From NCBI GenBank assembly GCA_025351165.1, contig JANXWK010000016.1, positions 1 to 64,000 on the forward strand: DNA of 64,000 nt, given 5' to 3'. Within the stretch, counting starts at the first letter, position 1, and each line of letters begins with the position of its first letter. Positions 1-64,000 of the stretch are shown here, piece after piece. The position numbers and the translations under genes are program-made. Below the pieces are notes generated by a model, which saw nothing but the letters and a program-made list of their open reading frames with translations, did not search any database and had not been told where the DNA came from. The DNA comes from Hyphomicrobiales bacterium. GTDB lineage: Bacteria; Pseudomonadota; Alphaproteobacteria; Rhizobiales; Beijerinckiaceae.

Positions 1-111
1 GTAAGCGGTTTTTTGCTTAAAACATGCGACAATACAAAAAACTAGATCACTATTTTATTTAATTAAAAAAAATGATCTAAAACATTTCGGATGCGGATTA
101 TTTGCATATCC

Positions 112-130
112 AAAAAAAAGCACAAGTGCT
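112..130 (-). terminator. weak intrinsic terminator of the M17 aminopeptidase
   Basis: Read leftward, the sequence AGCACTTGTGCT forms a short hairpin (4-5 bp stem) followed directly by a run of eight T. It overlaps the stop codon of the aminopeptidase gene. The stem is short, so termination may be partial. The rest of positions 1-111 is AT-rich with no gene that I can support. Confidence 0.4.
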
Positions 131-1532
131 ATTTTAAATATCGTTTCTCTATAAGCTCCAAAACCAATCGCGACACTTGCACTTCTCCCCCCTCTGGATG
201 CGCTGGCTTGGGTGCGGGCGACCACGCATAAGTATCAAAATGACACCAGCTAATGCCTTTTTCAACAAAACGGCGCAAAAACAGTGCAGCCGTAATGGAG
301 CCTGCAAACCCGCCATTTGACACATGGTTTACATCGGCAATTTTGGAGGACAGCATCGTATCATAATTATTCCACAGGGGCAGCCGCCACACAGGGTCAT
401 GCGTTTTATTTGCAGCCTGTTGAATATCAATAGCTAGCACCTCATCATCCGTGTAAAACGGTGGTAGTTCTGGTCCCAAAGCTACACGCGCGGCACCCGT
501 TAAAGTGGCAAAATCCAGCAATAAATCTGGCATATCCTCGCATGCTAGCGTTAAGGCATCTGCCAAAATCAACCGTCCTTCAGCATCCGTATTGCCAATT
601 TCCACGCTCAGCCCCTTGCGGCTGGATAAAACATCGCCTGGGCGAAACGCATTGGCAGAAATGGAATTTTCAACAATTGGTAAAATAACACGCAACCGCA
701 CGGGCAATTTCAGGCTCATGACCATTTGCGCAATGGCTAATGTAATTGCCCCGCCTCCCATGTCTTTTTTCATTAAAAGCATGGAGGCATCTGGCTTAAT
801 GTTTAATCCTCCCGTGTCAAAACACACAGATTTACCAACCAGTGTCACTTTGGGATGGCTTTCATCGCCCCAAACAAAATCAACTAGACATGGCGCATCG
901 CTTGAGGCTCGCCCAACAGCATGAACCATCGGGAAGTTTTGAACCAAAAGCTCATCCCCCACACTAATGGAGGCTTTTGCACCATGCGCCTTAGCCAGAT
1001 CAAGAGCAGCTTTTGCAAATGCCGTGCAGTTCAAATCATTGGTAGGTGTGTTAATGAGATCACGCCCAAATGCTACGGCATCTGCAATAATACCAATACG
1101 TTTTATATTCATATCTGCAGAAACAACCAGCTTGCAGGTTGCATCGGTTTTTTTTAAGTCAGGTTTTTTTAAATACCGTGTAAATTTATAGGATCCCAAT
1201 AAAAACCCTAACACGGCTAATTCAAGAGCGTCAGCATTTAAACCTGTTTCAACAAAATGATATATGCCCTCTGGCAAAAGGCTTGGCAGTTTACCAGCTA
1301 AAAATGGATCATGGTTTATGCCTGTTCCTTGGCACAAAATAACTGCTTCTAAAGCACCATTTGGGCCAGGCACAAGCAGGACTTTGCCCAACGCATGCCT
1401 AAAATGAACAGCTGCGATATAGCCTTGCGCAGTAGGAGATAAGTCCTCAACAATGCTTGAAAAAACAGACTCCTCCACCAAATAAATTGGACATGATTGA
1501 GCCTCATCAAATACACAAATGGAAGAAAGCAT
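129..1532 (-). CDS. leucyl aminopeptidase family protein (peptidase M17)
   Basis: A cytosolic dinuclear-metal aminopeptidase that removes N-terminal residues from peptides during peptide turnover. At 467 residues it is slightly shorter than PepA (about 500). The C-terminal catalytic half is clear: GKSVCFDTGG at residues 233-242 and KKDMGGG near 255-261 give the expected metal-binding Lys234, Asp239 and Asp257. NTDAEGRL at 314-321 is the family signature, with Asp316 and Glu318 as ligands. The N-terminal domain is divergent, as in the Rhizobiales PepA paralogues annotated only as leucyl aminopeptidase family. It is divergent from the TadD-like gene at 1635, so the interval 1533-1634 must hold both promoters. 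The family is certain; substrate preference is not. Confidence 0.93.
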   Translation of the reverse strand: MLSSICVFDEAQSCPIYLVEESVFSSIVEDLSPTAQGYIAAVHFRHALGKVLLVPGPNGALEAVILCQGTGINHDPFLAGKLPSLLPEGIYHFVETGLNADALELAVLGFLLGSYKFTRYLKKPDLKKTDATCKLVVSADMNIKRIGIIADAVAFGRDLINTPTNDLNCTAFAKAALDLAKAHGAKASISVGDELLVQNFPMVHAVGRASSDAPCLVDFVWGDESHPKVTLVGKSVCFDTGGLNIKPDASMLLMKKDMGGGAITLAIAQMVMSLKLPVRLRVILPIVENSISANAFRPGDVLSSRKGLSVEIGNTDAEGRLILADALTLACEDMPDLLLDFATLTGAARVALGPELPPFYTDDEVLAIDIQQAANKTHDPVWRLPLWNNYDTMLSSKIADVNHVSNGGFAGSITAALFLRRFVEKGISWCHFDTYAWSPAPKPAHPEGGEVQVSRLVLELIEKRYLK

Positions 1533-1634
1533 TATACTGTCCTAAAGATTTAAACCTGAATTTACCTATCCATAAGAATGATTAACGAAACATTAGGGTT
1601 AACAGACTATTTATTAAGGGATGTGATTTCGAAT

Positions 1635-2444
1635 ATGGAAAGCTTTTCGAGTATGCTTAAGCAAATTAAAACTAAACGTATTTTTTTAATAGCTTTTATG
1701 GCTTGCGCCCTTTCTGGATGCATGAACCGATCAGCCGACATAACAGGGTCCATTCGCAACCAAAATCCAGATGAGCTTCGCTCATTGGAAAAGTCACAAG
1801 GAGACAGATATTCACAGCGTCCCGGCGATAAAAATGCGGGGCTGGCATATGCTCAGACATTGCGTGCATTAGGCCAGACAAGCCAGGCTGTAGCGGTTCT
1901 GGAATCTACAGCTATCGCAAATCAAAAAGATAACGAAGTGCAAGCTGCTTTTGGCAAAGCTTTGGCAGAAGCGGGCCAGCTTGAACAGGCCTCGAACGTT
2001 TTGGCCAGTGCGCATTCTCCAGATCGCCCAGACTGGCGTATATTGTCAGCACAAGGAACAGTTGCAGACCAACAGAATAATCATGAAAAGGCACAGAGTT
2101 TCTACAGACAAGCTCTTGGCATTGCGCCGAATGAGCCCTCAGTTCTATCAAATCTTGGACTATCCTTTGCACTGTCCAAACAGCTTTCGGTTGCAGAATC
2201 GACCCTGCGCTCCGCTGTTTCCCAGCCAAAATCTGATCCACGCATAAGAGGAAATCTGGCCCTTGTTTTAGCTCTTCAGGGTAAGTTTGCAGAATCTGAA
2301 GAGGTTGCACGTCGCGATCTTCCCCCTGCTGAAGCAGAAGCTAATGTTGCTTACATGCGCCAGATGCTAAGCCAGCAGAACCGCTGGAAACAAATTGAAA
2401 AAGCAGAAAAAACAACAGGTAAAAAAGCACAAAAACAAACATAA
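1635..2444 (+). CDS. TadD-like tetratricopeptide-repeat lipoprotein
   Basis: A probable outer-membrane-anchored TPR lipoprotein of the TadD type, which in Flp/Tad pilus systems helps assemble the secretin. From the ATG at 1635 the protein has 269 residues; a later ATG at 1653 is equally possible, and the upstream ATG at 1578 would place a long hydrophilic stretch before the signal sequence. The hydrophobic segment ends in a lipobox (LSGC, Cys29 from 1635). It is followed by the GSI-type linker seen in Rhizobiales TadD, then several TPR-like helical pairs rich in A, L and Q (about residues 50-230) and a basic Lys/Gln-rich tail. No other intact tad gene is in the window; only a broken tadG remnant lies 14 kb away, so its pilus role here is uncertain. 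The phosphopantetheinyl transferase gene starts one base after its stop. Confidence 0.75.
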   Translation: MESFSSMLKQIKTKRIFLIAFMACALSGCMNRSADITGSIRNQNPDELRSLEKSQGDRYSQRPGDKNAGLAYAQTLRALGQTSQAVAVLESTAIANQKDNEVQAAFGKALAEAGQLEQASNVLASAHSPDRPDWRILSAQGTVADQQNNHEKAQSFYRQALGIAPNEPSVLSNLGLSFALSKQLSVAESTLRSAVSQPKSDPRIRGNLALVLALQGKFAESEEVARRDLPPAEAEANVAYMRQMLSQQNRWKQIEKAEKTTGKKAQKQT

Positions 2445-2445
2445 T

Positions 2446-3105
2446 ATGCATGTTAATTTTTCTCAAAGCCTAAATCTTGAAAGCAGTCTTCCCGCTGTGT
2501 TTGTCATTGACTTAACACAGCCAATCAATCTGCCCCTTCCCCCTTCAACAACGGCAGAACTGGATTTTGCTCAAAATCTGCTAAATCCTGAATATTTTTT
2601 ACTGTGCCGCAAAACTGCCCGCACTCTCATAGCGCATTATTCTGGATTACCAGCAACCACCCTGGAAATCATAAAAAGCGCGACAGGCGCATTAGAAATA
2701 TTACCCTCAGGAGATCTCCACATAAGCCTCTCACATCGTGGTAGCCTTACAGCCATTGCACTTTCTAAAAACCCAATAGGGGTTGATCTGGAAATTGCTG
2801 ACAACACAATTAACATTCCCTGGAGTGTTCTTCATCCCTTTGAACGCACAAGAATTGAGCGCGCAGAAACACAAAGCCGTATGGATATTTTCTATCAGAT
2901 ATGGACCAAAAAAGAGGCCTGTGTGAAGGCGCTTGGCCTAGGCTTCAGCATTCCTCCAGAGAGTTTTTGTCTTTTGCCCGAGCAAGCGTCTACGATGCTC
3001 AAAAAGAAAAATATCCAACTTGATTATAAAATGCTTGAACTATCTCCCAATAAAACTATTCATGTAAGCTTGGCACAGGCCATACCTTTACTCAGATTGA
3101 TTTAA
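2446..3105 (+). CDS. 4'-phosphopantetheinyl transferase superfamily protein
   Basis: Sfp-type transferase that moves the phosphopantetheine arm of CoA to a serine of a carrier protein. The two family motifs are present: GVDLE (residues 112-116 from the ATG at 2446) and WTKKEACVK (153-161), containing the Mg-binding acidic residues and catalytic Lys. The length of 219 residues fits Sfp/AcpT-type enzymes. I chose the ATG at 2446 because an earlier in-frame ATG at 2395 lies inside the TadD-like gene and would add a Lys-rich tail with no counterpart in the family. It is probably co-transcribed with the upstream gene. The target carrier protein is unknown: no polyketide or peptide synthetase lies in the window, and whether AcpP itself is the substrate cannot be told. 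Confidence 0.85.
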   Translation: MHVNFSQSLNLESSLPAVFVIDLTQPINLPLPPSTTAELDFAQNLLNPEYFLLCRKTARTLIAHYSGLPATTLEIIKSATGALEILPSGDLHISLSHRGSLTAIALSKNPIGVDLEIADNTINIPWSVLHPFERTRIERAETQSRMDIFYQIWTKKEACVKALGLGFSIPPESFCLLPEQASTMLKKKNIQLDYKMLELSPNKTIHVSLAQAIPLLRLI

Positions 3106-3114
3106 GAAGACATC

Positions 3115-3807
3115 ATGGACACTCTAAGCTTTTACCTTATCCCTGCACTGCAGATTATTTGGATTGACCTACTTCTGTCCGGTGACAATGCTGTTGTTAT
3201 TGCACTTGCGTCTCGCAATTTACCACCAGAACTCAGAAAAAAAGTGGTCTTTTACGGGGCAGCCCTTGCTATTGGTCTACGTATTTTATTTACGGTTTTA
3301 ACCAATTTTCTGCTTGATATGCCATGGATCAAAGCAATCGGTGCAATTCTGCTTATTTGGGTTGCTGTGAAACTTCTTGTAAGTGAAGAAGAAGATACGA
3401 GTAAAATAAAACCAGCAGATAGCTTAAGACAGGCTATACAGACAATCGCCATTGCAGATCTTGTTATGAGTCTAGACAATGTTCTTGCCATTGCCGCTGC
3501 TGCAAAGGGCAGCGTGGGATTAATTATTTTTGGTCTGTTGGCAAGCATCCCACTTGTAATAGCAGGTTCGCAGTTAATACTAACAATGCTGACGCGCTAC
3601 CCCATCCTGGTATGGGCAGGTGCAGCATTGCTGGGCTGGGTTGCAGGCGAGATATTTGTGCATGATGCAGGTGTCATCAATACTTTAGGCTTGAAGGTAC
3701 CCAACATTAACATCGGATCATTTTCAGTAAACGCAGCGCCTGTTATTGGAGCATGTATTGTTATTGTAATTGGGTATTTTTTCACATGGCGTAAAAAACT
3801 AACTTAA
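3115..3807 (+). CDS. TerC/YjbE-family integral membrane protein
   Basis: Polytopic inner-membrane protein of the TerC family, whose members are linked to metal-ion (often manganese) export or resistance. Two repeated signatures are visible: DLLLSGDNAVVIALA near residues 18-32 and DLVMSLDNVLAIAAAA near 116-131. Each carries the intramembrane Asp-Asn pair typical of the superfamily. I count about seven hydrophobic segments. The 230-residue length fits the short YjbE form without CBS or CorC domains. It follows the phosphopantetheinyl transferase gene by 9 bp and ends in a 4-bp convergent overlap with the heparinase-like gene. No yybP-ykoY riboswitch (common for this family) was recognised upstream, where there is no room for one. 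Confidence 0.9.
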   Translation: MDTLSFYLIPALQIIWIDLLLSGDNAVVIALASRNLPPELRKKVVFYGAALAIGLRILFTVLTNFLLDMPWIKAIGAILLIWVAVKLLVSEEEDTSKIKPADSLRQAIQTIAIADLVMSLDNVLAIAAAAKGSVGLIIFGLLASIPLVIAGSQLILTMLTRYPILVWAGAALLGWVAGEIFVHDAGVINTLGLKVPNINIGSFSVNAAPVIGACIVIVIGYFFTWRKKLT

Positions 3808-5519
3808 ATACGTTCCAGAACCCAGTCAATTTTGGTACTTATACTGGCGCGACCCAGTATGACAATCTGGCTGGTTTTTTGCTGTCCCTGAGCCGTTGCA
3901 AAATAAATGCTGTTTTCAATTTCAACAGGCTGGCCAGAAGCAGTAAACTTCCATGTTTCTTTATTTTGCATCTCAAGTTTTACTTCAGTTTTATCATCAT
4001 TTAATTCTGCCCTGACCAATGGATGCAAGTGAAACCTGAGGGCAAAAGGTAAATTAGTAGGTATGATTTTCTTTTGAAACTGATGTGTATTTGTGGTTTT
4101 GGTCTTTGATGAATGACCATCTTCACTTTGCGAGGCTTGCAACATATCCTGGCCTTCAAGTCTTAAGCCGGTCTTGTCAAGCCAGAATGAGCGCTGATAT
4201 ACAAGTCCAAAATTCGTCAAATACCCATCATGGCGCGCAATCAGCATGTCTCCATCCTCAATAATTTGACGCCCGTAAGTAAGGTGTACTGGCCCTTCTG
4301 TAATTTTGGTTTCAGTATCAAACTCTTTGGAATAAGAACTGGAAAACGTGCTTGATGATGTATTGTTAATGGTCAAAGCTGAATGGGCTGCCGTTTGACG
4401 GGATTGACTGACCTGCTCTCTAGAACCTGACAGAGGCGCACCACAATTTACAATAATACGGTTCAAACCTGAAGAAAATTCAAAGCTGAGACATCCAGCA
4501 TGAGCAAATGAAGAATAGTTGAGCGGTGGCCCGCGACCAGCATCCACCAGTAAAACTGATTTGTTTTTGTCCAACCGCTGATAACCGCTATAGCTTGCAT
4601 CAAGTAATGGAGCGGTTGACGCACCAAGGTAAGGTAATATACGAGCAACAAGACCTGTTTCAGTTGCGCTCATACCATTAAAAACACCAATACTACCATC
4701 TGTGTGGCGTAGTAGCTTTAGCATGCCAAGTATTCTATTTATGGCATCTGGAATAAGGACAGGAACAGATCTGCTTCTAGCCACAAACATCTGCTGTAAA
4801 GGCAAAAGATCAAGAACAGCATCAAGCAGAATATGTGGGTTTCTACTGATGTGACCGCCATCAGGCAAAATTTCCAGTTTTAAGGTTTTAAGTAGCCCTG
4901 CTTCCGCACGTGATAAAAAGTTTTGAGACACGTTTAAACACTGCGCAAAATAATTTAAAGCAGTCCACGCCATCAAGCGATCAATCTGTGGCAAACCAAG
5001 TCTTAATTCTTTGTCGAGAATTGAAGCCTGAAAGCTAATCGACGCCATGAAACTGTGGTAAAATTCAGGTTCAGCGCCCTCCAGTAATACAGGAGCCTGA
5101 GATACAAACGACATAAGCCTGCGTGATAAAACAGAAGGACGCATGACAAAGCCATTCGAACTCTTACCATACGTATTTATCCAATCATCAACCAGGACAC
5201 GCGCATGAGGGTTATGACGGGCACAAACATGTCTTAACCATCCAAAAGCATGCAGTTCTTTTGCAAAAGCTGGACTTGGAGGAATGACGTCGAATATGGA
5301 TTGAAAACTCGATCCATCTGTATTGACACTGATATGACGACCCGCAAACGTCAAGCGACCCGCAAAAATATCATCTGCAATTGTTGGGTCAACTGTTCGC
5401 AGTTCTGGTGGGCTCACAACAATCTTCGTTGCGGAACTGAAGCCACTTGGTACTATAAAAGATTTTAAGCGTTTAATTTCTCTTATAAATTTATATGTTG
5501 TAGCCTTTGACCAAAGCAT
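3804..5519 (-). CDS. heparinase II/III-family protein
   Basis: Alginate-lyase/heparinase II-III superfamily protein of 571 residues: an all-alpha toroid N-terminal half (about 1-340) followed by a beta-sandwich heparinase II/III-like domain (about 350-560). The region around LLVDAGRGPPLNYSSFAHAG (near residues 325-345) matches the family's substrate-cleft segment with its conserved His. Uncharacterised Rhizobiales homologues are thought to act on uronic-acid-containing polysaccharides, but the substrate is unknown. No signal peptide is evident, so it may act in the cytoplasm or be exported by another route. It is the last gene of a leftward run after the zinc-ribbon gene and hpt, with 45 bp between it and hpt. 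Confidence 0.88.
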   Translation of the reverse strand: MLWSKATTYKFIREIKRLKSFIVPSGFSSATKIVVSPPELRTVDPTIADDIFAGRLTFAGRHISVNTDGSSFQSIFDVIPPSPAFAKELHAFGWLRHVCARHNPHARVLVDDWINTYGKSSNGFVMRPSVLSRRLMSFVSQAPVLLEGAEPEFYHSFMASISFQASILDKELRLGLPQIDRLMAWTALNYFAQCLNVSQNFLSRAEAGLLKTLKLEILPDGGHISRNPHILLDAVLDLLPLQQMFVARSRSVPVLIPDAINRILGMLKLLRHTDGSIGVFNGMSATETGLVARILPYLGASTAPLLDASYSGYQRLDKNKSVLLVDAGRGPPLNYSSFAHAGCLSFEFSSGLNRIIVNCGAPLSGSREQVSQSRQTAAHSALTINNTSSSTFSSSYSKEFDTETKITEGPVHLTYGRQIIEDGDMLIARHDGYLTNFGLVYQRSFWLDKTGLRLEGQDMLQASQSEDGHSSKTKTTNTHQFQKKIIPTNLPFALRFHLHPLVRAELNDDKTEVKLEMQNKETWKFTASGQPVEIENSIYFATAQGQQKTSQIVILGRASISTKIDWVLERI

Positions 5520-5564
5520 TATTTTTCCACACCCGACTGCTTTGTAGACTTAGAATTTATAATA

Positions 5565-6095
5565 CTAGACCATAACACCAACAAAAGGCAATTCACGAAG
5601 AGAATGAGCAACATCCATTCCATATCCTACAACAAATTTGTCTGGGCATTCAAACCCCACAAAATCAGGTATAATTTGAACAGCACGTTTATGTGGTTTT
5701 TCCAGCAAAACGCAAGTTAAAACACTTGCCGCGCCTCTGGCACTCAGTAAATCCTTTGCATAAGCCAAAGTACGCCCTGATTCAAGGATGTCATCAAGCA
5801 GCAAGACATCCCTGTCTTCAACCGAGCTCTCAATATTTTTAACAATATCTACCTGACCTGAAGACGTTGTTGCTTTTCTGTAACTGGAGAGTTGCATAAA
5901 TTCAACATCAGGTGAAAGCTTTGCACGATACATGGCTCTGATAAGGTCAGCAGCAAACATGAAGCTTCCTTTGAGTATAGGTACAACCAAAAGCTTGCGT
6001 GGCTGGATGGCAGCAATCTCCACAGCCAAAGCCTGTATGCGTTGAGCTATCGCCTCCTCGCTGATCAATATTCTGATGTTTGAATGATCAATCAT
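5565..6095 (-). CDS. hpt: hypoxanthine phosphoribosyltransferase
   Basis: Purine-salvage enzyme that converts hypoxanthine or guanine plus PRPP to IMP or GMP in the cytoplasm. The type I PRTase PRPP-binding signature VLLLDDILESGRTL lies at residues 97-110 and the flexible-loop SSYRKATTSSG at 70-80. The C-terminal FVGFECPDKFVVGYGMD segment is the usual base-binding and metal-binding end. The 176-residue length is typical. It starts directly after the stop of the zinc-ribbon gene, so the two are almost certainly translated from one message. Confidence 0.95.
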   Translation of the reverse strand: MIDHSNIRILISEEAIAQRIQALAVEIAAIQPRKLLVVPILKGSFMFAADLIRAMYRAKLSPDVEFMQLSSYRKATTSSGQVDIVKNIESSVEDRDVLLLDDILESGRTLAYAKDLLSARGAASVLTCVLLEKPHKRAVQIIPDFVGFECPDKFVVGYGMDVAHSLRELPFVGVMV

Positions 6096-7064
6096 TTACT
6101 GTACCCCAGCAACCATGTCGCCCCTTGTTTCAAATCGAACAAGGACATCATGTCCCTCTTCTGGTGGGCCAGAAAGCTTGCGCCTGAACTTTACACTTTC
6201 GCCAGGTTCGAGAACTGGTTTGTCAGCAGTGGCTTTCCAGCTGTAAATCTCACGCCCATTTTCAGATCGTATCGCAAAACGCAGCCGTGAGAGCTTAACA
6301 CTCTGGCGCGTCACATTGGTAATTTCCCCTTCCACCGTTAATTCAGGATTACCCTGCTCCAGAGCAATCTTGCTGCTTACATTTTGAATAACAACACCCC
6401 GTAAATTAACTGGCAAACCTACCATCTTATAAAGATTGGCACTCTGTGGCAGAGCCTGCACAACAGATTCACGGTAGATAATTCCAGCTCCAAGTATCAC
6501 AAAAATAAGAGCGGCTAAACTGGCAGCTACAGGTATTTTCCTATTTTTTTTCTTGTAGTTTCCAGTTTTTTTGCCTATTTCGACAGGTTTTAAAATTTTT
6601 GCTGATCTTGAAGCTTTAAGCTCGCGCCTCTTATGAGTTTTTTCTGATAGCCAGTTTTTAAATGCAGTAATGCGTGTAGCGGACTTAACATCAGGAGCAA
6701 TCAAGGGCTCTATAGCCTCTCCTCCAAATTCTTCAGCTGTAGGCGTATCAAAAAGGGCATCTATGTCATCTTGAGAATTCTCCGGCAAATCATCACCTGA
6801 CGCCATTAAATCATCGTCAACTGTGCGTTCGACTTTTAAATTTATACGACCTGTTCCTGCATCAATATCGCCTGTCTCAGATACAGGGATCTTGGATAAT
6901 ACGTCAATAATCTGACTATCTTCCTGTTTATGAATAAAAGGCAGCTCCGCATGAGCCTGCCATACGTTTTTGCAAGAAGCGCACCGCACTTTCCTACCCT
7001 CGGCTTTTATGCTTCCATCTGGCATTTCATAACGTGTAGAGCAGGCAGGGCATTGAATGAACAT
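6096..7064 (-). CDS. MJ0042-type zinc-ribbon / DUF3426-like membrane protein
   Basis: 322-residue protein with an N-terminal zinc ribbon: Cys5 and Cys8 in CPAC, Cys28 and Cys31 in CASC, as in the MJ0042 finger family. An acidic low-complexity region (about 40-130) and a very basic stretch (about 143-176) follow. A single transmembrane helix lies near 177-197. The C-terminal domain (about 210-322) looks like the DUF3426/FxLYD beta-sandwich, with the phrase ITNVTRQSVKLSRLRF. Topology suggests a cytoplasmic finger and a periplasmic sandwich. The function is unknown. Its place back to back with ftsE is conserved in Rhizobiales. The 207-bp gap to ftsE (7065-7271) must contain both promoters; I could not pick them out with confidence. 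Confidence 0.85.
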   Translation of the reverse strand: MFIQCPACSTRYEMPDGSIKAEGRKVRCASCKNVWQAHAELPFIHKQEDSQIIDVLSKIPVSETGDIDAGTGRINLKVERTVDDDLMASGDDLPENSQDDIDALFDTPTAEEFGGEAIEPLIAPDVKSATRITAFKNWLSEKTHKRRELKASRSAKILKPVEIGKKTGNYKKKNRKIPVAASLAALIFVILGAGIIYRESVVQALPQSANLYKMVGLPVNLRGVVIQNVSSKIALEQGNPELTVEGEITNVTRQSVKLSRLRFAIRSENGREIYSWKATADKPVLEPGESVKFRRKLSGPPEEGHDVLVRFETRGDMVAGVQ

Positions 7065-7271
7065 GTTTTAAAGCCATAAAATTTCTGTTTGATCTTGAAC
7101 TTTTCAAATAAGCTTTACTTGCGTAAGAAACTTATCAACCTCTATTGGTCGCTCTTTATGGTTAAAATGAAGTAAAAATTAAGTTGATTCGACATATCAT
7201 TTGATGAAATCAGCATAACAAAAATAATTTAAAGCTTTTAACAGACACAAATAACCAAAGGCCTTAGCACA

Positions 7272-7931
7272 GTGGTAAGATTTGAAAATGTAGGTCTACG
7301 ATATGGGCTTGGCTATGAGATACTTAAAGACGTCAATTTTCACATTGCGCCTCGCTCTTTTCAATTCATGACTGGGCCATCTGGCTCGGGAAAAACAAGT
7401 TTGCTGAAAATGATATTACAGCAACTTAAGCCAACGCGCGGCAAGGTTACACTTTTTAAGCGTGATTCAAAGGATATTGGCAAAGATGAGCTTGCTGGCC
7501 TACGCCGTCGAATAGGAATAATTTTTCAGGATTTTCACCTGCTTGATCATTTAACAATTTATGAGAATGTTGCCTTGCCGCTTCGTGTACAAGGTAAGGA
7601 AGAAAACACATACAGGAACGAAGTGATAGAACTCTTGCGTTGGGTTGGCCTTGGTGAAAGAATGCACGCCCCTCCTGTTATTCTCTCTGGCGGAGAAAAG
7701 CAGCGTGCTGCGATTGCCAGAGCTTTAATTGTGCGCCCAGAACTATTGCTGGCAGATGAGCCAACTGGAAATGTAGATCCAGCCTTGGCCCAGAGGCTTC
7801 TACGCCTATTTGTGGAACTCAATAAACTTGGAACAACAATTATTTTGGCGACACATGATTTTTCTTTGATGGATCAGTATGATGCGCCACGCATCGTACT
7901 TGCGGAGGGACAAGTTCATGTCTTTGAATGA
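7272..7931 (+). CDS. ftsE: cell division ATP-binding protein FtsE
   Basis: ABC-type ATPase of the FtsEX complex, which couples the cytoplasmic divisome to periplasmic peptidoglycan hydrolases. Walker A GPSGSGKT is at residues 35-42, the Q-loop FQDF at 85-88, the signature LSGGEKQ at 138-144 and Walker B LLLADEP at 158-164, with the D-loop NVD after it. At 219 residues it is full length. The start is a GTG; no ATG lies nearby in frame. It overlaps ftsX by 14 bp, the classic arrangement that ties translation of the two subunits. Confidence 0.96.
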   Translation: MVRFENVGLRYGLGYEILKDVNFHIAPRSFQFMTGPSGSGKTSLLKMILQQLKPTRGKVTLFKRDSKDIGKDELAGLRRRIGIIFQDFHLLDHLTIYENVALPLRVQGKEENTYRNEVIELLRWVGLGERMHAPPVILSGGEKQRAAIARALIVRPELLLADEPTGNVDPALAQRLLRLFVELNKLGTTIILATHDFSLMDQYDAPRIVLAEGQVHVFE

Positions 7932-9063
7932 GCCTGGATTTCAAACTGATACATCGGACGAGGAACTTATCAGACGCGAGCGTAATCGTCAGGCGCTTGA
8001 AGCTATTATCAACGGACACAAGGCGCCAGTTTTACAAGTTAAAAAACGTCCCTCAGTTAAACAGCATGTGAGTAAAACCCGCAGACAGCTACATAACTTG
8101 GGCGATGCTTTTCAAGATACCTTTTCAAAAATAACCCAGGGCAAGTCCTTGGATACTTATCAAACTGCACTTGTACCGTTGGAGTCTATTTCTGGTCGGG
8201 CTTTGATAATAGTCATTATAATTATGACATTTTTGGCCTCAATGACTGCTGGGGCTGTGGAAATGATCTCAGAGGCCTCTTCTGGATGGAGTACTGAAAT
8301 AGCGCGCGAAATGACCATTCAGATACGTCCAAAACTTGGCCGTAACATTGAAAATGATTTATCTGCCGTAGAAAAACTTACCCAAAACTTAGATATTGTG
8401 TCTAGTGTCATTGTTTTCAGCAAAACACAGTCAGAACAACTGCTTGAACCTTGGCTTGGAACAAGTTTGAATCTGGATCAGATACCAGTACCACGTATTG
8501 TTGTGCTCAAGCTTAAAACTGATAAAAGTCTTGATTTCACGCGCTCTATTCAAAATCTAAAACAGGACCTTCAAACAAATATCCCCACTGCAACGCTTGA
8601 TGATCATCGTAAATGGGGATCAAGACTGGAGACCATGGCAGGAACGATGGTGTTTTCTGGAATTTTTATCCTTATTTTAGTTCTTGTTGCAACTACCTTG
8701 GCAATAGCATTTGCAACAAGGGGTGCAATGGCAGGTACCCGCGAAATTATTAATGTGCTGCATTTGGTAGGTGCCGAAGACCGTTTTATTGCAGATGAAT
8801 TCCAGCGTCATTTTCTAAAGCTTGGCGCAAGAGGAGGAGCTGTTGGCGGCATGGGTGCGATACTGGTTTTTTTCGCGGCAGGCAAAGTATCACAGTCGCT
8901 CGCTTTGACACCTCAAGGAGATCAGCTTGAGGCACTGTTTGGAAGTTTTTCATTAGGATTGCGCGGTTATGCCGCTATTTTTGCCATTATGTTGCTCGTG
9001 GCTGCCCTAACGGCGATTATAACACGTGTTACTGTTTACCGAAACTTACAGGGATTGGATTAA
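7918..9063 (+). CDS. ftsX: cell division protein FtsX (permease subunit)
   Basis: Four-helix membrane partner of FtsE. Hydrophobic segments lie near residues 95-115 of the 381-residue protein (VIIIIMTFLASM) and at three C-terminal places (about 250-280, 305-330, 345-370). A large periplasmic loop between the first two is where FtsX binds hydrolase activators in other bacteria. The start at 7918 is supported by a GGAGG ribosome-binding site at 7904-7908, nine bases upstream; an earlier in-frame ATG at 7879 lacks one. The cytoplasmic N-terminal tail of about 95 residues is hydrophilic and basic, longer than in E. coli but common in alphaproteobacteria. Confidence 0.94.
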   Translation: MSLNEPGFQTDTSDEELIRRERNRQALEAIINGHKAPVLQVKKRPSVKQHVSKTRRQLHNLGDAFQDTFSKITQGKSLDTYQTALVPLESISGRALIIVIIIMTFLASMTAGAVEMISEASSGWSTEIAREMTIQIRPKLGRNIENDLSAVEKLTQNLDIVSSVIVFSKTQSEQLLEPWLGTSLNLDQIPVPRIVVLKLKTDKSLDFTRSIQNLKQDLQTNIPTATLDDHRKWGSRLETMAGTMVFSGIFILILVLVATTLAIAFATRGAMAGTREIINVLHLVGAEDRFIADEFQRHFLKLGARGGAVGGMGAILVFFAAGKVSQSLALTPQGDQLEALFGSFSLGLRGYAAIFAIMLLVAALTAIITRVTVYRNLQGLD

Positions 9064-9115
9064 GCTGAGATTACAGACCACCTAATTAAACGCACAATAA
9101 ACATGAAGAGGCTAC

Positions 9116-9910
9116 GTGACACCAGACCCCATTCACGACGTTGAAGAACTTTCAAGTTCTTATTCTTGTAAGAAGGTTCCCAATGCGCGATCCATAAGGA
9201 GTTTGCGAACGACTATGCTGGCTATACCTATGTGTATTTTCGGTGCATTTTTTATTGGCTTTATTATCTTTACATCTTCACTTGGTTCCAAAGATGCAGT
9301 TGCAGTTCAAAAAGCCGATGCCATAGTTGTTTTCACAGGCGGAAGCGATCGTATTTCAGATGCCATAGAACTGTTGGCATCTGGCTACGGAAATAGGCTT
9401 TTGATAAGTGGGGTCAATCTTTCCACAAGCATTGAGCGCCTTTCAAAATTAACACAGCGTGGTAGTAATTTTTTTAACTGCTGCATAGATATTGATTATG
9501 CTGCACGCAACACAGTGGAAAATGCTATAGAAACACGTCGCTGGGTTGATGAACGCAATATAAAATCCTTGATTGTCGTGACATCAAACTATCATATGCC
9601 GCGTGCCATGATCGAACTTCAGCGTGCACTTCCAGATGTAAAGTTAATTGCGCACCCAATTGTCTCTGACCGTCCCTTGACAGGAGATATTTTCGCCCGC
9701 AGCTTTACAAGCGCAAAAATTATGGCAACAGAATACACTAAATTTGTTATTTCATACGCCAGATCATTAATTTTTCCCAAGCTCGTCATGACAGCCTCCA
9801 CTCATCCTGTTGTATACCCAATGCCAACCGGAAGCCTGCCAAAAAATATACCAGTTTCAAGTAGGACAATTGATATAAGCTCAAGGAATGAGAAAAGCCT
9901 GCCTCAATAA
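9116..9910 (+). CDS. YdcF/ElyC-SanA-type DUF218 protein (first copy)
   Basis: 264-residue membrane-anchored DUF218 protein. One transmembrane helix is at residues 36-58 (MCIFGAFFIGFIIFTS region). The DUF218 domain follows with ADAIVVFTGGSDR near 68-80, LLISG near 98-102, and the late signature VVTSNYHMPRA. In other bacteria the ElyC/SanA group affects envelope integrity and peptidoglycan or lipid-carrier metabolism. The GTG start at 9116 has a GAAGAGG site just upstream. A linker after ftsX of 52 bp and a conserved Rhizobiales order (ftsE, ftsX, DUF218, plsC) suggest one operon. A paralogue lies at 32475. Confidence 0.88.
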   Translation: MTPDPIHDVEELSSSYSCKKVPNARSIRSLRTTMLAIPMCIFGAFFIGFIIFTSSLGSKDAVAVQKADAIVVFTGGSDRISDAIELLASGYGNRLLISGVNLSTSIERLSKLTQRGSNFFNCCIDIDYAARNTVENAIETRRWVDERNIKSLIVVTSNYHMPRAMIELQRALPDVKLIAHPIVSDRPLTGDIFARSFTSAKIMATEYTKFVISYARSLIFPKLVMTASTHPVVYPMPTGSLPKNIPVSSRTIDISSRNEKSLPQ

Positions 9911-10006
9911 TTAAAATGCTTGAGGGTAAATTCAATTTTAAAGCTTGCCGACAAGCCTGCCAACGAGTAGCCAATAAAAATCAATTTTCCTGAACATTTG
10001 GCTCCA

Positions 10007-10744
10007 ATGATTTTTATACGCTCGCTTCTATTCAATTTTTTAGCCCTTATCGCTAATATTTTGTTTTTTACCCTGCTTATTCCAGCTCTTCTGCTTCCAT
10101 ACAGTAAATACATGCCGTACATTGGCAAAAACTGGATGCGTATGACACTTTGGCTGTTTAGACACATTATTGGTGTCAAACATGAGGTACGCGGGCGCGA
10201 GAATATTCCAGCATCTGGGGGCTATATAGTAGCTGCCAAACACCAGTCAGCTTGGGAAACAATGGCCGTAGCGTATGAATTTCCATATCCGACCTGGATT
10301 TTAAAGCGCGAATTGATGTGGGTACCTGTTTTTGGTTGGCACCTGAAAAAAACCGAGCAGATACCGATCAATAGAGGTAAGCGCTCCAAAGTCATGCGCG
10401 ACATGAATGACTGCGCCCACGAACGCATCAATCAAGGCCGACAGGTTATGATTTTTCCAGAAGGGACAAGACGACCTATTGGTGCGCCCCCTGAGTATAA
10501 ATCCGGCATTTCCCACGTCTATGCAGAGCTGAATGTTCAGTGCATTCCTGTTGCCCATAATGCTGGTCTTTGCTGGCCAAAACGTGGCTTTATTAAATAT
10601 CCTGGTAAGATAATTATGGAAATTCTGCCTTCCATCCCTGCTGGCCTTGATAAACGCATATTTTTTGAGCGTGTTCAGCAAGACATAGAAACTGCCTCAA
10701 ACCGTTTGATTCTAGAAGGTCAACATTTTCAGGCAACCCTTTGA
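10007..10744 (+). CDS. plsC: 1-acyl-sn-glycerol-3-phosphate acyltransferase
   Basis: Inner-membrane acyltransferase that makes phosphatidic acid from lysophosphatidic acid. N-terminal hydrophobic segment, then motif I KHQSAWET near residues 75-82. Here the usual HX4D appears as HX4E, a variant found in many bacterial PlsC proteins. Motif III FPEGTRRP lies near 149-156. The ATG at 10007 and a TTG at 9998 are both possible starts. The 3' end overlaps the next reading frame by only a few bases, so it is likely co-transcribed with the YdcF gene upstream and the DUF2125 gene downstream. Confidence 0.92.
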   Translation: MIFIRSLLFNFLALIANILFFTLLIPALLLPYSKYMPYIGKNWMRMTLWLFRHIIGVKHEVRGRENIPASGGYIVAAKHQSAWETMAVAYEFPYPTWILKRELMWVPVFGWHLKKTEQIPINRGKRSKVMRDMNDCAHERINQGRQVMIFPEGTRRPIGAPPEYKSGISHVYAELNVQCIPVAHNAGLCWPKRGFIKYPGKIIMEILPSIPAGLDKRIFFERVQQDIETASNRLILEGQHFQATL

Positions 10745-10755
10745 AGGACGATAGA

Positions 10756-11739
10756 ATGAAAAGCAGGCTTGGTTTATATTTGCCGTTCACGGTTCTGGCC
10801 TCCCTTGCAGCAGCCTGGAGCGGTATTTGGTATTATGCAGCTTCAAAGACAGAAGCTGTCATTTCAGATACGCTTAGCCGTGAGGCAGAACTTGGCAGAA
10901 TATGGACATGCCCAAATCGTCATTTATCAGGGTTTCCGTTTCGTATAGAAGTTTCATGCGATGCGCCAACATTTGCCTTGAAACAGGCTGGCAAAACAGG
11001 AGGTGGTTCACTTGCTGGATTAACCATACAGGCACGCATAGCAGATCCAACACGCGCAATCGCAGTGCTCAAATCTCCTCTCAAGCTTGAAGCTGAGAAT
11101 GGCTCCATAAATATAGACTGGCAGGAGGCGCAAACCAGTCTATCAGGCGCAAATAACAGCCTTGGAGATTTTGTACTCAATATGAGCCAAGTCAATATAT
11201 TGGTTAAACCGCCTCAAGGCTCAGATTTAACAGGGACCGTAAATCGGATTAATATTAATCTGGCACAGGACATTGATGGAAGTAAACAGCCTTATGACGT
11301 GCTTTCAGCTCCATTTAAATTATTGGTCAAACTTGATGGAATATTTTTTGCATCACTTAATAGTCTAACTGCAAATGCTGAGCCCTTGAATGTTGAGTTA
11401 CAGCTTCGTGCAACAAAAGTACCTTTCAAGCCAGTTTCCAGCCGTGAGGCTGCGCTTGACGCTTGGAGACAGGCAGGAGGAGCTATCTCGATTGCCCTTC
11501 TTGAGCTGAATAAAGGTCAACTTCATTTTGATGCCAAAGGCGATCTGAACCTTGATGATGAACATAAACCAGCTGGCAAAATTGCACTAAATTTTCAAGG
11601 ACTTGAAAAAATATTCGCACAGTTTGAAGCACCCGGCCTTGCAGCTTTTAGTGGCAGCAGTAAACTATCCTTGAATCTTAGAAATGGCAAAATTCTTGTT
11701 GGCCCTATTCCAGTTTCCAATCTGCAGGCTGTATACTAG
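10756..11739 (+). CDS. DUF2125 domain-containing protein
   Basis: 327-residue protein with an N-terminal hydrophobic segment (about 6-28, LYLPFTVLASLAAAWSGIW) that could be a signal anchor, followed by the DUF2125 body. The latter contains the early TCPNRHLSGFPFRIEVSC stretch with two cysteines that might pair in the periplasm. The ATG at 10756 is chosen because AAGGA at 10744-10748 is well spaced; an upstream TTG at 10741 overlaps plsC. The function is unknown. It closes the ftsE-ftsX-YdcF-plsC run, so a role in the envelope is a fair guess from context only. It ends in a 4-bp convergent overlap with trhO. Confidence 0.85.
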   Translation: MKSRLGLYLPFTVLASLAAAWSGIWYYAASKTEAVISDTLSREAELGRIWTCPNRHLSGFPFRIEVSCDAPTFALKQAGKTGGGSLAGLTIQARIADPTRAIAVLKSPLKLEAENGSINIDWQEAQTSLSGANNSLGDFVLNMSQVNILVKPPQGSDLTGTVNRININLAQDIDGSKQPYDVLSAPFKLLVKLDGIFFASLNSLTANAEPLNVELQLRATKVPFKPVSSREAALDAWRQAGGAISIALLELNKGQLHFDAKGDLNLDDEHKPAGKIALNFQGLEKIFAQFEAPGLAAFSGSSKLSLNLRNGKILVGPIPVSNLQAVY

Positions 11740-12671
11740 AACCTGTACTTGGCTGTTGGCCCCATATGTTTTTTGCCCTTGGTTTTTGCCAGATTAATCT
11801 GTTTCTGACGTTCTCGGGCAGATGTTTTCTGTTCCAGAGTTAGGTTTGAGGCGCAATGTGGACAGCAGACACCCAGCTCAAAAGCAGAATGTGCCCTGTC
11901 CAAAGGTGTAATGGGCTCACCGCAGCCATAGCACATACCATAGTCTTCTACTTTAAATCCATGGCCAACAGCCACCCGTTCATCAAAGACAAAACAGGCC
12001 CCATCCCAAAGACTGTCTTCTGGCTTGATTGTTTCCAGATATTTCAAAATACCGCCTTTAAGATGATAGACTTCCTCAAAACCCCTATTTTTCATTAAGG
12101 CACTGGCTTTCTCGCAGCGTATACCGCCTGTGCAGAACATGGCAACTTTTTTGGTTGTCTGCGGATCAAAATTTGTCCTGATATAGTCAGAAAACTCACT
12201 AAAACTATTGGTTTTAGGATCATTGGCACCTTTAAATGTACCAATTCGTGTTTCGTAGGCATTACGCGTATCAATGATAACCATTTCTGGATCAGATATC
12301 AAAGCGTTCCAGTTTTCTGGTTCCACATAAGTACCAATGGTTTCTGTTGGATCAACCGTTTTGTCACCTATTGTTACAATTTCAGCTTTAAGACGGACTT
12401 TCATACGCAAAAATGGCATATGATCGCTAAAAGATGTTTTCCACTCTAGATCACTAAGACCTTCAATCGCCTTTAAGGCGTCCAGCACTATGTGAAGGCT
12501 CACGCTTGCACCTGCAATCGTACCGTTAATACCTTCTCGCGCCAATAATAAAATACCTTTTACACCATGCAGATTGCATAAGTTTTTAAGAGGTTCACGC
12601 AGCGCTTCATAATTGGCAAAACGCACAAATTTGTAAAGGGCTGCAATTTCTATTCTGTTCAGATTAGTCAT
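11736..12671 (-). CDS. trhO: tRNA uridine(34) hydroxylase TrhO (YceA-type rhodanese protein)
   Basis: Cytosolic enzyme of the YceA/TrhO family that hydroxylates uridine at position 34 of certain tRNAs, the first step to 5-methoxyuridine-type modifications. It has an N-terminal acylphosphatase-like domain (about 1-100), a rhodanese domain (about 115-215) with active-site loop CTGGIRCEKA (Cys180), and a C-terminal Cys-rich region (YGMCYGCGEP and CCPHC). The last may bind metal. At 311 residues it matches the family. Start ATG at 12671; no nearby alternative is better. Confidence 0.93.
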   Translation of the reverse strand: MTNLNRIEIAALYKFVRFANYEALREPLKNLCNLHGVKGILLLAREGINGTIAGASVSLHIVLDALKAIEGLSDLEWKTSFSDHMPFLRMKVRLKAEIVTIGDKTVDPTETIGTYVEPENWNALISDPEMVIIDTRNAYETRIGTFKGANDPKTNSFSEFSDYIRTNFDPQTTKKVAMFCTGGIRCEKASALMKNRGFEEVYHLKGGILKYLETIKPEDSLWDGACFVFDERVAVGHGFKVEDYGMCYGCGEPITPLDRAHSAFELGVCCPHCASNLTLEQKTSARERQKQINLAKTKGKKHMGPTAKYRF

Positions 12672-12783
12672 GATGTTGACGCATTAAACTAGTTTTTTTA
12701 CATTTTAAAGAATTTAAAACTAAAAAATGTTAGATTTGAAATGTGCTGCAAAATGAATACCTCAAAAAAACATGGTAAATAGA

Positions 12784-13281
12784 CTACCGCACCACCACCA
12801 CGCTCGTACCAACTCTTACACGTTCGTATAGATCCTTGATGTCTTCATTCAGCATCCTTATGCAGCCATAAGACGCAAATTTACCAACAGATTCTGGTCT
12901 GTTTGTGCCATGAATGGCATACGTACCTCCGTTGAGCGTCAAGGCACGTTCGCCCATAGGATTATGGGAGGAGCCGCCCGCTATAACATCTGGCAGATTT
13001 GGATTGTCACGCTTGACATCGCTTGGTGGAGACCATGCAGGCTGTACATATTTACCATCAATATATCTTGCTCCAAACCACTGTTTACCCGGTTTTCCTA
13101 CAGCAACACTGTAACGTATCGCCTGAACCTCGTTCAGCACGAGGTATAACCGCCGCTCGCTGTTTTTAACAATGATCTGCCCCGCTTGAAAACCAGGCAT
13201 TGTCACTAGCTCACGGGCCTTGGCACACTCCGCAAAAATTCCGAAAAAACCTACTAATATAAGTGTAGTTAACGCTTTCAT
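12784..13281 (-). CDS. L,D-transpeptidase family protein (YkuD domain)
   Basis: Exported 165-residue YkuD-fold protein that either makes 3-3 peptidoglycan cross-links or attaches proteins to peptidoglycan. A signal peptide covers about residues 1-22. The catalytic region reads AIHGTNRP (His124) and SYGCIRML with nucleophile Cys140. The residue before the Gly is Tyr rather than the commoner His of SHGCIR, a variant tolerated in the family. Two further wall enzymes lie in the window: a lytic transglycosylase next door and a GH25 protein at 27710. No operon partner is obvious; 112 bp separate it from trhO. Confidence 0.92.
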   Translation of the reverse strand: MKALTTLILVGFFGIFAECAKARELVTMPGFQAGQIIVKNSERRLYLVLNEVQAIRYSVAVGKPGKQWFGARYIDGKYVQPAWSPPSDVKRDNPNLPDVIAGGSSHNPMGERALTLNGGTYAIHGTNRPESVGKFASYGCIRMLNEDIKDLYERVRVGTSVVVVR

Positions 13282-13387
13282 ACCCTTTTTCCTGCACTTT
13301 GAAAAAACTCGCAGACAGAGTAAGCGCTAAAATTGTTTCATGAATCTAAATCAATGCATTTGCAATAAAGACAGAGTCAACATCATG

Positions 13388-14002
13388 TTAAGAACGCCTG
13401 ACTTTTGCACAATACGTTCTGTTTGCTGCACTCATGCGGGTTGAACGCAAGCCATTTTGATAACGCATTATGGTACCACATGTATCTCCTGAGGCCATTT
13501 TATAAGCTTGTGCCAGGTATTTAATGGAATAGGTTAAGTTGGTCTCAGGGTGCATCAGCCCTTGCACAGAACCAGTGTAACCAAGACTTTTGGCCGTGTT
13601 CACGCTAATTTGCCCCAATCCAAGATTTGGGCCACTTCTGGCATTAGGATTGTATCGGCTCTCGATCCTAATAACAGAGTCTGCAAGAAAAAAGGGTACA
13701 TTATTAGCATCCGCATAATGTTGAATTAAAGCCTGATACGGCTGTGTACCCAGTTCAGTTTTAGCTGATTGCTTGACTGCTGAAAGAGTAACAGTTTCTT
13801 GCTTTTTCTCTAACTCTTGCTTTTTTTCCAAATTTTGCTTTTTTTCTGAAACTTCTGGAACTGCATCAACGGATTGAATGACCTGCTCTGTTGATTCAGT
13901 CTCCAATGCAGATAAAATTTCAACAGGTTCTGCAAAAGCTGTATTTGAAATAGGTGTTATAATAAGCCCAAAGACAACTACAGTTGAAAAAAAACGCCTC
14001 AT
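13388..14002 (-). CDS. lytic transglycosylase (SLT/GH23 domain)
   Basis: Secreted peptidoglycan lytic transglycosylase of 204 residues. A signal peptide occupies about 1-25. A charged linker (about 53-70) contains three near-identical EKKQ-type repeats, likely a flexible or helical spacer. The SLT domain follows (about 85-204) with catalytic Glu114 in RIESRYNP, then GLGQISVNTAKSLGY and the NLTYSIKYLAQAY helix. The C-terminal Cys pair may be oxidised. It is transcribed away from rpoD, with a 386-bp shared upstream region. A T-rich, purine-poor ribosome-binding site makes expression strength unclear. Confidence 0.92.
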   Translation of the reverse strand: MRRFFSTVVVFGLIITPISNTAFAEPVEILSALETESTEQVIQSVDAVPEVSEKKQNLEKKQELEKKQETVTLSAVKQSAKTELGTQPYQALIQHYADANNVPFFLADSVIRIESRYNPNARSGPNLGLGQISVNTAKSLGYTGSVQGLMHPETNLTYSIKYLAQAYKMASGDTCGTIMRYQNGLRSTRMSAANRTYCAKVRRS

Positions 14003-14388
14003 TTTAAGTTTCCTTTTTTAGTCTACACCCAGATTTATGATTTTACCTTGACCAGGCCTACTGGTAATTTTGGCTGACCGTACCCAGATAAATTAAGCTA
14101 AATTAAGATTTCTACTGTCCATTTGCGTTTTTAAGTTGACAATTTTACAACAATGGGCATTTCAAGCTAAAATGTACCAAACAGTTTGGTTAAGTTAAGC
14201 TTGACTTAAGACACGGTAGGTTATTCGAATCAATGGGTGAATTGCATTTCGTTTTATGGATATGGTTCGGACAAGCAATTGACGAAACATAAAAATGTGT
14301 AAGCAAAGTTTGCACCCCTCACACATATTGCGCAAAGCCCATGCGCAGTGTCTGTGGCAGGGGTAAAACTGCTTTGGAGCAGGAAGAT
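14003..14388. other. intergenic region between lytic transglycosylase and rpoD
   Basis: This 386-bp stretch lies between divergent genes, so it should hold promoters in both directions. TTGACA near 14134 and TTGACT near 14202 resemble -35 boxes, but I could not match either to a good -10 box at 16-18 bp. No RNA gene, repeat or reading frame was convincing. An in-frame ATG at 14341 upstream of rpoD is judged not to be the start. Confidence 0.4.
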
Positions 14389-16452
14389 ATGGCCAGCAAG
14401 AATAGCGAAGCTGAAGTTAAGGATAAAGTCGTAGCTGAAGCGCCTGACAGCCCCTTGCTTGACCTGTCTGATGTTGCAGTCAAGCAAATGATAAAAAGCT
14501 CGAAAAAGCGTGGATATGTAACCCATGATGAGCTGAACGCAATTTTGCCGTCTGAACAGTTCACTTCTGATCAGATTGAAGACATTTATTCTATGCTCAA
14601 CGAAATGGGCATTAATGTTGTAGATTCAGACGATGCTGATGAATCAGAGCGCGATGAAGATAATAGCGTTGAAGAGGTAGAGGGTGGCGACCTCGTAGAA
14701 GTTTCCAGAAATACAGCCCTTGCTCGTCTTGAAAAGAATTCTGTCGCGCTTGATCGCACTGATGACCCAGTACGCATGTACCTGCGCGAAATGGGCAGTG
14801 TTGAACTGCTCTCGCGCGAGGGCGAAATTGCCATTGCCAAGCGTATAGAAGCTGGCCGCGAAGCCATGATCGCTGGGCTATGCGAAAGCCCTTTGACCTT
14901 TCAAGCAATTATCATTTGGCGAGATGAATTGAATGATGGAAAGGTGCTGCTGCGTGACATTATTGACCTTGAAGCAACCTATGCTGGTCCAGATGCTAAA
15001 AATCCACCCAAACTCGAAGATCTCCCAGAAGGGGCCATTCCTCCAATACCAGCTCCTTACAGCCCGCCAGTGTATGGCGCTGCAGGTCAAACAGCTTCAC
15101 ATGTTGCAGGTGGTGAAGCTCCACCAGAAGGCATTCCAGAGGGTGAAAATCCTGATGACATGTATGATGATGAATTTGACGGCGGAATTTCGCTTTCTGC
15201 CATGGAAGCTGAGCTTAAACCCCGTGTTTTAGAAACATTCGATAACATAGCAGACAACTATAAAAAGCTTCGTCGCCTTCAAGATCAGAAGGTTGAAGGT
15301 AAACTTAAAAATGAAAGCCTGAGCCCTTCTCAGGATCGTAAATACAAAAAGCTGAAAGAAGACATCATTGCTGATGTCAAATCTTTATCACTTAATAATA
15401 ATCGTATTGAGGCACTGGTTGAACAGCTTTATGCAATCAACAAGCAGCTTATCTCGCTTGAAGGCCGCCTGATGCGCCTTGCCGAAGGACACGGCGTGGA
15501 TCGCGTCGAGTTTCTGGCCAACTATCAAGGCGCTGAACTTGATCCCAAATGGATTTTGCGTGTCTCCAAATTTACAGCTAAAGGCTGGAAAGAATTTGTA
15601 AGCCATGAGCTTGAAACCATAAAAGACATGCGCGCTGACATCCAGACTCTAACAGCCGAGACCGGCCTTGAAGTGACAGAATTTCGCAAAATTGTGTCCA
15701 TGGTGCAAAAAGGTGAGCGTGAAGCCCGTCAGGCCAAAAAGGAAATGGTTGAGGCAAATCTGCGCCTTGTTATTTCAATTGCAAAAAAATATACCAATCG
15801 TGGTTTGCAGTTTCTTGATCTTATTCAAGAAGGCAATATCGGTCTGATGAAGGCGGTTGATAAATTTGAATACCGCCGTGGCTATAAGTTTTCAACCTAT
15901 GCCACATGGTGGATCAGGCAGGCAATTACGCGTTCCATCGCTGACCAAGCTCGCACTATCCGTATCCCAGTGCATATGATTGAGACGATCAACAAGATTG
16001 TCCGCACATCCCGCCAGATGCTGCATGAGATTGGCCGCGAGCCAACACCAGAAGAACTGGCAGAAAAACTGGCAATGCCGCTGGAAAAAGTGCGTAAGGT
16101 TCTCAAAATTGCCAAAGAGCCAATTTCTCTTGAAACGCCAATTGGCGACGAGGAAGATTCGCACCTTGGTGACTTCATTGAGGACAAGAATGCGATTTTG
16201 CCAATTGATGCCGCAATCCAGAGCAACCTACGCGAAACTACAACGCGTGTGCTAGCATCTCTCACCCCGCGTGAAGAGCGTGTATTGCGTATGCGCTTTG
16301 GTATTGGCATGAATACAGACCATACTTTGGAAGAAGTAGGCCAACAGTTTTCAGTAACGCGCGAGCGTATTCGCCAGATTGAGGCTAAGGCTTTACGTAA
16401 ACTCAAGCATCCATCCCGTTCAAGGAAGCTTAGAAGCTTTTTGGATAACTAG
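14389..16452 (+). CDS. rpoD: RNA polymerase primary sigma factor RpoD (sigma-70)
   Basis: Housekeeping sigma factor of 687 residues. Region 1.1 contains [18 protein letters not shown]. Region 1.2 begins at [12 protein letters not shown] long acidic non-conserved insert (about residues 190-300, rich in P, E and D) precedes region 2, which contains [20 protein letters not shown] and [17 protein letters not shown] (the -10 recognition helix). Region 4.2 ends the protein with [18 protein letters not shown]. The ATG at 14389 has a GGAGCAGGA site just upstream, so the extra 16 codons from 14341 are unlikely. The gene directly downstream is a broken pilus gene, convergent with it. Confidence 0.97.
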
Positions 16453-16461
16453 AATTTGGAT

Positions 16462-16883
16462 TTAGTCTGTCAGCCTGGCACTTTTTACAGCATCCTGAAA
16501 CATTCTAAGCATAGCTTCTTTTATGCCACCTGAATCAGCAGTGTAAAAAAGTCCTGGGCTGGCACAGTTTTGAAGTTTCAAGTGTATGTCATTTGACTAA
16601 TGTGCAATCCTACAGAATCTATCGCTGCATCAAGACGAGCTTTTTTGTTTGAAGAAATAGCAAAATCAATTGCAAGACTGACAGATAGTAACATTGGTAC
16701 AATAGTAAGGGCGAGTATTGTAGCTATGTTTCCTTTTTTGTCCAAAGCTAAACGTGAAGAAAAATTCAAAAAAATAGTAGTAAAACTTAAAAGCCATAAT
16801 TTAAATTGACCCGCTTGTTTAAAGATATTACCCATAGTGTAAATCATGTCTGTCTCTGTTGAGTTGCAGTAAAAACCAGTCAA
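16462..16883 (-). pseudogene. tadG-like pilus-assembly gene, internally deleted
   Basis: Two separated ends of one TadE/TadG-like gene abut here. The upstream part (16578-16883) encodes an N-terminal segment with the typical KKGNIATILALTIVPMLLSV membrane helix and KKARLDAAIDS stretch. Right after it, in a different frame, positions 16462 to about 16600 encode a C-terminal end reading NCASPGLFYTADSGGIKEAM and ending KSARLTD. This matches the final segment of TadG proteins. The middle, normally some 300 or more residues including a von Willebrand-like domain, is missing, and the frame is shifted near 16597-16605. The flanking DNA (16884-17177) is very AT-rich with no gene. The N-terminal piece alone could still be translated as a 101-residue membrane peptide, but I consider the gene dead. 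Confidence 0.8.
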
Positions 16884-17177
16884 TAAATATTGGTAAAAAA
16901 ATGATAGAAGTGTTTTTTCTTGTACTCTACCGTTAGGTAAAATAATTTAACAAAAAAATGAATTTCAGTTGTTCTCAAGTAATTACAAAATTTTATAATT
17001 AATAAAAAAATCATTAAGAAGTAAATAAATAAAAGTAAAAATTATTTTAAAATTAAGACCCTATATTATATAATTCACACAATATTATAAACAAAAAATG
17101 CTACTATAATATCTGTCTCTAAAGCTATGCTAAAAAACTGGCTTGTTATCAAAAGAGTATTTTAATAACAGTACAAA

Positions 17178-18611
17178 ATGCAAAATCAAAAACCCCATAG
17201 CCCTTCCCTCTCTCCTGTCCTCATCACAGGTATCGTACGCCTGTTTGATTTTCTGGTCATTACAGCAACAGGCATAATAGTTTACTGGTTTTATCTTTTG
17301 CCAAAAATTGGCTTGAGCAACTATTACATCCTTGCCATTCCAGGTATGGGTATTGTGACGCTCATTATCCTTCAGATATTGGACATGTACACTCTCAGCA
17401 GCCTGCGCGCTGTTATCAGGCAAGGCGCAAAGCTTGTTATTGGGTGGGCATTCAGCTTCATGATGGCTTTTGCCCTGTTTTTCTTTGCGCGCATAGAAAC
17501 AGAGTTTAGCCGTGCCTTTTTTGGAGCATGGTTTTTTATAGGCATTGCAGGCCTTATAACTGAAAGAGTGCTTGCACAGATTTACATTAAAAAGCTGACC
17601 ATCACAGGTCGTCTCGACCGTAGAACCGCAATTGTAGGTGGAGGAGCGGCCTGCGAAGACCTGATAAAAGCCTTGTCCAGACAGGATGATTCGGACCTGC
17701 GCATCTGCGGCGTTTTTGATGATCGAAACGATGATCGCTCAACTGAATCTATTTCTGGCTATCCAAAACTTGGCAATATAGATGACCTTGTTGAATTTGC
17801 ACGCAAAACACGCCTTGATCTGGTTATCTTTTCGCTCCCAGTAACAGCAGAGTCAAGGCTGCTCCAGATGTTGCGCAAACTTATGGTGTTGCCAATAGAT
17901 ATTCGACTTGCAGCCCACACACAAAAGCTGCGCTTTCGTCCGCGTAATTATTCTTATGTGGCAGGTACACCCGTGTTTGATATGGCGGATAAACCCATAG
18001 CAGACTGGGACGTTGTGGTAAAATGGCTGTTTGATAAATGTGTAGGCATGCTGATGCTGACTGTACTGTCCCCCTTCATGGTTGCAACAGCTATTGCTAT
18101 TAAACTTGATTCTAAAGGACCTGTTTTCTTCCGCCAAAAGCGTTATGGCTTTAATAATGAGATGATTGAAGTCTTCAAGTTCCGCTCCATGTACACCGAA
18201 CAAACTGATGCAGCGGCCACGCAGCTCGTAACCAAAGGTGATACACGTGTGACAAAAGTCGGGCGTTTTATTCGTAAAACATCTCTTGATGAACTGCCAC
18301 AGCTTTTTAACGTAGTGTTTAAAGGTAACCTCTCGCTGATTGGCCCGCGCCCTCATGCAGCACATGCAAAAGCAGTCAATAAACTTTACGATGAAGTTGT
18401 GGATGGATATTTTGCACGCCACCGCGTCAAACCTGGTATAACGGGCTGGGCGCAGATTAATGGCTGGCGCGGCGAAACAGATACCGAAGATAAAATTCAA
18501 AAACGTGTTGAATGCGATTTATACTACATAGAAAACTGGTCTGTTTTTCTGGATGCCTATATTTTGCTCATGACACCTTTTGCACTTACAAAAACTGAAA
18601 ATGCGTATTAG
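17178..18611 (+). CDS. undecaprenyl-phosphate sugar phosphotransferase (polyprenyl glycosylphosphotransferase)
   Basis: Initiating enzyme of exopolysaccharide synthesis: it moves a sugar-1-phosphate from a UDP-sugar to undecaprenyl phosphate. At 477 residues it has the full WcaJ-type layout: four or five N-terminal membrane helices (about 15-125), a cytoplasmic Rossmann-like domain (about 150-270, GGGAACEDL near its start), a further membrane segment (about 290-312) and the catalytic C-terminal domain. The latter shows VFFRQKRYG, VFKFRSM, TSLDELPQLFNV, LSLIGPRPHA and KPGITGWAQINGWRG. No other exopolysaccharide gene is adjacent. Whether glucose or galactose is used cannot be decided. Confidence 0.94.
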   Translation: MQNQKPHSPSLSPVLITGIVRLFDFLVITATGIIVYWFYLLPKIGLSNYYILAIPGMGIVTLIILQILDMYTLSSLRAVIRQGAKLVIGWAFSFMMAFALFFFARIETEFSRAFFGAWFFIGIAGLITERVLAQIYIKKLTITGRLDRRTAIVGGGAACEDLIKALSRQDDSDLRICGVFDDRNDDRSTESISGYPKLGNIDDLVEFARKTRLDLVIFSLPVTAESRLLQMLRKLMVLPIDIRLAAHTQKLRFRPRNYSYVAGTPVFDMADKPIADWDVVVKWLFDKCVGMLMLTVLSPFMVATAIAIKLDSKGPVFFRQKRYGFNNEMIEVFKFRSMYTEQTDAAATQLVTKGDTRVTKVGRFIRKTSLDELPQLFNVVFKGNLSLIGPRPHAAHAKAVNKLYDEVVDGYFARHRVKPGITGWAQINGWRGETDTEDKIQKRVECDLYYIENWSVFLDAYILLMTPFALTKTENAY

Positions 18612-18656
18612 AGCCTATTGGCTTTTTAGCCACCGCGCCTTATACACATGGTATGT

Positions 18657-18733
18657 CGGAGTGTAGCGCAGCCCGGTAGCGCACTAGTCTGGGGGACTAG
18701 GGGTCGCAGGTTCAAGTCCTGTCACTCCGACCA
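18657..18733 (+). tRNA. tRNA-Pro (anticodon GGG)
   Basis: A 77-nt cloverleaf. The acceptor arm CGGAGTG pairs with CACTCCG, followed by A and an encoded CCA. The D-arm is AGCGCAGCCCGGTAGCGC-like. The anticodon stem CTAGT/ACTAG encloses loop CTGGGGG, with GGG at 18691-18693. The T-arm carries GGTTCAAGT. It directly precedes the restriction-modification insert. I saw no repeat of its 3' end farther downstream that would mark an integration site. Confidence 0.97.
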
Positions 18734-18899
18734 ATAAGCTTTGCTGGCTTCAACAAACTGAATTTAGCTTCAACGTGATTAAATAGTTTATCAAGCGCGA
18801 CATGACTACTGTGATGTGTTTAAGAAATAAAAATATTGATTAACTCATATAAAATTTGATTTAAAATTTATCGTGTGTCCAAAATTCAAGGTTTAAAAC

Positions 18900-20381
18900 A
18901 TGTCTACATTAATACAACAACTCGATAATGCAGATAGTGTGCGTAAGAAACTAAGCAAAATTACAACCCAAGCGCATAAATCCAAATTTGGTCAATTTAT
19001 GACACCATCAAATATAGCTAAATTCATGGCTTCTTTGTTTGTGAATAATGATAATTCTCACTGTCATTTGCTGGATGCTGGTGCAGGAGTCGGTGCATTA
19101 TCATGTGCTTTTTTAGATCGTTGGAATAATAATAACTTTAATTTTAAAACAGTTGAAATTAGCGCCTATGAAATTGATGATAAATTACACGACTATCTTG
19201 CTCGCCATCTTGGTGAATATCCAAGGGCAAAGTCAACAATTATTGGAGGGGATTTTATTGAGTTAAACACTCAAGGTACTTTGTTTTCTGAATGTAAGTA
19301 TACTCATGCTATACTTAATCCACCATATAAAAAAATAAAAAGTACATCACTCCATCGTCAAGCATTACGAACAGTTGGAATTGAAACAGTAAATCTTTAT
19401 TCTGCATTCGTGGCTCTTGCAGTTAACCTTACAGAAATAGGCGGTCAAATTGTTGCTATAATCCCTCGTAGCTTTTGTAATGGTCCATATTATCGATCTT
19501 TCAGAAAATTTATTTTAGCTAAAGCATCTATTGAGTACATTCACTTATTTGAAACGCGCGATAAAACTTTTAAAGACGATAGTGTGCTGCAAGAAAATGT
19601 TATTATTAAACTCAGACGTGGTTGCGTTCAAAAATCTATTACTATTTCAACTTTTACAGATGATAATTTTGAAAATATTAAAATTAATCAGCACCCATAT
19701 AACAGGATTGTCTTTCCCAATGATCCAGAAAAATTCATCCATATTCCAATAGGAGCAGAAAAAAGTACTGTAGAGCTTTCGAAAAATATCAACCATACCA
19801 TTCAAGAACTTGGTATAAATATTTCAACTGGGCCTGTGGTTGACTTTCGTCTAAAAGAACATTTACATGACATGCCACAAAAAGGTACTGTACCTTTACT
19901 TTACCCAATTCATTTCGATATAAACGGCACAAATTGGCCTAAAATAGGATCAAAAAAACCTAATGCTATAAGCTGTAATAATGAAACTTTAAAATGGCTT
20001 TATCCAAATGGTTTTTATTGTGTTGTTCGTAGATTTTCATCAAAAGAAGAAAAACGACGCATAGTAGCAAGTGTTGTTGACCCTTCATCGTTTGGAATGG
20101 CAACAATGCTTGGTTTTGAAAATCACTTAAACATTTTTCATTGCAACAAAAATGCATTAACGCGCTCATTTGCTTATGGATTGGCTGTTTTTCTAAATAG
20201 TACGGCTGTTGATGAAAATTTCAGGCGTTTTAATGGTCATACTCAAGTTAACGTTACAGATTTAAAATTTATAAAATACCCAAGTAAAAATGAATTGATT
20301 AAATTAGGAGAATGGGCACTGGCTGTACCTTTTTTAAACCAAGAAAATATCGACACCCAATTTGAAAGAATTTCAAATTGA
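18900..20381 (+). CDS. type II DNA adenine N6-methyltransferase of a BsuBI/PstI-type system
   Basis: Protective methyltransferase of a restriction-modification pair; it would methylate adenine in the recognition site using S-adenosylmethionine. The 493-residue protein has the gamma-class order: SAM motif DAGAGVGALS at 59-68 followed by catalytic NPPY at 140-143, then a target-recognition region in the C-terminal half. The early KSKFGQFMTPSNIAKFM is typical of the Eco57I/BsuBI-like group. Base composition is visibly more AT-rich than its neighbours, suggesting horizontal acquisition. Its stop codon overlaps the start of the endonuclease gene by 4 bp. No controller gene is seen, and 18734-18899 upstream is empty apart from AT-rich promoter-like DNA. 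Confidence 0.92.
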   Translation: MSTLIQQLDNADSVRKKLSKITTQAHKSKFGQFMTPSNIAKFMASLFVNNDNSHCHLLDAGAGVGALSCAFLDRWNNNNFNFKTVEISAYEIDDKLHDYLARHLGEYPRAKSTIIGGDFIELNTQGTLFSECKYTHAILNPPYKKIKSTSLHRQALRTVGIETVNLYSAFVALAVNLTEIGGQIVAIIPRSFCNGPYYRSFRKFILAKASIEYIHLFETRDKTFKDDSVLQENVIIKLRRGCVQKSITISTFTDDNFENIKINQHPYNRIVFPNDPEKFIHIPIGAEKSTVELSKNINHTIQELGINISTGPVVDFRLKEHLHDMPQKGTVPLLYPIHFDINGTNWPKIGSKKPNAISCNNETLKWLYPNGFYCVVRRFSSKEEKRRIVASVVDPSSFGMATMLGFENHLNIFHCNKNALTRSFAYGLAVFLNSTAVDENFRRFNGHTQVNVTDLKFIKYPSKNELIKLGEWALAVPFLNQENIDTQFERISN

Positions 20382-21340
20382 ATACAAAATCAGATTATAT
20401 TAAAGCCGCTAATATTACAATTGTTTCTTTGGGATTACCGAAAGCTCAACAAAATGATCGTTCGGCATTATCGTTGTTGGCTTTACTAAATCTTACGCCT
20501 AACAAACCATGGAATCTAGCGGAAAACCCACTAATTGGAATTACCCCTCTGATGGAGTGGATCAAAACCAATTACAACAAAGATTACGCTCCGAATAGTC
20601 GTGAAACATTTCGTCGTCAAACCATGCATCAATTTTGTGATGCAGGGCTTGTTGCATATAATCCAGACAAACCCGATCGTTCGGTAAACAGTCCAAAAGC
20701 TATTTATCAAATTCGACCAGATACGTTAACACTTATAAGATCTTTTGGCAGCCCAGAATGGCACGAACACCTTACAAGCTATCTTGCTGATCGTGAAACA
20801 CTTATTGCTCGTTATGCTATGGCGCGCGAACAAAATCGTATTCCTGTAAAGCTTGCTCCAGATAAGGTAATAACTCTTAGTCCAGGAGATCATAGTGAAC
20901 TGATTAAAGCTATAATAGAGGATTTTGCCCCACGTTTTGCACCAGATAGTGTCCTTATATATGCTGGTGATACTGGTAAAAAATGGGGATATTTTGATGC
21001 CGTCCTGTTGGAAGAACTTGGTTTAACCATTGATACACACGGAAAAATGCCAGATGTAGTTTTACATTTTACAAAAATGAATTGGCTTATTTTAGTTGAG
21101 TCAGTTACAAGCCATGGCCCAGTTGATGGAAAACGCCAAGCAGAATTATCAAACCTTTTTTCAAGCTCAAAAGCTGGATTGGTCTATGTGACTGCCTTTC
21201 CAAACAAAACTATTATGGGAAAATACCTTGGAGAAATTGCTTGGGAAACAGAAGTATGGGTTGCAGATGCTCCATCACACTTGATCCATTTCAATGGAGT
21301 AAGATTTCTTGGTCCTTATAAAGAACAATCGAAATTTTAA
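20378..21340 (+). CDS. BsuBI/PstI-family type II restriction endonuclease
   Basis: Restriction enzyme partner of the methyltransferase. The 320-residue length matches BsuBI and PstI (about 316-326). The N-terminal helical domain (about 1-150) includes RETFRRQTMHQFCDAGLV and NPDKPDRSVNSPKA, conserved in this family. The C-terminal PD-type nuclease core has DTGKKWGYFD (198-207), PDVV (225-228) and ESVTSHGP (241-248); Glu241 is probably catalytic. BsuBI and PstI cut CTGCAG, but target specificity here is only inferred. The start is TTG at 20378, read as TTGA overlapping the methyltransferase stop, which would keep nuclease translation low. No frame damage is visible. Confidence 0.9.
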   Translation: MNTKSDYIKAANITIVSLGLPKAQQNDRSALSLLALLNLTPNKPWNLAENPLIGITPLMEWIKTNYNKDYAPNSRETFRRQTMHQFCDAGLVAYNPDKPDRSVNSPKAIYQIRPDTLTLIRSFGSPEWHEHLTSYLADRETLIARYAMAREQNRIPVKLAPDKVITLSPGDHSELIKAIIEDFAPRFAPDSVLIYAGDTGKKWGYFDAVLLEELGLTIDTHGKMPDVVLHFTKMNWLILVESVTSHGPVDGKRQAELSNLFSSSKAGLVYVTAFPNKTIMGKYLGEIAWETEVWVADAPSHLIHFNGVRFLGPYKEQSKF

Positions 21341-21457
21341 TTGAAATTATTAAATTTACAGGATCACCCCACTTTCTGTTAATCACCCCTCATTTCCCTT
21401 TGCCATATTCAAAACCCTTGGCTATAGAAAAGCCTTAGCATCATATTCACGCAGCAT

Positions 21458-21488
21458 AGCCCAATTGGTTCAAACCAGTTCTGGGGCT
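21458..21488 (+). promoter_or_regulatory. hairpin in the carB leader
   Basis: AGCCC (21458-21462) pairs with GGGCT (21484-21488), and AATTGGTT (21463-21470) pairs with AACCAGTT (21473-21480) with one wobble, leaving a small bulge. It is followed by an A-run, not a T-run, so it is not a standard terminator. It lies 30 bp before the carB start and could affect mRNA stability or translation. This is inference from base pairing only. Confidence 0.4.
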
Positions 21489-21517
21489 AAAAACGCGCAA
21501 CAACATAAGGGGCCATC

Positions 21518-24500
21518 ATGCCAAAACGTACCGATATATCGACCATTCTCATCATCGGTGCGGGGCCTATTGTCATTGGCCAAGCCTGCGAGTTTGACTA
21601 TTCGGGTACGCAGGCCGTGAAAGCCTTGAAAGCCGAAGGCTACCGCATAGTGCTGGTTAATTCCAATCCTGCAACAATCATGACCGATCCTGATTTGGCA
21701 GATAGCACTTATGTTGAACCCATAACGCCAGAAATTGTTGCTAAAATTATCGAAAAAGAAAAGAAAAATGTACCAGAGGGCACTGTCTTTGCGCTTCTTC
21801 CAACAATGGGTGGACAGACGGCCCTTAACTGCGCTCTCAGCCTCGAAAAAATGGGCGTTCTTAAACAGCATAATGTCGAAATGATTGGTGCAACTGCCCA
21901 TGCCATCAACAAAGCAGAAGACCGTGAACTGTTTCGGGATGCAATGACAAAAATTGGTCTTGATACGCCAAAATCCTTCCAGATCAAAACCTTGGCTCAG
22001 GCTTTGGATGCTCTGGAAGACATTGGCCTGCCAGCCATACTGCGCCCCTCTTTTACTATGGGTGGCACAGGCGGTGGCATTGCCTACAACAAGGCAGAAT
22101 TTATCGAAATTATTGAGCGTGGCATAGATGCATCCCCCACCAACGAGGTGTTAGTGGAAGAAAGTGTGCTAGGCTGGAAAGAATATGAGATGGAGGTGGT
22201 GCGCGACAAAGCTGACAACTGCATCATCATCTGTTCAATCGAGAATATTGACCCAATGGGCGTGCATACAGGCGATAGCATAACCGTTGCCCCTGCCCTT
22301 ACCCTGACCGATAAAGAATACCAGATCATGCGCGATGCCTCATTGGCTGTTCTGCGCGAAATTGGTGTTGAGACAGGCGGATCAAACGTACAATTTGCCG
22401 TAAACCCAGAAAATGGGCGCATGATTGTCATCGAGATGAACCCGCGTGTCTCGCGCTCATCTGCTCTTGCTTCAAAAGCCACAGGTTTTCCAATTGCAAA
22501 AGTGGCAGCAAAACTAGCTGTTGGTTACACCCTGGATGAAATTTCAAATGATATAACAGGTGGAGCAACGCCAGCATCATTCGAACCAACAATAGATTAT
22601 GTCGTTACAAAAATTCCACGTTTTGCGTTTGAAAAATTTCCAGGTGCCGATCCAACCCTTACCACATCCATGAAATCGGTTGGGGAAGCTATGGCTATTG
22701 GACGCACATTTAATGAAAGTTTGCAAAAAGCTCTGCGCTCACTGGAAACTGGCCTCACAGGCCTGGACGATATTGAAATTGAAGGCCTCGGCAAAGGGGA
22801 TGATAAAAATGCCATCAAGGCGGCCCTTGGTACACCAACGCCAGACCGCTTGCTTAAAGTGGCGCAAGCCCTGCGTTTAGGGGTGGATGCGGCGCAGGTT
22901 TACGCATCATGCAAAATAGATCCATGGTTCATTGAACGTTTACAGGAAATTGTTGGCGAAGAGGCACGCGTTAAACAGCACGGACTGCCACAAACACCAA
23001 AGGCTTTTCGTGAACTTAAAGCTCATGGATTTTCAGATGCACGCCTTGCCACACTCACCAATCAAACTGAAAGTGCCGTCAGCGCCCATCGCTTATCACT
23101 TGATGTCCATCCTGTTTTTAAACGTATCGATACCTGCGCGGCAGAATTTGCATCTCCCACAGCCTACATGTATTCAACGTATCAGGCTCCTTTTGCAGGC
23201 ACTCTTGCAGATGAATCTCAGCCCACAAATGCCAAAAAAGTTATTATCCTGGGCGGCGGCCCAAATCGCATAGGTCAAGGTATTGAGTTTGATTATTGCT
23301 GCTGTCATGCCTGCTTTGCCCTATCAGAAGCTGGCTATGAAACAATTATGGTCAATTGCAACCCTGAAACTGTTTCCACTGATTATGACACATCGGATCG
23401 TTTGTATTTTGAACCGCTCACAATAGAAGACGTGCTTGAGATTATCCGTAAAGAACAGGAAAATGGTACGTTACACGGCGTTATTGTGCAGTTTGGCGGC
23501 CAGACGCCGCTTAAACTGGCAGAGGCGCTGGATGCTGCAAAAGTACCAATTCTTGGGACATCGCCAGACGCGATTGATCTGGCGGAAGATCGCGACAGAT
23601 TCAAACGTGTGCTGGACAAACTAGGCCTCAAACAGCCTGTCAATGGCATTGCCTACTCCGTTGAGCAAAGCCGCCTCATTGCAACTGATCTTGGTTTTCC
23701 ATTTGTTGTGCGCCCATCCTATGTGCTTGGCGGGCGGGCTATGGCCATCATTCATGATGAGGCAGCCTTTAGCGATTATCTGCTTGGCACACTGCCAAGC
23801 CTTATCCCATCTGATGTTAAAGCTCGTTACCCAAATGACAAAACCGGGCAGATCAACACTGTGTTGGGCAAAAACCCGTTACTGTTTGATCGGTATCTCA
23901 CCAATGCCGTTGAGGTGGATGTGGATTGCCTGAGCGATGGGGTTACAAGTTATGTTGCTGGCATTATGGAGCATATTGAGGAAGCTGGCATTCATTCAGG
24001 CGATAGTGCGTGCTCATTGCCTCCCCGCTCATTAGCCCCTGAAATGATTGTAGAACTCGAAAAACAAACCCATGCGCTGGCAAAAGGCTTAGGAGTTGTT
24101 GGCCTCATGAATGTACAGTTTGCAATTCAGGACGGTACAATTTTCGTGCTTGAGGTCAACCCACGCGCCTCACGCACAGTGCCGTTTGTGGCAAAAGTAG
24201 TCGGCAAGCCTATTGCTAAAATTGCAGCGAGAATCATGGCTGGCGAAAGTTTAGCCTCATTCAATTTAAAGCAGGAACCCCTGAAACATGTTGGCGTGAA
24301 AGAGGCTGTATTTCCCTTTGCCCGTTTTCCTGGCGTGGACACTGTTTTGGGGCCTGAAATGCGCTCAACAGGCGAGGTGATCGGCCTCGACACGCAATTT
24401 GATGTTGCTTTTGCCAAAAGCCAGTTGGGCGCGGGAACGCTCGTGCCAAAATCTGGCACAGTGTTTGTCAGCGTGCGTGAGGATGATAAACAGCGCATTT

Positions 24501-24844
24501 TGCCAACGATGAAAATGCTTGTGGAGCTTGGCTTTAAAATTGTGGCAACCAGTGGCACCCAGCGTTATCTGAATGAAAACAATGTAGCAGCTACCAGCAT
24601 AAATAAAGTGCTTGAGGGCCGCCCCCATATTGTGGATGCGATCAAAAATGGTGGTATTCAGCTGGTGTTTAATACAACTGAGGGCGCGCAGGCCATGAAT
24701 GATAGCAGGTCCTTGCGCCGTGCAGCTCTTATGGGTAAAGTGCCCTATTACACCACCCTTGCAGGCTCTATTGCCGCCGCAGAAGGGATTAGAGCCTATA
24801 CAAAAGGCGAATTGCAGGTACGCGCATTGCAGGAGTATTTTTAA
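21518..24844 (+). CDS. carB: carbamoyl-phosphate synthase large subunit
   Basis: Makes carbamoyl phosphate for arginine and pyrimidine synthesis together with the glutaminase subunit CarA, which is not in this window. The 1108 residues show the duplicated layout: the first carboxyphosphate half ([19 protein letters not shown] near the start, [12 protein letters not shown]), an oligomerisation region, the second carbamoyl-phosphate half ([31 protein letters not shown]) and a C-terminal MGS-like allosteric domain ([14 protein letters not shown]). AAGGGG lies upstream of the ATG at a good distance. mazG follows after 6 bp and is likely co-transcribed. The gene marks the end of the restriction-modification insert. 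Confidence 0.97.
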
Positions 24845-24850
24845 TTAAAA

Positions 24851-25684
24851 ATGCCCTACTCCCCCTCCACCAAAATCCAGCACCTTCTCAAAATCATGCA
24901 AACCTTGCGTGATCCTGTTAATGGCTGCCCATGGGACATTGAGCAGGGCTTTGAAAGCATAGCGCCCTACACGCTGGAAGAAGCGGAGGAAGTTGTTGAA
25001 GCCATAAAAAGCGGCGATAGATCAGCGCTTTGCGAGGAGCTGGGCGATCTGCTGTTACAGGTTGTATTCCACGCCCAAATTGCAGATGAAGAAGGCAGCT
25101 TTAATTTTGGTAATGTGGTGGAGGCAATTTCAACCAAAATGATCCGCCGTCATCCACATGTGTTTGGCGATAAAAAAGGCATTTCCAGCCAAGAGGTTAA
25201 AGTGCTCTGGCAGAAGATTAAGGCACAGGAAAAAACTGATCGCGCTCAAAAACGTCTGGCCGCTGGTTTGGAGCCTGAATCTGACAGCATTTTGAATGGC
25301 GTGCGCACAACGCAGCCAGCCCTAACCAGAGCCTTGAAATTGCAGGAAAAAGCAGCCTCTGTAGGTTTTGACTGGGATAATCCAAAACTTGTTCTGGCAA
25401 AATTACGAGAAGAAATAGACGAGATTGAAGAAGCAATTAACATAAAACATCAGGCAGATATCCATGAGGAAATTGGCGATCTGCTCTTTGTCATTGCTAA
25501 CCTTGCCCGCCACATGAATGGTAACCCTGAGACCATTTTGCATGAAGCAAACTCAAAATTTGAGCGTCGGTTTAAACAGGTTGAGACTATGGTAAAAGAA
25601 CAGAATGGCTCATTCCTGAATGCTGATTTAGCCAAAATGGAGGCTGCCTGGCAAACTGTAAAGCAGTTAGAACAGCAAGCTTAA
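24851..25684 (+). CDS. mazG: nucleoside triphosphate pyrophosphohydrolase MazG
   Basis: Cytosolic all-alpha NTP pyrophosphohydrolase that cleaves (d)NTPs to monophosphates and removes abnormal nucleotides. The 277-residue protein has the full tandem MazG layout. The first domain (about 10-120) carries CPWDIEQ, EEAEEVVEAI and EELGDLLLQVVFHA, which form the Mg-binding EExxE/ExxD set. A second domain (about 165-260) carries EEIDEIEEAI and EEIGDLLFVIANLARH. It lies 6 bp after carB. Confidence 0.95.
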   Translation: MPYSPSTKIQHLLKIMQTLRDPVNGCPWDIEQGFESIAPYTLEEAEEVVEAIKSGDRSALCEELGDLLLQVVFHAQIADEEGSFNFGNVVEAISTKMIRRHPHVFGDKKGISSQEVKVLWQKIKAQEKTDRAQKRLAAGLEPESDSILNGVRTTQPALTRALKLQEKAASVGFDWDNPKLVLAKLREEIDEIEEAINIKHQADIHEEIGDLLFVIANLARHMNGNPETILHEANSKFERRFKQVETMVKEQNGSFLNADLAKMEAAWQTVKQLEQQA

Positions 25685-25775
25685 ACGTAAAACTCAATTT
25701 GGAGCATAGCGTGATGCCTCTGAATCACATAGAATTGGTTTGATTACACTAGCCTCCTATAATGAAATTTATATC

Positions 25776-26474
25776 ATGAATCTTGGATTTGGAATAACAG
25801 ACCTTGTTGCACTGCTATTTTTTATCAGCTGCTGGCTGGCTTATCATTATTTTGCAGAGATACCCCGCAAAGGGCAGCCATCTCTCAATATTTTGATGAA
25901 TGACTACCGCGTAGCCTGGATGCAGGAAATGTTTCCTCGCGAAAATCGCATTGTGGATACAACAATTTCAGCCTCATTACAAAATGGCACAGCCTTTTTT
26001 GCATCCACATCGCTTGTGGCCCTTGGCGCAACACTTACTCTGCTGCGTTCATCCAATGAATTCATCTCGATTTTTGCAGATATTGCCTTTATTGAACCAC
26101 CAACTAAAGCTGGTTGGGAAATAAGAGTGATAGGCCTGGCTGTAATTTTTGCCTATGCATTTTTCAAATTTGCCTGGTCATATAGGCTGTTTAATTATTG
26201 TGCGATATTGATTGGTGCAACACCCCAACGCAACAGCGAAAATACGGTTGAAATCAAAAATGCCCTGCATCGCGCCTCAGCAATGAACATTGTAGCTGGA
26301 CGGCATTTTAACAGGGGACAGCGCGCCTTCTTTTTTGCTCTTGCATATCTTGGCTGGTTCATAAGCCCATGGTTGTTTATGGTCACAACAGGTGCATCGC
26401 TTTATGCAATGTGGCACAGGCAATTTGCATCTGATGCATTGCGGTGTTTAACCCACCTGGATGAAAACCCATAA
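25776..26474 (+). CDS. DUF599 domain-containing membrane protein
   Basis: Polytopic membrane protein of the DUF599 family, function unknown. From the ATG at 25776 it has 232 residues; a TTG start at 25740 would add 12. Four hydrophobic segments are visible: near 6-24, 75-95, 115-135 and 195-220. Between the first and second lies MLMNDYR-like sequence with WMQEMFPRENRIVDT, and the region near FNRGQRAFFFALAYLGWF is typical of the family. The 3' end overlaps the DUF3253 gene by 14 bp if that gene starts at 26461. Confidence 0.85.
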   Translation: MNLGFGITDLVALLFFISCWLAYHYFAEIPRKGQPSLNILMNDYRVAWMQEMFPRENRIVDTTISASLQNGTAFFASTSLVALGATLTLLRSSNEFISIFADIAFIEPPTKAGWEIRVIGLAVIFAYAFFKFAWSYRLFNYCAILIGATPQRNSENTVEIKNALHRASAMNIVAGRHFNRGQRAFFFALAYLGWFISPWLFMVTTGASLYAMWHRQFASDALRCLTHLDENP

Positions 26475-26751
26475 TGAAAGCAGAACGATAATGCTGGAAA
26501 ACCAGATCGAAGTAATATTGCTGCGCCTTATATCAGAGCGCGGCCTTGATAAAACCATCTGCCCTTCGGAGGCTGCAATTGAAATTGCTGGTAAACAGGG
26601 TGAAGCCTGGGGCGCACTTATGCCTCAAATTCGTAAAATTGCCGTGCGACTCGCCAATGAAGGCAAAATTATAGTAACCCGCAAAGGTAAACAGGTTGAT
26701 CCAGATGATTTTAAGGGTGTTTACAGACTTGGCATGACGAGAATTGATTAA
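26461..26751 (+). CDS. DUF3253 domain-containing small protein
   Basis: 96-residue cytosolic protein matching the DUF3253 pattern: KTICPSEAA near residue 32, then WGALMPQIRKIAVRLANEG and VTRKGKQVDPDDFKGVYRLG at the end. This looks like a winged-helix fold. The function is unknown. Starts at 26461 or at the ATG at 26491 are possible; the latter begins MLENQIEVI and is closer to family length. It sits between the DUF599 gene and an EamA transporter with tight overlaps on both sides. Confidence 0.82.
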   Translation: MKTHNESRTIMLENQIEVILLRLISERGLDKTICPSEAAIEIAGKQGEAWGALMPQIRKIAVRLANEGKIIVTRKGKQVDPDDFKGVYRLGMTRID

Positions 26752-27685
26752 ACACGTGCAAAACCCCAGACCAAATATAATACTTGAGATATGCCTGCTG
26801 CTGGTTGTGGCAACGCTTTGGGGTGCATCGTACACATTCATCAAAATTGGCATTGAAACAATACCTCCAATTACATTCATAGCAGCCCGCACAATTATAG
26901 CAGGCCTTATTCTGCTCTGCGTTCTAAAAATCCGCAAGATCGGTCTCCCAACAGATATAGCAACATGGAAAAAATTTATATTCCAGGCTTGCTTCAACAG
27001 TGTTATTCCTTTCACGCTTGTGGCTTGGGCAGAACAGTATGTAAATGCAAGCCTGGCAGTTATTCTAAACTCTTCATCGCCAATTTTTGCCTTTTTACTT
27101 ACTTTTATACTTGCCCGTTGGCAGACATCCCCAACTCAAACTGCGACAAGGCTTAAGTTTTTTGGTGTAACATCTGGAATGCTTGGCCTCTGTATTATAG
27201 TTGGATTTCAAGCATTTACCAATCTTGGACGGGAGCTTATTCCACAAATAGCGCTTGTTGCTGCTGCCATGTGTTACGCAGGTGCAGCTTTTTTTGGACG
27301 ACAGTTTAAAAACCTTGATTCAATGGTGCCTGCAGCTGGCTCGCTTCTTTGCGGTGCTGTAATCTTGTTACCATTCAGCCTTATAGTAGATCAACCCTGG
27401 ACATTGCATCCATCACAAAACTCCATTCTCGCTTTGCTCTATCTGGCTATATTCTCAACAGCATTTGCATTTGTAATTATTTTCCGGCTTTTTCGAACTC
27501 TGGGGTCAGTTGGTGCTACATCACAGGCTTTTTTACGTGTACCGCTTGGGGTGATGATTGGTGCGTATTTCTTGAACGAGACCTTATCGTCAAACATGTG
27601 GGTTGGGCTGTTTTTTGTTGTTATCGGCGTTGCCGCCATGACAATCCCTGAAGATATTTTTAAACGCAGAAAACAGCTTGGCTAA
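26744..27685 (+). CDS. EamA/DMT-family transporter (first copy)
   Basis: Ten-helix drug/metabolite transporter-type protein with two repeated EamA halves. The first begins LWGASYTFIKIGIETIPP (about residues 26-43) and the second near ALVAAAMCYAGAAFFGRQF (about 170-190). The substrate cannot be inferred. The start is uncertain: TTG at 26744 overlaps the DUF3253 stop, and a GTG at 26756 is an alternative. A second EamA protein of similar design is at 58401. It is convergent with the GH25 gene. Confidence 0.88.
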   Translation: MIKHVQNPRPNIILEICLLLVVATLWGASYTFIKIGIETIPPITFIAARTIIAGLILLCVLKIRKIGLPTDIATWKKFIFQACFNSVIPFTLVAWAEQYVNASLAVILNSSSPIFAFLLTFILARWQTSPTQTATRLKFFGVTSGMLGLCIIVGFQAFTNLGRELIPQIALVAAAMCYAGAAFFGRQFKNLDSMVPAAGSLLCGAVILLPFSLIVDQPWTLHPSQNSILALLYLAIFSTAFAFVIIFRLFRTLGSVGATSQAFLRVPLGVMIGAYFLNETLSSNMWVGLFFVVIGVAAMTIPEDIFKRRKQLG

Positions 27686-27709
27686 CCAGTAAAACCTAGC
27701 TTCCTGCAT

Positions 27710-28534
27710 TTACTTTGTACCATTTTCGTTCAAAAACTTCTGCCATTGGGCTGGTGTACCGGCAAACACATTGCGGTCAACCGGGCCGCGTATGCCAGGC
27801 ATCAAGCCGGTTGTCGTATATTGCCAGAATGACCAATGCATTTCCTTGTAACGCTGGTGAGGCTCTGCCGCTGTTGAGCGTACCCAGTAAGGATATTCAT
27901 CAAACAAATTTCCAAGCACATCTTCATGGAAAGTAATATCTGTGTAGATAATGGGCTTTTTGCCTGTATGTTCTTCCATTGCTTTCAGCATGACACGAAT
28001 TTTGGCACGTGCCTCATCAAATGGAATGCGAGCAGGGCATGTGCGTGATTGGGAATTCCATTCCAGATCGAGCACGGGTGGCAATGCATCTGGGTCTGCT
28101 GGAACATTCTGCTTGAACCACGCAGCCTGTTCATGGGCAGAACGGCACCAGAATACAAAATGATAGGCTGAGCGCGGAATACCGGCAGCTTTGGCACCTT
28201 GCCAGTTGTCAAGAAAGCGATCATCAAGATGGTCACCCCCTTCAGTTGACTTTATAAAGGCAAAATGTACCCCTGCCGCTTTTACGCTTGGCCAGTCTAC
28301 ATCACCCTGCCATTTGGAAATATCTACACCCTCAATTTGAAAGTCTTTGGCCACAGCTACACCAGGATGCGGCTTTGTATCGCCTTTAATGGTTGAGTAT
28401 GCCTGAGAGTTATTGCTGCGCACAGAGCCTTTACGAATACTCGTGCTTTGTGAGCAGGCAACAAGGCTGAAAGCTGTACAGATGACTGCCAAAGCTTTTA
28501 TGGATAAAATTTTAGGATAAGAAAATGGTAACAT
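27710..28534 (-). CDS. GH25 lysozyme-like lipoprotein
   Basis: Glycoside hydrolase family 25 (Chalaropsis-type) muramidase fold, 274 residues. It begins with a lipoprotein signal ending in LVAC (Cys27), so it is likely anchored in a membrane facing the periplasm. The catalytic barrel shows GVDISKWQGDVDWPSVKAAG, FAFIKSTEGG, YHFVFWC, the acidic PPVLDLEWN with the probable catalytic Glu, and WSFWQYTTTG near the end. It would cleave between N-acetylmuramic acid and N-acetylglucosamine. It is divergent from a polysaccharide deacetylase gene, a context that also suggests cell-wall work. Confidence 0.92.
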   Translation of the reverse strand: MLPFSYPKILSIKALAVICTAFSLVACSQSTSIRKGSVRSNNSQAYSTIKGDTKPHPGVAVAKDFQIEGVDISKWQGDVDWPSVKAAGVHFAFIKSTEGGDHLDDRFLDNWQGAKAAGIPRSAYHFVFWCRSAHEQAAWFKQNVPADPDALPPVLDLEWNSQSRTCPARIPFDEARAKIRVMLKAMEEHTGKKPIIYTDITFHEDVLGNLFDEYPYWVRSTAAEPHQRYKEMHWSFWQYTTTGLMPGIRGPVDRNVFAGTPAQWQKFLNENGTK

Positions 28535-28635
28535 GATAGACTAAATGCACATAAATCTGTTAATTCGCTACAAAAAGATAAGGTTAACAAGCGCAAAAAA
28601 TATAATAATATATTTAAACTACCAGAAAGTTCGAT

Positions 28636-29502
28636 ATGGACCGCCGTAAATTTGTAACTGCAATTGCTGGTGGTATGGCTTACTATGGTAGCAGGCCTGT
28701 TTTTACACAAAACAGCAGGCTTGGAACAACGCGCACGTTAAATATTGGCACAGCAGGTGGCTTCCAGCTTGGTTTTAAATCATACCCAAAATCTTTCCAC
28801 CTCAACGCAAAAGAACTTATCCTGACTTTTGACGACGGTCCAAAACCAGGACCAACAAACGCAGTGCTGAAAGCCTTGCGCGATGAACAGGTTTTGGCAA
28901 CCTTTTTCCTGATTGGTCAAAACGCCGTTGCAAATCCAGATCTTGTAAAACGCATTGCAGCGGAAGGTCATACAATTGGCACACATTCCAATACCCACCC
29001 CATGACCATGCGTGATCTACGTGAGACAACAGCAAAAACAGATATTGAGGTTGGCATTCAAAATATAAGCAAAATCATGGAAAACACAACACTTGCCCCG
29101 TTTTTTCGTTACCCTGGCTTTGGTGATACACCAGCGCTTAACACATGGCTTGGCTCCCGTAATATTGGTGTCTTTGGCACCGATATCTGGGCAAGTGACT
29201 GGATAACCATGACGCCTGATGCTCAGCTGAGCCTTCTTATGAAACGCATTCGATCAGCTGGACGCGGTATGGTGCTGCTTCATGATATTCGCCAACAAAC
29301 CGCAGATATGATGCCAGACTTTTTAAGACAATTGAAAACTGAAGGCTATAAAATAGTCCACATGGTTGCTGGCAACAGCCCTGCCCAGTTTCAAGATGCA
29401 CCTCCAAACTGGTCATCAGAAACAGACAGATTCTTAAACAAAAGGTCAACACACAAGACTTGGCCAATCAGCACTCCATTTGAAGATTCATCATATGACT
29501 AA
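28636..29502 (+). CDS. polysaccharide deacetylase family protein (NodB domain)
   Basis: Carbohydrate esterase family 4 protein of 288 residues. The N-terminus DRRKFVTAIAGG resembles a twin-Arg or anchor-type export signal. NodB motifs are present in order: LTFDDGPKPGP (motif 1 with catalytic Asp), GTHSNTHPMT (metal-binding His pair), FRYPGFGDTP (motif 3), ASDWITM (motif 4) and VLLHDIR (motif 5 with His). The substrate could be peptidoglycan or an exopolysaccharide. It starts about 100 bp from the divergent GH25 gene and overlaps the following methyltransferase frame by 8 bp if that gene starts at 29495. Confidence 0.92.
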   Translation: MDRRKFVTAIAGGMAYYGSRPVFTQNSRLGTTRTLNIGTAGGFQLGFKSYPKSFHLNAKELILTFDDGPKPGPTNAVLKALRDEQVLATFFLIGQNAVANPDLVKRIAAEGHTIGTHSNTHPMTMRDLRETTAKTDIEVGIQNISKIMENTTLAPFFRYPGFGDTPALNTWLGSRNIGVFGTDIWASDWITMTPDAQLSLLMKRIRSAGRGMVLLHDIRQQTADMMPDFLRQLKTEGYKIVHMVAGNSPAQFQDAPPNWSSETDRFLNKRSTHKTWPISTPFEDSSYD

Positions 29503-30283
29503 ACACTCTTTAGCAGATTATGTTGCCCATAATGTATCAATATACTCGCTAAAGGGCATAGCGCCCTATTACGCGCGTGAACCGCTGCACCCAGCCGAGA
29601 TACAGATTTTCATCAAACACAAAGCTGAGTTTGATAGTAAAACTGTGCTGGATATTGGTGTGGGCACAGGCCGCACATCCAAATATATCGCGCCTTATTG
29701 CAAACGCTATGTAGGCATTGAACTTAACAAGGATATGCTGGATCTCTTCAGCGAAAAACTGCCGCAAGTTGAACTTTTTCATTGCGATATGCGCGATTTT
29801 TCGAGCCTCAACGAAGATAAATTTGATTTTGTGCTTGGGCCATATTCTGCATTCGATTCGTTGAACCATACCGATCGGCTAAAAATGTTCCGTGATATTC
29901 ATGCCATGATGCAGCCTGGTGGCATGTTTGTATTCTCCACACATAATTCGAACTGGGTGGGTGTTGGCTTGCCCCCGCAGCTTGAACGTACAAAAGACCC
30001 CGTGCGGCTGCTCAAAAACTTTTTTGCCCATCGCAAATGTATTAAAAATCATGCTCGCATGAAGCCACTTGAGGAGCGCCACGAAACCTATGCCATTTTA
30101 AACGATATTTCACATGAATGGCTTGCATTGCTGTATTACATCACCCGCGAACAGCAAACCAGACAGCTAGCCGAAGCAGGTTTTAAACTGCTGGAAGTCT
30201 ACGACCATAATGGCATTATGCTGGAGGCTGGAATGGACAACAGCCATTGCGCCGTGCTGTATTACGTATGCAGGTGGGTTTAG
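29495..30283 (+). CDS. class I SAM-dependent methyltransferase
   Basis: 262-residue cytosolic methyltransferase, substrate unknown. The Rossmann fold is shown by VLDIGVGTGRTSKYIAPYC (motif I), GIELNKDML (acidic end of beta-2), FHCDMRDF and PGGMFVFSTHNSN. The ATG at 29495 is preferred over 29480 because it reduces overlap with the deacetylase gene; both are in frame. Overlap implies co-transcription with the deacetylase. It may modify a polysaccharide or small molecule, but nothing in the sequence says which. Confidence 0.85.
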   Translation: MTKHSLADYVAHNVSIYSLKGIAPYYAREPLHPAEIQIFIKHKAEFDSKTVLDIGVGTGRTSKYIAPYCKRYVGIELNKDMLDLFSEKLPQVELFHCDMRDFSSLNEDKFDFVLGPYSAFDSLNHTDRLKMFRDIHAMMQPGGMFVFSTHNSNWVGVGLPPQLERTKDPVRLLKNFFAHRKCIKNHARMKPLEERHETYAILNDISHEWLALLYYITREQQTRQLAEAGFKLLEVYDHNGIMLEAGMDNSHCAVLYYVCRWV

Positions 30284-30689
30284 ACATTGTACGATCATAA
30301 AATTTTGTGTTTACTATGCCAGACTTATGCTATCAAAATTTGTAATTAAACTCGGACATAATGCTAAGATATAAAATTCATGGGCTGTCATAGACAAGAT
30401 TGTCAGAAGTACCATTTTTTATAGATGAGAAGTCAGGTTTTATATCTTCCATAATTGAAACTAAATTCATATTTTTTTTTCAGGCACAGATGGAAGTTCT
30501 TTCTGAGAATGCCATTGCACTTAAGCGGAATGCTTTTAGCCTGTCACCAGACCCAAAGAGCCGCGAAGCAACTTTTCGAGCGCATTAATATGATTGGATT
30601 TTACTAATCTAGGACAGCCCTAAGTTTTTCATGTAATTTGCACACCACGCGCTTAGTTTAATAAGCATTTGCCATATCAATAATCGCAA
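30284..30689. other. non-coding stretch upstream of the DUF1640 remnant
   Basis: About 400 bp of AT-rich DNA between the methyltransferase gene and the DUF1640 pseudogene. A 62-codon open frame at 30400-30588 has no usual ribosome-binding site and no family I recognise. I see no RNA gene or repeat here. It looks like decaying intergenic DNA. Confidence 0.5.
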
Positions 30690-31025
30690 CTAATTTTCGA
30701 ATATAAACTGATTAAAAATATTACCCCAATGTGAAAACTTCACCGGTGCAAGTACTACCCCCAAAATAATGAGGGTTTGAAAGCCAATAGCTCCAAACAT
30801 CCATTTCATTAAGTCAGCTTTAACTTCGGCTATGTCTGATCTCAAGGATGACATATCGCTTCTTATTGGAGTTAAATCTTACCTCAGATCAGCTCTTTTA
30901 ATAAGCTGCTAACTAGTTGCGTCTGCAAAAGCTCGCAAAATACCATCTGCTTGCTCTATTGTAAGCTTAACTTTTTCTCTTAAAATTTGAACAAATCTTA
31001 ATGTATCAAAAACAACTACTGTCAT
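30690..31025 (-). pseudogene. DUF1640/CCDC90-like coiled-coil gene with two in-frame stops
   Basis: Reading leftward from the ATG at 31025, a 111-codon frame begins MTVVVFDTLRFVQILREKV, continues with a helical stretch TIEQADGILRAFADATS, and ends with a transmembrane helix after ADLMKWMFGAIGFQTLII. This is the layout of small DUF1640 coiled-coil membrane proteins. Codon 39 is TAG (30909-30911) and codon 49 is TAA (30879-30881), so no full product can be made. The rest of the frame is intact, which points to recent inactivation or, less likely, to sequence error at two places. In working relatives these proteins often occur as multiple copies of unknown function. Confidence 0.82.
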
Positions 31026-31144
31026 TTTTAAACTTACTATTCACTCAAGCTATGAGTACACTACAAAAGTTATCTTCTGGGTAGTACATACTACAAATGA
31101 CAGTGTTTGTATAGTTGGAAGCATAACAACCAACCAGTAGTTAA

Positions 31145-31229
31145 TGGTGCGGCCAAGAGGATTCGAACCTCCACGGAGTTACCCGTTACCACCTCAAGGT
31201 AGTGCGTCTACCAATTCCGCCATGGCCGC
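31145..31229 (-). tRNA. tRNA-Leu (anticodon GAG)
   Basis: An 85-nt class II tRNA with a long variable arm. The acceptor GCGGCCA pairs with TGGCCGC, followed by A and an encoded CCA. The D-arm is TGGCGGAATTGGTAGACGCA, the anticodon loop is TTGAGGT with GAG, and the T-arm contains GGTTCGAATCC. The first pair of the anticodon stem is a C-A mismatch; the rest is standard. Confidence 0.95.
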
Positions 31230-31319
31230 CCAGATTATGCCTGCTGGCAGGTAAGTCCAACATTGCACAATCAATTATCAAACCATACTCACTCTGACAA
31301 GCAAATTTATACAGCAAAT

Positions 31320-31619
31320 TTATGCAGCAAGTGGCTCTGGCGCAGCGGGTGCCGGATTAACAGGGGGTAAATCGCCTGCACGCTCCACCTGCGGGCGTTG
31401 AACCATTTCCACAACCTCGATTGCAATGCGCGTACCAATAACCACAACGCGCCCATTGGCAATGGTCAGATTATTGGCCTGGATTTCCACCAGATCATTT
31501 TCGCCAGAATCCAGCTCAATGACAGCGCCGCGCCCCAGACGCAGCATCTGGTGCACAGGCATAATGCAGCGCCCTAAAACAACTGAAATATCAACCGAAA
31601 CCTTGTGAACTGTTGTCAA
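31320..31619 (-). CDS. FliN-like (FliM/FliN C-terminal, SpoA) protein
   Basis: Small protein with the surface-presentation (SpoA/FliN) domain: VSVDISVVLGRCIMPVHQML, then RLGRGAVIELDSGENDLVEI and NGRVVVIGTRIAIEVVEMV. A Pro/Ala-rich tail follows. In flagellar motors FliN forms the lower C-ring. No other flagellar gene is in this window, so it is an orphan. The open frame runs back to 31790 and would overlap lipB, so I prefer the TTG at 31617-31619. That start has AAGGAGA ten bases upstream and gives 99 residues, the normal FliN size; an ATG at 31655 is the alternative. Start choice is moderately certain. Confidence 0.72.
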   Translation of the reverse strand: MTTVHKVSVDISVVLGRCIMPVHQMLRLGRGAVIELDSGENDLVEIQANNLTIANGRVVVIGTRIAIEVVEMVQRPQVERAGDLPPVNPAPAAPEPLAA

Positions 31620-31751
31620 CTTACGATGTCTCCTTGACCTTCTGGTGCAATGCATATCCAAAGACGGGCTTGCCAAAAGAAGATTGGCTTGCCAAAAGAT
31701 TATAACAGGCAAATTTTGCCTATCTGAACTTAACAGTAGTATGGTCAATAA

Positions 31752-32474
31752 GTGATTAACGCCCGTAACACTCTGCAAACTTTGCTGCATGCAGAGTTTA
31801 ATAATCCGCCAGTTGAATGGCTGACATCAACTGATCTTACGCCTTATGAGCAGGCAGTTGCCTTTATGGAGGCGCGGGTCGAACAGATTGCAAAGGGTAG
31901 TGCACCAGAATGTGTCTGGCTTGTCGAGCACCCGCCCCTTATAACGGCAGGCACAAGCGCAAAGGCGGATGATCTGCTTGGCACGCCCTTTCCAGTGCAC
32001 CAAACAGGGCGCGGTGGACAATACACCTATCATGGCCCAGGCCAGCGCGTAGCCTATATCATGCTGGATTTAAAACGTCGTGAGCCAGATGTGCGTAAAT
32101 TTGTGGCTGCTCTGGAGGCTTGGATCATCGCAACACTTGCAGCCTTTAATGTGAGGGGCGAGCAACGTGAGGATAGGGTTGGCGTGTGGGTTGCGCGCCC
32201 TGATAAACAGCAGGGCGCAGAAGATAAAATAGCTGCAATTGGCATTCGTGTACGCAAATGGGTGACATTTCATGGCATATCCTTGAATGTGAACCCTGAT
32301 TTGTCGCATTTTGACGTAATTGTGCCATGCGGGGTCAAAGAACAGCTTTATGGCGTTACAAGTTTGCATGATTTGGGTTTGGGGATAGGCATGGCGCAAG
32401 TCGATACTGTGTTGAAACGTGAATTTGAAGTGGTGTTTGGTGCAGCCTTTGCTCAAATTCAAAAGGATTTTTAG
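31752..32474 (+). CDS. lipB: octanoyltransferase (lipoate-protein ligase B)
   Basis: Transfers octanoyl from octanoyl-ACP to the lipoyl domains of 2-oxoacid dehydrogenases and the glycine cleavage H protein, the first step of lipoate synthesis. The 240-residue protein shows [45 protein letters not shown] (catalytic Lys) and IVPCGVKE (catalytic Cys). The GTG start at 31752 yields the usual length. LipA is not in the window. The YdcF-type gene starts at 32475, right after the lipB stop, so the two are probably an operon. Confidence 0.95.
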
Positions 32475-33281
32475 ATGTTTTACCATGTTTCAAAAATATT
32501 ATGGTTTTTTCTAACTCCATCCAATCTGATATTTGCCATTATTTTTAGTGGTTTCATTCTTATGCTTTTGCGCAAAAATACTCTTCAGAAGGTGGGACTG
32601 CGCATTCTGTCAGTCGGTGTTTTTTTCCTTTTAGCCTGCGGCCTTGGTCCAGTGGGAGCAGCATTGACAGTGCCATTGGAAAAACGTTTTCAGGCACAGA
32701 ACAGCGACATAGCAAAGCCTGTTGCAGGAATTGTCATACTGGGCGGTGCAGTCAAATCCCGCAGTCCCATGGCAAATTCAGAGATGCTGGAAATGAACGA
32801 GGCGGCTGAGCGCATGACAGCACTCATATTACTGGCAAAACAGTACCCGGATGCAAAAATACTGTTTTCTGGCGGTATTGGCGATCTGTTTGATTTTGGC
32901 ATACCAGAGGCCGATGAGGTTAAAAACACCATAGGAAAATTGGGCATTGATCCAGCCCGCATGATGTTTGAGCGCCGCTCTCGCAATACATTTGAGAATG
33001 CGATCTACAGCAAGGAATTGGCTCAGCCTAAACAGGGTGAACGCTGGCTGCTGGTCACATCTGCCTGGCATATGCCACGCTCCATAGGCTGCTTCCGTCA
33101 GGCTGGCTTTGAAGTAGACGCCTACCCTGTTGATTTTCGCACCAATGGCTGGCAGGATCTTCTTCACCCTTTTGGCTCTGTTGGAGCTGGTTTGCGCACA
33201 ACGGATGTAGCCATTCGTGAATGGCTGGGACTGATTGCTTACCGCCTGACGAACAAGACAAACACCTTGTTGCCTGAATAG
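32475..33281 (+). CDS. YdcF/ElyC-type DUF218 protein (second copy)
   Basis: 268-residue envelope protein with two hydrophobic helices at about 10-32 and 38-60, then the DUF218 domain: GIVILGGAVKSRSP near 84-97, KILFSGGIGDLF, ERRSRNTFENAIYSKEL and LLVTSAWHMPRSIGCFRQAGF. The arrangement with two helices is that of YdcF/ElyC, which influence cell-envelope integrity or lipid-carrier recycling in E. coli. It is distinct from the one-helix copy at 9116. It starts immediately after the lipB stop. Confidence 0.88.
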   Translation: MFYHVSKILWFFLTPSNLIFAIIFSGFILMLLRKNTLQKVGLRILSVGVFFLLACGLGPVGAALTVPLEKRFQAQNSDIAKPVAGIVILGGAVKSRSPMANSEMLEMNEAAERMTALILLAKQYPDAKILFSGGIGDLFDFGIPEADEVKNTIGKLGIDPARMMFERRSRNTFENAIYSKELAQPKQGERWLLVTSAWHMPRSIGCFRQAGFEVDAYPVDFRTNGWQDLLHPFGSVGAGLRTTDVAIREWLGLIAYRLTNKTNTLLPE

Positions 33282-33347
33282 GCGTATCAAACTCCATTCA
33301 TATTCAATTAACCATAAGAAGAGCTTATTAAAGCAATGGAGATGTTC

Positions 33348-34472
33348 ATGGACCTGCATTCTAAAAAACGTATTTCATGTAAAAAACTGAATATACTGAT
33401 CATTTTATGTGCTGCGTATATTCTGGATTCAGGCGTTGCGTTTTCACAATATTATCCTGGCTATATCTATGAGCCTTATGGCGAGGAACCCTATTATCCA
33501 GAGCGCTCCAATCGAAGATCCCCGCGTTCAAGCGTTGAAATACTTGAGGAAGGGCCTGTAATCCGCACACAAAAACCAAAAAAACAACGCCAGCCTTTAG
33601 CGCCAGAACCACCCAAAAAACCTGAAAACATAAACTCTGGAGGTGCGCCATTCCCTCCTGCCAAATCAGCTGTTTTAGCGTCTAACCCTCAATATATGCC
33701 TCAGGAAATTGTTTTTGAATTCAAAAGCAATACGTCACCTCAAGCCATGGATCAGCTCATAGCCGCCAATAAACTGGAGCGTATATCGTCTTGGAAGTTC
33801 AGGCTTACAAATTCCGTTATCTTTCAATATCGTAGTAAAGATGGTCGCCCTGTTGAGGCTGTAATGACAGCCTTGCTGCAAAATCCTGATATTTTAAGTG
33901 CACAGCCAAACTATGTCTATAACTTGCGGCAAACCATGCCCGCAAAACAGGTAAATCCACCAGCTCAATATATACTTGATGCACTAAATGTGAATGAGGC
34001 ACAAAAACTTTCCAAAGGCGCAAATATAACTATGTCTGGCTTCGATAATGCCCGCGCAGAAATAACAGCTATTGCGCCAGAGGTAAAAATCTTAGCCGAG
34101 TCACCTTTGGAAAAGCAGGCTAGCACGAGCTTCGAGGCTTTACGCAATCTTGACAGAGCGTTTGAAAACAAAGCCCGTATTGTGAATATTGGCTTATTCA
34201 AAAGCGATGATAAAAGCCTAAATCGCATGGTTAGAGCTGCCAAACAACAGAATATGATTATAATTGGAACAAATGGCAATGCTGATATAATTGCAAACAC
34301 CCCATATGTGAGTGGAATTATGGCTCTTATACTGCAATTAAAACCAGAGCTAAACACAGATGATATACGCAAAATTTTGGTGCAGTCTACAACTACTGTT
34401 AAAACACCAGATGGCAAAGAGCTCAGGCTGGTTGACGCCCTAGCGGCTGTGAAGGCGGTTGAAAGGAAATAG
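33348..34472 (+). CDS. secreted subtilase-family relic lacking the catalytic triad
   Basis: 374-residue exported protein (signal helix near residues 14-33) with a Pro/Arg-rich linker (about 45-95). An inhibitor-I9-like prodomain follows (PQEIVFEFKSNTSPQAMDQL, then NPDILSAQPNYVYNL), then an S8-type core. The usual catalytic Asp segment after GANITM reads SGFDNARAEIT, the HGT-type His segment is absent, and the C-terminal helix TPYVSGIMALILQLKPEL lacks the preceding GTS with the nucleophile Ser. Despite this loss the frame is open over its whole length. It therefore looks like a pseudo-enzyme or a gene that lost blocks in frame. ATG candidates are at 33336, 33342 and 33348; GGAG at 33338-33341 favours 33348. 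It probably cannot act as a peptidase. Confidence 0.72.
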   Translation: MDLHSKKRISCKKLNILIILCAAYILDSGVAFSQYYPGYIYEPYGEEPYYPERSNRRSPRSSVEILEEGPVIRTQKPKKQRQPLAPEPPKKPENINSGGAPFPPAKSAVLASNPQYMPQEIVFEFKSNTSPQAMDQLIAANKLERISSWKFRLTNSVIFQYRSKDGRPVEAVMTALLQNPDILSAQPNYVYNLRQTMPAKQVNPPAQYILDALNVNEAQKLSKGANITMSGFDNARAEITAIAPEVKILAESPLEKQASTSFEALRNLDRAFENKARIVNIGLFKSDDKSLNRMVRAAKQQNMIIIGTNGNADIIANTPYVSGIMALILQLKPELNTDDIRKILVQSTTTVKTPDGKELRLVDALAAVKAVERK

Positions 34473-34479
34473 ACTTATA

Positions 34480-34516
34480 TTGCATCCTTCAAATATGTAC
34501 GCTATCATGTACATAT
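34480..34516 (+). promoter_or_regulatory. promoter and operator of the yefM-yoeB pair
   Basis: TTGCAT (34480-34485) and TATCAT (34503-34508) are spaced 17 bp apart, a good sigma-70 promoter. A perfect inverted repeat, ATATGTAC (34493-34500) and GTACATAT (34509-34516), flanks and overlaps the -10 box. ATGTACAT inside the right arm is itself a palindrome. TGTAC-type palindromes are the known binding sites of YefM, so the antitoxin complex probably represses its own operon here. Confidence 0.75.
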
Positions 34517-34532
34517 CAAAAAGGTAATACTC

Positions 34533-34787
34533 ATGAACCATGTCTCGTTCACAGATCTACGCGCTAACATGGCAAGCCAATTTGATTTGGTGGAAGCCAA
34601 CCGATCAGAACTGGTTGTGACCCGTCAAAATCACGAACCTATTGTAATCATGCTCTTATCAGAGCTGGAGGAAATGCGTGAAACATTGCATCTTTTAAGC
34701 ACCCCTGCCAATGCTGCACGACTTTTAGCAAGCATCGCGCAGCTTGAAGCTGGTGAAACACAAGAACAAAACTTGATTGAACCGTGA
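34533..34787 (+). CDS. yefM: type II antitoxin, Phd/YefM family
   Basis: 84-residue antitoxin. The N-terminal half (VSFTDLRANMASQFDLVEAN and VVTRQNHEPIVIMLLSELE) is the Phd/YefM DNA-binding fold; the C-terminal part is a charged helix that wraps the toxin. AAAAAGG lies before the ATG. It neutralises YoeB and, together with it, represses the operon through the palindrome just upstream. The stop region overlaps the toxin start by 4 bp (GTGA). Confidence 0.92.
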   Translation: MNHVSFTDLRANMASQFDLVEANRSELVVTRQNHEPIVIMLLSELEEMRETLHLLSTPANAARLLASIAQLEAGETQEQNLIEP

Positions 34788-35056
34788 AAATTACATTTAC
34801 GGCCTTGGCATGGGAAGAGTATGTATTCTGGCAGCAAAACGATGCTGCAATCCTCATTCGCGTTAATGAGTTGATTAAAAATGCCTCCCGTACACTCTTT
34901 AATGGCATTGGCAAACCTGAGCCTTTGGTTGGTAATTTGAAAGGCTATTGGTCTCGTAGAATAACGCGAGAACACAGGCTGGTGTATAGGGTTTCTGGCA
35001 ATGGCGAAACGCAAGCGTTAGAGATTGCAATGTGCAGGTTTCATTATTGGGGATAA
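34784..35056 (+). CDS. yoeB: YoeB-type mRNA interferase toxin
   Basis: 90-residue ribosome-dependent endoribonuclease of the Txe/YoeB family that cuts mRNA in the ribosomal A site. Catalytic residues known from E. coli YoeB are present: Glu46 in GKPEPL, Arg65 in TREHRLVY, and His87 in CRFHYWG. WSRRITREHRLVY is the family signature. The protein looks intact. The GTG start overlaps the yefM stop. Repeats lie directly downstream. Confidence 0.94.
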   Translation: MKITFTALAWEEYVFWQQNDAAILIRVNELIKNASRTLFNGIGKPEPLVGNLKGYWSRRITREHRLVYRVSGNGETQALEIAMCRFHYWG

Positions 35057-35079
35057 TGGGTTTGGTCTTTATGTTCGTT

Positions 35080-35443
35080 ATGCGCGGGCTTGACCCGCGT
35101 ATCAAAGTCTTAAAAAATTTACAGTCATTTTGGATAACAAATGTACGTTCTCCCGTTTTATGCTCGAGTGTCTTTGCGGGCGAGCGTAGCGAGACACGCG
35201 ATCCAGAAAAGTAAATTAAAAACAGATGCTTATCGTTAACATACTAATTTTACTTGATCACGGGTCTACACTTCGTTTTGCCCGCGAAGACAGCACTGCT
35301 AACATATATTTATTATCCAAAATGACTATAATGACTAGCCAAGAATTTTTACTGTAACGCCCTCCCAGAAAAAGGGCGCATTTTTAACTCCAATAGCAAT
35401 GACAATATTTAAAGACGTGGATACGCGGGTCAAGTCCGCGCAG
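35080..35443. repeat. nested inverted repeats downstream of yoeB
   Basis: Outer arms at 35080-35134 and 35390-35443 are imperfect inverted copies of about 55 bp sharing CTTGACCCGCGTATC. A perfect 15-bp inverted repeat, AGTCATTTTGGATAA at 35123-35137 and its complement at 35313-35327, lies within. Inner arms at 35167-35205 and 35254-35297 share TGTCTT-GCGGGC-type sequence. The whole 35057-35585 interval has no supported gene. This resembles a short palindromic mobile element or a pile-up of intergenic repeats; a degraded copy of the inner arm is at 58241. Confidence 0.7.
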
Positions 35444-35585
35444 TACGCGCTGCTGGCAGCTGTGTAATCTTTTGGGATGAGTCGAAAATGGTTGGTTTTT
35501 GAGCATCGCAATGGAGCATATATTGAAGACGTGAGTACTGAAGCGCAAAAAACTGCTACTTGCAGGCCATCCCAAAAGGTTATTC

Positions 35586-37151
35586 CTAATAATCCTTCAC
35601 ATCTGTAAAGCTTATATTGGGCCAGCGCTCCTGATCATAGCGCAGATTGAACGCAGATGGTGCCATAAACACAGGTGCACCATCCAGATCCATTGCCATA
35701 CCAGAGCCATTCGCCGCTGTGAACTTGTCCAGCTCCAGCCTGTCTGTTGCGCTCACCCATCTGGCAACTTCAAAACGGGTGGGTTCAAACTCAACTGGCA
35801 GGCCGTATTCTGCCATAAGCCGCACTTTGAGCACATCAATCTGCAAGGCACCCACAACACCAATCATGGCGGGCGATCCATCATTGGGTAAAAACAACTG
35901 TACAACGCCTTCTTCCGCCATTTGCTGCAAGGCTTCACGCAGTTTTTTGGCTTTCATTGCATCTTTCAGTTTTACACGGCGCAAAATTTCTGGCGCAAAA
36001 CTTGGTACACCACGAAATACAATATCTTCACCCTCAGTTAACGTGTCACCTATGCGCAATGTGCCATGATTTGGAATGCCAACCACATCACCAGCATAAG
36101 CCTCATCCGCAATTGCCCGATCCTGCGCAAAGAAAAATTGCGGTGAACTCAGCGTCATGGGTTTGCCTGTACGGCTGATTTTTGCCTTCATACCACGTGA
36201 AAGCTTGCCAGAGCACACACGCATGAATGCGATACGGTCACGATGATTGGGATCCATATTCGCCTGAATTTTAAAAATAAAACCGCTCATTTTAGGATCA
36301 GACGCTTCAACAATATGGGAAGCCGCCTGCTGCGAGCGCGGACTTGGCGCAATAACGCCCAAAGCGTTGATCAGATCACGCACGCCCATATTGCGTAACG
36401 CCGAACCAAAAAATACAGGGGTTAGATGTCCCTCACGAAAAGCCTGCAGATCAAACGGTTTACAACCGTCAAGCGCAAGCCCCATTTCATCCAGATAAGC
36501 TTGGCGACCACTAACTGGCAACATGCTGGCAATTTGAGTACCATTAATACCATCAACAGCACGGGCGGGTTCAGAATCAAGACCGCGCACCTTGTTATCG
36601 CGCAAATGAAACGTGCCTGCAAAATCGCGCCCGCGCCCAATAGGCCATGTGACAGGGGCAGTATCCAGTGCGAGGGTCTTTTCCACCTCATCCAGCAGAT
36701 CAAACGGATCACGTGTTTCACGATCCATCTTGTTGATGAAAGTAACAATTGGGATATCACGCAGTCGACAGACTTCAAATAATTTGCGTGTGCGTGCCTC
36801 AATGCCTTTAGCCGCGTCAATCACCATCACGGCTGAATCAACTGCTGTTAATGTACGGTAAGTATCTTCAGAAAAGTCCTCATGACCAGGAGTATCCAGC
36901 AGATTGAACACACAGTCCTGATATTCAAAGGTCATCACTGAAGTCACAACCGAAATACCGCGATCACGCTCAATACTCATCCAGTCAGAGCGGGTTTGAC
37001 GGCGATTAGCCTTGCTTTTTACCTCCCCCGCAAGCTGAATGGCACCACCAAACAGTAGCAGCTTTTCTGTCAGCGTGGTTTTCCCCGCATCAGGATGTGA
37101 GATAATTGCAAAAGTGCGACGGCGCGAATGTGGTGGTTGAAGTTCGGACAT
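35586..37151 (-). CDS. prfC: peptide chain release factor 3
   Basis: GTPase that recycles release factors 1 and 2 from the ribosome after termination. 521 residues, normal RF3 length. G1 SHPDAGKTTLTEKLLL is near residue 17, G3 DTPGHEDFSEDTYR and G4 NKMDRE follow. Switch I contains RDRGISV. The C-terminal domain typical of RF3 follows domain II. It lies upstream of an inverted repeat (37184-37357) that separates it from efp, so the two are probably separate transcripts. Confidence 0.96.
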   Translation of the reverse strand: MSELQPPHSRRRTFAIISHPDAGKTTLTEKLLLFGGAIQLAGEVKSKANRRQTRSDWMSIERDRGISVVTSVMTFEYQDCVFNLLDTPGHEDFSEDTYRTLTAVDSAVMVIDAAKGIEARTRKLFEVCRLRDIPIVTFINKMDRETRDPFDLLDEVEKTLALDTAPVTWPIGRGRDFAGTFHLRDNKVRGLDSEPARAVDGINGTQIASMLPVSGRQAYLDEMGLALDGCKPFDLQAFREGHLTPVFFGSALRNMGVRDLINALGVIAPSPRSQQAASHIVEASDPKMSGFIFKIQANMDPNHRDRIAFMRVCSGKLSRGMKAKISRTGKPMTLSSPQFFFAQDRAIADEAYAGDVVGIPNHGTLRIGDTLTEGEDIVFRGVPSFAPEILRRVKLKDAMKAKKLREALQQMAEEGVVQLFLPNDGSPAMIGVVGALQIDVLKVRLMAEYGLPVEFEPTRFEVARWVSATDRLELDKFTAANGSGMAMDLDGAPVFMAPSAFNLRYDQERWPNISFTDVKDY

Positions 37152-37183
37152 GATAAGTAAGTTCTGTGCAATCTAGCTTAGTT

Positions 37184-37357
37184 TTATCCCTCTCCCGTTT
37201 ACGGGAGAGGGTGGCCTAACAAAGTTAGGTCGGATGAGAGGCATAGGGTGTCCATAAATTTTTAAACACGAAAACAAATATTGAAGCAAAGATTTATGCC
37301 CTTTCCCGACCTTTTTTACAAAAAGCCCACCCTATCCCGTAAACGGGACAAGGATAA
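37184..37357. repeat. inverted repeat with CCCTCTCCC-type arms (copy 1)
   Basis: Left arm 37184-37216 and right arm 37325-37357 are imperfect reverse complements of 33 bp. Each arm holds its own small palindrome (CCCGTTTACGGG). It lies between prfC and efp. A related structure is at 43729-43859. Such GGGAGAGGG palindromes are scattered through many alphaproteobacterial genomes and may be transcribed hairpins or non-autonomous elements. Confidence 0.75.
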
Positions 37358-37364
37358 GAAAGAA

Positions 37365-37931
37365 TTAGTCTTTCGCGCGTTCCACGTAAGAACCATCCTC
37401 TGTTTGAATTACAACACGCGTCCCAACTGAAATATGCGGCGGCACTGTTGTGCGTGCACCATTGGAAAGTATTGCAGGTTTATAGGATGAAGAAGCAGTT
37501 TGACCTTTCATGGCTGGCTCTGTTTCTACAATTTCCAAGGTTACACGAGGCGGTAGCTGAATGGAAACTGCAGTGCCTTGAAACATAGAAAGGATACACT
37601 GCATGTTTTCCTGCAAGTAGACTGACAGGTCGCTTACAACATCTGCTTTAACTGTTACCTGATCATAATTTTCAGGATTCATGAAAACGAAATCGTCACC
37701 ATCCTGATAAAGATAATTATGATTCATGTCCTCAACATAGGCGCGTTCAACCTGTTCAGTTGTTTTATAACGCTGGGTGGTTTTTGTACCGCTTGCAATG
37801 GCTCGCATATCTATCTGTGTTGTTGGCGTGCCTTTACCCGGGTGAAAACTTTCTGCTGTCAAAACAGCGTAAAGCCTGCCTTCGATTTCTAAAATATTAC
37901 CCTTGCGGACAGAACTTGCAATAACCTTCAC
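37365..37931 (-). CDS. efp: translation elongation factor P
   Basis: Binds ribosomes stalled at consecutive prolines and promotes peptide bond formation. 188 residues in three beta domains. The modified loop reads HPGKGTP with Lys33 at the tip (Lys34 in E. coli numbering). That lysine is the target of EpmA/EpmB beta-lysylation, and both modifying genes are in this window at 50857 and 52098. The late signature [20 protein letters not shown] is standard. No ribosome-binding problem is evident. Confidence 0.97.
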
Positions 37932-38011
37932 GTGAACAGCCTTTTTCTAAGTTTACAACCTACTGAGGAGTTAGCTCATTTTCAAATGTTAGGCTAGTGC
38001 CTATAACAACC

Positions 38012-38035
38012 AAAAAACCCCAGCCTAAGCTGGGG
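38012..38035 (-). terminator. intrinsic terminator of the porin gene
   Basis: Read leftward, CCCCAGC and GCTGGGG form a perfect 7-bp stem with a four-base loop, followed by a T-run. It lies about 40 bp after the porin stop and just before efp, so it should end the porin message. Confidence 0.9.
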
Positions 38036-38076
38036 TTTTGAGTTGTCTGTTAAATCTGTAAAAGGTTTAGCTAAGA

Positions 38077-39522
38077 CTAGAAGTCACGCTGTACGCGTAG
38101 ACGACCCATAAATGCGTTTGAATCTTTTTTAACGCCAATTGGTAGCACACCACCAGCAAAGTTAGCTCCACGTAGATTGTTGCTGTTGTTCAAATACTGA
38201 ACTTCTGCACCAATATCCAGACCTTTAACAGGTGACCAGATTACGTTTGTACCAATCTGGTACTGTGTGAAACGTGATGCTGTTGTAGTGGATACAACTG
38301 AACGTCCCTGATCAACCTGGCCGTAACCAGCGAACAGAGCCTGACGAACTGTTGGGGTCCAGTAGTGAAGCAGACCACCAAAGATTGCAAAAGAATTTGC
38401 AAGTTTGATTGAAGGTGTTAGGCTTCCAGCATTTGCACCGTAGGCAGTTGCGTCAACAAGCTTTGAAGCGTTGTAGCCATCAACTATGCCTGATGCGTTT
38501 GAACCTTGACCGTTCCAGGCTGGTCCAACTGTAAACATTGTTGCGCCTTTGGCATATGATGCCTGCAACCAGAGTTCATCACCAGCAGCAAGCATTGGAA
38601 GATTGATTTTCAAACCACCGTTGATTGCATAGCCGTATTTAGCTGATACACTTGTGTTTACACCAGCAACTGTTGCTAGGTTGATTGTGTTAACTTCATG
38701 CAACACACCAGATAGCTGTGCAGAACCCCATGCCTGATCAGCACGAACGTTTGCAACGATATCAGGCATCTGTGAGCCGCCATAGTAGCTAAGCGCCGGT
38801 CCGAATGGGCCGTTAGCCGCTGGGTTCACAATGTTGATGCCAGGCGTTACGAGCTGACGGCGTGAAATTGGATCTTCAGCTGATAAGGTTGCAGAAAAAC
38901 CTGAACCGAAAGTTGCTGTGTAGGCAAACAGGTTTACTGCACCTGAAATGTTTACAATAGAACCACCACCGCTTACGCCGATCCAGTTAATATCGCCTGT
39001 GTAGAAATCATAGAATGAACCAACGCGACCAGCTGTTAGGCCAGCAAACTGAACAAATGCTACGAAATCAATGTTTGTCTGAACTTTGTTGTAGAAGTCA
39101 CCACCAGTTGCAACTGTTGAGGTACCAGTGCGCTGCTGTGAACCAGATAATGAGTTACCTGAACGGTTATTCATGATCAAACGAACGAATGTGCGCAATG
39201 TGCCGTATTCAGTTGCTGTACGAGCATCTAGCTGAACATGACCCTGTGCACGGAAACCTGATTTGCTGGCTCCGCCAATTCCGCCGCCGCCTTGTGCGCC
39301 GTGTTTTGCCTGCAGATACTGATACTCAGCACGAGCACGACCACCGATTTTCAAACATGTGTTTGAACCAGGAATGAAGAAAAAGCCTGCACCGTATGTG
39401 TTGCATACTTTTACGTATTCTACAGCAGCTGGCTTCTTAACGCCAAGATCAGCAGCAGATGCGCCAGAAACTGCAACTAGGGCAGTCGCTGAACCAAGAA
39501 GAAGACTCTTAACGAGCTTCAT
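38077..39522 (-). CDS. Rhizobiales-type outer membrane porin
   Basis: 481-residue general porin. The signal peptide ends in SGASA before ADLGVKKP. The next segment VEYVKVCNTYGAGFFFIPGS and TCLKIGGRARAEYQY is the hallmark of the Rhizobiales porin family (Brucella Omp2, Bradyrhizobium porins), with two conserved Cys. Alternating hydrophobic and Gly-rich strands make up the barrel, and the protein ends in RVQRDF with a C-terminal Phe, the outer-membrane assembly signal. A strong GGAGG lies eight bases before the start, as expected for a very abundant protein. The C-terminal phrase DIGAEVQYLNN is also conserved. Confidence 0.95.
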   Translation of the reverse strand: MKLVKSLLLGSATALVAVSGASAADLGVKKPAAVEYVKVCNTYGAGFFFIPGSNTCLKIGGRARAEYQYLQAKHGAQGGGGIGGASKSGFRAQGHVQLDARTATEYGTLRTFVRLIMNNRSGNSLSGSQQRTGTSTVATGGDFYNKVQTNIDFVAFVQFAGLTAGRVGSFYDFYTGDINWIGVSGGGSIVNISGAVNLFAYTATFGSGFSATLSAEDPISRRQLVTPGINIVNPAANGPFGPALSYYGGSQMPDIVANVRADQAWGSAQLSGVLHEVNTINLATVAGVNTSVSAKYGYAINGGLKINLPMLAAGDELWLQASYAKGATMFTVGPAWNGQGSNASGIVDGYNASKLVDATAYGANAGSLTPSIKLANSFAIFGGLLHYWTPTVRQALFAGYGQVDQGRSVVSTTTASRFTQYQIGTNVIWSPVKGLDIGAEVQYLNNSNNLRGANFAGGVLPIGVKKDSNAFMGRLRVQRDF

Positions 39523-39927
39523 GTTGAACCTCCAAAAAAATTAATGGGAGCGGGCTGTCGCTTTTGTGAACCTGACTTATTTCAGGAACTTTACGGCGAC
39601 CCGTCCTTTTTCCCCACACTGCATTTTAAATTACCTGAACCAGAAAATCAAAATGCACGACTGGGGCACCCCCGTCGCCACAACAACATCGCCTACGTTG
39701 CGATTCCAAGCAACAGGGTAAACACTCAATTGGGAGGAATTAGGCTGCTTTTCCATGCCCTGTTGCACAAACAACACGATCCAGACATCCACCAAACTCT
39801 ATTCGTTAAAAAACCGTTAAAAAACAAGCTCATAGAGCCTGCTATTTTAAGTTATGATTAAAGAAATCATGCAATCGTACAGATAGTTCTTGTTTGCAAA
39901 GTGGATAAAAATAACACCTGTGTTGAA
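39523..39927. other. upstream region of the porin gene
   Basis: 405 bp between the metH end and the porin start. It should contain the porin promoter and a long 5' leader. An open frame of 105 codons on the other strand (39544-39861) has low-complexity, atypical composition and no family, so I leave it out. No RNA motif could be named by eye. Confidence 0.45.
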
Positions 39928-42900
39928 TTACTCTGCAGCAACTGTTGTTTTATATGCCAATGGATCATAATTTAAAATTGGTGACAACCAGCGCTCAACA
40001 TCAAGTAATGGCATATTTTTACGCACTGCATAATCTTCCACCTGATCGCGTTCAACTTTAGCCACACCAAAATAGTGACTTTCCGGATGGGCTAAATACA
40101 AGCCAGATACTGATGCACCAGGCCACATGGCAAAGCTCTCGGTCAGTTTTACGCCAATGCGTTGCTCTGGTTGAAGCAATTCAAACAAAGTCGCTTTTTC
40201 TGTGTGGTCGGGCTGTGCTGGATAACCAGGGGCCGGGCGAATGCCGTCATAAGGTTCAGTGTAAAGCGCATCAGGCCTGTGGGTCTCGTTGGGCGCATAG
40301 CCCCAGAATTCTTTGCGCACACGTTCGTGCATACGCTCGGCAAAGGCTTCTGCCAGGCGATCTGCCAGAGCTTTTGCCATGATGGAGGAATAATCATCAT
40401 TCTTGCCCTTGAGCCGTTCTGAAATTCGGTCTTCCCCAATGCCAGCCGTTACCACGAACGCACCAATATAATCGGCTTTGCTGCTCTCATAAGGTGCAAC
40501 AAAATCTGAAAGAGCCGTATTTGGGCGGCCATCCCGCTTGGAGAGCTGCTGGCGCAGAGTGTAGAATGTTGCCAGCTCCTCACTACGGCTTTCGCCCTTG
40601 TAAAGCTTGATATCATCACCAACGCTGTTGGCTGGCCAAAAACCAATCACAGCTTTGGCTTGAAACCAGCGTTCTTCTACAATGCGTTTGAGCATGGCTC
40701 TTGCATCTTCATAGAGTTGACGCGCTGCTTCGCCTTGATTTTCATCTTCCAAAATGGCAGGGAAACGACCCTTCATGTCCCACGTTTGAAAAAACGGTGT
40801 CCAGTCTATGTAAGGAACCAGTTCGTTCAAATCATAGGCTGCAAAGGTGCGTGTACCTGTGAATGTTGGTTTATGGGGTGTATAGGCAGTCCAATCAAGC
40901 TTGACGCTGTTTGCACGGGCTTTTGCAATTGGCAGGCGCAGTTTATCAGCTTCTGAGCGCGCGTGGGCTGCGGCAACTTTGGCATATTCATCGCGGGTAG
41001 TGTCTTTATAGGCTTGCGCGTTATCATTGGAGAGCAATGTTGAAACAACGCCAACTGCACGGCTGGCATCTGTTACGTAAACTGTTTGACCGGCGCTGTA
41101 ATTAGGGTGGATTTTTACCGCTGTATGCACGCGGCTGGTGGTTGCACCGCCGATCAGTAAGGGAATGTTAAAGCCTTGGCGCTCCATTTCTGCTGCTACA
41201 TGCACCATTTCATCCAATGATGGCGTAATGAGGCCAGAAAGACCAATTGCATCTACATTATGCTCTTTTGCAGCATCAAGAATTTTCTGGGCGGGTACCA
41301 TAACGCCAATATCAATAACTTCATAATTGTTGCACTGAAGTACAACGCCCACAATATTTTTGCCAATATCATGCACATCACCTTTCACGGTTGCCATTAA
41401 AATCTTGCCATTGGCAGATTTTGTTGCAGCACCTGAGCGGCGTTTTTCTTCCTCTAGATATGGTGTTAGATAAGCCACAGCCTGCTTCATAACGCGGGCA
41501 GATTTAACAACCTGCGGCAAAAACATTTTGCCTGCCCCAAACAAATCTCCCACCACATTCATGCCAGCCATCAATGGGCCTTCAATAACTTCCAAAGGCT
41601 TATCGGCTTCTAAACGTGCAGCTTCTGTATCAGCTTCGATGTATTCGGTTATGCCATTAACCAGTGCATGTTCGATGCGTTTAATGGTGGATTGCTCGCG
41701 CCATGTAAGGTCTTTAACATTGACCTGCCCAGACCCGTCCCCTTTGAACTTTGGTGCAGCGTCCAGTAATCGCTCGGTGGAATCCAGGCGACGGTTAAGT
41801 ACTACATCAAGGCAAAGTTCGCGCAGTTCTTCTGGAATATTTTCGTATACAACCAGCTGCCCAGCATTGACGATACCCATATCCATGCCCTTGGCAATGG
41901 CATGGTACAAAAATACAGAGTGCATGGCTTCACGCACAGGCTCATTCCCGCGAAATGAAAAGCTCAGGTTTGAAATACCGCCAGAGACATGGGCATGAGG
42001 CAGTTTGGTACGAATAAACTCAACAGCATCAATAAAATCCACGCCATAATTATTGTGTTCTTCAATACCTGTAGCAACCGCAAACACGTTAGGATCAAAA
42101 ATGATATCCTCTGGGGGGAAGCCAACCTGCTCGGTCAAAATTTTATAGGCACGTTCGCAGATTTCTGACTTTCGCTTGAATGTATCAGCCTGTCCTACCT
42201 CATCAAACGCCATAACAACAATCGCTGCACCATAGGCACGGCATTTTTTAGCTTGACTGATGAACGCCTCTTCGCCCTCTTTCATGGAAATTGAGTTGAC
42301 TATCGGCTTGCCCTGTACGCATTTTAAGCCGGCCTCAATAACATTCCATTTAGAGCTATCCACCATCACAGGTACACGGGCAATATCTGGCTCAGCGGCA
42401 ATAAGATTCAAGAATTCAACCATTGCTTTTTCTGAATCAAGCAATCCTTCATCCATGTTGATGTCAATAACCTGCGCTCCATTGGCAACCTGATCACGAG
42501 CCACATCAAGAGCTGCCGCAAAATCACCATTTTTGATCAATTTACGGAATTTGGCAGAGCCAGTTACATTTGTGCGTTCCCCAACATTCACAAAACGAAT
42601 GGTTTCATCCATGCGGAAGGGTTCAAGACCTGCCAACGTAAGAACAGGCTCAAGCTTTGGTACAATACGTGGCGCAAGATCCTTGACTGCCTGAGCTATG
42701 GCGCGAATATGGCCTGGCGTTGTGCCACAGCACCCGCCTAGCACGTTGACAAAACCACTTGTGGCAAATTCTTTGACAAGCTCTGCTGTTGCCTCTGGGC
42801 TTTCATCATACATGCCAAATTCATTTGGCAACCCAGCATTGGGGTAGGCGCACACGTAAGTATCAGCAATGCGGGAGAGTTCTGCAATATGCTCGCGCAT

Positions 42901-43686
42901 TTCTTTTGCGCCAAGCGCACAGTTAAGGCCAATGGTGAAGGGTTTGACATGACGCAACGAATGCCAGAAGGCCGCTGTTGTTTGGCCTGATAATGTGCGG
43001 CCTGATAAATCTGTAATTGTGCCAGAAATCATGACAGGCAGGGGATTGCCAGTTTCTTCAAACACTTCATTGGCAGCAAATAGGGCTGCTTTTGCATTGA
43101 GTGTATCGAAAATTGTTTCAACCAGAATTATGTCCGCGCCACCTGCCACCAAGCCTCTGATCTGCTCAGCGTAGCTGATGCGTAAATCATCAAACGTAAC
43201 TGCGCGGTAGCCAGGATTGTTCACATCTGGTGAAATTGAAGCTGTCCGGTTTGTGGGGCCAACTGCACCAGCCACAAAACGACGGCGACCATCTTTTTGC
43301 TCTGCAAGAAGCGCGGCCTCTTTTGCCAGTTTAGCGCCTTGAACATTTAGCTCGTAGGCAAGTGATTCCATTGCATAATCAGCTTGGGCAATTGTTGTAG
43401 ATGAAAACGTATTGGTTTCAACAATATCAGACCCTGCCATAAAATATTCGAGATGAATTTCGCGGATTGCATCTGGCTGGGTAAGGATCAGCAGATCATT
43501 ATTGCCTTTTAAAGGATGCGACCAATCCTTAAAACGTTCCCCCCTGAATTCTTCCTCAGAAAATTTACAATCCTGAATTTGGGTTCCCATTGCACCATCT
43601 AGAATCAGGATGCGTTCAAGACATGCTTTATCCAGAGCTGCACGAATTTCAGAGCCGTTAGCGAGGGGGTGGGAAGAGTTGGTCAT
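39928..43686 (-). CDS. metH: cobalamin-dependent methionine synthase
   Basis: Makes methionine from homocysteine and 5-methyltetrahydrofolate. 1252 residues, all modules present: the homocysteine-binding barrel ([10 protein letters not shown] at the start, [15 protein letters not shown] with the zinc cysteines), the pterin domain ([16 protein letters not shown]), the B12-binding domain with [10 protein letters not shown] (the cobalt-ligand His), and the C-terminal activation domain (near 960-1250, [12 protein letters not shown]). It therefore needs cobalamin and a reactivation partner. It follows metF in the same direction, separated by a strong inverted repeat. Confidence 0.97.
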
Positions 43687-43728
43687 TTTGATTTCCGCTA
43701 GTAGTGTAAGTTATCAGTTGTACTGCTT

Positions 43729-43859
43729 CTTTCCCTCTCCCCTTAAGGGAGAAGGTGTCCCGTAGGGACGGATGGGGGGTATAAGTTCAAAGTTAAGATA
43801 CCCCCCATTCGACTTCGCTGCGCTCAGCCACCTTCTCCCTCAAGGGGAGAAGGAAGAGA
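43729..43859. repeat. inverted repeat with CCCTCTCCC-type arms (copy 2)
   Basis: Left arm about 43729-43781 and right arm about 43800-43859 are near-complementary and could fold into a hairpin of some 50 bp. TTAAGGGAGAAGGTG in one arm mirrors CACCTTCTCCCTCAAGG in the other. It occupies most of the 180-bp gap between metF and metH, which are transcribed the same way, so it may act as a processing or termination point within the operon. It is related to the structure at 37184. Confidence 0.78.
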
Positions 43860-43866
43860 CAAAGCC

Positions 43867-44772
43867 TCAAGCTGCAACCTTATCAACCTGTGCTCGCAAA
43901 CCAACAAGGTGGCAAATGGCATGAACCAAATCAGCCTTGTTCATTGTGTAAAAATGCAAGTCTGTCACGCCGCGATCAATCAGGTCCAGTACTTGTTCAG
44001 CACAAACTGCTGCGGCCACAAGTTTGCGAGTGGCAACATCATTTTCCAAACCCTCAAAACGGCTGGCTAACCACGCAGGTACATCGGTGCCGCATTTTTT
44101 GGCAAAGCCAGCTGTCTGTTTGAAGTTCTGCACTGGCACAATGCCTGGCAAAATCGGGATGTGAATGCCGCGCGCACGTACTTTATCCATATATCGAAAA
44201 TACAAATCATTATCAAAGAAAAACTGCGTAATCGCGTGATCTGCGCCAGCATCCACTTTCATTTTAAGCGCATCAATATCAGCATCCAGAGACGGGCTTT
44301 CAGGATGCGCTTCAGGATAGGCAGAAACGGCAATTTTAAAATCCCCCAGGCGTTTAATGCCAGCAACCAAGTCTGATGTTTGAGCATAGCCATCAGCAGT
44401 TGGCTCATATTTCGTGCCAATGCCTGTAAGTGGATCACCGCGCAAGGCCACAATATGTTTGACACCTGCTGCTGCATATTCACGTATTACGTCGTCAATT
44501 TCTGTCCGTGTTGCTCCCACACACGTTAAATGTGCGGCGGGTTTGAGTGATGTTTCATCTATCAAACGTTTAACAGTAGAATGCGTGCGCTCGCGTGTTG
44601 ACCCACCCGCGCCATAGGTTACCGATACAAAGCTTGGAGAAAGCGGCGCCAGACGATCAACAGATTCCCATAATGATGTTTCCATTTCAGCATTTTTTGG
44701 TGGAAAAAACTCAAACGAAACATTAACTGGGCAACGGCTTGTATGCCTTGATAGGCGTGTAGGTTCTGACAT
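43867..44772 (-). CDS. metF: 5,10-methylenetetrahydrofolate reductase
   Basis: Flavoenzyme that makes 5-methyltetrahydrofolate, the methyl donor for MetH. From the ATG at 44772 the protein has 301 residues, the bacterial norm. The frame extends upstream into the ArsR-methyltransferase gene, but AGAGGG lies just ahead of 44772, so this start is chosen. Signatures: NVSFEFFPPKNAEME, VSVTYGAGGSTRERT, AHLTCVGAT, VALRGDP and ITQFFFDND. It starts 10 bp after the stop of the ArsR-methyltransferase gene, so an operon is likely. Confidence 0.96.
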   Translation of the reverse strand: MSEPTRLSRHTSRCPVNVSFEFFPPKNAEMETSLWESVDRLAPLSPSFVSVTYGAGGSTRERTHSTVKRLIDETSLKPAAHLTCVGATRTEIDDVIREYAAAGVKHIVALRGDPLTGIGTKYEPTADGYAQTSDLVAGIKRLGDFKIAVSAYPEAHPESPSLDADIDALKMKVDAGADHAITQFFFDNDLYFRYMDKVRARGIHIPILPGIVPVQNFKQTAGFAKKCGTDVPAWLASRFEGLENDVATRKLVAAAVCAEQVLDLIDRGVTDLHFYTMNKADLVHAICHLVGLRAQVDKVAA

Positions 44773-44782
44773 AATACCCTCT

Positions 44783-45790
44783 TTAAGCAACTTTTGAAAC
44801 TGTATTGAAAACATCTGTACGAATACGTTTATCCTGCCCAAGCCATATGGATACTGTTAATTTTGCATCCGTATCCTTGTTTGGCACCAGGGCCTTGTAC
44901 TCCACTGATCTAAGCCCTGCATCACTCATGAAGTTCTCAATCTCACACCGTTCAAATCCAAGCCTCCTATGGGCGTGGTGTGCCCGCAGTGTTTCTTCCG
45001 TATGGGGAGCAAAATCAACGATGACCATGCGTCCGTTTGGCATCAAGGTACGGGCAGCTTCGCGAAGAGCCCGGGCGGGATCATCAAGATAATGCAGTAC
45101 CTGATGCACAATGACCAGATCGTAGGCATCACGCTCAATGGGAAGTGCATAAATATCACCCTGGCGCAATTGCACATTTTTAACCCCAGCCCGTTCCAAA
45201 TTTGCCCGCGCAACTGAGAGCATGGCAGGGGTTTGATCTACCCCCACGGCACGCGTGGCGTAAGGTGCAAGAACTTCAAGCATACGGCCTGTACCTGTTC
45301 CCAGATCCAGCAGGGCAGAAATAGGCTTTGAACCCACTAACTGGGTAACAGCCGCCTCAACCCGTGCATCGCCTATATGAAGCGAGCGAAGTTTATCCCA
45401 GTCTTTAGCCTGTGTTGCAAAATAATCGGCAGCTTGCGCTGTACGGGTGGCACGCGTTTCAACCAAGCGTGCGCGATCTGCAAAAAACACCTCATCATTA
45501 CTGTTAAGCTGAGTAATGGCATTGGATGCTGTTTGAGCTGCATTATTATCTGCTAGTTTAAAAAATGCCCATGCCCCTTCGCGGTGACGCTCTACAAGAC
45601 CTGCCTCAACCAGTAATTTCAAATGACGTGAAACACGTGGCTGGCTTTGACCCAGAATTGCCGTAAGTTCTGTAACAGTGAGTTCAGCCTCAGACAAAAG
45701 TACAGTAAGGCGCAGTCGTGTTGGCTCTGCCAGCGCTTCTAGCACAGTAATCATTTTACTAAATGGGAGCCTGGTATCAAGTTCTGACAT
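44783..45790 (-). CDS. ArsR-family regulator fused to a SAM-dependent methyltransferase
   Basis: 335 residues from the ATG at 45790. The N-terminal winged helix (about 1-95) shows LAEPTRLRLTVLLSEAELTV and QSQPRVSRHLKLLVEAGLVE, a standard ArsR recognition helix. No Cys-rich metal-binding motif is seen in it. The C-terminal domain (about 130-320) is a class I methyltransferase with LLDLGTGTGRMLEVLAPY, GVDQTPAMLSVA and LVIVHQVLHYLDDPARA. Its place directly before metF and metH suggests that it senses SAM or SAH and controls methionine synthesis. That is inference; the sequence shows only the fusion and the neighbours. An upstream ATG at 45844 would begin before a good signal and is not preferred. 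Confidence 0.88.
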   Translation of the reverse strand: MSELDTRLPFSKMITVLEALAEPTRLRLTVLLSEAELTVTELTAILGQSQPRVSRHLKLLVEAGLVERHREGAWAFFKLADNNAAQTASNAITQLNSNDEVFFADRARLVETRATRTAQAADYFATQAKDWDKLRSLHIGDARVEAAVTQLVGSKPISALLDLGTGTGRMLEVLAPYATRAVGVDQTPAMLSVARANLERAGVKNVQLRQGDIYALPIERDAYDLVIVHQVLHYLDDPARALREAARTLMPNGRMVIVDFAPHTEETLRAHHAHRRLGFERCEIENFMSDAGLRSVEYKALVPNKDTDAKLTVSIWLGQDKRIRTDVFNTVSKVA

Positions 45791-45842
45791 AAAGATATGT
45801 TTATACGTAAAGTTTAATCTAGGCAACGGGATTTTTTGACGC

Positions 45843-45868
45843 AAAAAAAGGCTGCAGAAGCAGCCTTT
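45843..45868 (-). terminator. strong intrinsic terminator upstream of the ArsR-MT/metF/metH operon
   Basis: AAAGGCTGC and GCAGCCTTT form a perfect 9-bp stem with an AGAA-type loop. Read leftward it is followed by seven T. It lies 52 bp before the ArsR-methyltransferase start and 118 bp after the DUF1192 stop. It either ends the DUF1192 message, ends a small RNA, or acts as an attenuator for the met operon. Confidence 0.88.
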
Positions 45869-45986
45869 GAAAGTTTACACAGGAGACATCAAACAAAGTG
45901 GAATGAACCACTCATAACCCTAACGAAAGGATCAATACTGTTAACCTAAACAAAAATGGTTAAAAAAGAATAGGAATGAGCCTGAT

Positions 45987-46172
45987 TTAAATCTTGAAAA
46001 AGCTGTCTGCGACATTTCGTCCAGTATTTTTTAAACCTATGGCTGTTTCAATTCTTTCAATCTCTGTTCTGAGCATTTCCACTGTGTTTTCCAACTCTTC
46101 AACAGACATGTAGTCGAGTGAGTCACCAATTTGATGTTTTACTTTTGATCTTTTGGGTTCATCATCTGACAT
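45987..46172 (-). CDS. DUF1192 family small protein
   Basis: 61-residue protein matching the DUF1192 pattern: LDYMSVEELENTVEMLRTEI, then the coiled-coil helix IERIETAIGLK and the conserved ADSFFKI end. The function is unknown. It is divergent from the quinone oxidoreductase gene, an arrangement common in Rhizobiales. AAAGGAGCT just upstream of its ATG is a strong ribosome-binding site. Confidence 0.88.
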   Translation of the reverse strand: MSDDEPKRSKVKHQIGDSLDYMSVEELENTVEMLRTEIERIETAIGLKNTGRNVADSFFKI

Positions 46173-46256
46173 TATTTCAGCTCCTTTAAAAAGCTACATT
46201 TATCACAAAACCCCAAAGCTAAAAGAGCAAACAGAATAACAGGCGAGAGAGCAAAT

Positions 46257-47291
46257 ATGATGAAAACAAGCATGATGAAGGATTTAAACTGTGATTTGCC
46301 CTCCACCATGAATATTATTGCCATCGAAAAACCAGGCGGGCCAGAGGTCCTCCAAATGCAGACCCGGCCTATGCCATATCCTGGCATAAACGAAATTCTG
46401 ATCAAAGTTTGTGCTGCCGGTATTAACAGGCCCGATGTTTTTCAACGACTTGGCAAGTATCCGCCCCCTATTGGCGCTCCAGATTACCCAGGCCTTGAAG
46501 TGGCAGGCCATATTGTAAAAATTGGCACATCTGTCACAAGCCATAAAGTTGGTGATAACGTCTGCGCGCTTCTTAGTGGTGGTGGCTATGCAGACTATGC
46601 AATTGCCAATCCTGTAACAACATTACCAATTCCTAGCTGCTTGACCTACATTGAAGCGGCAGCCCTGCCTGAAACTGTTTTTACCGTATGGAGTAACCTG
46701 TTTGACATTGGCAGGCTTGTAAAAGATGAATGGCTTTTAGTGCATGGTGGAACATCCGGCATTGGAACAATAGCAATACAAATGGCAAAAGCTTTTGGTG
46801 CTAAAGTCATCGCAACAGCAGGATCTGAAACAAAATGCCAGTTTTGCCTCAAGCTTGGTGCAGATTATGCTGTTAACTATCGCACAAGCGATTTTGTTGA
46901 TGCTTGCAGGTCAACAACTGGACAAAAAGGTGTCAACTTAATATTGGACATGGTTGGAGGCAGCTATACAGCTAAAAATCACGAGGCTGCAGCCATGGAC
47001 GGGCGCATCATTCAGATTGCAACACTGCAAGGTTCGAAAGTCGAGATTAACCTGAGCCAGATTATGAAAAAACGCTTGTGGCATACAGGATCGACCCTGC
47101 GTTCAAGACCAGACATTGAAAAACAGACCATAGCCAAATCCGTTGAAAAATATATATGGCCCCTGATTGAAAAAGGCCTCATACGCCCGGTCATTGATAC
47201 TGTCCTGCCTCTAAGTAAAGCAGCAAAAGCTCACCGCTTGATGGAAAAGAGCGATCATATTGGCAAAATAATACTTTCAACAGAGAGTTGA
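46257..47291 (+). CDS. NAD(P)H-quinone oxidoreductase (zinc-independent MDR family, PIG3 type)
   Basis: 344-residue medium-chain dehydrogenase/reductase. The N-terminal GroES-like fold (AAGINRPDVFQRLGKYPPP, the PIG3-type signature; VGDNVCALLSGGGYADYA) is followed by the Rossmann domain with LLVHGGTSGIGTIAIQMAK. Zinc-binding residues of alcohol dehydrogenases are missing, as in quinone reductases. The start may be 46257 or the ATG at 46308 (MNIIAIEKPGG), which is closer to family length; the extra residues from 46257 are not conserved. Divergent from DUF1192. Confidence 0.9.
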   Translation: MMKTSMMKDLNCDLPSTMNIIAIEKPGGPEVLQMQTRPMPYPGINEILIKVCAAGINRPDVFQRLGKYPPPIGAPDYPGLEVAGHIVKIGTSVTSHKVGDNVCALLSGGGYADYAIANPVTTLPIPSCLTYIEAAALPETVFTVWSNLFDIGRLVKDEWLLVHGGTSGIGTIAIQMAKAFGAKVIATAGSETKCQFCLKLGADYAVNYRTSDFVDACRSTTGQKGVNLILDMVGGSYTAKNHEAAAMDGRIIQIATLQGSKVEINLSQIMKKRLWHTGSTLRSRPDIEKQTIAKSVEKYIWPLIEKGLIRPVIDTVLPLSKAAKAHRLMEKSDHIGKIILSTES

Positions 47292-47471
47292 TAGAAGTGG
47301 ATTTGCCCAAAGCAACCCATTGCGAACTCATGAAAATAGAGCTATAGAGACGTTATCCACGTCATGTATGAACCTTGTCATGACGCTTCTACCCCTAAGA
47401 AGGCTGAGGCTTAAAGACTGCTATTTATTTTAACTAAAGCGCCAAAAGCGCAACATTGGAGAATTAGGCCC

Positions 47472-48185
47472 GTGACAGCAAAGCTTCTCATGCCAAAAGC
47501 CACAGCCGTATGGCTTGTTGAAAATAGTTCTCTGACATTTGAGCAGATAGCAGAATTTTGCACATTGCATCCCTTGGAAGTTAAAAGCATTGCAGATGGC
47601 GAAGTTGCTGGGGGCATAAAAGGGCAAAATCCACTTATGAATGGTCAGCTGACCCGTGAAATGCTGGACTCAGCGCAAAAAAATCCTAATCTTCGTCTGA
47701 AAGTTGCAGAATCAAAACTCCGCGTCCCTGAAGCAAAGCGCCGTAAAGGCCCACGTTACACACCTTTGTCACGCCGTCAGGATCGTCCAAATGCAATTCT
47801 ATGGCTTATTAAAAATCATCCCGAACTAAAAGATGCGCAGATTATGCGACTTGTGGGCACAACTAAACATACCATTGACCAAATCAAGACTCGCACTCAC
47901 TGGAATTCAGCAACTTTACAGCCAGTAGACCCTGTAGCTCTTAGCCTTTGCTCCCAGATTGATCTGGACTTTGAGGTTAACCGCTCTGCAAAAGATCGTC
48001 CAGTCATTGATACTGAACCAACACAAACATTGCTTCCAACAGAAATTACGACAGCTCCAAAACCAACAGGCCCAGTTTTTGCGCCTTCAGCACCAAAAGT
48101 CAAAGAGGTTGATGTTGATGCTGCAAGTGTATTTGCAAAATTAAAGGCCTTAAAATCAAGCGATGCTCCTGCAGCTGATAAATAG
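47472..48185 (+). CDS. trcR: DUF1013 protein, TrcR-like cell-cycle regulator
   Basis: 237-residue protein with the complete DUF1013 region (about 1-170): TAKLLMPKATAVWLVENSSL at the start, FCTLHPLEVKSIADGEVAGG, then RRKGPRYTPLSRRQDRPNAI and LVGTTKHTIDQIKTRTHWN. The two helix-turn-helix-like stretches fit DNA binding. In Caulobacter the homologous DUF1013 protein TrcR tracks with RNA polymerase and affects cell-cycle transcription. The C-terminal third is low complexity. The GTG start has a GGAG site upstream. The gap before it (47292-47471) has no other gene. Confidence 0.88.
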   Translation: MTAKLLMPKATAVWLVENSSLTFEQIAEFCTLHPLEVKSIADGEVAGGIKGQNPLMNGQLTREMLDSAQKNPNLRLKVAESKLRVPEAKRRKGPRYTPLSRRQDRPNAILWLIKNHPELKDAQIMRLVGTTKHTIDQIKTRTHWNSATLQPVDPVALSLCSQIDLDFEVNRSAKDRPVIDTEPTQTLLPTEITTAPKPTGPVFAPSAPKVKEVDVDAASVFAKLKALKSSDAPAADK

Positions 48186-48389
48186 AATTGTTTTAAAAGA
48201 AGTTTTAATTCAAGCCTCGTGTTTAACTTGCGCCATAGTCAAGCATGAGGCCCTTATATTGCACTACGATGACTGTTCTTATATGGATTTGCTCATGATT
48301 TATTCATTTGTGAGGGTGTATACTGGCGAAATAATACTATTTTAGTAGCAAAAATTAATAATTAGACTGGCTTTTGGAAGCAAACCTTA

Positions 48390-50804
48390 ATGCTGAGTGG
48401 TGTAAAACTTTCTGGCAAAAAATCATATGCTTACTTAAAAGCCACTATTATTTTAATATTCGCCTGGATTGCTCTGATTTCCCCCTGGTTGACTGGCAGG
48501 GCAACAATTCCATATGATGCAAAAGCACATTTTCAGGCACAGATTCAATTTCTTGCCCAAGCTATTCACAATGGAGACACACCTTTTTGGACTCCAAACA
48601 TATTTGCTGGGTCCCCGCAGATTGCTGACCCCCAGTCCATGATTTTTTCGCCTGCAATCTTGCTGGCCTTGTTCAATAAAAATCCAAGTTTCATGGCCGT
48701 CGATATTATGATGTTCACCTATATTCTTGTTGGTGCCATCGGTATTGTAATGTTCTTTAAAGATCATGGCTGGCATAGTTCTGGTGCTGTAGTTGCAGCC
48801 TTGGCTTTTGGCTTTGGAGCGTCCGCATCATCTCGAATTCAACACTTTGGCCAAATTCACAGTCTTTCGCTTTTTGCACTCACGCTTTGGCTATTGGCAA
48901 GGGGGCTGGAGCGAAAATCGATTACTTATGGCATTTTAAGCGGCCTTATGGCTGGATTAATGGTCGTAGAACCAGATCAGGTTGCATTTTTAGGTGTTAT
49001 ATTTCTGATTGGCTATGTTGTTCACTATCTGCTCTCGTCGAATAATCTGAAAATTTCCCTGTCGGGAGCCATCAAACCACTCACTGCGGGCACTATTGCA
49101 GCCACACTGCTTTCTGGCATTCCTATAATCATGACTTATCTTTTTGTGGAATCCTCAACTCGTCCGATGGTTGAATTTTCGGGCGTTATTGGCGGATCAC
49201 TCCATCCAGCCTCCTTGTTAACCGCTATCATAGGCGATTTATATGGTGCTGTTGATCAAGCTGTTGACTATTGGGGTCCTGGGAGCGCAAGCTGGGGCGA
49301 TAAAAACATTTATCTTGCCCAGAATATGGGACAGCTTTATGTCGGCGCTCTCCCGATTGCCGCAATTATAGTATTTGGACTATTTAATGGGGATATTTTC
49401 AGAAAAGAAATCCGTTATTTTACCATTTCACTAGTTGTCTCGATAATTTATGCAATTGGTCGCTTCACACCAGCATTCTATTTTATGTATGAATACATTC
49501 CTGGTGTAGATCTGTTTCGTCGTCCTGCAGATGCAACCTTTTTGATTGGCGTATTTTTAAGCATTATTGGCGGCTATGTTGTTCACAGACAAATGACTGC
49601 AACCTCAAAAGCTACAAGATGCAGGGACATTGCAGGTCTCACTGCAATTATCTTACTGGTTATTTTGGCATCTGCCCTGGCATTTCATCAAAAGCACGAA
49701 AATGATGCATTAAAACCAATCCTGCTGTCTTTTGGTTTCTTGATTTTAGCTGTTACAGGCCTTTTCTTTACCCGCATCAATTTTGTAAAGTCCAGTCCAG
49801 TCATGATTACAGCTTTAGCTGCATTTTTTATGGTGGCTGACATAAGTATTAATCAAGGCCCAAATGAATCAACAGCTTTATCTCCAAAAGAGTTTGAACC
49901 TCTTGATCCCCAAGGCGCTAATGAAACGGTTCAGCTTATCAAAGCGCGTCTGCGTCAAGGTTCCAAGCCGGACCGCCGCGACCGTGTTGAACTTGTTGGC
50001 CTGGGTTTCTATTGGCCTAATGTTGCACTTGTTCAGGGGTTTGACAGTACACTTGGTTACAATCCTTTGCGTATTGCAGAGTTTTCGCAGGCCACTGGCG
50101 CATCTGATATCGTGGTTGGGCCAAAAGACAGGGAATTTACGCCTTTATTTCCTTCATACCGCTCACTTATGGCCGATATGCTCGGCTTACGGCTTATAAT
50201 CTGTGGCATACCCATCGAAAAAGTGGACGCAGCTCTCAAGCCTGGTGACCTTATTCCACTGGGCCGCACAAAAGATGGCTACGCTTATGAAAATCCGCGT
50301 GCTTTGCCCAGAGCCATGTTTGTAACCAACTGGCTGCAGGCTGATTTTGATGAGTTGCTCAAAACCGGTAAATGGCCTAAGTTTAATCCGCGTCAGACAG
50401 TTTTACTCGAATCTGCTCCAGAAATGGAAATACCTGAAAAAACTGTTCAAAAAAATACCCAGACACCAAATGCCCAGGTTTCCATTGATGAATACCACAA
50501 TGGCAAAATTGAAATATCTGTTGATTCAAGTCAGCCTGGATTTTTGGTGCTCAACGATAGTTACCATCCATGGTGGTATGCAAGTGTTGATGATGCCCCT
50601 GCCGAGGTCATGAAAGCAAATGTAATTTTTAGAGCTGTTAAAGTGCCAGCTGGTAAACATACTGTAATATTTGAGTTTCGCCCCTTGGATGGCACAGCAA
50701 CTGAGTTGAAAGAAATGTTTCAAAGCGATGAACCTGTAGTTAAAGCAGATTCACCTGTAAAAACGGCTGATGAGACTGCCAACATAAAAGATGTGCGCAA
50801 TTGA
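48390..50804 (+). CDS. large YfhO-type polytopic membrane protein
   Basis: 804-residue inner-membrane protein. About twelve hydrophobic helices occupy residues 12-490, and a soluble domain of some 300 residues follows. The periplasmic-facing start (PYDAKAHFQAQIQFLAQAIH, then FWTPNIFAGSPQIADPQSM) is typical of YfhO/DUF6044-like and GT-C-fold glycosyltransferase-like proteins. The C-terminal end, with FLVLNDSYHPWWYASVDDAP and GKHTVIFEFRP, is the conserved YfhO beta domain. In Gram-positive bacteria YfhO helps glycosylate teichoic acids; here the role is unknown. It is followed by epmA with a small overlap of frames but a separate likely start. Confidence 0.85.
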   Translation: MLSGVKLSGKKSYAYLKATIILIFAWIALISPWLTGRATIPYDAKAHFQAQIQFLAQAIHNGDTPFWTPNIFAGSPQIADPQSMIFSPAILLALFNKNPSFMAVDIMMFTYILVGAIGIVMFFKDHGWHSSGAVVAALAFGFGASASSRIQHFGQIHSLSLFALTLWLLARGLERKSITYGILSGLMAGLMVVEPDQVAFLGVIFLIGYVVHYLLSSNNLKISLSGAIKPLTAGTIAATLLSGIPIIMTYLFVESSTRPMVEFSGVIGGSLHPASLLTAIIGDLYGAVDQAVDYWGPGSASWGDKNIYLAQNMGQLYVGALPIAAIIVFGLFNGDIFRKEIRYFTISLVVSIIYAIGRFTPAFYFMYEYIPGVDLFRRPADATFLIGVFLSIIGGYVVHRQMTATSKATRCRDIAGLTAIILLVILASALAFHQKHENDALKPILLSFGFLILAVTGLFFTRINFVKSSPVMITALAAFFMVADISINQGPNESTALSPKEFEPLDPQGANETVQLIKARLRQGSKPDRRDRVELVGLGFYWPNVALVQGFDSTLGYNPLRIAEFSQATGASDIVVGPKDREFTPLFPSYRSLMADMLGLRLIICGIPIEKVDAALKPGDLIPLGRTKDGYAYENPRALPRAMFVTNWLQADFDELLKTGKWPKFNPRQTVLLESAPEMEIPEKTVQKNTQTPNAQVSIDEYHNGKIEISVDSSQPGFLVLNDSYHPWWYASVDDAPAEVMKANVIFRAVKVPAGKHTVIFEFRPLDGTATELKEMFQSDEPVVKADSPVKTADETANIKDVRN

Positions 50805-50856
50805 ACATGTTTTTAAAACTTTTTTCAGTTTTCTATATCACCTCCAAAGACAGAAA

Positions 50857-51897
50857 ATGAACCAGAAATCCTCTTTTTGGATAAAGCATGTGCACCAGGA
50901 CAGGCGTAGCAGGCTCTTGCAGCGCAATACGGTGACAAAAGCAACCCGCAACTTTTTTGAAAATAAGAATTTTACAGAAGTTGAAACGGCTATTTTACAG
51001 GTTTCACCCGGTAATGAAACACACCTGCACGGGTTTGAGACCAAGCTTATAAAACCCGACTTGTCTGTGCAGCAATTATATCTTCACACATCACCTGAAT
51101 TTGCCTGCAAAAAATTGCTGAGCGCGGGTGAACAGCGCATCTTTACCTTTGCCCGCGTATTTCGCAATCGTGAACGAGGTGCATTGCACAGTCCAGAATT
51201 TACAATGCTGGAGTGGTATCGGGTTGGTGAACATTACACTCAGCTTATGAGTGACTGCGCTGAATTGATAAGCAATGCAGCAACATTAACAGGGGCTGAA
51301 AGTTTATGCTTTAAAAACAAAACTTGTAATCCATACATCCTGCCTGAACGCATCACCATATGTGAAGCGTTTCAGCGTTTTGCAGATATTGATCTTGCAT
51401 CCACATTTTCAAGCACTGAGACAGACCGGAATGCTCTTGCAGCATATGCACGCAACAAGAATGTGCGTATTGCAGAAGATGATACCTGGTCTGATATTTT
51501 CAGTCGTATCTTATGCGAATTTGTTGAACCAAATCTGGGGCTTGAACAGCTAACAATTCTCTATGATTATCCTGTATCAGAAGCAGCCCTTGCAAGGCCT
51601 AAACCACAGGCTCCGCATCTTGCCGAACGCTTTGAGCTTTATGCCTGCGGGGTGGAACTTGCCAATGCCTTTGGAGAGCTTACAAATGTGGATGAACAGC
51701 GCAAACGCTTTGATGCAGACATGCGCGAGAAACAGCGTATTTATGGAGAGAGCTATCCTCTGGATGAAGATTTTCTGACAAGCCTTGCCCATATGCCAGA
51801 GGCTTGCGGCGCAGCTCTGGGGTTTGACAGATTGGTAATGCTGCTGACTAGTGCAGGTAAAATTGATGATGTAATGTGGGCGGGAGTACCAGGTTAA
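50857..51897 (+). CDS. epmA: EF-P lysine aminoacylase EpmA (GenX/PoxA)
   Basis: Paralogue of class II lysyl-tRNA synthetase that attaches beta-lysine to the conserved lysine of elongation factor P. 346 residues, lacking the N-terminal tRNA-binding domain as expected. Motif 2 reads FRNRERGALHSPEFTMLEWY; motif 3 is GAALGFDRLVML. ATG at 50857 fits the family start (MNQKSSFWIK); an earlier in-frame ATG at 50791 lies inside the YfhO gene. epmB lies 200 bp downstream, efp 13 kb upstream. Confidence 0.95.
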   Translation: MNQKSSFWIKHVHQDRRSRLLQRNTVTKATRNFFENKNFTEVETAILQVSPGNETHLHGFETKLIKPDLSVQQLYLHTSPEFACKKLLSAGEQRIFTFARVFRNRERGALHSPEFTMLEWYRVGEHYTQLMSDCAELISNAATLTGAESLCFKNKTCNPYILPERITICEAFQRFADIDLASTFSSTETDRNALAAYARNKNVRIAEDDTWSDIFSRILCEFVEPNLGLEQLTILYDYPVSEAALARPKPQAPHLAERFELYACGVELANAFGELTNVDEQRKRFDADMREKQRIYGESYPLDEDFLTSLAHMPEACGAALGFDRLVMLLTSAGKIDDVMWAGVPG

Positions 51898-52021
51898 GTG
51901 TTTAATCTGCTTTGCCAAATTTGCTTATGCCAAGTGGGTTTTTATTTTGACAGACAGCACCTGCTGGACTCTAACTGTAAAGAGATTGACTTCGTAGCCT
52001 TTGGTAGAAAGAGATATTATA

Positions 52022-52064
52022 AATATTCTGTTTGAATATTCCGCATTGTAAACAGAATATTCAA
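52022..52064. promoter_or_regulatory. overlapping inverted repeats upstream of epmB
   Basis: Two overlapping perfect inverted repeats: AATATTCTGTT (52022-52032) with AACAGAATATT (52051-52061), and TTGAATATTC (52032-52041) with GAATATTCAA (52055-52064). They lie 34 bp before the epmB start. They could be an operator or the end of the epmA message; there is no T-run directly after the structure, so a terminator is less likely. Confidence 0.45.
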
Positions 52065-52097
52065 CCTATCTTAAACGCTTTTTAAAGAGACAATGTT

Positions 52098-53150
52098 TTG
52101 GTAAATACCACTACCCTGCGCACACCATCTGATCTTCTTTTGGCTGGTTTAATCACGCCGCAAATGCAGGCTGACATTACAAAAGTAGCCAGCAAATATA
52201 CCATTGCCATTTCCCCTGCCATGGCTTCACTCATTGATCCTTTAAACCCTGATGATCCCATTGCCCGCCAGTTTGTGCCGCAAGCAGCAGAGCTCATCAC
52301 CACTCTAAATGAACGCAGTGATCCTATTGGAGATGAGGCGCACTCCCCTGTCAAAGGTATTGTCCACCGCTACCCAGATCGCGTGCTGCTCAAACTGCTG
52401 CATACCTGCCCTGTTTACTGTCGTTTCTGCTTTCGGCGCGAGGTCGTGGGGCCGCAAGGCGCTGGAAATCTGGATGCTGATGAACAGGTCAAGGCGCTTG
52501 ATTATATTGCTGCCAACCCGCAGATTTGGGAGGTGATTCTCACAGGTGGTGATCCTCTCATGCTTTCTCCCCGCCGCATTCAGAGTGCACTGGAAAAGCT
52601 TGGCAGTATCAGCCATGTAAAGATTATCCGCTGGCATACCCGTGTACCAATAGTCACACCCAATCAAATAACAGCGGAAATGGCTGATGCACTCAGCAGT
52701 ACCAGTAAAACCATATACATGGCAATTCATGCCAACCATCCACGCGAGTTTACCCCCAAAGCTTGCCATGCCCTACAGCGTTTGCGTAAAACAGGAATTG
52801 TACTTGTCAGCCAGACGGTCCTGCTTAAAAACATCAATGACGATGCAGATACTCTTGAAAAACTCATGCGCTGTTTTGTAGAAAATGGCGTGAAACCCTA
52901 TTATCTGCACCATGCGGATCTAGCCCCTGGCACATCGCATTTTCGCACCAGCATTACGAAGGGGCAGGCTTTAATGCGCGCCTTGCAGGGCCGTTTATCG
53001 GGCCTGTGCCTGCCAACCTACGTGCTGGATATTCCAGGAGGTTTTGGCAAAGCCCCCATTGGTCCAGATTACGCAATACAAAAAGGAAACGGAAACTGGC
53101 AGGTAACAGACTATAATGGCAAAATGCATGAGATTGAGAATATAAGCTGA
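52098..53150 (+). CDS. epmB: EF-P (R)-beta-lysine synthase EpmB (lysine 2,3-aminomutase-like radical SAM)
   Basis: Radical-SAM, PLP-dependent enzyme that isomerises lysine to (R)-beta-lysine, the substrate of EpmA. 350 residues. The iron-sulphur motif CPVYCRFC (Cys104, Cys108, Cys111) and ILTGGDPLMLSPRRI are typical, as are IRWHTRVPIVTP and VLDIPGGFGKAP with the expected PLP-related residues. The TTG start at 52098 has AAAGAG upstream; an internal ATG at 52164 would truncate the N-terminus. Together with efp and epmA it completes the beta-lysylation route apart from the hydroxylase EpmC, which is commonly absent. Confidence 0.93.
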   Translation: MVNTTTLRTPSDLLLAGLITPQMQADITKVASKYTIAISPAMASLIDPLNPDDPIARQFVPQAAELITTLNERSDPIGDEAHSPVKGIVHRYPDRVLLKLLHTCPVYCRFCFRREVVGPQGAGNLDADEQVKALDYIAANPQIWEVILTGGDPLMLSPRRIQSALEKLGSISHVKIIRWHTRVPIVTPNQITAEMADALSSTSKTIYMAIHANHPREFTPKACHALQRLRKTGIVLVSQTVLLKNINDDADTLEKLMRCFVENGVKPYYLHHADLAPGTSHFRTSITKGQALMRALQGRLSGLCLPTYVLDIPGGFGKAPIGPDYAIQKGNGNWQVTDYNGKMHEIENIS

Positions 53151-53273
53151 TTTCAGATCCTGTTATCCCAACATAAAATGCAGGCGGAAATCCATATTAA
53201 AATTAAAAAAGACTGATTACCTTCCATCCCTCTGGTGTGAAAAATAATAAAAGTACTGACTTTAATATTTTTA

Positions 53274-54362
53274 CTATACAAAATGTTTGGACAATTTCAA
53301 ACCTTGCGCCTGATAATTTGAGTTCAAATCTTGTCCATAGAGCGTTTTTGGCTGCTCGCACATATGCTCATACACAAGGCGACCCACAACCTGCCCATCT
53401 TCCAAAATAAATGGCACATCGTGCGAGCGTACTTCCAGCACAGCCCTGGCGCCTGATCCACCTGATGCAGAATGTCCAAAACCTGGATCAAAAAACCCAG
53501 CATAATGCACACGAAACTCTCCAACCAGCGGATCAAAAGGTGTCATTTCTGCTGCGTAATCTGGTGGCACATGCACAGCTTCCTTGCTTGCCAGAATATA
53601 AAACTGACCTGGATCAAGCACCAATGCGCCGTTCCCGTCTGCTTGCAAAGGCTCCCAGAAATCAGCTATTTTATGAGCTGCAACCTTGTCCATATCAACC
53701 AGACCAGTATAGCGCTTGGCGCGATAACCAATCAGGCCCTGACTGTCAAAACCAGACAAATCAACGCTGATTGCGACACCCCCAATTAAGGATGCATCTG
53801 CGTCAGACACCAGCTTTTGCTCGCTATGGAGCTGATGCAATTCGGCATTATCCAAGCGCGGCATGCCTGTACGAAACCGTATTTGGCTAAGGCGTGACCC
53901 TTGGCGCACCAGCACAGGAAAGGTACGTGGGCTGATTTCTGCGTAAAGCTGACCATGATAGCCTGCTGGTATTTGGTCAAATTCTGCGCCTTCATTGGTA
54001 ATGACCCGTGTAAATACATCCAGCCGCCCTGTTGAGCTTTTAGGATTTGCAGATGCGCAGATATGGGCTGGCAGGGCCATATTTTCCATAAGTTCAGCAA
54101 TATACACACAGCCAGTTTCCAGCACCGCACCTCTTGTCAGATCCATTTCATGAAGGGAAAGCGCTTCAATCCTGTTTAAAACTGATCGCCCAGCGCCTGG
54201 AAGAAAGCTTGCTCTCATGCGCCATACACGATGACCCAACCTTAAATCAAGACTGCCAGGCTGCACTTGATTAGGGGCAACAGCCTGGGCAAGATTAACG
54301 TAACCAGATGAAATCAGGCTATTGATCATTGCATCTGAAAAAATACCATTCTCTAAACTCAC
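53274..54362 (-). CDS. dcd: 2'-deoxycytidine 5'-triphosphate deaminase (long Rhizobiales form)
   Basis: Converts dCTP to dUTP for thymidylate synthesis. At 362 residues it is the double-domain form found in Rhizobiales, about twice the E. coli Dcd length. Two dUTPase-fold halves are visible: the first includes GSLDLRLGHRVWRMRASFLP and ANPKSSTGRLDVFTRVI; the second includes DPGQFYILASKEAVHVPPDY and YAGFFDPGFGHSASGGSGAR. Start ATG at 54362. It is flanked by the divergent gene apaG, with 164 bp between them. Confidence 0.93.
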   Translation of the reverse strand: MSLENGIFSDAMINSLISSGYVNLAQAVAPNQVQPGSLDLRLGHRVWRMRASFLPGAGRSVLNRIEALSLHEMDLTRGAVLETGCVYIAELMENMALPAHICASANPKSSTGRLDVFTRVITNEGAEFDQIPAGYHGQLYAEISPRTFPVLVRQGSRLSQIRFRTGMPRLDNAELHQLHSEQKLVSDADASLIGGVAISVDLSGFDSQGLIGYRAKRYTGLVDMDKVAAHKIADFWEPLQADGNGALVLDPGQFYILASKEAVHVPPDYAAEMTPFDPLVGEFRVHYAGFFDPGFGHSASGGSGARAVLEVRSHDVPFILEDGQVVGRLVYEHMCEQPKTLYGQDLNSNYQAQGLKLSKHFV

Positions 54363-54526
54363 GTTACACTACCAATACTATTGCCTAAAATAAAAACTCT
54401 TCCGTCATAATGACTAATCTGGGTAAAAATACAATTGAGCTTCAAGCTCAAACATAACAAAAGTTTGCAAAAGAGACTGGAAGCATATAATATTCAATCT
54501 GCACCCTGCATAACACTGAATAAATC

Positions 54527-54919
54527 ATGTACCAGAAAATTACAGACAATATAAAAATTACAGTCGTACCAGCCTATCTGGATGAACAGTCAAAACCAGA
54601 TAAAAACCAATATTTTTGGGCTTACACCATTCAAATTATTAATTTGCGTGACGTGCCAGTTCAGCTTTTATCACGCTACTGGAAAATAACCGACGCTAAT
54701 GGTCGCGTAAACGAAATACACGGAGAAGGCGTTGTAGGCCAGCAGCCTGTTATTCCTCCCTCTCATAGTTTTGAGTATACTAGCGGTTGCCCACTTGAGA
54801 CATCGCAGGGATTTATGGTCGGGCATTACAATATGATGGATCATGATGGATTGATGTTTTTAATAAATATTCCTGCTTTTTCGTTGGATAGCCCGTTTGA
54901 GTCCCGTATCTTAAATTAA
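54527..54919 (+). CDS. apaG: ApaG family protein
   Basis: 130-residue single-domain protein with an FN3-like fold: WAYTIQIINLRDVPVQLLSR, WKITDANGRVNEIHGEGVVG and TSQGFMVGHYNMMDHDG are the conserved ApaG segments. In E. coli it lies by apaH and is linked to Ap4A metabolism and magnesium/cobalt effects, but its own activity is unclear. The start ATG is the only plausible one. The next gene, cpdR, lies 161 bp away. Confidence 0.95.
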   Translation: MYQKITDNIKITVVPAYLDEQSKPDKNQYFWAYTIQIINLRDVPVQLLSRYWKITDANGRVNEIHGEGVVGQQPVIPPSHSFEYTSGCPLETSQGFMVGHYNMMDHDGLMFLINIPAFSLDSPFESRILN

Positions 54920-55080
54920 AGCATGCCAAAAAATATCCTTTCAAATAGTTACATAGACGCAGCAAAGAACCAGAACGAGTTGATTTTAAAACGATTTCGT
55001 TGCACAGGTAACTTAACATGATAACTTAATATCAAATTAGCTACGCGCTAAGCAAATTGAAAAATGCGGATTCCTGAATA

Positions 55081-55458
55081 ATGGCTAGAATACTTCTTGC
55101 AGAAGATGATGAACCTGTTCGCGCTTTTGTACGAAAAGCATTGGAGATGGACGGGCACAGTGTAACTGAAGCCGAAGATGGTGGTCTTGCACTTGATATA
55201 CTCATTCAACAAAATGGTGCTTTTGATCTGCTTTTGTCAGATATCAGAATGCCTGTCATGGATGGTATCGCACTGGCTTTAAGCGCTGCCCATAAATATG
55301 CATCCTTGCCTATTCTGCTTATGACTGGTTATGCCGAACAGCGCGAACGGGCCAGTGATCTTGACGCAATAATAGAAGATGTCATTACCAAACCATTTGC
55401 CCTGTCTGATTTACGTGAGCTTGTGCGCAAAACGCTGGCAAAACATCGAGCTGGTTGA
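55081..55458 (+). CDS. cpdR: response regulator CpdR
   Basis: Single-domain receiver of 125 residues. Asp9/Asp10 and phospho-acceptor Asp54 in LLSDIRMPVMDG are present, with Thr in LLMTGYAEQRERASD and Lys in DVITKPFALSDL. The AEQRERASDLDA and ITKPFALSDLRELV segments match CpdR of Caulobacter and Rhizobiales. In its unphosphorylated form CpdR primes the ClpXP protease to degrade cell-cycle proteins. No histidine kinase or phosphotransferase is nearby. It is convergent with the small lipoprotein gene. Confidence 0.93.
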   Translation: MARILLAEDDEPVRAFVRKALEMDGHSVTEAEDGGLALDILIQQNGAFDLLLSDIRMPVMDGIALALSAAHKYASLPILLMTGYAEQRERASDLDAIIEDVITKPFALSDLRELVRKTLAKHRAG

Positions 55459-55477
55459 ATACCTTGCCTTTTAAAAC

Positions 55478-56005
55478 CTAGTCTCTTGGAATAGCCAGGG
55501 GATTCGACATTTTGGGACGATTTGAACGCCGTGACTCAGGCACTGGATAGCTTGTTGGCTGTGGATTACCTGGGGCATAGATTGGCTTGTTGGCTCGCGC
55601 CCGTGCAGCTAAAGCCGCGCGTCGCGCCTCAGCAACACCGCCATAACTTGATTTTGGAACAGGGCGCTTTGCCAGAGCAGTGCTTCGGTTGCGTGATGCA
55701 TCCAGCCTACCTTCCAGCACTTTGATTTCCTCAGGAGTGCGTCTTGCCAGGCTGCGCTCAGCAGGCGTTGGTGTAATTTCTGGATAGGCATAATCTGATT
55801 TTAAGCGTGATCGCACGACAAAATCCTTTGGCTCGCCAACTGTTGTGGTAAAACCTGCGCGTGCAGCAAGCGTCCTGCCCTCAATCATCCTGCCCTCTAC
55901 TGAAGCTTGCGATCCTTGGTCAGTAGTACAGGCAGTAAGAGCAGACAGACAAATTAATACAGTGCTTATTGCAGCTAACTGTCTGGTATCAAAAAAAACA
56001 GGCAT
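55478..56005 (-). CDS. small hypothetical lipoprotein
   Basis: 175-residue protein from the ATG at 56005. An N-terminal hydrophobic segment ends in the lipobox LTAC (Cys26), so it is probably anchored in the outer membrane. The rest is hydrophilic with stretches such as GRTLAARAGFTTTVGEPKDF, TPAERSLARRTPEEIKVLEG and AEARRAALAARARAN; no catalytic motif. Similar short lipoproteins are annotated as hypothetical in Rhizobiales. The frame runs upstream to 56155, but that extension is not signal-like. Confidence 0.7.
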   Translation of the reverse strand: MPVFFDTRQLAAISTVLICLSALTACTTDQGSQASVEGRMIEGRTLAARAGFTTTVGEPKDFVVRSRLKSDYAYPEITPTPAERSLARRTPEEIKVLEGRLDASRNRSTALAKRPVPKSSYGGVAEARRAALAARARANKPIYAPGNPQPTSYPVPESRRSNRPKMSNPLAIPRD

Positions 56006-56219
56006 CAGACAATCCTTAAAGGCTAGCGCAATTTTGCCCTGTACAAGCGTAATGGGAGTACAGGCGAATATCATATTGCTTTGCTTCTTAATATGTAACA
56101 TTGATATTGCAATAATATATTTTGAAACATTCATGGCGCACAAAGTATTTATCATTCGCGCACACCTTTTTTAAAAAAATCATGATGATGGCTAAGCCTG
56201 CGCAACGGGAGATGTGTGT

Positions 56220-58034
56220 ATGACAAATGGTGCGAATAACAATAACACAAATCATACATCAGAGAACGGTACCGATTTTGACAAGATGTCTCAAAATACT
56301 GCCCTTATCATAGAGCAGATTGGCAAAGTTGGGGCCGCCTACATGCGCCCGCGTGAAGAAGGCGCACCAGCCTCTGTTTTTTCCGATGAAGCAGCAGATA
56401 TGGTCAAAACACTAGGGAGTGTAGCACAAAGCTGGCTGCATGATCCTGCAAAAGCCATAGAGGCACAAAACACTCTCTCCAGCAAATTTGTCAGCCTTTG
56501 GGCTGAAACACTTAAAACCATGCAAGGCCAGCCAGCTGAGACAATTGCCCAAGCCCCACCACGAGACAAACGCTTTGTGGATGAGGAGTGGTCAAGCAAC
56601 CCTTATTTCAGCTTTTTAAAACAGGCCTACCTTATTACCACCGACTGGGCCGATGACATGGTGCAAAAAGCTGAAGGGCTGGATGAAACCACAAAAAAGA
56701 AAGCTGAGTTTTATGTGCGCCAGCTATCTGGTGCTATTTCCCCATCCAATTTTCTGCCCACTAATCCAGAACTCATACGTACAACCATGTCTGAAAATGG
56801 TGAAAACCTTGTACGTGGCATGAAGATGCTTGCAGAGGATATTGAAGCTGGCAAGGGCGATCTTAAAATACGTCAATCTGATAATTCTGGTTTTGTGCTT
56901 GGCAAAAACATTGCCACCACACCAGGCAAAGTTGTGCTGCGCAACGATATTATGGAGCTTATTCAATACGCCCCCACAACGCCAAATGTATTGGCGCGTC
57001 CATTGGTTATAGTACCGCCCTGGATCAACAAGTTTTACGTTCTTGATCTCAATTCAGAAAAGTCATTCGTGCGCTGGGCTGTGTCAAAAGGCATGACAGT
57101 ATTTCTTATTTCATGGGTAAACCCAGATAAACGCCACAAAGCCTATGATTTTGAAACCTATATGCGCAATGGTATATTTCAGGCGGTTGACTGTGCAAAG
57201 GATATAACAGGTGCAGCTGATGTTCACGCTGCGGGCTATTGTGTAGGTGGCACTTTGCTCGCCGTGACTTTGGCCTATATGGCGGCAACGAACGATAAAC
57301 GCATTGCACAAGCCACATTTTTGACAACCCAGGTTGATTTTCAAAATGCAGGGGATCTTAAGATTTTTGCCGATGAAGAGCAGATCAGCGCAGTAGAAGA
57401 AATCATGTCAAGACATGGCTATCTGCCTGGCACGAAAATGGCGGGTGCTTTCAACATGCTGCGCCCGCTTGATCTTATCTGGCCTTATGTCATCAATAAT
57501 TACATCAAGGGAAAGCAGCCGGTAGCCTTTGATCTTCTGTACTGGAATTCTGATGCAACCAGAATGCCAGAGGCAAACCACAGATTCTATCTTCGGAACT
57601 GCTATCTTGAAAACAGGCTTGCCAAAGGCGAGATGGTGATTGGCGGCGTAACACTTGATCTAAATCAGGTTACAATCCCGATTTACAATCTGGCAGCGCG
57701 AGAAGACCATATCGCACCAGCCAAATCCGTGTTTTTTGGCTCTAAACTGTTTGGTGGACCTGTGCGCTTTGTACTGGCCGGCAGTGGGCATATTGCTGGC
57801 GTAGTTAACCCTGCAGAAAAAGCCAAATACCAGTTCTGGACTGGAGGGAAGGTTGAAGGCTCCTTGAATGACTGGCTTTTGGAGGCAAAGGAAACAGCAG
57901 GCTCCTGGTGGACAGACTGGCGCCAATGGTGTGGGCAAACGGCTAAAACAGAAATCAAGGCTCCCAATATTGGCAATGAGAATTTTAAGCCGCTTACAGA
58001 TGCCCCAGGGGACTATGTAAGGGTACGGGCTTGA
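56220..58034 (+). CDS. phaC: class I poly(3-hydroxyalkanoate) polymerase
   Basis: Polymerises (R)-3-hydroxyacyl-CoA into storage polyester at the granule surface. 604 residues from the ATG at 56220, with ACGGGAG upstream; a GTG at 56214 is also in frame. The PhaC N-terminal domain (about 90-260) precedes the alpha/beta-hydrolase core with lipase-like box GYCVGG (Cys341 the nucleophile). The later Asp and His lie in ARREDHIAPA-like AAREDHIAPA and GSGHIAGVVNP. phaA, phaB and phasin genes are not in the window. Confidence 0.96.
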   Translation: MTNGANNNNTNHTSENGTDFDKMSQNTALIIEQIGKVGAAYMRPREEGAPASVFSDEAADMVKTLGSVAQSWLHDPAKAIEAQNTLSSKFVSLWAETLKTMQGQPAETIAQAPPRDKRFVDEEWSSNPYFSFLKQAYLITTDWADDMVQKAEGLDETTKKKAEFYVRQLSGAISPSNFLPTNPELIRTTMSENGENLVRGMKMLAEDIEAGKGDLKIRQSDNSGFVLGKNIATTPGKVVLRNDIMELIQYAPTTPNVLARPLVIVPPWINKFYVLDLNSEKSFVRWAVSKGMTVFLISWVNPDKRHKAYDFETYMRNGIFQAVDCAKDITGAADVHAAGYCVGGTLLAVTLAYMAATNDKRIAQATFLTTQVDFQNAGDLKIFADEEQISAVEEIMSRHGYLPGTKMAGAFNMLRPLDLIWPYVINNYIKGKQPVAFDLLYWNSDATRMPEANHRFYLRNCYLENRLAKGEMVIGGVTLDLNQVTIPIYNLAAREDHIAPAKSVFFGSKLFGGPVRFVLAGSGHIAGVVNPAEKAKYQFWTGGKVEGSLNDWLLEAKETAGSWWTDWRQWCGQTAKTEIKAPNIGNENFKPLTDAPGDYVRVRA

Positions 58035-58400
58035 GACGTTTTTAAGTGTATTTAGCCATTAAGTTTGCTTGATAAATTTGACACTATCGTCTTTGCAGGG
58101 TAAATTCTTTAATTGATAATCTAGAAAAAAATTCATATAAACAATGTGTTATTTGTTTTATACTGGATTTTTGTGTAGGTTCCCTTAATATATTGTATTA
58201 GAGATTGTGTTAAATACCTGTAATCATCATGGATATAACTGGATCACGAACTGTTGCTCCGTTTGCCTGCGAAGATACTGGTAATAAAACAAATAGTCTT
58301 ACATGTGTCTTTGTAAATAATTATAAAATGCTAGCATTCTGATTGACCTTAACCAATCAATTAATATTTTGCTTAATATCTAAATTCCCCTAGGACACCC
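58035..58400. other. intergenic region with a degraded repeat copy
   Basis: 366 bp of AT-rich DNA after phaC. Positions 58241-58276 resemble the inner repeat arm at 35254-35292 (shared GATCACG, then CGTTT-GCC, then GCGAAGA in the same order). Apart from this I see no gene. The region may contain the end of the phaC message and the promoter of the EamA transporter. Confidence 0.55.
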
Positions 58401-59324
58401 ATGCCCCAAGCTCCCATATCAAGCCATATGAGCCCACAAATATGGGCGCTGCTGCTTCTGCTTGCCTGCCTTTGGGGTGGATCGTTTTTCTTTATTGGCC
58501 TGTCTGTCAAGGAGGTTCCGCCTCTTACAATTGTTGCCATGCGCGTCAGCATTGCAGCACTCATTCTGCATATTGCGCTCAAAATTAAAGGTGAAACACT
58601 GCCGCTTCATAAGCCAGCCCTCAAAGCCTATGCAGGCATGGGACTGTTGAACAACTCCATTCCTTTCTGCCTGATTGCCTCAGCACAAGCGCATATTGCC
58701 GGCGGCCTGGCCTCCATACTCAATGCCACAACACCCTTGTTCACCATTTTCATCATGCATTTTTTTAGCGCTGATGAGCGCCTGACCAAAGGCAAAACTG
58801 CTGGTATACTCCTTGGGCTCGCTGGCGTTGCCGTCATGATGAGCAGCACAGTTACCAGTTTCAACGCAGATTTTTTGAGCGAACTGGCCGTATTGGCGGC
58901 TGCACTCTGCTACGGATTTTCAGGAATTTTCGGGCGCAGATTCAAAACCATGCAGATCTCGCCCCTTGCAACAGCTACCGGCATGCTAACAGCATCTAGC
59001 ATCATTATGCTGCCCGTGGCAGCTATTATTGACAGGCCTTGGCAGCTGGCTTTACCTTCTATGCCTGTCATATTGTGCATTGCCGGTCTTGCAATTTTTT
59101 CTACAGCCTTTGCATTTATCCTGTTTTTTCGCATTCTAGCCAGTGCAGGCATGACAAACACAACTCTTGTCACATTTCTTGTACCTGTTTTTGCAATTTC
59201 TCTGGGCACTTGGCAGCTTGGAGAAATTTTGCAGCCGCGTCATTATGCTGGAATGGCACTGATTGCCAGCGGCCTGTGCGTTATGGATGGCAGGTTTTTT
59301 AAGCTTTTAAAACTCTCGACATAG
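58401..59324 (+). CDS. EamA/DMT-family transporter (second copy)
   Basis: 307-residue ten-helix transporter-like protein. LLLLACLWGGSFFFIGLSVK (near residues 15-34) and the second-half start LAVLAAALCYGFSGIFGRRF show the duplicated EamA repeats. It resembles the copy at 26744 in layout (both share the IFSTAFAFI-type phrase near the end) and may be a distant paralogue. Substrate unknown. AGGA before the ATG supports the start. Confidence 0.9.
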   Translation: MPQAPISSHMSPQIWALLLLLACLWGGSFFFIGLSVKEVPPLTIVAMRVSIAALILHIALKIKGETLPLHKPALKAYAGMGLLNNSIPFCLIASAQAHIAGGLASILNATTPLFTIFIMHFFSADERLTKGKTAGILLGLAGVAVMMSSTVTSFNADFLSELAVLAAALCYGFSGIFGRRFKTMQISPLATATGMLTASSIIMLPVAAIIDRPWQLALPSMPVILCIAGLAIFSTAFAFILFFRILASAGMTNTTLVTFLVPVFAISLGTWQLGEILQPRHYAGMALIASGLCVMDGRFFKLLKLST

Positions 59325-59397
59325 GCTCTGTCTTGCGTCAAAATCAGTTTAACATGAACCAAAAATGGGTCAGAATTTAAATTGGGAGGACGGGGCT

Positions 59398-61161
59398 ATG
59401 GTTCAACCTGCACTGAACGCTGGAAGTTTAAATCATGTCATTGATCCAGTCTGGCTAAAATCCTATCCAGAGGGCGTACCGGCACAACTTGATCTTGCGT
59501 CGCTTAAAACGCTGGCAGATATGCTGCAAAATTCATTTAAGTTATATGCAGACAAGCCAGCTTTTATCAGCTTTGGCAAAACCATTACTTATGAGGAACT
59601 ACAGCATGATGCAGAGGCGCTGCTTAGCCAGTTGCAGGCTCGTGGTTTAAAACAGGGTGAGCGTATTGCGCTGATGATGCCAAATGTTATGGCTTATCCT
59701 GTGTGCCTGGTTGCACTTATTTTAGGTGGCTACACAATTGTCAGTGCCAATCCGCTCTACACTGCCCGTGAATTGCAGCATCAGTTGAAAGATTCTGGTG
59801 CAAAAGCAATCATTGTACTGGAAATGTTTGCTCATGTGCTGGAACAGGCTGTTCTGGGGCAAGCCATTCCAAGCCTTGATCTGGAGCAGATCATTATTGC
59901 AAAACCTGGTGATATTTTAGGCTTTAAAGGCAAAATCATAAATTTTGTGGCTAAATACATTAAAAAAACTGTACCTGCTTTCTCCATTCCAAAAGCTTCT
60001 ATGCTTTCTACTCTGATAGCAGCCGGACATGGACAGAAGCCAAAGCCTGTAAGCATATCATTGGATGACATAGCCTTTCTTCAATATACCGGCGGCACAA
60101 CGGGCATATCAAAAGGGGCTGTTCTCACTCATAAAAACCTGAGTGCTAATCTTGAACAAAACTGCCTCTGGTTTGATAAAACCTTTAACAGCTCACCCTA
60201 CAAAAACGAACATTGTATGGTTGTTGCCCTTCCACTGTATCATATTTATTCGCTCACCTGCTGTGCCATGATGTGCCTGCGCATAGGAGCGAGCTGCCTC
60301 CTGATTGTAAACCCACGTGATATTTCAGGTTTTATCAAAACATTGCAGGCATCCAGATTCACAATCATGTCTGGCGTTAACACGTTGTATAATGCGCTGC
60401 TCAATGCTCCAGGATTTAATAAGATTGATTTCAGCCGCATGTCATTTTTCAATGCAGGCGGTATGGCTATGCAGGGGCCAGTTGCAAAACGCTGGAAAGA
60501 AGCAACAGGATTTGCTATTATTGAAGGCTACGGCTTATCTGAAACATCACCCGTCCTAACCATAAACCATCCTGGTATTGCAGAATTTACAGGTACAATT
60601 GGCTATCCCATTTCATCAACTGAAATTTTAATTTTAACTGAAAATGGCTCGCAGGCCGCAATTGGAGAACCAGGGGAAATATGTGCTCGTGGTCCACAGG
60701 TTATGGAAGGCTACTGGGATAGTGCAACAGGTGCTGCCAAATCAAAGTCCACCAAAGATTTTACAGAAGATGGATTTTTCAGAACGGGCGATATTGGTAT
60801 TATGCTTGAAGATGGCAAGATCAAAATTGTTGATCGCCTGAAAGACATGATTCTTGTTTCTGGCTTTAATGTTTATCCCAACGAAGTGGAGGAAGTGCTT
60901 GCTGGTTTGCCAGATGTGGTGGAATCTGCGGTTGTTGGAATATCAGACAAAGCTAGCGGTGAGCTGGTTATCGCCTATGTTGTTGCTAAAAATCCTAACC
61001 TTACAGCGGAAACCATCAAAGAATACTGCTATAAGAATCTAGCCCACTATAAAGTGCCCAAAAAGATTATTTTTAAAGATTCTTTACCAAAAACCAATGT
61101 TGGCAAGGTTTTAAGACGCGTCTTGAGGGACGAGGCAACCAGCGCGTTTACCATCAAATAG
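59398..61161 (+). CDS. long-chain acyl-CoA synthetase (AMP-binding)
   Basis: Activates fatty acids to acyl-CoA for degradation or lipid remodelling. 587 residues from the ATG at 59398, which is preceded by GGGAGG at a good distance; the ATG at 59365 is not. The P-loop YTGGTTGISKGAVLTH, EGYGLSETSPV (A5-type), FFRTGDIG and the C-terminal lysine region KTNVGKVLRR are all present. This layout is that of FadD. It is convergent with fabF. Confidence 0.93.
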   Translation: MVQPALNAGSLNHVIDPVWLKSYPEGVPAQLDLASLKTLADMLQNSFKLYADKPAFISFGKTITYEELQHDAEALLSQLQARGLKQGERIALMMPNVMAYPVCLVALILGGYTIVSANPLYTARELQHQLKDSGAKAIIVLEMFAHVLEQAVLGQAIPSLDLEQIIIAKPGDILGFKGKIINFVAKYIKKTVPAFSIPKASMLSTLIAAGHGQKPKPVSISLDDIAFLQYTGGTTGISKGAVLTHKNLSANLEQNCLWFDKTFNSSPYKNEHCMVVALPLYHIYSLTCCAMMCLRIGASCLLIVNPRDISGFIKTLQASRFTIMSGVNTLYNALLNAPGFNKIDFSRMSFFNAGGMAMQGPVAKRWKEATGFAIIEGYGLSETSPVLTINHPGIAEFTGTIGYPISSTEILILTENGSQAAIGEPGEICARGPQVMEGYWDSATGAAKSKSTKDFTEDGFFRTGDIGIMLEDGKIKIVDRLKDMILVSGFNVYPNEVEEVLAGLPDVVESAVVGISDKASGELVIAYVVAKNPNLTAETIKEYCYKNLAHYKVPKKIIFKDSLPKTNVGKVLRRVLRDEATSAFTIK

Positions 61162-61204
61162 ACAGAGGTTGAGTTTAATGAAATGCATCGCGACAAAAAA
61201 CGAA

Positions 61205-62467
61205 TTATGCCTTGAACTGCCTGAAGATCAGTGAGGCATTTGTGCCACCAAACCCAAAAGAGTTGGAGAGCACTGTTTCAACTTTTCGTTTGCGCGCAAC
61301 ATGTGGCACTAGGTCAAACTCTGTTTCAATTGATGGGTTATCCAGATTAATTGTTGGTGGCACAATCTGATCACGAATTGCCAGCACAGAGAATATGGCC
61401 TCTACCGCACCTGCTGCGCCAAGTAGATGTCCAATTGCAGATTTGGTTGAAGACATGGATACATTCTTTGCACCCTGCAACAAGCGAGTAACAGCCCCCA
61501 GCTCAATTTCATCACCCAAAGGGGTGGAAGTGCCATGCGCATTGACATAATCTATGTCCTGCGCTGTAAGGCCTGCCCGTTTCATGGCAGCTTGCATGCA
61601 GCGATAGGCGCCATTGCCATCCTCTGCTGGTGCAGTGATATGATGCGCGTCGCCTGACATGCCATAGCCTATAATCTCTGCGTGGATATGAGCACCGCGC
61701 GCCTGCGCATGTTCCAGACTTTCAAGCACCATGGCACCTGCACCCTCCCCCATCACAAAGCCATCGCGTGCTTTGTCATATGGGCGCGAAGCAGCTGCAG
61801 GAGTGTCATTAAAACCTGTGGATAATGCACGGCACGCTGCAAATCCAGCCAAAGCCAAGCGATTAATGGGAGACTCTGCTCCCCCTGCCACCATAACATC
61901 GGCATCACCCAGTGCCACCATACGCGCTGCATCGCCAATGGCATGGGAACCGGTTGAACAGGCCGTAACAACAGAGTGGTTTGGCCCTTTGAGACCATGC
62001 GTTATGGAGATGTATCCAGAGGCAAGATTGATCAGACGACCTGGAATAAAAAATGGTGATATACGCTTTGGCCCGCGCTCTGCCAATATAATTGACGCAT
62101 CGTAAATACCCCCAATACCACCTATACCAGAGCCAAAAAGCACACCTGTTGTTTCTTGGTCTTCGCTGGTCTTTGGATGCCAGTTTGCATCGTTTAAAGC
62201 CTGTGTTGCTGCACACATGGCAAAAACAATGAATTCATCAACTTTACGAGCCTCTTTTGGCTCCATCCACATCGACGAATCATAGGTCCCGTCTGTTCCG
62301 TTACCCTTTGGAACTATACAGGCAATCTGGCAGGCAAGATCAGAAACATTAAAATGTTCAATCCTGCCAGCACCGCTCTTTCCCTCAAGAAGCCGCTGCC
62401 ATGTTTGCTCCACCCCGCACCCTAAAGGGGTGAGAAGGCCAAGCCCGGTTACAACAACGCGTCTCAC
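61205..62467 (-). CDS. fabF: 3-oxoacyl-[acyl-carrier-protein] synthase II
   Basis: Condensing enzyme of fatty-acid elongation. 420 residues. The catalytic Cys170 lies in VVTACSTGSHAIGDA. The two histidines are in VNAHGTSTPLGDEIE and SAIGHLLGAAGAVEA, and NSFGFGGTNASL ends the protein. Transcribed leftward after acpP with a 38-bp gap. In many Rhizobiales mltG follows; here a convergent acyl-CoA ligase lies there instead. Confidence 0.97.
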   Translation of the reverse strand: MRRVVVTGLGLLTPLGCGVEQTWQRLLEGKSGAGRIEHFNVSDLACQIACIVPKGNGTDGTYDSSMWMEPKEARKVDEFIVFAMCAATQALNDANWHPKTSEDQETTGVLFGSGIGGIGGIYDASIILAERGPKRISPFFIPGRLINLASGYISITHGLKGPNHSVVTACSTGSHAIGDAARMVALGDADVMVAGGAESPINRLALAGFAACRALSTGFNDTPAAASRPYDKARDGFVMGEGAGAMVLESLEHAQARGAHIHAEIIGYGMSGDAHHITAPAEDGNGAYRCMQAAMKRAGLTAQDIDYVNAHGTSTPLGDEIELGAVTRLLQGAKNVSMSSTKSAIGHLLGAAGAVEAIFSVLAIRDQIVPPTINLDNPSIETEFDLVPHVARKRKVETVLSNSFGFGGTNASLIFRQFKA

Positions 62468-62505
62468 AGGAAAAACTGTAATTTAAAACACATAGTCACA
62501 CAAAA

Positions 62506-62745
62506 TTATGCAGAAACATTTTTTTCAAGAAATTTAACTGCATCGCCGACAGTTACTATTGTTTCAGCTGCATCATCAGGAATTTCAACACTGAACTCTT
62601 CTTCAAAAGCCATAACAAGCTCAACTGTGTCCAAGCTGTCTGCACCCAAATCGTCAATAAAGTTGGCAGCAGGTACAACTTTGTCAGCTTCAACACCAAG
62701 ATGTTCAACTACAATTTTTTTTACACGTTCAGCTATATCGCTCAT
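62506..62745 (-). CDS. acpP: acyl carrier protein
   Basis: 79-residue carrier for fatty-acid synthesis. The phosphopantetheine attachment site is Ser37 in [19 protein letters not shown]. The four-helix acidic layout is standard. A modifying phosphopantetheinyl transferase of the Sfp type is at 2446, though AcpS is the usual partner. The 151-bp gap to fabG (62746-62896) contains a possible own promoter. Confidence 0.98.
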
Positions 62746-62896
62746 TTAAGATTCCCCTTTTGGATGTGTACTATTGTCTGTACCTTTAAACTTTAAAGAA
62801 ACAGGTTAACATTCGCCTTAGCAACGCTTTAACCGACCAGACGCGCAGTGTCCAGCTTGTGTATGTAAATTACCCGTGTAGCATATATTTAAACAC

Positions 62897-63634
62897 TTAA
62901 ATCATCGCCATACCACCATTTACATGCAAGGTTTGCCCAGTCATGTAAGCCGCTTCACTGCTTGCAAGGTATAAAACACTTGAAGCAATTTCCTGAGCTG
63001 TACCCAGGCGCCCTGCGGGCACTTTTGCCAATACGGCTTCACGCTGTTTGTCATTCAGCTCATCTGTCATCGGGGTTGCAATAAAGCCAGGCGCTATGCA
63101 GTTCACTGTAATATTACGACTGGCAACTTCCTGTGCCAAGGATTTTGACATGCCGATTATGCCTGCCTTTGCCGCGCAGTAATTGCCCTGCCCAGGATTG
63201 CCCGTGATTCCAACTATAGATGTCATATTGATGATGCGGCCATAGCGGCGTTTCATCATTCCACGCAGTACCGCGCGTGAAAGTAAAAAAATGGATGTAA
63301 GATTGACTGCAACAACATCGTCCCATTCTGCGTCTTTCATGCGCATGAAAAGATTGTCGCGCGTAATGCCAGCATTATTAATCAGGATATCCAGCCCCCC
63401 CATGGCACTTTCTGCTGCTGGAACCAGCGCCTCAATAGAGGCACGATCGTTCAGGCTTGCAGTTATCACATGCACGTTGGAGCCAAGTTCGGCTGCAAGC
63501 ATATCAAGTGCTTCGCGGCGCGTGCCAGACAAGGTTACAACTGCGCCTTGGCTATGCAATACCCTTGCAATATCGGCACCAATACCGCCAGACGCGCCTG
63601 TAATGAGAGCGGTTTTACCTGTTAAATCAAACAT
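62897..63634 (-). CDS. fabG: 3-oxoacyl-[acyl-carrier-protein] reductase
   Basis: NADPH-dependent reductase of the elongation cycle. From the ATG at 63634 it has 245 residues. The glycine motif TGASGGIGAD lies near the start, NNAGI in the middle, and the active-site pair YCAAKAG with Tyr and Lys is present. The start at 63634 (MFDLTGKTALITG) is typical and has GAAGG at a good distance; an ATG at 63640, overlapping the fabD stop as TGATG, is also possible. Confidence 0.96.
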   Translation of the reverse strand: MFDLTGKTALITGASGGIGADIARVLHSQGAVVTLSGTRREALDMLAAELGSNVHVITASLNDRASIEALVPAAESAMGGLDILINNAGITRDNLFMRMKDAEWDDVVAVNLTSIFLLSRAVLRGMMKRRYGRIINMTSIVGITGNPGQGNYCAAKAGIIGMSKSLAQEVASRNITVNCIAPGFIATPMTDELNDKQREAVLAKVPAGRLGTAQEIASSVLYLASSEAAYMTGQTLHVNGGMAMI

Positions 63635-63639
63635 GAACA

Positions 63640-64000
63640 TCAACCTTCAACATAGTTTTTAATATCGTCTGGTGTTCCGATATTGACAACAGCTGCACCC
63701 TCAACAATTCGCTTGACCAAGCCAGACAAAACCTTGCCAGCACCAATTTCCACAAAATGTGTTATGCCCTGCTCACCAAGCCAGCTCATACTTTCTGCCC
63801 AGCGCACCGCACCAGTAACCTGTTCCACCAGTTTTGTTTTAATTTCATCTGGCTCAACAACGGGTTTTGCAAGAACATTGGCAATAAGTGGTACAACAGG
63901 CCTGCTGACTGTTACTTTTGCCAAGGCCTCTTCCATCGCTTCAGCTGCTGGCTGCATCAAAACACAATGAAAAGGTGCAGAGACTGGTAAAATAATAGCA
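63640..64000 (-). CDS. fabD: malonyl CoA-acyl carrier protein transacylase, C-terminal part
   Basis: Loads malonyl groups on ACP. Only the last 119 codons or so are in the window; the gene continues past the right edge. The visible part begins with LPVSAPFHC, containing the catalytic-dyad His, then PLIANV, EQVTGAVRWAESM, FVEIGAGKVLSGLVKRI, all standard for FabD. The stop overlaps the possible fabG start. Reading on from within the window gives only an internal ATG at 63960, which is not the true start. Confidence 0.93.
   Translation of the reverse strand, partial: AIILPVSAPFHCVLMQPAAEAMEEALAKVTVSRPVVPLIANVLAKPVVEPDEIKTKLVEQVTGAVRWAESMSWLGEQGITHFVEIGAGKVLSGLVKRIVEGAAVVNIGTPDDIKNYVEG

Follow-up and report, generated by a model that had tools for sequence, protein, structure and literature searches.

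A diverged BjrC1505-type small RNA gene, probably trans-acting, beside DUF1192 in a Hyphomicrobiales bacterium

The locus and its predicted RNA

We analysed a 64,000-nucleotide stretch of DNA (the window) from a Hyphomicrobiales bacterium, in which a gap free of genes lies between a DUF1192 gene and an ArsR-methyltransferase (ArsR-MT) gene. The DUF1192 gene (45987..46172, minus strand; 61 aa; Pfam PF06698, 61.9 bits against a cut-off of 25.5) is a conserved upstream neighbour of the RNA described here, and a PIG3-type quinone oxidoreductase gene (QOR; 46257..47291, plus strand; TIGR02824, 464 bits) is a conserved divergent one. The downstream neighbour, ArsR-MT (44783..45790, minus strand; Pfam HTH_5 and methyltransferase domains), is lineage-specific. 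Its open reading frame as listed begins at a TTG at 45844, adjoining a terminator; the ATG at 45790 appears to be the likelier start, which would place this terminator in front of the ArsR-MT gene. Measured from the stop of DUF1192 (45987, minus strand) as far as the stem of the terminator (45868), the gap is 118 nt long, in agreement with the roughly 120 nt given in the first-pass annotation, and 144 nt when the terminator and its T run (to 45843) are included. No open reading frame of 50 aa or more overlaps 45845-45986 on either strand. The window is AT-rich (41-47% GC), and at 2.29 Mb its genome falls below most of the relatives listed in size.

The structured element that the first-pass annotation placed in this gap is indeed real, and its sequence points to an RNA gene of about 90 nt with its own terminator on the minus strand (45844..45936, approximate ends), within a match to the Rfam family RF02356 (45842-45970, 44.7 bits) and a match to our own model R1 (45842-45942, 57 bits). 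The 5' end would lie near 45935. Folding places a 7-bp hairpin 1 (TGATCCT/AGGGTTA) at 45915..45934, with a helix that covaries across 38 sequences, and a hairpin 2 at 45896..45913 with the loop UUCAUU, where the commonest family loop is CUCCUGU. The stem GAGTGG/CCACTT of hairpin 2 (45913-45896) had already been recognized and was taken for the first of the element; it is present, but hairpin 1, missed at that stage, precedes it. A linker follows (45869..45895), which aligns with the family linker UGUUUGACGCCUCCCUGUU and contains, at 45886-45880, the previously noted TCTCCTG stretch; as UCUCCUG it is a candidate target-binding seed. The element closes with an intrinsic terminator (45843..45868) detected by a terminator scan, with a covarying stem and the sequence AAAGGCTGC-TTCT-GCAGCCTTT at 45868-45847. 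Its perfect 9-bp stem and its seven T are as first described, but three of the T lie within the stem and four after it.

The fold of 151 nt is unusually stable (z = -4.29; 1 of 200 dinucleotide shuffles equally stable). Two terminator-like sites were found in 45700-46050, against 0.2 in shuffles, and two in the wider interval 45400-46400, against 1.1. Between the RNA and DUF1192, the same scan of the window revealed no terminator on the minus strand.

A diverged copy of BjrC1505

The original description of BjrC1505 is reportedly that of Madhugiri and others, 2012. The Rfam model of this family, RF02356, matched the window copy end to end (model positions 1-140) at 44.7 bits (E 3.4e-7). Since this is below the Rfam gathering score of 50 bits, we term the copy a diverged ortholog and not an Rfam-listed member; at gathering score two tRNAs were the sole Rfam matches in the window, and RF02356 surfaced at a permissive threshold. 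The next-best RF02356 match in the same genome (22.2 bits, E 0.055, G000:C27:61573-61690) is probably due to chance. We further built R1 from 32 relatives, modelling the RNA alone, with no promoter, and excluding the window and its genus sister. R1 gave the window copy 57 bits (with a rough E of 2.6e-13) and the next place in the genome 14.7. The copy of the genus sister reaches 74.5 bits with RF02356 at the place matching the window DNA (74% identity, E 4.8e-10). This Rfam match is preceded at 6 nt by a match to DUF1192 and followed at 312 nt by one to rcdA.

The window copy thus shares with BjrC1505 an end-to-end alignment, three stem-loops, the linker, the terminator and the DUF1192/QOR neighbourhood. 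It differs in its score of 44.7 bits, in the loop UUCAUU instead of CUCCUGU, in the linker UCUCCUG instead of CCUCCCUG, in a CtrA-type site without its 5' half, and in the distance of 118 kb to rcdA.

Across 199 genomes, the window's own included, RF02356 matched 152 at E <= 0.1, with 118 over the cut-off; 47 genomes, some of them complete genomes of the same family, had no match at E <= 0.1. In an even sample of the class that included the window's own family, 13 of 289 genomes passed the cut-off, so the RNA family looks centred on Hyphomicrobiales (Rhizobiales). Caulobacter vibrioides, taken as a control genome, was without a match at E <= 0.1. Named genomes scanned with a pattern returned at least 118 stretches, the matches listed including Bradyrhizobium, Methylobacterium, Mesorhizobium, Phyllobacterium, Bosea, Roseibium and Stappia, and a contig of Chelatococcus composti also carries the sRNA. 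Extra RF02356 matches, possibly paralogs, lie away from the main one at G059:C439:1919-2061, G090:C163:11340-11454 and G052:C3:296794-296931. A plasmid collection searched with two family copies yielded no match.

Covariation of the helices

Covariation among relatives was found for hairpin 1 and the terminator in 38 sequences. From 151 sequences, 38 were picked by dissimilarity; one alignment held the window and 37 of them, the incomplete L105 being dropped, and a second omitted the window and L066 as well as the poorly aligned L101, L150, L156 and L169. The structure given above pairs in 94.8% of the cells of the 38-sequence alignment, against 90.0% in shuffles. Both sides were altered in 36 cells; shuffles gave 10.1 (none of 500 reached 36), and sliding the structure gave 4-12. 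No pair of hairpin 2 was changed on both sides; the covariation comes from hairpin 1 and the terminator. RNAalifold recovered the three helices, in shortened form, from the same 38-sequence alignment. Hairpin 1 also differs in sequence between the window and the sister, yet its pairing is kept.

A CtrA-type site in front of the RNA in relatives

We observed a conserved motif upstream of the RNA in relatives. TTAA-N7-TTAA with at most one mismatch occurs there in 140 of 144 distinct loci, 73 of them exact (153 loci had enough flank, 144 were left after removal of identical upstream sequences, and the relatives are not independent). The next two 55-nt windows upstream held such a site in 2 and 0 loci, and mononucleotide shuffles gave a mean of 6.9 and a maximum of 15 sites (exact sites, mean 0.44). 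The exact sites lie within 70-79 nt of the core, and the bases between and around their halves vary. The pattern used places a -10-like element (TATNAYT-like) mostly 11 nt behind the site (51 of 139 loci); at 9-14 nt after the site it is present in 76 of 139, against a mean of 34 and a maximum of 46 in shuffles. From this spacing we infer a start about 7 nt past the -10-like element, just before hairpin 1, which would put the CtrA-type site at about -39 to -25. With the motif conserved ahead of the RNA, the Rfam model seems to include promoter DNA.

The window retains this arrangement in part. A 3' half-site TTAA, followed by CCAT, survives at 45960..45963 (minus strand), at the same place relative to the predicted start as the second TTAA of relatives, and the place of the 5' half (45971-45974) reads CCTA; the sister reads TTGA-N7-TTAA. 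A candidate -10, TAGGTT (45943..45948, minus strand), matches the position of the relatives' TATNAYT and was not reported by a consensus promoter scanner. Because the 5' half is missing, CtrA control may be weak or lost in the window. Its genome carries a clear ctrA (NF045991, 421 bits).

According to published studies, promoters activated by CtrA have, as a rule, a CtrA site at -35 (PMC11264516), and the CtrA consensus is given for Hyphomonas (PMC7200025) and Methylosinus (PMC12403871). Predicted CtrA sites or motifs upstream of rcdA are likewise described there for alphaproteobacteria, S. meliloti and agrobacteria (PMC2877005, PMC3616915, PMC10469942), together with several rcdA start sites in agrobacteria (PMC10469942). 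Counting against our main reading, the Hyphomonas neptunium study states that rcdA is not regulated by CtrA (PMC7200025). In our own set, a second TTAA-N7-TTAA occurs 60-400 nt past the sRNA core, before or in early rcdA, in 24 loci exactly and in 49 with at most one mismatch (n=145; a count with no shuffle control).

Gene neighbourhood in relatives

The usual order in relatives is QOR / DUF1192 / sRNA / rcdA. Among 120 hits over the cut-off, rcdA lies downstream on the same strand within 3 kb in 99 (median 227 nt) and DUF1192 upstream on the same strand within 2 kb in 82 (median 67.5 nt); both counts are lower bounds, as they cover the matches listed, with some DUF1192 matches of genomes without the sRNA left out. 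Either neighbour accompanies 110 of these hits and neither, among the matches listed, accompanies 10. The corresponding figures for 30 weaker hits are 13 with rcdA, 9 with DUF1192, 18 with either and 12 with neither. Where named loci offered at least 1 kb downstream, rcdA was present in 88 of 92, and QOR was present in 36 out of a set of 51 short-flanked loci that counts three places twice.

The downstream gene is DUF1465, that is, RcdA: the 110-aa fragment of the sister matches Pfam PF07323 at 128 bits and NCBIfam ProtaseAdptRcdA at 145.8 bits (full-length cut-off 170), and it also matches the PDB entry 3ctw, named 'RcdA'. RcdA is an adaptor of CtrA proteolysis. In the window genome, DUF1192 and QOR are kept beside the RNA and rcdA lies 118 kb away (C29:163838-164296). 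ArsR-MT, metF and metH were found at E <= 1e-5 in none of the 157 family loci whose flanking stretches were examined (a few of the 157 are the same place twice). Given their absence there and the distance of rcdA, the methionine neighbours in the window most likely result from a rearrangement, and the position of the RNA beside methionine genes looks like an accident of the window lineage.

Candidate seeds and target search

The linker GACGCCTCCCTGTT is present in 125 of 150 loci, which were chosen by the linker core. The named loci and the promoter, alignment, loop/linker, pairing and neighbour-gene sets were all picked by this core motif (the 51-locus set was picked by family score), so the invariance of the linker is to some extent a product of the selection, and loci that are related do not count as independent. 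Hairpin-2 loops contain CTCC, TCCT or CCTG in 110 of the 150 loci and lack such a seed in 40; CTCCTGT itself, found in 85, is thus common and not universal. In the window the loop seed CUCCUGU is missing (UUCAUU) and the linker seed UCUCCUG is kept. As linker and loop are complementary to Shine-Dalgarno sequences, repression in trans would be the natural reading.

Pairing of the linker with the start regions of neighbouring genes was no better than in mononucleotide shuffles (rcdA, 139 regions, mean z -0.21; DUF1192, 71, 0.35; QOR, 90, 0.36), and pairing with the ctrA start region of the same genome was not striking (-22.8 against -18.8, sd 3.0). Start sites complementary to the linker numbered 59 in 120 relatives, against 4 for the reversed pattern, an excess that Shine-Dalgarno bias alone can explain. 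Among the 30 of these 59 sites whose loci were examined, no gene recurred beyond one genus, and many had only a short open reading frame after the ATG; the sole repeated start belonged to two loci of one genus (L229 and L230) and precedes what we take to be an acyl-CoA-dehydrogenase-like gene. The window's own genome holds two seed sites. One stretch, CAGGAGACA...ATG at G000:C16:34576-34591, is complementary to the window linker seed and presumably precedes SufB, judging from the look of the protein; it is a lead, not evidence.

Discussion

By sequence evidence the element is a real sRNA gene that is not linked to methionine. We consider it probable that it is a trans-acting sRNA gene of about 90 nt, a diverged ortholog of BjrC1505 with a CtrA-type promoter and anti-Shine-Dalgarno C/U segments. 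The RNA polymerase would start just before hairpin 1, at a promoter with its -35 region covered by TTAA-N7-TTAA, and transcription should therefore rise when CtrA~P is high. The RNA would end at its own terminator and expose stretches rich in C and U, which in most copies are the CUCCUGU loop of hairpin 2 and the linker GACGCCUCCCUGUU; these could pair with G-rich Shine-Dalgarno regions of target mRNAs to lower translation. In the window lineage the RNA retains its fold, its terminator and UCUCCUG, has neither the loop seed nor the 5' half of the CtrA-type site, and is parted from rcdA. The sequences themselves show homology, a covarying structure, the promoter motif and the gene order, and we infer transcription, the start site, CtrA control and Shine-Dalgarno pairing. 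The orphan small RNA aimed at ribosome-binding sites that the first-pass annotation had offered as one option is borne out in homology and anatomy, through the family match, covariation, the linker and the relatives' promoter motif; its action on targets keeps the weaker standing just given. Against this reading count the window score below gathering, the missing 5' half of the window's CtrA-type site, the 47 of 199 genomes without a match, the 10 of 120 hits with neither neighbour among the matches listed, the 40 of 150 loops without a seed, the linker pairing that did not exceed shuffles and the lack of a gene recurring beyond one genus in the 30 target sites examined.

The alternatives overlap, and the likelihoods we attach to them need not add up to a whole. 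That the RNA is mainly a processed 3' end of the DUF1192 transcript, not made from its own promoter, is in part compatible with our main reading. As a second source of the RNA, the long DUF1192 3' end suggested earlier fits the upstream position of DUF1192 in 82 of 120 hits, the lack of an intervening terminator in the window scan and the poor match of the window promoter to consensus, but relatives carry the CtrA-type site and the -10-like element before the RNA, and family hits also occur without DUF1192 among the matches listed, which makes this origin unlikely as the main one. The relation to rcdA can also be read in cis, the family RNA being a CtrA-controlled leader of rcdA that terminates prematurely and now decays in the window after separation. 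In its favour, 99 of 120 hits have rcdA downstream on the same strand, with a median distance of 227 nt, and papers describe CtrA motifs upstream of rcdA (PMC2877005, PMC3616915) and several agrobacterial rcdA starts (PMC10469942). However, the conserved linker pairs with rcdA start regions no better than shuffles do, rcdA may own a further CtrA-type site beyond the RNA (exact in 24 of 145 loci and with no more than one mismatch in 49, no shuffle control), and some over-cut-off hits lack rcdA among the matches listed; we regard a leader of rcdA as quite improbable.

A leader or attenuator of the ArsR-MT/metF/metH operon, also raised in the first-pass annotation, would agree with the position of the RNA, which immediately precedes that operon in the same orientation. 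This agreement is confined to the window: none of the 157 loci carries those genes in the flanks examined at E <= 1e-5, the usual downstream neighbour is rcdA, as in the sister, the family match spans the whole element, and none of the Rfam riboswitches scores at gathering level in the window. Such a role is very improbable, and with only two tRNAs at that score and no met genes at family loci we rejected a methionine attenuator or riboswitch as the identity of the element. The window copy may, on the other hand, be a relic of the sRNA that no longer functions, as the missing loop seed, the missing half of the CtrA site and the score below the Rfam cut-off might suggest; but stems, terminator and linker seed are kept, and hairpin 1 has changed relative to the sister and still pairs, so that we think decay to a relic has little likelihood.

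Our preferred reading, a trans-acting RNA of the BjrC1505 family, invites comparison with other alphaproteobacterial sRNAs as described in the available text of the respective papers. CcnA of Caulobacter has a CtrA box in its promoter and a CCCC loop that pairs with GGGG in 5' regions, but is 182 nt long and lies at the replication origin (PMC8959179); we liken the two by description, not by homology. EcpR1 of Sinorhizobium is a conserved rhizobial trans-acting sRNA, roughly 100 nt long and linked with the cell cycle, but it lies between divK-pleD and rpmG and has two stem-loops (PMC4414408). GsrN of Caulobacter, compared by description only, has a C-rich loop and G-rich targets but is bound up with the sigma factor of the general stress response and with that response itself (PMC5869019). 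We rejected GsrN as the identity of the element on account of this stress role (PMC5869019), and EcpR1 and GspR because the papers place both at other loci.

A review traces the BjrC sRNAs of Bradyrhizobium to inventories that joined computation with experiment (PMC7143759). For Methylosinus sporium, a transcript map compared with Rfam names EcpR1 and ar45, and 'BjrC' does not occur in its main text, which would count against our main reading if that strain carries the gene (PMC12403871). We found no functional study of BjrC1505 or RF02356 in the open-access papers searched, among which the names occur in a single one, in a table of Herbaspirillum predictions, and the accessible texts joining rcdA, sRNA, CtrA and DUF1465 tie no sRNA to the rcdA locus. 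The family is already known as an Rfam entry but has been little studied.

As a pattern of sequence, the CtrA-rcdA link is well supported across the order. Whether BjrC1505 moreover belongs to the core of the cell cycle in Hyphomicrobiales, as an sRNA that CtrA turns on at a promoter between DUF1192 and rcdA and that represses a set of mRNAs through its anti-Shine-Dalgarno seeds in the CtrA phase of the cycle, we judge to be evenly balanced. If this is true, part of the 'CtrA control of rcdA' predicted in publications would be the promoter of the BjrC1505 RNA. The core, strongly conserved across many families of the order, the near-constant CtrA-type site and the linkage to rcdA would give the family a testable role in the cell cycle and are a reason to re-read the CtrA sites of rcdA, and the window copy, as a natural variant, may show which parts of the RNA and of its promoter can be spared.
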